Source: Candidatus Desantisiibacteriota bacterium (lineage in GTDB: Bacteria; JACRDZ01). Taken from it: a stretch of 8,906 nucleotides of DNA. Shown here one piece after another: positions 1 to 8,906 of the stretch. The stretch's first letter is position 1. Each line of letters begins with the position of its first letter. The stretch lies in assembly GCA_016209155.1 (NCBI GenBank), contig JACQWU010000025.1, forward strand, positions 1 to 8,906. The letters are read 5' to 3'. The notes beneath the pieces were generated by a model. It made no database searches, was not told where the DNA came from, and saw only the letters and a list, made by a program, of their open reading frames with translations. Both the position numbers and the translations under genes were made by a program.

Positions 1-951
1 TCCAGCAAGTAAAATATTTTTTTTAATATTATATCCCAATGTAGCCATAAATTCATATGCCTGACGGCGCTCATATATGGCTTTATTATAAAAAATCTGC
101 ATCGCTTCAAGAGAGCAGAGATATTTTTCATTATCTATTCGCATGAATTCTCTGGTTTCATTATAGTTGTTATATCTTTTTCCTGCATCCATTCTATGAA
201 TCGAAACCCCGTAGGTGTTTTCCGTAAGCATGCGATAACGGAGTTCCCCGCCATAATAACGGGCATTCTTTGATTGTATATAATTTAATGTTTGATAATC
301 GAGAGTAAGAGCATGATCACCGGAAGAATTTATATCCATCAGGGTTTTCCATTTTTCGGCAATTTCATTTTCAAAAAAAGAAAATACGGAAGATGTCGAA
401 GATGGGAAAATATATTTATAGGAATCTCTTTTATATTCTTCCATCAATGTAAGATAGGGTGTAATAAGATAATTAATAATATAATTCTGACTTATTATTC
501 TTTCTCTTTCCAGATTATAATCTAATTGTCCTGTTAAATAAGAGTTTCTATTTAGAACATAATAAATATCCATCCCTGTATCTTTTCTGAAAAGTGAAGA
601 AGAATTCATTTGATAAAGATATGAGATCCCTATTTCAGTGTGAGTACCCCATTCCTTACTTATCCTTGTTCCATAAAGAATGTCACCGCTTGTTCCTTCA
701 AGTTCATCTTCTTCTTGTTTTTTGGCTAAATATCCTGAAGTCCATCCGGAGAGGTGAATTGAATAATTATTTTTGGATATAGATAAATTTAAATATTCAA
801 TCAATTTGGATGATGTTTCAGTATTATCATTATTTTTATTGAAAATAATTATGCTATTAGAATCCCCTGACATATCGAAAGCATAAGATGGATAAGCATA
901 ATAAAATATTAAAATAGGGAAAAACATAATGCATAGTATTATTTTCTTCAT
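1..951 (-). CDS. Porin-like outer-membrane beta-barrel protein, C-terminus cut by window edge
   Basis: An open frame of 317 codons runs from an ATG at 951 to the window edge with no stop. A GAGGT ribosome site lies 4 bases upstream of the ATG. Residues 1-24 form a classical signal peptide (MKK, a hydrophobic core, then PSYA before FD), so the protein is exported. The rest has alternating polar/hydrophobic, aromatic-rich stretches typical of beta-barrel strands, for example around residues 48-63 and 80-100, and contains no cysteine cluster or enzyme motif. The early order of features (a short strand after the signal peptide, then EYLNLS, then a GW motif, then GDILYG) resembles, from memory, porins encoded beside multiheme cytochromes in metal-reducing bacteria. 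It is divergent from the 15-heme cytochrome, with 278 bp between the two start codons. I infer that it is the outer-membrane channel of an electron conduit. Export and a barrel fold are fairly safe; the specific role is not. Confidence 0.6.
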   Translation of the reverse strand, partial: MKKIILCIMFFPILIFYYAYPSYAFDMSGDSNSIIIFNKNNDNTETSSKLIEYLNLSISKNNYSIHLSGWTSGYLAKKQEEDELEGTSGDILYGTRISKEWGTHTEIGISYLYQMNSSSLFRKDTGMDIYYVLNRNSYLTGQLDYNLERERIISQNYIINYLITPYLTLMEEYKRDSYKYIFPSSTSSVFSFFENEIAEKWKTLMDINSSGDHALTLDYQTLNYIQSKNARYYGGELRYRMLTENTYGVSIHRMDAGKRYNNYNETREFMRIDNEKYLCSLEAMQIFYNKAIYERRQAYEFMATLGYNIKKNILLAG

Positions 952-1069
952 TTTTACCTCTAAGTAGTTCAACCTAAAATAGCATAATTAAATTAAAAAA
1001 TCAAATAATGTTAATATTTTTTCCTGTTTCTTCATTTTTCTTGACAAATCTATACTTATGAGGGAAAAT

Positions 1070-1196
1070 TTTATCTGGAAGTGCCATTAATATCCTGCCT
1101 TTTTTATGCAGGGATGAATTGGCACTAAAATAAATAATAAAGAATTCCAAAGAGAGACAGAAGAACCCCTGCAGTCTCTGCCACAGGGTTCTTCAT
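1070..1196 (+). repeat. 127-bp structured repeat, copy A, upstream of the cytochrome
   Basis: This aligns without gaps to 4577-4703 (offset 3507), with 15 differences in 127 bases. The first hairpin runs 1081-1125, with outer arms GTGCCA/TGGCAC and an inner CCTGC/GCAGG stem. The second has arms GAAGAACC (1160-1167) and GGTTCTTC (1187-1194), continued by CTG/CAG after one bulged base. Its apical loop contains TCTCT, which can pair with AGAGA just upstream (1153-1157), an H-type pseudoknot or an alternative stem. The element ends about 34 bases before the cytochrome ATG, so it would lie in that gene's leader. It may be a mobile non-coding element or a leader RNA. It matches no riboswitch class I know. 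Confidence 0.75.
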
Positions 1197-1229
1197 AAGA
1201 ATACTGGAATTTTATAAAAAGGGATATCA

Positions 1230-2846
1230 ATGTTGAAAAATAAAATAAATTTTGTGATTTTAATTGTTTTAGCATTAATTTTAGGAATAATATCTATTAT
1301 TTTTTCTGAGCCCGAAGACAAAACCGTAAAAGTAGAAAAGCCTGTAAAAAAAGAAATAAAAAATGAATCAAAAGCGCTTGAACAATTTGCTAAAAAAAAA
1401 GGTAAAGGGGATCTTAAAAATCCTCATGATGAAATTGACTGTACAGAATGTCATGCAAAAAAACCCGTAAGAGGTAAAGACACCCCTGCAACTGTAACAT
1501 TTATCAATGAGGATTTTAATTTATTATGTACTAACTGTCATTCGCAGGAGAGCAATATACATCCTGTAGGTATTGTTCCCCCTTTTAAAGTTCCTGATAA
1601 TCTTCCTCTTGATAAGCAGGGAAGAAATACATGTGTGACATGTCATGATGTTCATTTAAAAGATATAGGGAATTCATTACTGCGTGGATTTGAAGAAGGC
1701 GGTAAATATACGGCAAGAACAGATTTATGTTATGATTGTCATGGTGACAGCTATGCAAATAATAATCCGCATCTGACACAAATCGGCAAGCGTAAATGCC
1801 TTTTTTGTCATTCATCAGAACCGAGTCTTACTGATAATGAAAAAACAATACATATGAAAGTCAATATTTTTTCTCTTTGTGATTTTTGTCATAATGTTAT
1901 AAAAAAGAATCATCCCTTAAATGTTGATGAAACAATATCCCCGCCTGAGGAATTGCCAAGAGATTCTGACGGGAATGTTACTTGTGCCACCTGTCACAAT
2001 CCGCACGGTACAACAGAAACAGTGCATTATTTGCGCAGGGAATATGTCCTGTCGCTTGAAGAAGAAAAATTTATAAATCCTCATTTTTCCAAAACACATT
2101 GCAAGGCGTGCCATCTTACCGAACCAAAAGCTGATGATGCAAGGGATAAAGTGGATTTTAAATATAAAGGAAATTTTATAGCGCTTTGCAACAGCTGTCA
2201 TGGTGCCAGCGCTAATATTCATCCGGTAGATATAGTTCCTCCGGTTGATATGAAAGTCCCTGCTGATCTGCCATTAAATAAAGAAGGGAAAATAACCTGT
2301 ATTACATGTCATGACGCAGGTTTTGTTAACCGCTCCGTAAAATATTTAATCAGAGGAGGAGAGAATTTTGCTGAGGTTAATGAGCTATGCTACAGATGTC
2401 ATGAAAAGGAAAAATTTAAAAAAATGAATCCGCATTCAAAAATAAAGGAAGAAAGAAAGTGTATGTTTTGTCATATTGTTCCGCCTAACGAGGATGACGA
2501 TTCACCTGAAACCGTAAAAATTAAAACCTCTATCAGACTTTTGTGTATTCGCTGCCACTCAGATAGACCGCATCCTTCTAATTTTAAACATTTAATAAGA
2601 CCGGCCATGGTCATTCCAAAGACATATCCTCTTGATGACGGATTTATAACATGTACTACCTGTCATGATCCGCATATGGGTGAGTTAAAATTTAAAAAGA
2701 AGAAAAAAAGAGGCGATGATGAAGAAGAAGAACAGGATACCAAACAGGAGCAAGCTAAGGAACAGGTACTGCGGCTGGAGTTCGGTAAAAAAACAAAGAG
2801 CTTAAGAAAAGGATTCTCCTGCAAAATTTGTCATATTAACCTGTAA
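1230..2846 (+). CDS. Membrane-anchored or periplasmic 15-heme c-type cytochrome (doubled-CXXCH type)
   Basis: The 538-residue protein carries 15 CxxCH heme-attachment motifs, starting at residues 71, 100, 135, 167, 190, 217, 252, 291, 320, 357, 387, 411, 439, 475 and 531. Residues 7-26 are a hydrophobic segment with no clear AxA cleavage site or lipobox, so an uncleaved N-terminal anchor is likely. The protein is built from four modules of about 120 residues (starting at 71, 190, 291 and 411). Each has the pattern CxxCH, CxxCH, HP, a proline-rich bridge, a LP...G line, TCxTCH, LR and a final CxxCH. Module 2 lacks its fourth heme site, and module 4 has a Lys/Glu-rich insert of about 26 residues. 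Such proteins wire electrons across the periplasm. Its partner may be the divergent porin. The ATG follows AGGGA by 5 bases. The exact electron donor and acceptor cannot be told. Confidence 0.93.
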   Translation: MLKNKINFVILIVLALILGIISIIFSEPEDKTVKVEKPVKKEIKNESKALEQFAKKKGKGDLKNPHDEIDCTECHAKKPVRGKDTPATVTFINEDFNLLCTNCHSQESNIHPVGIVPPFKVPDNLPLDKQGRNTCVTCHDVHLKDIGNSLLRGFEEGGKYTARTDLCYDCHGDSYANNNPHLTQIGKRKCLFCHSSEPSLTDNEKTIHMKVNIFSLCDFCHNVIKKNHPLNVDETISPPEELPRDSDGNVTCATCHNPHGTTETVHYLRREYVLSLEEEKFINPHFSKTHCKACHLTEPKADDARDKVDFKYKGNFIALCNSCHGASANIHPVDIVPPVDMKVPADLPLNKEGKITCITCHDAGFVNRSVKYLIRGGENFAEVNELCYRCHEKEKFKKMNPHSKIKEERKCMFCHIVPPNEDDDSPETVKIKTSIRLLCIRCHSDRPHPSNFKHLIRPAMVIPKTYPLDDGFITCTTCHDPHMGELKFKKKKKRGDDEEEEQDTKQEQAKEQVLRLEFGKKTKSLRKGFSCKICHINL

Positions 2847-2854
2847 GGTTTTGA

Positions 2855-3021
2855 AAATAATAATTTGAAATTTTAGATTTGAAAGTATGCAGCAGAGTTA
2901 TAACTCTTGTGCTTATAGATTGTAATAGGTTGGAATCTCTATTAAATCTCCGAGTGAATATGAGTTATCCTTTGTCGATATAAGGTGGGAGCAATTTCCA
3001 GATTGCGATGATTTGTTCGAT
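2855..3021. repeat. 167-bp direct repeat, left copy
   Basis: This aligns without gaps to 6293-6459 (offset 3438), with only 4 mismatches. The right copy contains the last 35 codons and stop of nnrD on the minus strand plus about 58 bases beyond, so the left copy reads as an nnrD tail without a gene. It holds the perfect 14-bp palindrome AGAGTTATAACTCT (2894-2907) and an imperfect GCAAT...ATTGC hairpin (2991-3006). It begins 8 bases after the cytochrome stop codon. It could be a dispersed intergenic repeat, or one end of a duplication or insertion that brought in the accessory genes. Confidence 0.9.
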
Positions 3022-3278
3022 TATAAAAAGAATCGCAAATAAGATTAATTTATAAAATCAAACAACCAATATCCTCGACCTTCTATTCCATTGAGCTTGC
3101 ATCTACCCCAGACAACCTACCTATTACAAATTTTTAACTAAAAATTTTGTCTAAAAATGTTTTTAATGGTAAAATATAAATTCAAGTATAGGAAATTGAA
3201 AGTTTGGTTATAGCGGGGCTGTCTAAAAAAGTGCAAAAACCGCTTTCCCGTCATTCCCGCAAAAGCGAAAAAAAATAT
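3022..3278. other. Gene-free stretch between left direct repeat and BrxA-like gene
   Basis: I see no coding region on either strand. The stretch contains a strongly AT palindrome around 3128-3148 (AAATTTTTA arms), a possible promoter at 3147-3175, and at about 3215-3268 a segment ending in CGTCATTCCCGC, which resembles a common dispersed bacterial repeat fragment. The reading frame of the next gene extends upstream into this segment from a TTG at 3204, but the extra 25 residues look repeat-encoded rather than native. Confidence 0.5.
3147..3175 (+). promoter_or_regulatory. Possible sigma-70 promoter for the BrxA-like gene
   Basis: TTGTCT (3147-3152) is followed after exactly 17 bases by TAAAAT (3170-3175). 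The -35 matches the consensus in 4 of 6 positions and the -10 in 5 of 6. It points toward the BrxA-like gene, whose ATG is about 100 bases downstream. The AT-rich background makes chance matches common. Confidence 0.35.
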
Positions 3279-3773
3279 ATGGAAAAACTCTATAAAGCAA
3301 ATATAACAGCCGGCGCGTTATTGGTACCTGAAAGCAGAAAGATTGCGAATCTTATGATATGCAATGTTTCACCTCAAGAATGGAAGGATGCGATTGAACA
3401 AAAAAACATCCTGCAAAAATTGAGCGTATCTTCGTCAAAACGTGTAGCATCACATATACGTTCGCGTTTAGAACTTATGACGCCTGAGCTGTGGCAGATG
3501 GTTCGGGACGGGGACGCTGTTCTTTCTACACAGGCGGTTTTTGCGGCGGCTATTAAACATTGCCGGATCTTAGGCGATTATCTTGATCTTGTTGTACGCG
3601 AGCAATTTAGAAGGCTTGAAGACAAGCTGACCCCTGCATTATGGGATGAGTTTATTTTGTCACTCGACCTCGATGATGGAGTTAAAGTAAATTATGGAAA
3701 ATTTGGCGAACTTTTAGCAGATGTAAAAAAAATCACCGGAACAAAAGAGGAAAAAGATGAATCTACTGATTAA
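3279..3773 (+). CDS. brxA: BrxA-like (DUF1819) N-terminal region fused to a PglX-like C-terminal tail; probable BREX deletion scar
   Basis: The frame gives 164 residues from ATG 3279. Residues 1-127 match the BrxA/DUF1819 pattern as I know it: LYKANITAGALL, PESRKIA, ENILQK-like NILQK, R.R.E.MTPELW, then AAIKHCRILGDYL and LTPALWDEF. BrxA is a small conserved DNA-binding component of BREX phage defence and is usually about 200 residues long, so the last third is missing. From about residue 129 the sequence becomes DLDDGVKVNYGKFGELL, which resembles the extreme C-terminus of PglX-type adenine methyltransferases rather than BrxA. I infer that an internal deletion removed the genes normally lying between and left an in-frame chimera. 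A longer start at TTG 3204 is possible, but it would encode repeat-like sequence. The ATG has no clear ribosome site. G+C is higher than in the toxin-antitoxin genes that follow. BrxA identity is fairly likely; the tail assignment is from memory. Confidence 0.62.
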   Translation: MEKLYKANITAGALLVPESRKIANLMICNVSPQEWKDAIEQKNILQKLSVSSSKRVASHIRSRLELMTPELWQMVRDGDAVLSTQAVFAAAIKHCRILGDYLDLVVREQFRRLEDKLTPALWDEFILSLDLDDGVKVNYGKFGELLADVKKITGTKEEKDESTD

Positions 3774-3783
3774 TTATTATCAT

Positions 3784-3807
3784 TTAGTTAGTTAGTTAGT
3801 TAGTTAG
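3784..3807. repeat. Six tandem TTAG tetranucleotides
   Basis: TTAG is repeated six times without interruption just after the stop codon of the BrxA-like chimera. Each unit reads as a stop codon (TAG) in one frame. It is a simple-sequence tract prone to slippage, and nothing shows a function. Confidence 0.9.
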
Positions 3808-3830
3808 AGAAGAAGTATGTTCAATTAATC

Positions 3831-3859
3831 TTGACAAAGTGTAGTTTGTAAGCTACAAT
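3831..3859 (+). promoter_or_regulatory. Strong sigma-70 promoter with overlapping inverted repeat, toxin-antitoxin type
   Basis: TTGACA (3831-3836), a 17-base spacer, then TACAAT (3854-3859) make a near-consensus promoter. The inverted repeat TGTAG (3840-3844)/CTACA (3853-3857) overlaps the spacer and -10, a placement typical of autoregulatory operators bound by antitoxins of HigA type. The toxin ATG is at 3870, only 10 bases past the -10, so the transcript would be leaderless or nearly so. Confidence 0.7.
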
Positions 3860-3869
3860 ATTGTTAACA

Positions 3870-4257
3870 ATGATAAAAACAATAATTTCATACAAAACAC
3901 TAGAATAATAAAGAACCATTTACAGATTGGCTTTTTTCTTTAAAAGATAAAGTTTCTAAAAAAAAATATAGAACATTAAATAAAATTGAAGAAGAATATT
4001 TTACAATACATCCAAAAGAAATTAAGCAGTACCTTGAGATTGCTTTAGAAGAATATCAGAGAGATGGTGACGAAAAAGCTTTTCTATCTTCACTTGCAGT
4101 GGTCACCAAAGTAAAAGGTGGTTTTACAAAACTTTCTAAAGAAACTAGTTTGAATAGAGAGCATTTGTACAGAGCACTATCTAAAAACGGTAATCCTAAA
4201 TTTTCAACCGTTATACAAATACTTAATTCAATGGATATTAATTTAAAGCTATCATAA
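3870..4257 (+). pseudogene. Broken HigBA-type toxin-antitoxin module: toxin start joined to antitoxin end
   Basis: ATG 3870 opens MIKTIISYKTLE and hits TAA TAA at 3906-3911. One base out of frame the sequence continues KEPFTDWLFSLKDKV...NKIEEEYF (from 3910), which is the N-terminal region of RelE/HigB-like toxins (PF.DWL.SLKDK pattern). A single extra T near 3906 explains the shift. From about 4015 the same frame becomes KEIKQYLEIALEEYQ and runs to a TAA at 4255. This is the TIGR02684-like addiction antidote family, with a helix-turn-helix (GGFTKLSKETSL, then LYRALSKNGNPKFST). The toxin C-terminal two thirds, the toxin stop and the antitoxin start are therefore missing: an in-frame deletion joined the two genes. 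The toxin cannot be active. The antitoxin DNA-binding half is whole but has no start codon of its own before the toxin part. Its promoter and operator remain at 3831-3859. Confidence 0.75.
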
Positions 4258-4505
4258 TCCTGAAATTGAATTTGAAAACGATTATGCCGGGAATCAGTTT
4301 AAACAGTGAAAAAGGGGTCAAGTCTCGACTTGACTACATGTTATGCGGTTGAGTGAGGTTGAGTATAAAATATAGTATGAATGTATAGTGTGAAAAGTTA
4401 TAAAAGTGCTGTAAAATATTTAGAAAAATTTAAAGCAGTGTCAAGAGGATTGCAATTTAAAAGCACCGTTTAATGAACTAAAAAACCGGAGCAAAAGAGA
4501 AAAAA
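4258..4505. other. Gene-free stretch after the broken HigBA module
   Basis: I find no recognisable gene. A 30-codon frame at 4381-4473 is the longest plausible small ORF, but it has no ribosome site and no family resemblance. The stretch contains the REP-like palindrome at 4317-4334 and a short direct repeat of GGTTGAG at about 4347-4363. Confidence 0.5.
4317..4334. repeat. REP-like palindrome
   Basis: GTCAAGT and ACTTGAC are perfect 7-base arms around CTCG, preceded by GGG. The pattern resembles the repetitive palindromes moved by REP-associated tyrosine transposases (RAYT). No transposase is in this window, and only this one copy is seen. Confidence 0.6.
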
Positions 4506-4534
4506 ATTGACTTATTTAGTTTTAAATATTAAAA
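4506..4534 (+). promoter_or_regulatory. Probable sigma-70 promoter for the second toxin-antitoxin pair
   Basis: TTGACT (4506-4511), a 17-base spacer and TAAAAT (4529-4534) match the consensus in 5 of 6 positions each. Transcription would start near 4541 and run through the structured repeat at 4577-4703 before the antitoxin ATG at 4720, giving a leader of about 180 bases. Confidence 0.55.
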
Positions 4535-4576
4535 TAATATTTATAATTTATTAGGAATAAGGACTACTATAATAAA

Positions 4577-4703
4577 TTTATCTGGATGTGCCATTAATAC
4601 CCTGCCTTTCGAAGGCAGGGATGAATTGGCACAAAAATAAATAATAAAGAATTCCTATCAGAGACAGAAGATACCCTGCGGTCTCTGCCGCAGAGTTCTT
4701 CAT
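4577..4703 (+). repeat. 127-bp structured repeat, copy B, upstream of the antitoxin
   Basis: This is the partner of 1070-1196. The first hairpin (4588-4632) has arms GTGCCA/TGGCAC and a near-perfect CCCTGCCTT/AAGGCAGGG inner stem. The second has CTGCGG (4676-4681)/CCGCAG (4688-4693), flanked by GAAGA/TCTTC. Its six-base loop TCTCTG (4682-4687) is fully complementary to CAGAGA (4659-4664). It ends 16 bases before the ATG, and both copies are followed by AAAAAGGGA as ribosome site. In the apical part of hairpin 2 copy B pairs better than copy A; in the lower part copy A pairs better. That pattern looks like drifting copies of a stable parent. Confidence 0.75.
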
Positions 4704-4719
4704 TAAAAAGGGAATTATT

Positions 4720-4929
4720 ATGAATATAACTTTTGAAAATTTAGTAGAAGAAGTGAAGAAATTATCATTTGTGGAAAAAGAAGAATTAAATTTTTTGCTT
4801 GATAAATATTTAGTTGAGACAAGAAGGGGAAAAATAAAAAACAGCTACAGTAAAAGTCAAAAAGAATTTAAAAAAGGTAAATTAGTATTCTCAAACAATA
4901 TTGATAAATTAAAGGAATTGATTGAATAA
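4720..4929 (+). CDS. Antitoxin of a RelBE-type pair (69 residues)
   Basis: This is a short acidic/basic helical protein: residues 1-32 form a predicted helix-rich head (LVEEVKKLSFVEKEELNFLL), and residues 33-69 a charged tail ending in NNIDKLKELIE. The size, and the fact that its stop TAA overlaps the ATG of a RelE-family toxin frame by one base (TAATG), identify it as the antitoxin; I do not recognise the family by name. It lacks a clear DNA-binding fold, so autoregulation cannot be judged from sequence. The start is supported by AGGGA 6 bases upstream. Because the partner toxin has a nonsense codon, this gene is probably an orphan antitoxin. A promoter lies at 4506-4534. Very AT-rich codon use (AAA, TTA, ATT) matches the toxin. 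Confidence 0.7.
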   Translation: MNITFENLVEEVKKLSFVEKEELNFLLDKYLVETRRGKIKNSYSKSQKEFKKGKLVFSNNIDKLKELIE

Positions 4930-5198
4930 TGATTAAAATTTCTTTTGGCTCTTCATTTAAAAATGTTTTTAAGAAAAAGATTAAAAAAGATAAAAATTTA
5001 GAAAAAAAATTTTGGGAAAGAATAGAGATTTTTATTAACAATCCTTATGATGACTGATTAAGAACACATAAATTAAGTGGTAATTTAAAAGATTTATGGA
5101 GTTTTAGTATAGAATATGATGTAAGAATTATATTCTATTTTGTTGATAATACTAAAGTAGTATTTGTTGATATTGGTACGCATGATGAAGTTTATTAA
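4929..5198 (+). pseudogene. RelE/YafQ-family mRNA interferase toxin interrupted by in-frame TGA
   Basis: The 90-codon frame starts at an ATG overlapping the antitoxin stop. It ends with the family signature THKLSGNLKDLWSFSIEYD, then VRIIFYFVDN and VFVDIGTHDEVY at the C-terminus, where the ribosome-bound-mRNA-cutting residues of these toxins lie. Codon 43 is TGA (5055-5057), between NPYDD and LRTHKL; a TGG (Trp) or CGA (Arg) codon there would restore the protein by one base change. All other features are intact, so the nonsense change looks recent. No neighbouring gene uses TGA as a sense codon, and genes here write Trp as TGG, so recoding is unlikely. The truncated 42-residue product would lack the toxin core. 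Confidence 0.82.
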
Positions 5199-5449
5199 GT
5201 ACAAAACAAAGGATTGGGGAATAAGGGTGGTGCAGATAGTGCATTGCTAAAAATTTGGTAATTATAAAAGACTTTTAACTTTAAATGGGTGCATCCCCGT
5301 ATTTGCAATTTTTCATGCAGCCAATTTTGGTTCTAATGTATGATAATGTCTTTTTAACATTACTTGATTATCATATCGTGTATTCTATAATTACTAATAA
5401 GAATCATCACTGGAAAGTATAGATGCTTTAATTTTAATGATCCCTTTAA
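5199..5449. other. Gene-free stretch after the RelE pseudogene
   Basis: I see no gene. The stretch contains an inverted repeat ATGATAAT (5340-5347)/ATTATCAT (5367-5374) with an inner AATGT/ACATT pair, and a small GGGTGCATCCC near-palindrome at about 5287-5297. It ends at the pglX-like fragment. Confidence 0.5.
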
Positions 5450-5503
5450 CGAGCAGACACCATGAAAGAACTCCAAAGTTATGCCGTCGGTTGCATGATG
5501 GGA
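5450..5503 (+). pseudogene. Orphan 18-codon fragment resembling BREX methyltransferase PglX
   Basis: In the frame of the ATG at 5462 the sequence reads RADTMKELQSYAVGCMMG and then stops at TAG 5504; an in-frame TAA lies directly upstream. The core SYAVGCMMG matches a motif I recall from BREX-1 PglX adenine methyltransferases (SYAVGCMFGRYSLD). The fragment is richer in G+C than the DNA around it. It has no flanking continuation, so it is a relic, not a gene. Together with the chimera at 3279-3773 it is a second sign of a dismantled BREX locus. The match is short and from memory. Confidence 0.5.
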
Positions 5504-5525
5504 TAGTTCAATACTATGTTATCGA

Positions 5526-5541
5526 GCCTCATAAATGAGGC
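5526..5541. repeat. Small palindrome
   Basis: GCCTCAT and ATGAGGC are perfect arms around AA, about 20 bases after the stop of the pglX-like relic. A short hairpin could form, but there is no T-tract, so it is not a convincing terminator. Confidence 0.6.
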
Positions 5542-5574
5542 AATTACATATCATCGCAGTGTAGTAGTAGTAGT

Positions 5575-5592
5575 TGCCCGATTTATCGGGCA
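5575..5592. repeat. TGCCCGAT palindrome upstream of the nucleotidyltransferase
   Basis: TGCCCGATTTATCGGGCA is an 18-base near-perfect palindrome. It is preceded by four TAG triplets (5562-5573) and lies about 30 bases before the start of the nucleotidyltransferase gene. It resembles the short intergenic palindromes dispersed in many genomes. It may act as a weak terminator or an mRNA hairpin, but no T-run follows directly. Confidence 0.6.
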
Positions 5593-5622
5593 TAATTAAA
5601 TATCTTTTTAAAAGAGGGCAGA

Positions 5623-6294
5623 TTGAGTTTAAATCTTATAGTTAAAATGAAATTTGGTTCTCATCTTTATGGAACTTCAACATCTGACTCCGATATTGAT
5701 TATAAAGGAGTCTTCCTGCCTTCAAAGGCTGAAGTGCTGTTAGGGAAAATTCCTAAATGCCATAATTACTCTTCAGGCAGCAGGACAGAAAAGAATACAC
5801 CGCAGGACGTTGATATAGAGATCTATTCCCTGCATTATTTCATCAACCTTGCGTGCGAGGGACAAACAGTAGCCCTTGATATGCTCCACGCGCCGGATTC
5901 AGTCATTGAAACAGGTTCGGGAATATGGAGCGCAATAGTAAATGAGCGCAGCAGATTTTATACAAGAAACCTTAAATCATTTATTACTTATGCAAGGCGT
6001 CAGGCAGGTAAATATGGCATTAAGGGATCTCGTCTGAATGCAGTGTCTGAGGTGTTGAAGTTTTTGAAATCAGAGGTTTCCACACAAAAGCGAATGACGC
6101 GAATGCCGACTTTGAAGGTGAGTTGCCGGAATGTCTGCCGCAGGGTGTTGAAATCATCCAGAGGGTCGCTTATTCCCGATGGGCCGATGAATCCCAGGAC
6201 TGTGCACACAGTCGCGCGCGGAAGTAACGGGCATTTAGGATTATATCGTATTGAAATTCAGATGACGGTATTCAAAGCAATGGGGGTGGAGTAA
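5623..6294 (+). CDS. DNA polymerase beta-superfamily nucleotidyltransferase (COG3541-like), C-terminus aberrant
   Basis: The start is TTG 5623, supported by AGAGGG 6-7 bases upstream. The catalytic motif is at residues 12-26: GSHLYGTSTSDSDID, in which D24 and D26 are the metal-binding aspartates. A third acidic site is probable in QDVDIEIYSL (61-70). Residues 113-150 carry NLKSFITYARRQAGKYGIKGSRL, a conserved C-terminal element of this nucleotidyltransferase family. After about residue 150 (nt 6073) the sequence turns into Arg/Ser/Pro-rich text with no family resemblance, and another frame (6051-6227) is open there. The usual family length is about 250 residues, so the end has been replaced or frameshifted. 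Genes of this type occur beside BREX loci in some genomes, which fits the debris here. The substrate is unknown. Confidence 0.7.
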   Translation: MSLNLIVKMKFGSHLYGTSTSDSDIDYKGVFLPSKAEVLLGKIPKCHNYSSGSRTEKNTPQDVDIEIYSLHYFINLACEGQTVALDMLHAPDSVIETGSGIWSAIVNERSRFYTRNLKSFITYARRQAGKYGIKGSRLNAVSEVLKFLKSEVSTQKRMTRMPTLKVSCRNVCRRVLKSSRGSLIPDGPMNPRTVHTVARGSNGHLGLYRIEIQMTVFKAMGVE

Positions 6295-6459
6295 ATAATA
6301 ATTTGAAATTTTAGATTTGAAAGTATGCCGCAGAGTTATAACTCTTGTGCTTATAGATTGTAATAGGCTGGAATCTCTATTAAATCTCCGAGTGAATATG
6401 AGTTATCCTTTGTCGATATAAGGGGGGAGCAATCTCCAGATTGCGATGATTTGTTCGAT
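6293..6459. repeat. 167-bp direct repeat, right copy, overlapping the nnrD 3' end
   Basis: This is the partner of 2855-3021 (4 mismatches, no gaps). It starts within the stop region of the nucleotidyltransferase gene and ends inside nnrD, where it encodes the last 35 codons. It has the 14-bp palindrome AGAGTTATAACTCT and the perfect hairpin GCAATCTCCAGATTGC (6429-6444). The two hairpins and the placement in intergenic DNA suggest a dispersed repeat. Confidence 0.9.
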
Positions 6460-7163
6460 GGTGAATAATTTATCAATTCCGATATCGCCCCGGGAATATT
6501 GTTTAAAATGTCAGTTGCGGTTATACTGATTTTATTTTTTTTACCGGCGGCAATATCACCTGATGTGCCATGAAGAAATACCGCGAGTTTCGCCGCATCG
6601 AAAATGCTACGTCCCTGTCCTGTCAGGCTTGCGATCATGCCTGCAAGCACATCACCGCTTCCGGCAGTTGCCATACCTGAATTACCCGTTATGTTCATGA
6701 AAATATTTTTTTTGTATCCGGTAAGAGAATGAGCCCCTTTTAAGACCAGTACGCAGGGATATAATTTTGTAAAATCCTCAATAGTTTTTATTCTGTTTTT
6801 TTCTATGGTTTCTATTTTGGTATTTAAAAGCCGCGCTAATTCTCCTGTATGAGGGGTTAGTATTATCGGAGCCGAAATATTTTTTAGAATAAGCGGCTCT
6901 TCCGACAGAGCGTTTATGGCATCAGCATCAATGATAACAGGTATATTTACGGCTTTAATTAGTAATTTAACAAATTCGGATGTTTTTTTATGAAAGCCCA
7001 GTCCGGGGCCTATCGCGATGCAATTTATTTTGAGATTTTTCACTTTTTCAATAATAATAGAAAGAGATTCAATGCCTATTGTCCCTTTTTCCGTTTCAGG
7101 TAAAGGTATGGGGATTTGTTCTCTGAATTTTTTCGCCATGAGGTAGTATACACATTCCGGCAT
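6351..7163 (-). CDS. nnrD: ADP/ATP-dependent (S)-NAD(P)H-hydrate dehydratase domain, 3' half of split nnrDE gene
   Basis: NnrD dehydrates hydrated NADH/NADPH that form by enzyme error or heat, using ADP or ATP, in the cytosol. The ribokinase-like fold is shown by IGPGLG (51-56), ILTPHTGEL (101-109), VLKGAHSL (140-147) and the active-site NSGMATAGSGDVLAG (161-175), in which D171 is the catalytic aspartate. ATG 7163 is only the first possible start: the homologous frame continues upstream to about 7324 (HKGNFGRILIIGGSKDYVGAPVL), with no ATG, GTG or TTG. It joins the NnrE part when one 28-bp repeat unit is removed. The last 35 residues (from P235/S236) are encoded by the 167-bp repeat and look unrelated to the family, which usually ends near IPGAISEL. 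Without internal initiation the missing first ~50 residues make a working product doubtful. Confidence 0.85.
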   Translation of the reverse strand: MPECVYYLMAKKFREQIPIPLPETEKGTIGIESLSIIIEKVKNLKINCIAIGPGLGFHKKTSEFVKLLIKAVNIPVIIDADAINALSEEPLILKNISAPIILTPHTGELARLLNTKIETIEKNRIKTIEDFTKLYPCVLVLKGAHSLTGYKKNIFMNITGNSGMATAGSGDVLAGMIASLTGQGRSIFDAAKLAVFLHGTSGDIAAGKKNKISITATDILNNIPGAISELINYSPSNKSSQSGDCSPLISTKDNSYSLGDLIEIPAYYNL

Positions 7164-7317
7164 TGCTGTATATACAAGTCCGCTGCCTGTTTTAAGCGCG
7201 GCTTCTGAAGTTAAAACAGGAGCGCCGACATAATCCTTTGATCCTCCGATTATGAGTATTCTGCCGAAATTTCCTTTATGCGCCTCTCTCGGGCGTTCAG
7301 GAAGCAGCTTTTTTGCT

Positions 7318-8049
7318 TCACCGCGAAGAAAAATTTGTGTATTTATTTTTTCGAAGAAAAATTTGTGTATTTATTTTTTCTTTTATCGCTTCATAAGGGA
7401 TGGAAATATCAACTACTGAAATTTTTCCTGAATAATTTTTGCCGGGGAACAGAAATTGACCGCGTTTCGGCAGTGCCATGGTTATTGTATGATTGGCTTT
7501 CACTGCTACGCCTAATACCTCTCCTGTATCAGCGTCAATTCCTGACGGGATATCAACCGAGATGACTTTTTTCCCGGAGTTATTGATAAGTTCAATTACT
7601 TCACCGGTTAGTCCTTCAACCGGCCTTGAGAGCCCTGTTCCAAGAAGCGCATCGATTAAAATATTACTATCTTTAATAATCTGTTTAAGATATGAAAGAC
7701 CGGATGATTTTTTTATTATGAGTATTTTGGCATTAAGGTTTTTTAATATTTCATAATTGATGAGAGTTTCTTTACTCATTTTTATAGGAGAGCCGATTAC
7801 AGCTATGGTAGTTTTATAGCGATGATTTAGCAGATGACGGGCAAGCACAAGTCCGTCACCGCCATTATTCCCTATACCGGCAAAAATACATATTTTTGTT
7901 TCTGCCGGATTAAAATTTAGATATTGTTTTTTAAGAATCTCAAAAATTTTTATTCCGGCATTTTCCATAAGAATATTGCCCGGGATACAAATCTTTTCTA
8001 TTGCATGTCTGTCAATATTCTGCATTTGGGTCTTTGTTACCAGATACAT
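7318..8049 (-). CDS. nnrE: NAD(P)H-hydrate epimerase domain, 5' half of split nnrDE gene
   Basis: The 243-residue frame starts at ATG 8049, with GGGAG about 6 bases upstream. NnrE interconverts R- and S-NAD(P)H hydrate so that NnrD can repair both. It shows the YjeF-N (Rossmann-like) motifs: MENAG (28-32), GIGNNGGDGLVLARHL (58-73), LIDALLGTGLSRPVEG (131-146) and VISVDIPSGIDADTG (162-176). The domain is complete. After FLR (residue 233) the protein continues with 10 residues, KNKYTNFSSR, from the second copy of a 28-bp tandem repeat and stops at 7318. The normal fused gene would continue into nnrD; one repeat unit shifts the frame by one base. The epimerase half should still fold. Upstream on the same strand is the DUF2148 gene, 113 bp away. 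Confidence 0.9.
   Translation of the reverse strand: MYLVTKTQMQNIDRHAIEKICIPGNILMENAGIKIFEILKKQYLNFNPAETKICIFAGIGNNGGDGLVLARHLLNHRYKTTIAVIGSPIKMSKETLINYEILKNLNAKILIIKKSSGLSYLKQIIKDSNILIDALLGTGLSRPVEGLTGEVIELINNSGKKVISVDIPSGIDADTGEVLGVAVKANHTITMALPKRGQFLFPGKNYSGKISVVDISIPYEAIKEKINTQIFLRKNKYTNFSSR
7325..7380. repeat. 28-bp perfect tandem duplication inside nnrDE
   Basis: Positions 7325-7352 and 7353-7380 are identical. Because 28 is not a multiple of 3, the extra unit puts the epimerase and dehydratase halves out of frame. Removing one unit gives an uninterrupted NnrE-NnrD fusion frame (AIKEKINTQIFL, then RGEAKKLLPERP), so this is the cause of the split. Confidence 0.95.
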
Positions 8050-8085
8050 GGCAGACTCCCGGTTTTGATTAGGTATTTAGACTGA

Positions 8086-8143
8086 AGGCTGAAGCAGATT
8101 AGGTCAATCCATTCAAAACCTAAAAACCTTCCACCTTCAGCCT
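8086..8143. repeat. Nested inverted repeat between nnrE and the DUF2148 gene
   Basis: AGGCTGAAG (8086-8094) pairs with CTTCAGCCT (8135-8143). Inside it TTAGGT (8099-8104) pairs with ACCTAA (8118-8123). The result is an imperfect long hairpin in the 113-bp gap. Its G+C is above that of the neighbouring spacers. It may be a dispersed palindrome or an mRNA processing/stability hairpin. Confidence 0.6.
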
Positions 8144-8162
8144 ATCCACCTGAATTGAAAAT

Positions 8163-8699
8163 TTATCTATCAAAAAAAATATTTTTTCCTGAAATAGAAA
8201 TAGGGATTCCCATTACTATATCCGCATCGATTAATTTAATTTTTTTTGCAGCCACTCCGATTCGATACATGATACGATTATCAACATTTAAAAGCCCGGC
8301 AGTTTTTACTGCGGATCCGAGAGCTATACCAAAATCTATATATCTCATAGAGCAGACCGGACCATAAAAAGATTTTCCTTCATGAGGTTTTGCTTCTTTC
8401 ATCTTAGCGCAGGTATCATATCCGCATGCACCGCAGTTCAGGTTAACCGTAGTGGCTCCTTTCATTCCGATTAAAAGCACACCAAGGCATTTTTCAACAT
8501 TTTTTCCGTCTCTGATAAAATTTCTATCAGCAAAATGTTCTGTAAGATTTATCATTGATTCTGTTAATTCCCTGAGTTTATCACCTTCGACCGCTTTGTA
8601 GATCAAAAAACTGTCTCCTCTTGCTTTTGGAGCTGTTTCTGCTGATACCGCCATTAAATTTACTATTGTTGAAAATATTTGTCCAAACGAAATGTCCAT
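8163..8699 (-). CDS. DUF2148 ferredoxin-like protein
   Basis: The 178-residue protein starts at ATG 8699, with a perfect AGGAGG 7 bases upstream. The conserved cluster is NCGACGYDTC (C89, C92, C97) with C116 in GPVCSMRYIDFGIALGSA, as expected for an iron-sulfur-binding fold (COG4739/DUF2148). Another cysteine (C71) precedes the domain. There is no signal peptide and no transmembrane segment apart from moderately hydrophobic N-terminal helices, so it is cytosolic. Its function is unknown in the family; it occurs in anaerobes. It is upstream of nnrDE on the same strand, separated by a palindromic spacer, so co-transcription is possible but not certain. Confidence 0.85.
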   Translation of the reverse strand: MDISFGQIFSTIVNLMAVSAETAPKARGDSFLIYKAVEGDKLRELTESMINLTEHFADRNFIRDGKNVEKCLGVLLIGMKGATTVNLNCGACGYDTCAKMKEAKPHEGKSFYGPVCSMRYIDFGIALGSAVKTAGLLNVDNRIMYRIGVAAKKIKLIDADIVMGIPISISGKNIFFDR

Positions 8700-8753
8700 A
8701 CAAAATCCTCCTTTTTTATCATATTAAAATAATATCGGCTGAAAGCCATATTT

Positions 8754-8852
8754 TTATGAGAATATAAGCTTAACTATTATTTCACGTGTTCTGTGCCCAT
8801 CAAATTCACAAAAAAATATTTCCTGCCATGTCCCAAATTTCTCATTTTTAAT
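8754..8852 (-). pseudogene. yjbQ: 3' remnant of a YjbQ-family gene
   Basis: The frame of 32 codons ends at TAA 8754 and reads NEKFGTWQEIFFCEFDGHRTREIIVKLIFS. That is the C-terminal signature of the YjbQ (secondary thiamine-phosphate synthase-like) family: GTWQ.IF..EFDG.R.R. An in-frame TAA at 8853-8855 lies directly upstream, and there is no start codon. About three quarters of the ~135-residue family is missing within the window. It could be a true remnant or the end of a frameshifted gene that continues past the edge. It sits about 55 bp upstream of DUF2148 on the same strand. Confidence 0.7.
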
Positions 8853-8906
8853 TTATTCCTATATTCTTTATATTTTTGATTTAATGTCAAGAAGAATTTT
8901 TAAATA

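Follow-up and report, generated by a model that had tools for sequence, protein, structure and literature searches.

Among the open reading frames of a Candidatus Desantisiibacteriota contig (JACQWU010000025.1), one starts like one gene of the BREX phage-defence system and ends like another. It lies at 3279–3773 of the window, i.e., the whole stretch of 8,906 nucleotides that was analyzed here, and is open over 164 aa plus the stop. The question is what such an ORF represents: the scar of a deletion, a protein kept with a swapped tail, or an artefact. Very probably, a former type 1-like BREX operon has been dismantled at this site and the ORF is a recent, non-functional deletion scar.

Two sources for a single reading frame

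BrxA is characterized by two helix-turn-helix (HTH) motifs and by the conserved residues R56 and K147 (numbering of 7zge; PMC9240713). The first ~127 residues of the ORF had been read as BrxA/DUF1819 in the earlier note, and the Pfam profile BrxA PF08849 agreed, matching residues 4–127 (E 1.1e-30) and stopping there, at profile positions 2–125 of 184. PADLOC BrxA models reached up to 2.9e-44 on the ORF, with the match ending at residues 126–128. Solved BrxA (DUF1819) structures were also matched, 3bhw with 1e-37 and 7zge with 1e-9, the alignments being free of gaps along residues 2–127 and 4–126, respectively. An alignment to an Acinetobacter BrxA that reached residue 157 of the ORF was discarded as a chance extension. 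Compared to BrxA, the chimera has a PglX tail in place of the last ~70 residues, among them the region of HTH 2 and K147. With BrxA homology reaching no further than residue 127, the profile is not matched over its full length and the two-HTH architecture is lacking. The relatives used for comparison were eight loci from a single scan of contigs of bacterial and archaeal genomes, plus one more, L046, from viral contigs. Their BrxA has 198–199 aa in L002, L003 and L004, and after residue 128 the six full-length relatives (L002, L003, L004, L005, L007 and L046) read CKQRDP...EDFPPSTAKKMR and not DLDDGV; no full-length BrxA homologue sharing the tail of the ORF was found among them.

When the tail was analyzed alone (window 3645–3770), the matches were confined to the very C-terminal end of PglX-like models: the PADLOC PglX model at 1148–1172 of 1174 (1.3e-7), the NCBIfam PglX model at 1192–1210 of 1210 (1.3e-4) and the PADLOC model of type IIG methyltransferases at 1172–1204 of 1205 (3.4e-11). 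The ends of the PglX/BrxX structures 8c45 (residues 1176–1221 of 1225) and 9ewz were matched as well at ~1.5e-9, over the last ~48 residues of these proteins. The assignment of the tail to the end of PglX in the earlier note was correct. The N6-adenine methyltransferase and target-recognition domains of PglX are absent, and only its last ~37 residues are there. The best PADLOC model for this tail is the type IIG one, which could suggest an origin in a type IIG restriction-methyltransferase rather than in PglX. However, the tail, its stop and the overlap with the start of a Schlafen gene match the pglX of intact BREX loci with 81–83% DNA identity, and the full-length PglX of L003 also scores high on that same type IIG model, so that we consider this origin extremely improbable.

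Table 1. Coordinates in the window of the BREX piece, its borders and the surrounding debris.
Feature	Position	Strand	Evidence
Dispersed repeat, right end cut by the BREX piece	3177..3267	+	10 other matches in G000, 8 of 10 ending at window 3266–3267
brxA 5' part, codons 1–127 plus two bases of codon 128	3275..3661	+	blastn 82–83% to brxA of L002/L003; PF08849 1.1e-30
Junction brxA/pglX (putative deletion), in frame, without visible microhomology	3661..3662	.	column-by-column comparison with brxA and pglX of L002, L003 and L004
pglX, last ~37 codons plus stop	3662..3773	+	blastn 81–83% to L003/L004/L009; PglX models and structures
Schlafen AlbA_2 gene start, overlapping the pglX end	3757..3774	+	identical ATG overlap in L003, L004 and L009; PF04326 in L003
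Internal pglX scrap (ADTMKELQSYAVGCMMG), out of order, stop-closed	5450..5500	+	tblastn E 1.9e-5 to 3.6e-5 versus PglX of L004/L003; E 0.006 in another search
PglZ scrap (aa 22–46), not in frame, where a truncated RlaP ORF ends	6090..6164	+	tblastn 82% over 23 aa, E 8.7e-8; whole-genome search E 5.3e-5
167-bp direct repeat, left copy	2855..3021	+	98% identical to 6293–6459; no other full copy in the genome
167-bp direct repeat, right copy	6293..6459	+	98% identical to 2855–3021

The junction and the intact BREX loci

L002, L003 and L004 (titled Omnitrophota MAGs) are intact BREX loci belonging to the subtype found in the window. Their gene order is brxA, brxB, brxC, pglX, and directly 3' of pglX there is a pglZ in L002 and a Schlafen/AlbA_2 gene (PF04326) in L003. 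Compared at the DNA level with the single locus L003, positions 3291–3661 were 82% identical to brxA and 3662–3774 were 81% identical to the 3' end of pglX. The identity to brxA stops at ...TTGTC (3661) and that to pglX starts at ACTCGACC (3662). Since the two identities do not overlap at the break, the relatives reveal no microhomology there, and in a local homology comparison the similarity between the brxA and pglX break regions was not above that of shuffles. The hybrid codon (TC/A) preserves the reading frame, for which the chance is about 1 in 3.

Both ends of the ORF are thus collinear with the intact operon on the two sides of a sharp junction. Given the order of the intact loci, one deletion of about 7.8–8.4 kb would account for the chimera, the stretch missing from the window being about 7.8 kb by the coordinates of L002, 8.4 kb by those of L003 and 7.8 kb by those of L004. 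What the earlier note expected to lie between the two points, namely brxB, brxC and the greater part of pglX, is exactly what the intact loci contain there; its proposal of an in-frame BrxA–PglX chimera made by one deletion is supported by the two-source match, the sharp break and the collinearity. An intact BREX locus at the same genomic site was looked for but not found, the three other genomes of the phylum giving no match. A type 1 BREX system (brxA-brxB-brxC-pglX-pglZ-brxL), in a variant with a Schlafen/AlbA_2 gene like that of L003, is the source of the two ORF halves, of the overlap with the Schlafen start and of the PglX and PglZ scraps. None of its genes is left intact in the window, and the assembly gave no match to brxC.

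The pglX gene of L003 contains an additional ORF of 121 aa (MSVKSYKDLIVWQRAMELTQ...) at 16884–17249 of that locus, on the same strand and in another frame, which we take to be a 23S-rRNA-IVS-like four-helix protein. It is located where the L003 PglX (1360 aa versus ~1184) carries a repeat-rich insertion.

Broken borders and surrounding debris

The BREX piece is also broken at its 5' and 3' ends, beyond what had been seen before, and further BREX scraps are found downstream. At the 5' side it cuts a dispersed repeat; the copy of this repeat in L048 goes on with GGCGGGAATCC, while the window passes instead from GCG at 3267 into brxA AAAAAAAATATATGGAA. The native BREX leader upstream of the ATG has been lost. 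No Shine-Dalgarno sequence was found before the ATG of the ORF (the relatives have AGGGAG or AAGGAAG), and promoter-like matches were no better than those in shuffles. At the 3' side, Schlafen homology fades within a few codons of the ATG, with weak tblastn similarity up to about 3792, and six TTAG copies follow shortly after.

The debris stretch comprises positions 3022–6292 and is bounded by the two 167-bp direct repeats. It includes a YafQ-like toxin ORF (4929–5195) that is broken by an in-frame TGA, with a short antitoxin-like ORF (4720–4929) upstream, an antitoxin-like domain (PF21716) for which no start codon lies in frame near the N-terminus, and an RlaP that is cut short. A genome-wide search for brxC, pglX and pglZ was carried out in the own assembly, which is 79% complete, so that absence from it is not proof. 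There was no match to brxC, and pglX and pglZ were not found beyond the scraps in the window save for a weak match in a 968-aa frame of contig C57, which was read as another methyltransferase and not as pglX or pglZ. A functional type 1 BREX requires brxB, brxC, pglX and pglZ; of the three genes searched genome-wide, brxC is without a match in this assembly and pglX and pglZ are there as scraps only.

Other repeats and rearrangements are found in the window. Copies of a ~130-bp dispersed element, MITE-like or REP-like and matched at least 40 times across the genome, are located at 1067–1201 and 4574–4708. An exact 28-bp tandem duplication at 7324–7379 shifts the frame of the NAD(P)H-hydrate repair gene nnr, which is a single ~520-aa frame in relatives, and splits it into two ORFs. 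The NnrD ORF owes its final ~38 codons, past the end of NnrD homologues, to the right copy of the 167-bp repeat.

A second PglX-tail remnant

A different and older PglX-tail remnant (...SPLTN/MKIK..., in a 77-aa frame) that adjoins a dispersed repeat is common to L009, titled as an Elusimicrobia MAG, and to L057/L058, identical contigs in two MAGs. It is located at 1552–1903 in L009 and at 1498–1840 in L057, with 94% identity between the loci. This remnant is independent of that in the window and shows that such BREX decay recurs. Its pglX break is only ~14–17 nt away from the one in the window; for two independent breaks to fall so near each other in a 3.5-kb gene would be a coincidence of about 1%, as noted after the fact. 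The proximity may reflect a hot spot, or retention through the overlap of the tail with the start of the Schlafen gene.

Scar, retained protein or artefact

Chimeric pseudogenes produced by deletion inside an operon are a known kind; they likewise fuse in frame the beginning of one gene to the last part of another located further downstream in the operon, and only the particular genes differ here. According to this model, a type 1-like operon brxA-brxB-brxC-pglX-Schlafen gene-pglZ would once have been present at this site, and one illegitimate deletion of roughly 8 kb would have joined codon 128 of brxA to pglX 37 codons before its stop, the frame across the join being kept by chance at the one-in-three rate given above. 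Other breaks would have separated the piece from the leader at its 5' side and from the Schlafen gene at its 3' side, as well as from the remaining operon, leaving small PglX and PglZ scraps further downstream. One difficulty of this reading is the order, since the internal pglX scrap is located downstream of the pglX tail and simple deletions alone do not explain this arrangement.

The pattern of substitutions is of limited help. The dN/dS of the BrxA part versus L002 was 0.033, a value with little power because synonymous sites are near saturation and most of the divergence of this part is probably older than the deletion. Singletons at otherwise invariant positions were three in the chimera (D24N, L27I and R28C) versus 1–3 in each of five functional relatives. 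In this weak test, the aligned sequences give no sign of an excess of amino-acid changes in the BrxA part relative to functional relatives, as a retained gene would also show. A simulated neutral ORF of equal length, assuming 0.1 indels per substitution, stays open with a P of about 0.33 at 2% divergence and of 0.07 at 5%, so that the open frame needs no selection if the deletion was recent. The predicted structures had a mean pLDDT of 41.6 for the chimera and 42.6 for the intact L002 BrxA used as control (with the same seven sequences), both too poor for reading a fold.

The earlier note had left the choice between neutral debris and a retained regulator. Since the piece is cut on both ends and BREX scraps are found downstream, neutral debris is much likelier and the regulator is less favoured. 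A retained chimera, i.e., a truncated one-HTH BrxA with a swapped tail that has kept its DNA binding or disturbs another defence system, would be in line with a frame open over 164 codons and with a BrxA part that evolves like functional BrxA. However, we consider it unlikely: K147 and HTH 2 are gone (numbering of PMC9240713), there is neither leader nor ribosome-binding site, the genes all around are broken, and brxC is missing while pglX is present as scraps only. Nor was there a second example in the collections searched, the same chimera being found neither in one scan of bacterial and archaeal contigs nor in viral contigs (where the junction pattern was searched too), in plasmids or in 386 genomes queried with the tail. 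It appears very unlikely that selection has kept a DNA-binding protein with one HTH and a PglX end, such as a dominant-negative or antitoxin-like remnant, and that pglX in addition breaks recurrently near its 3' end. An assembly or library chimera that joined two distant reads might be suspected in a draft genome of 352 contigs and 79% completeness, but it is highly improbable, as the two sides of the break have no sequence in common through which an assembler could have linked them, the same contig carries several further, independent BREX scraps and the outer borders of the piece are breaks as well.

Implications

As a deletion scar, this locus would document how a genome loses a multi-gene phage-defence system: illegitimate deletions remove long stretches, and scraps remain amid repeats and toxin-antitoxin genes that are themselves dead. 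The ORF will probably be labelled “BrxA” or “DUF1819” by annotation pipelines although the system itself is missing. If the remnant were functional, a lone BrxA half would prove useful.
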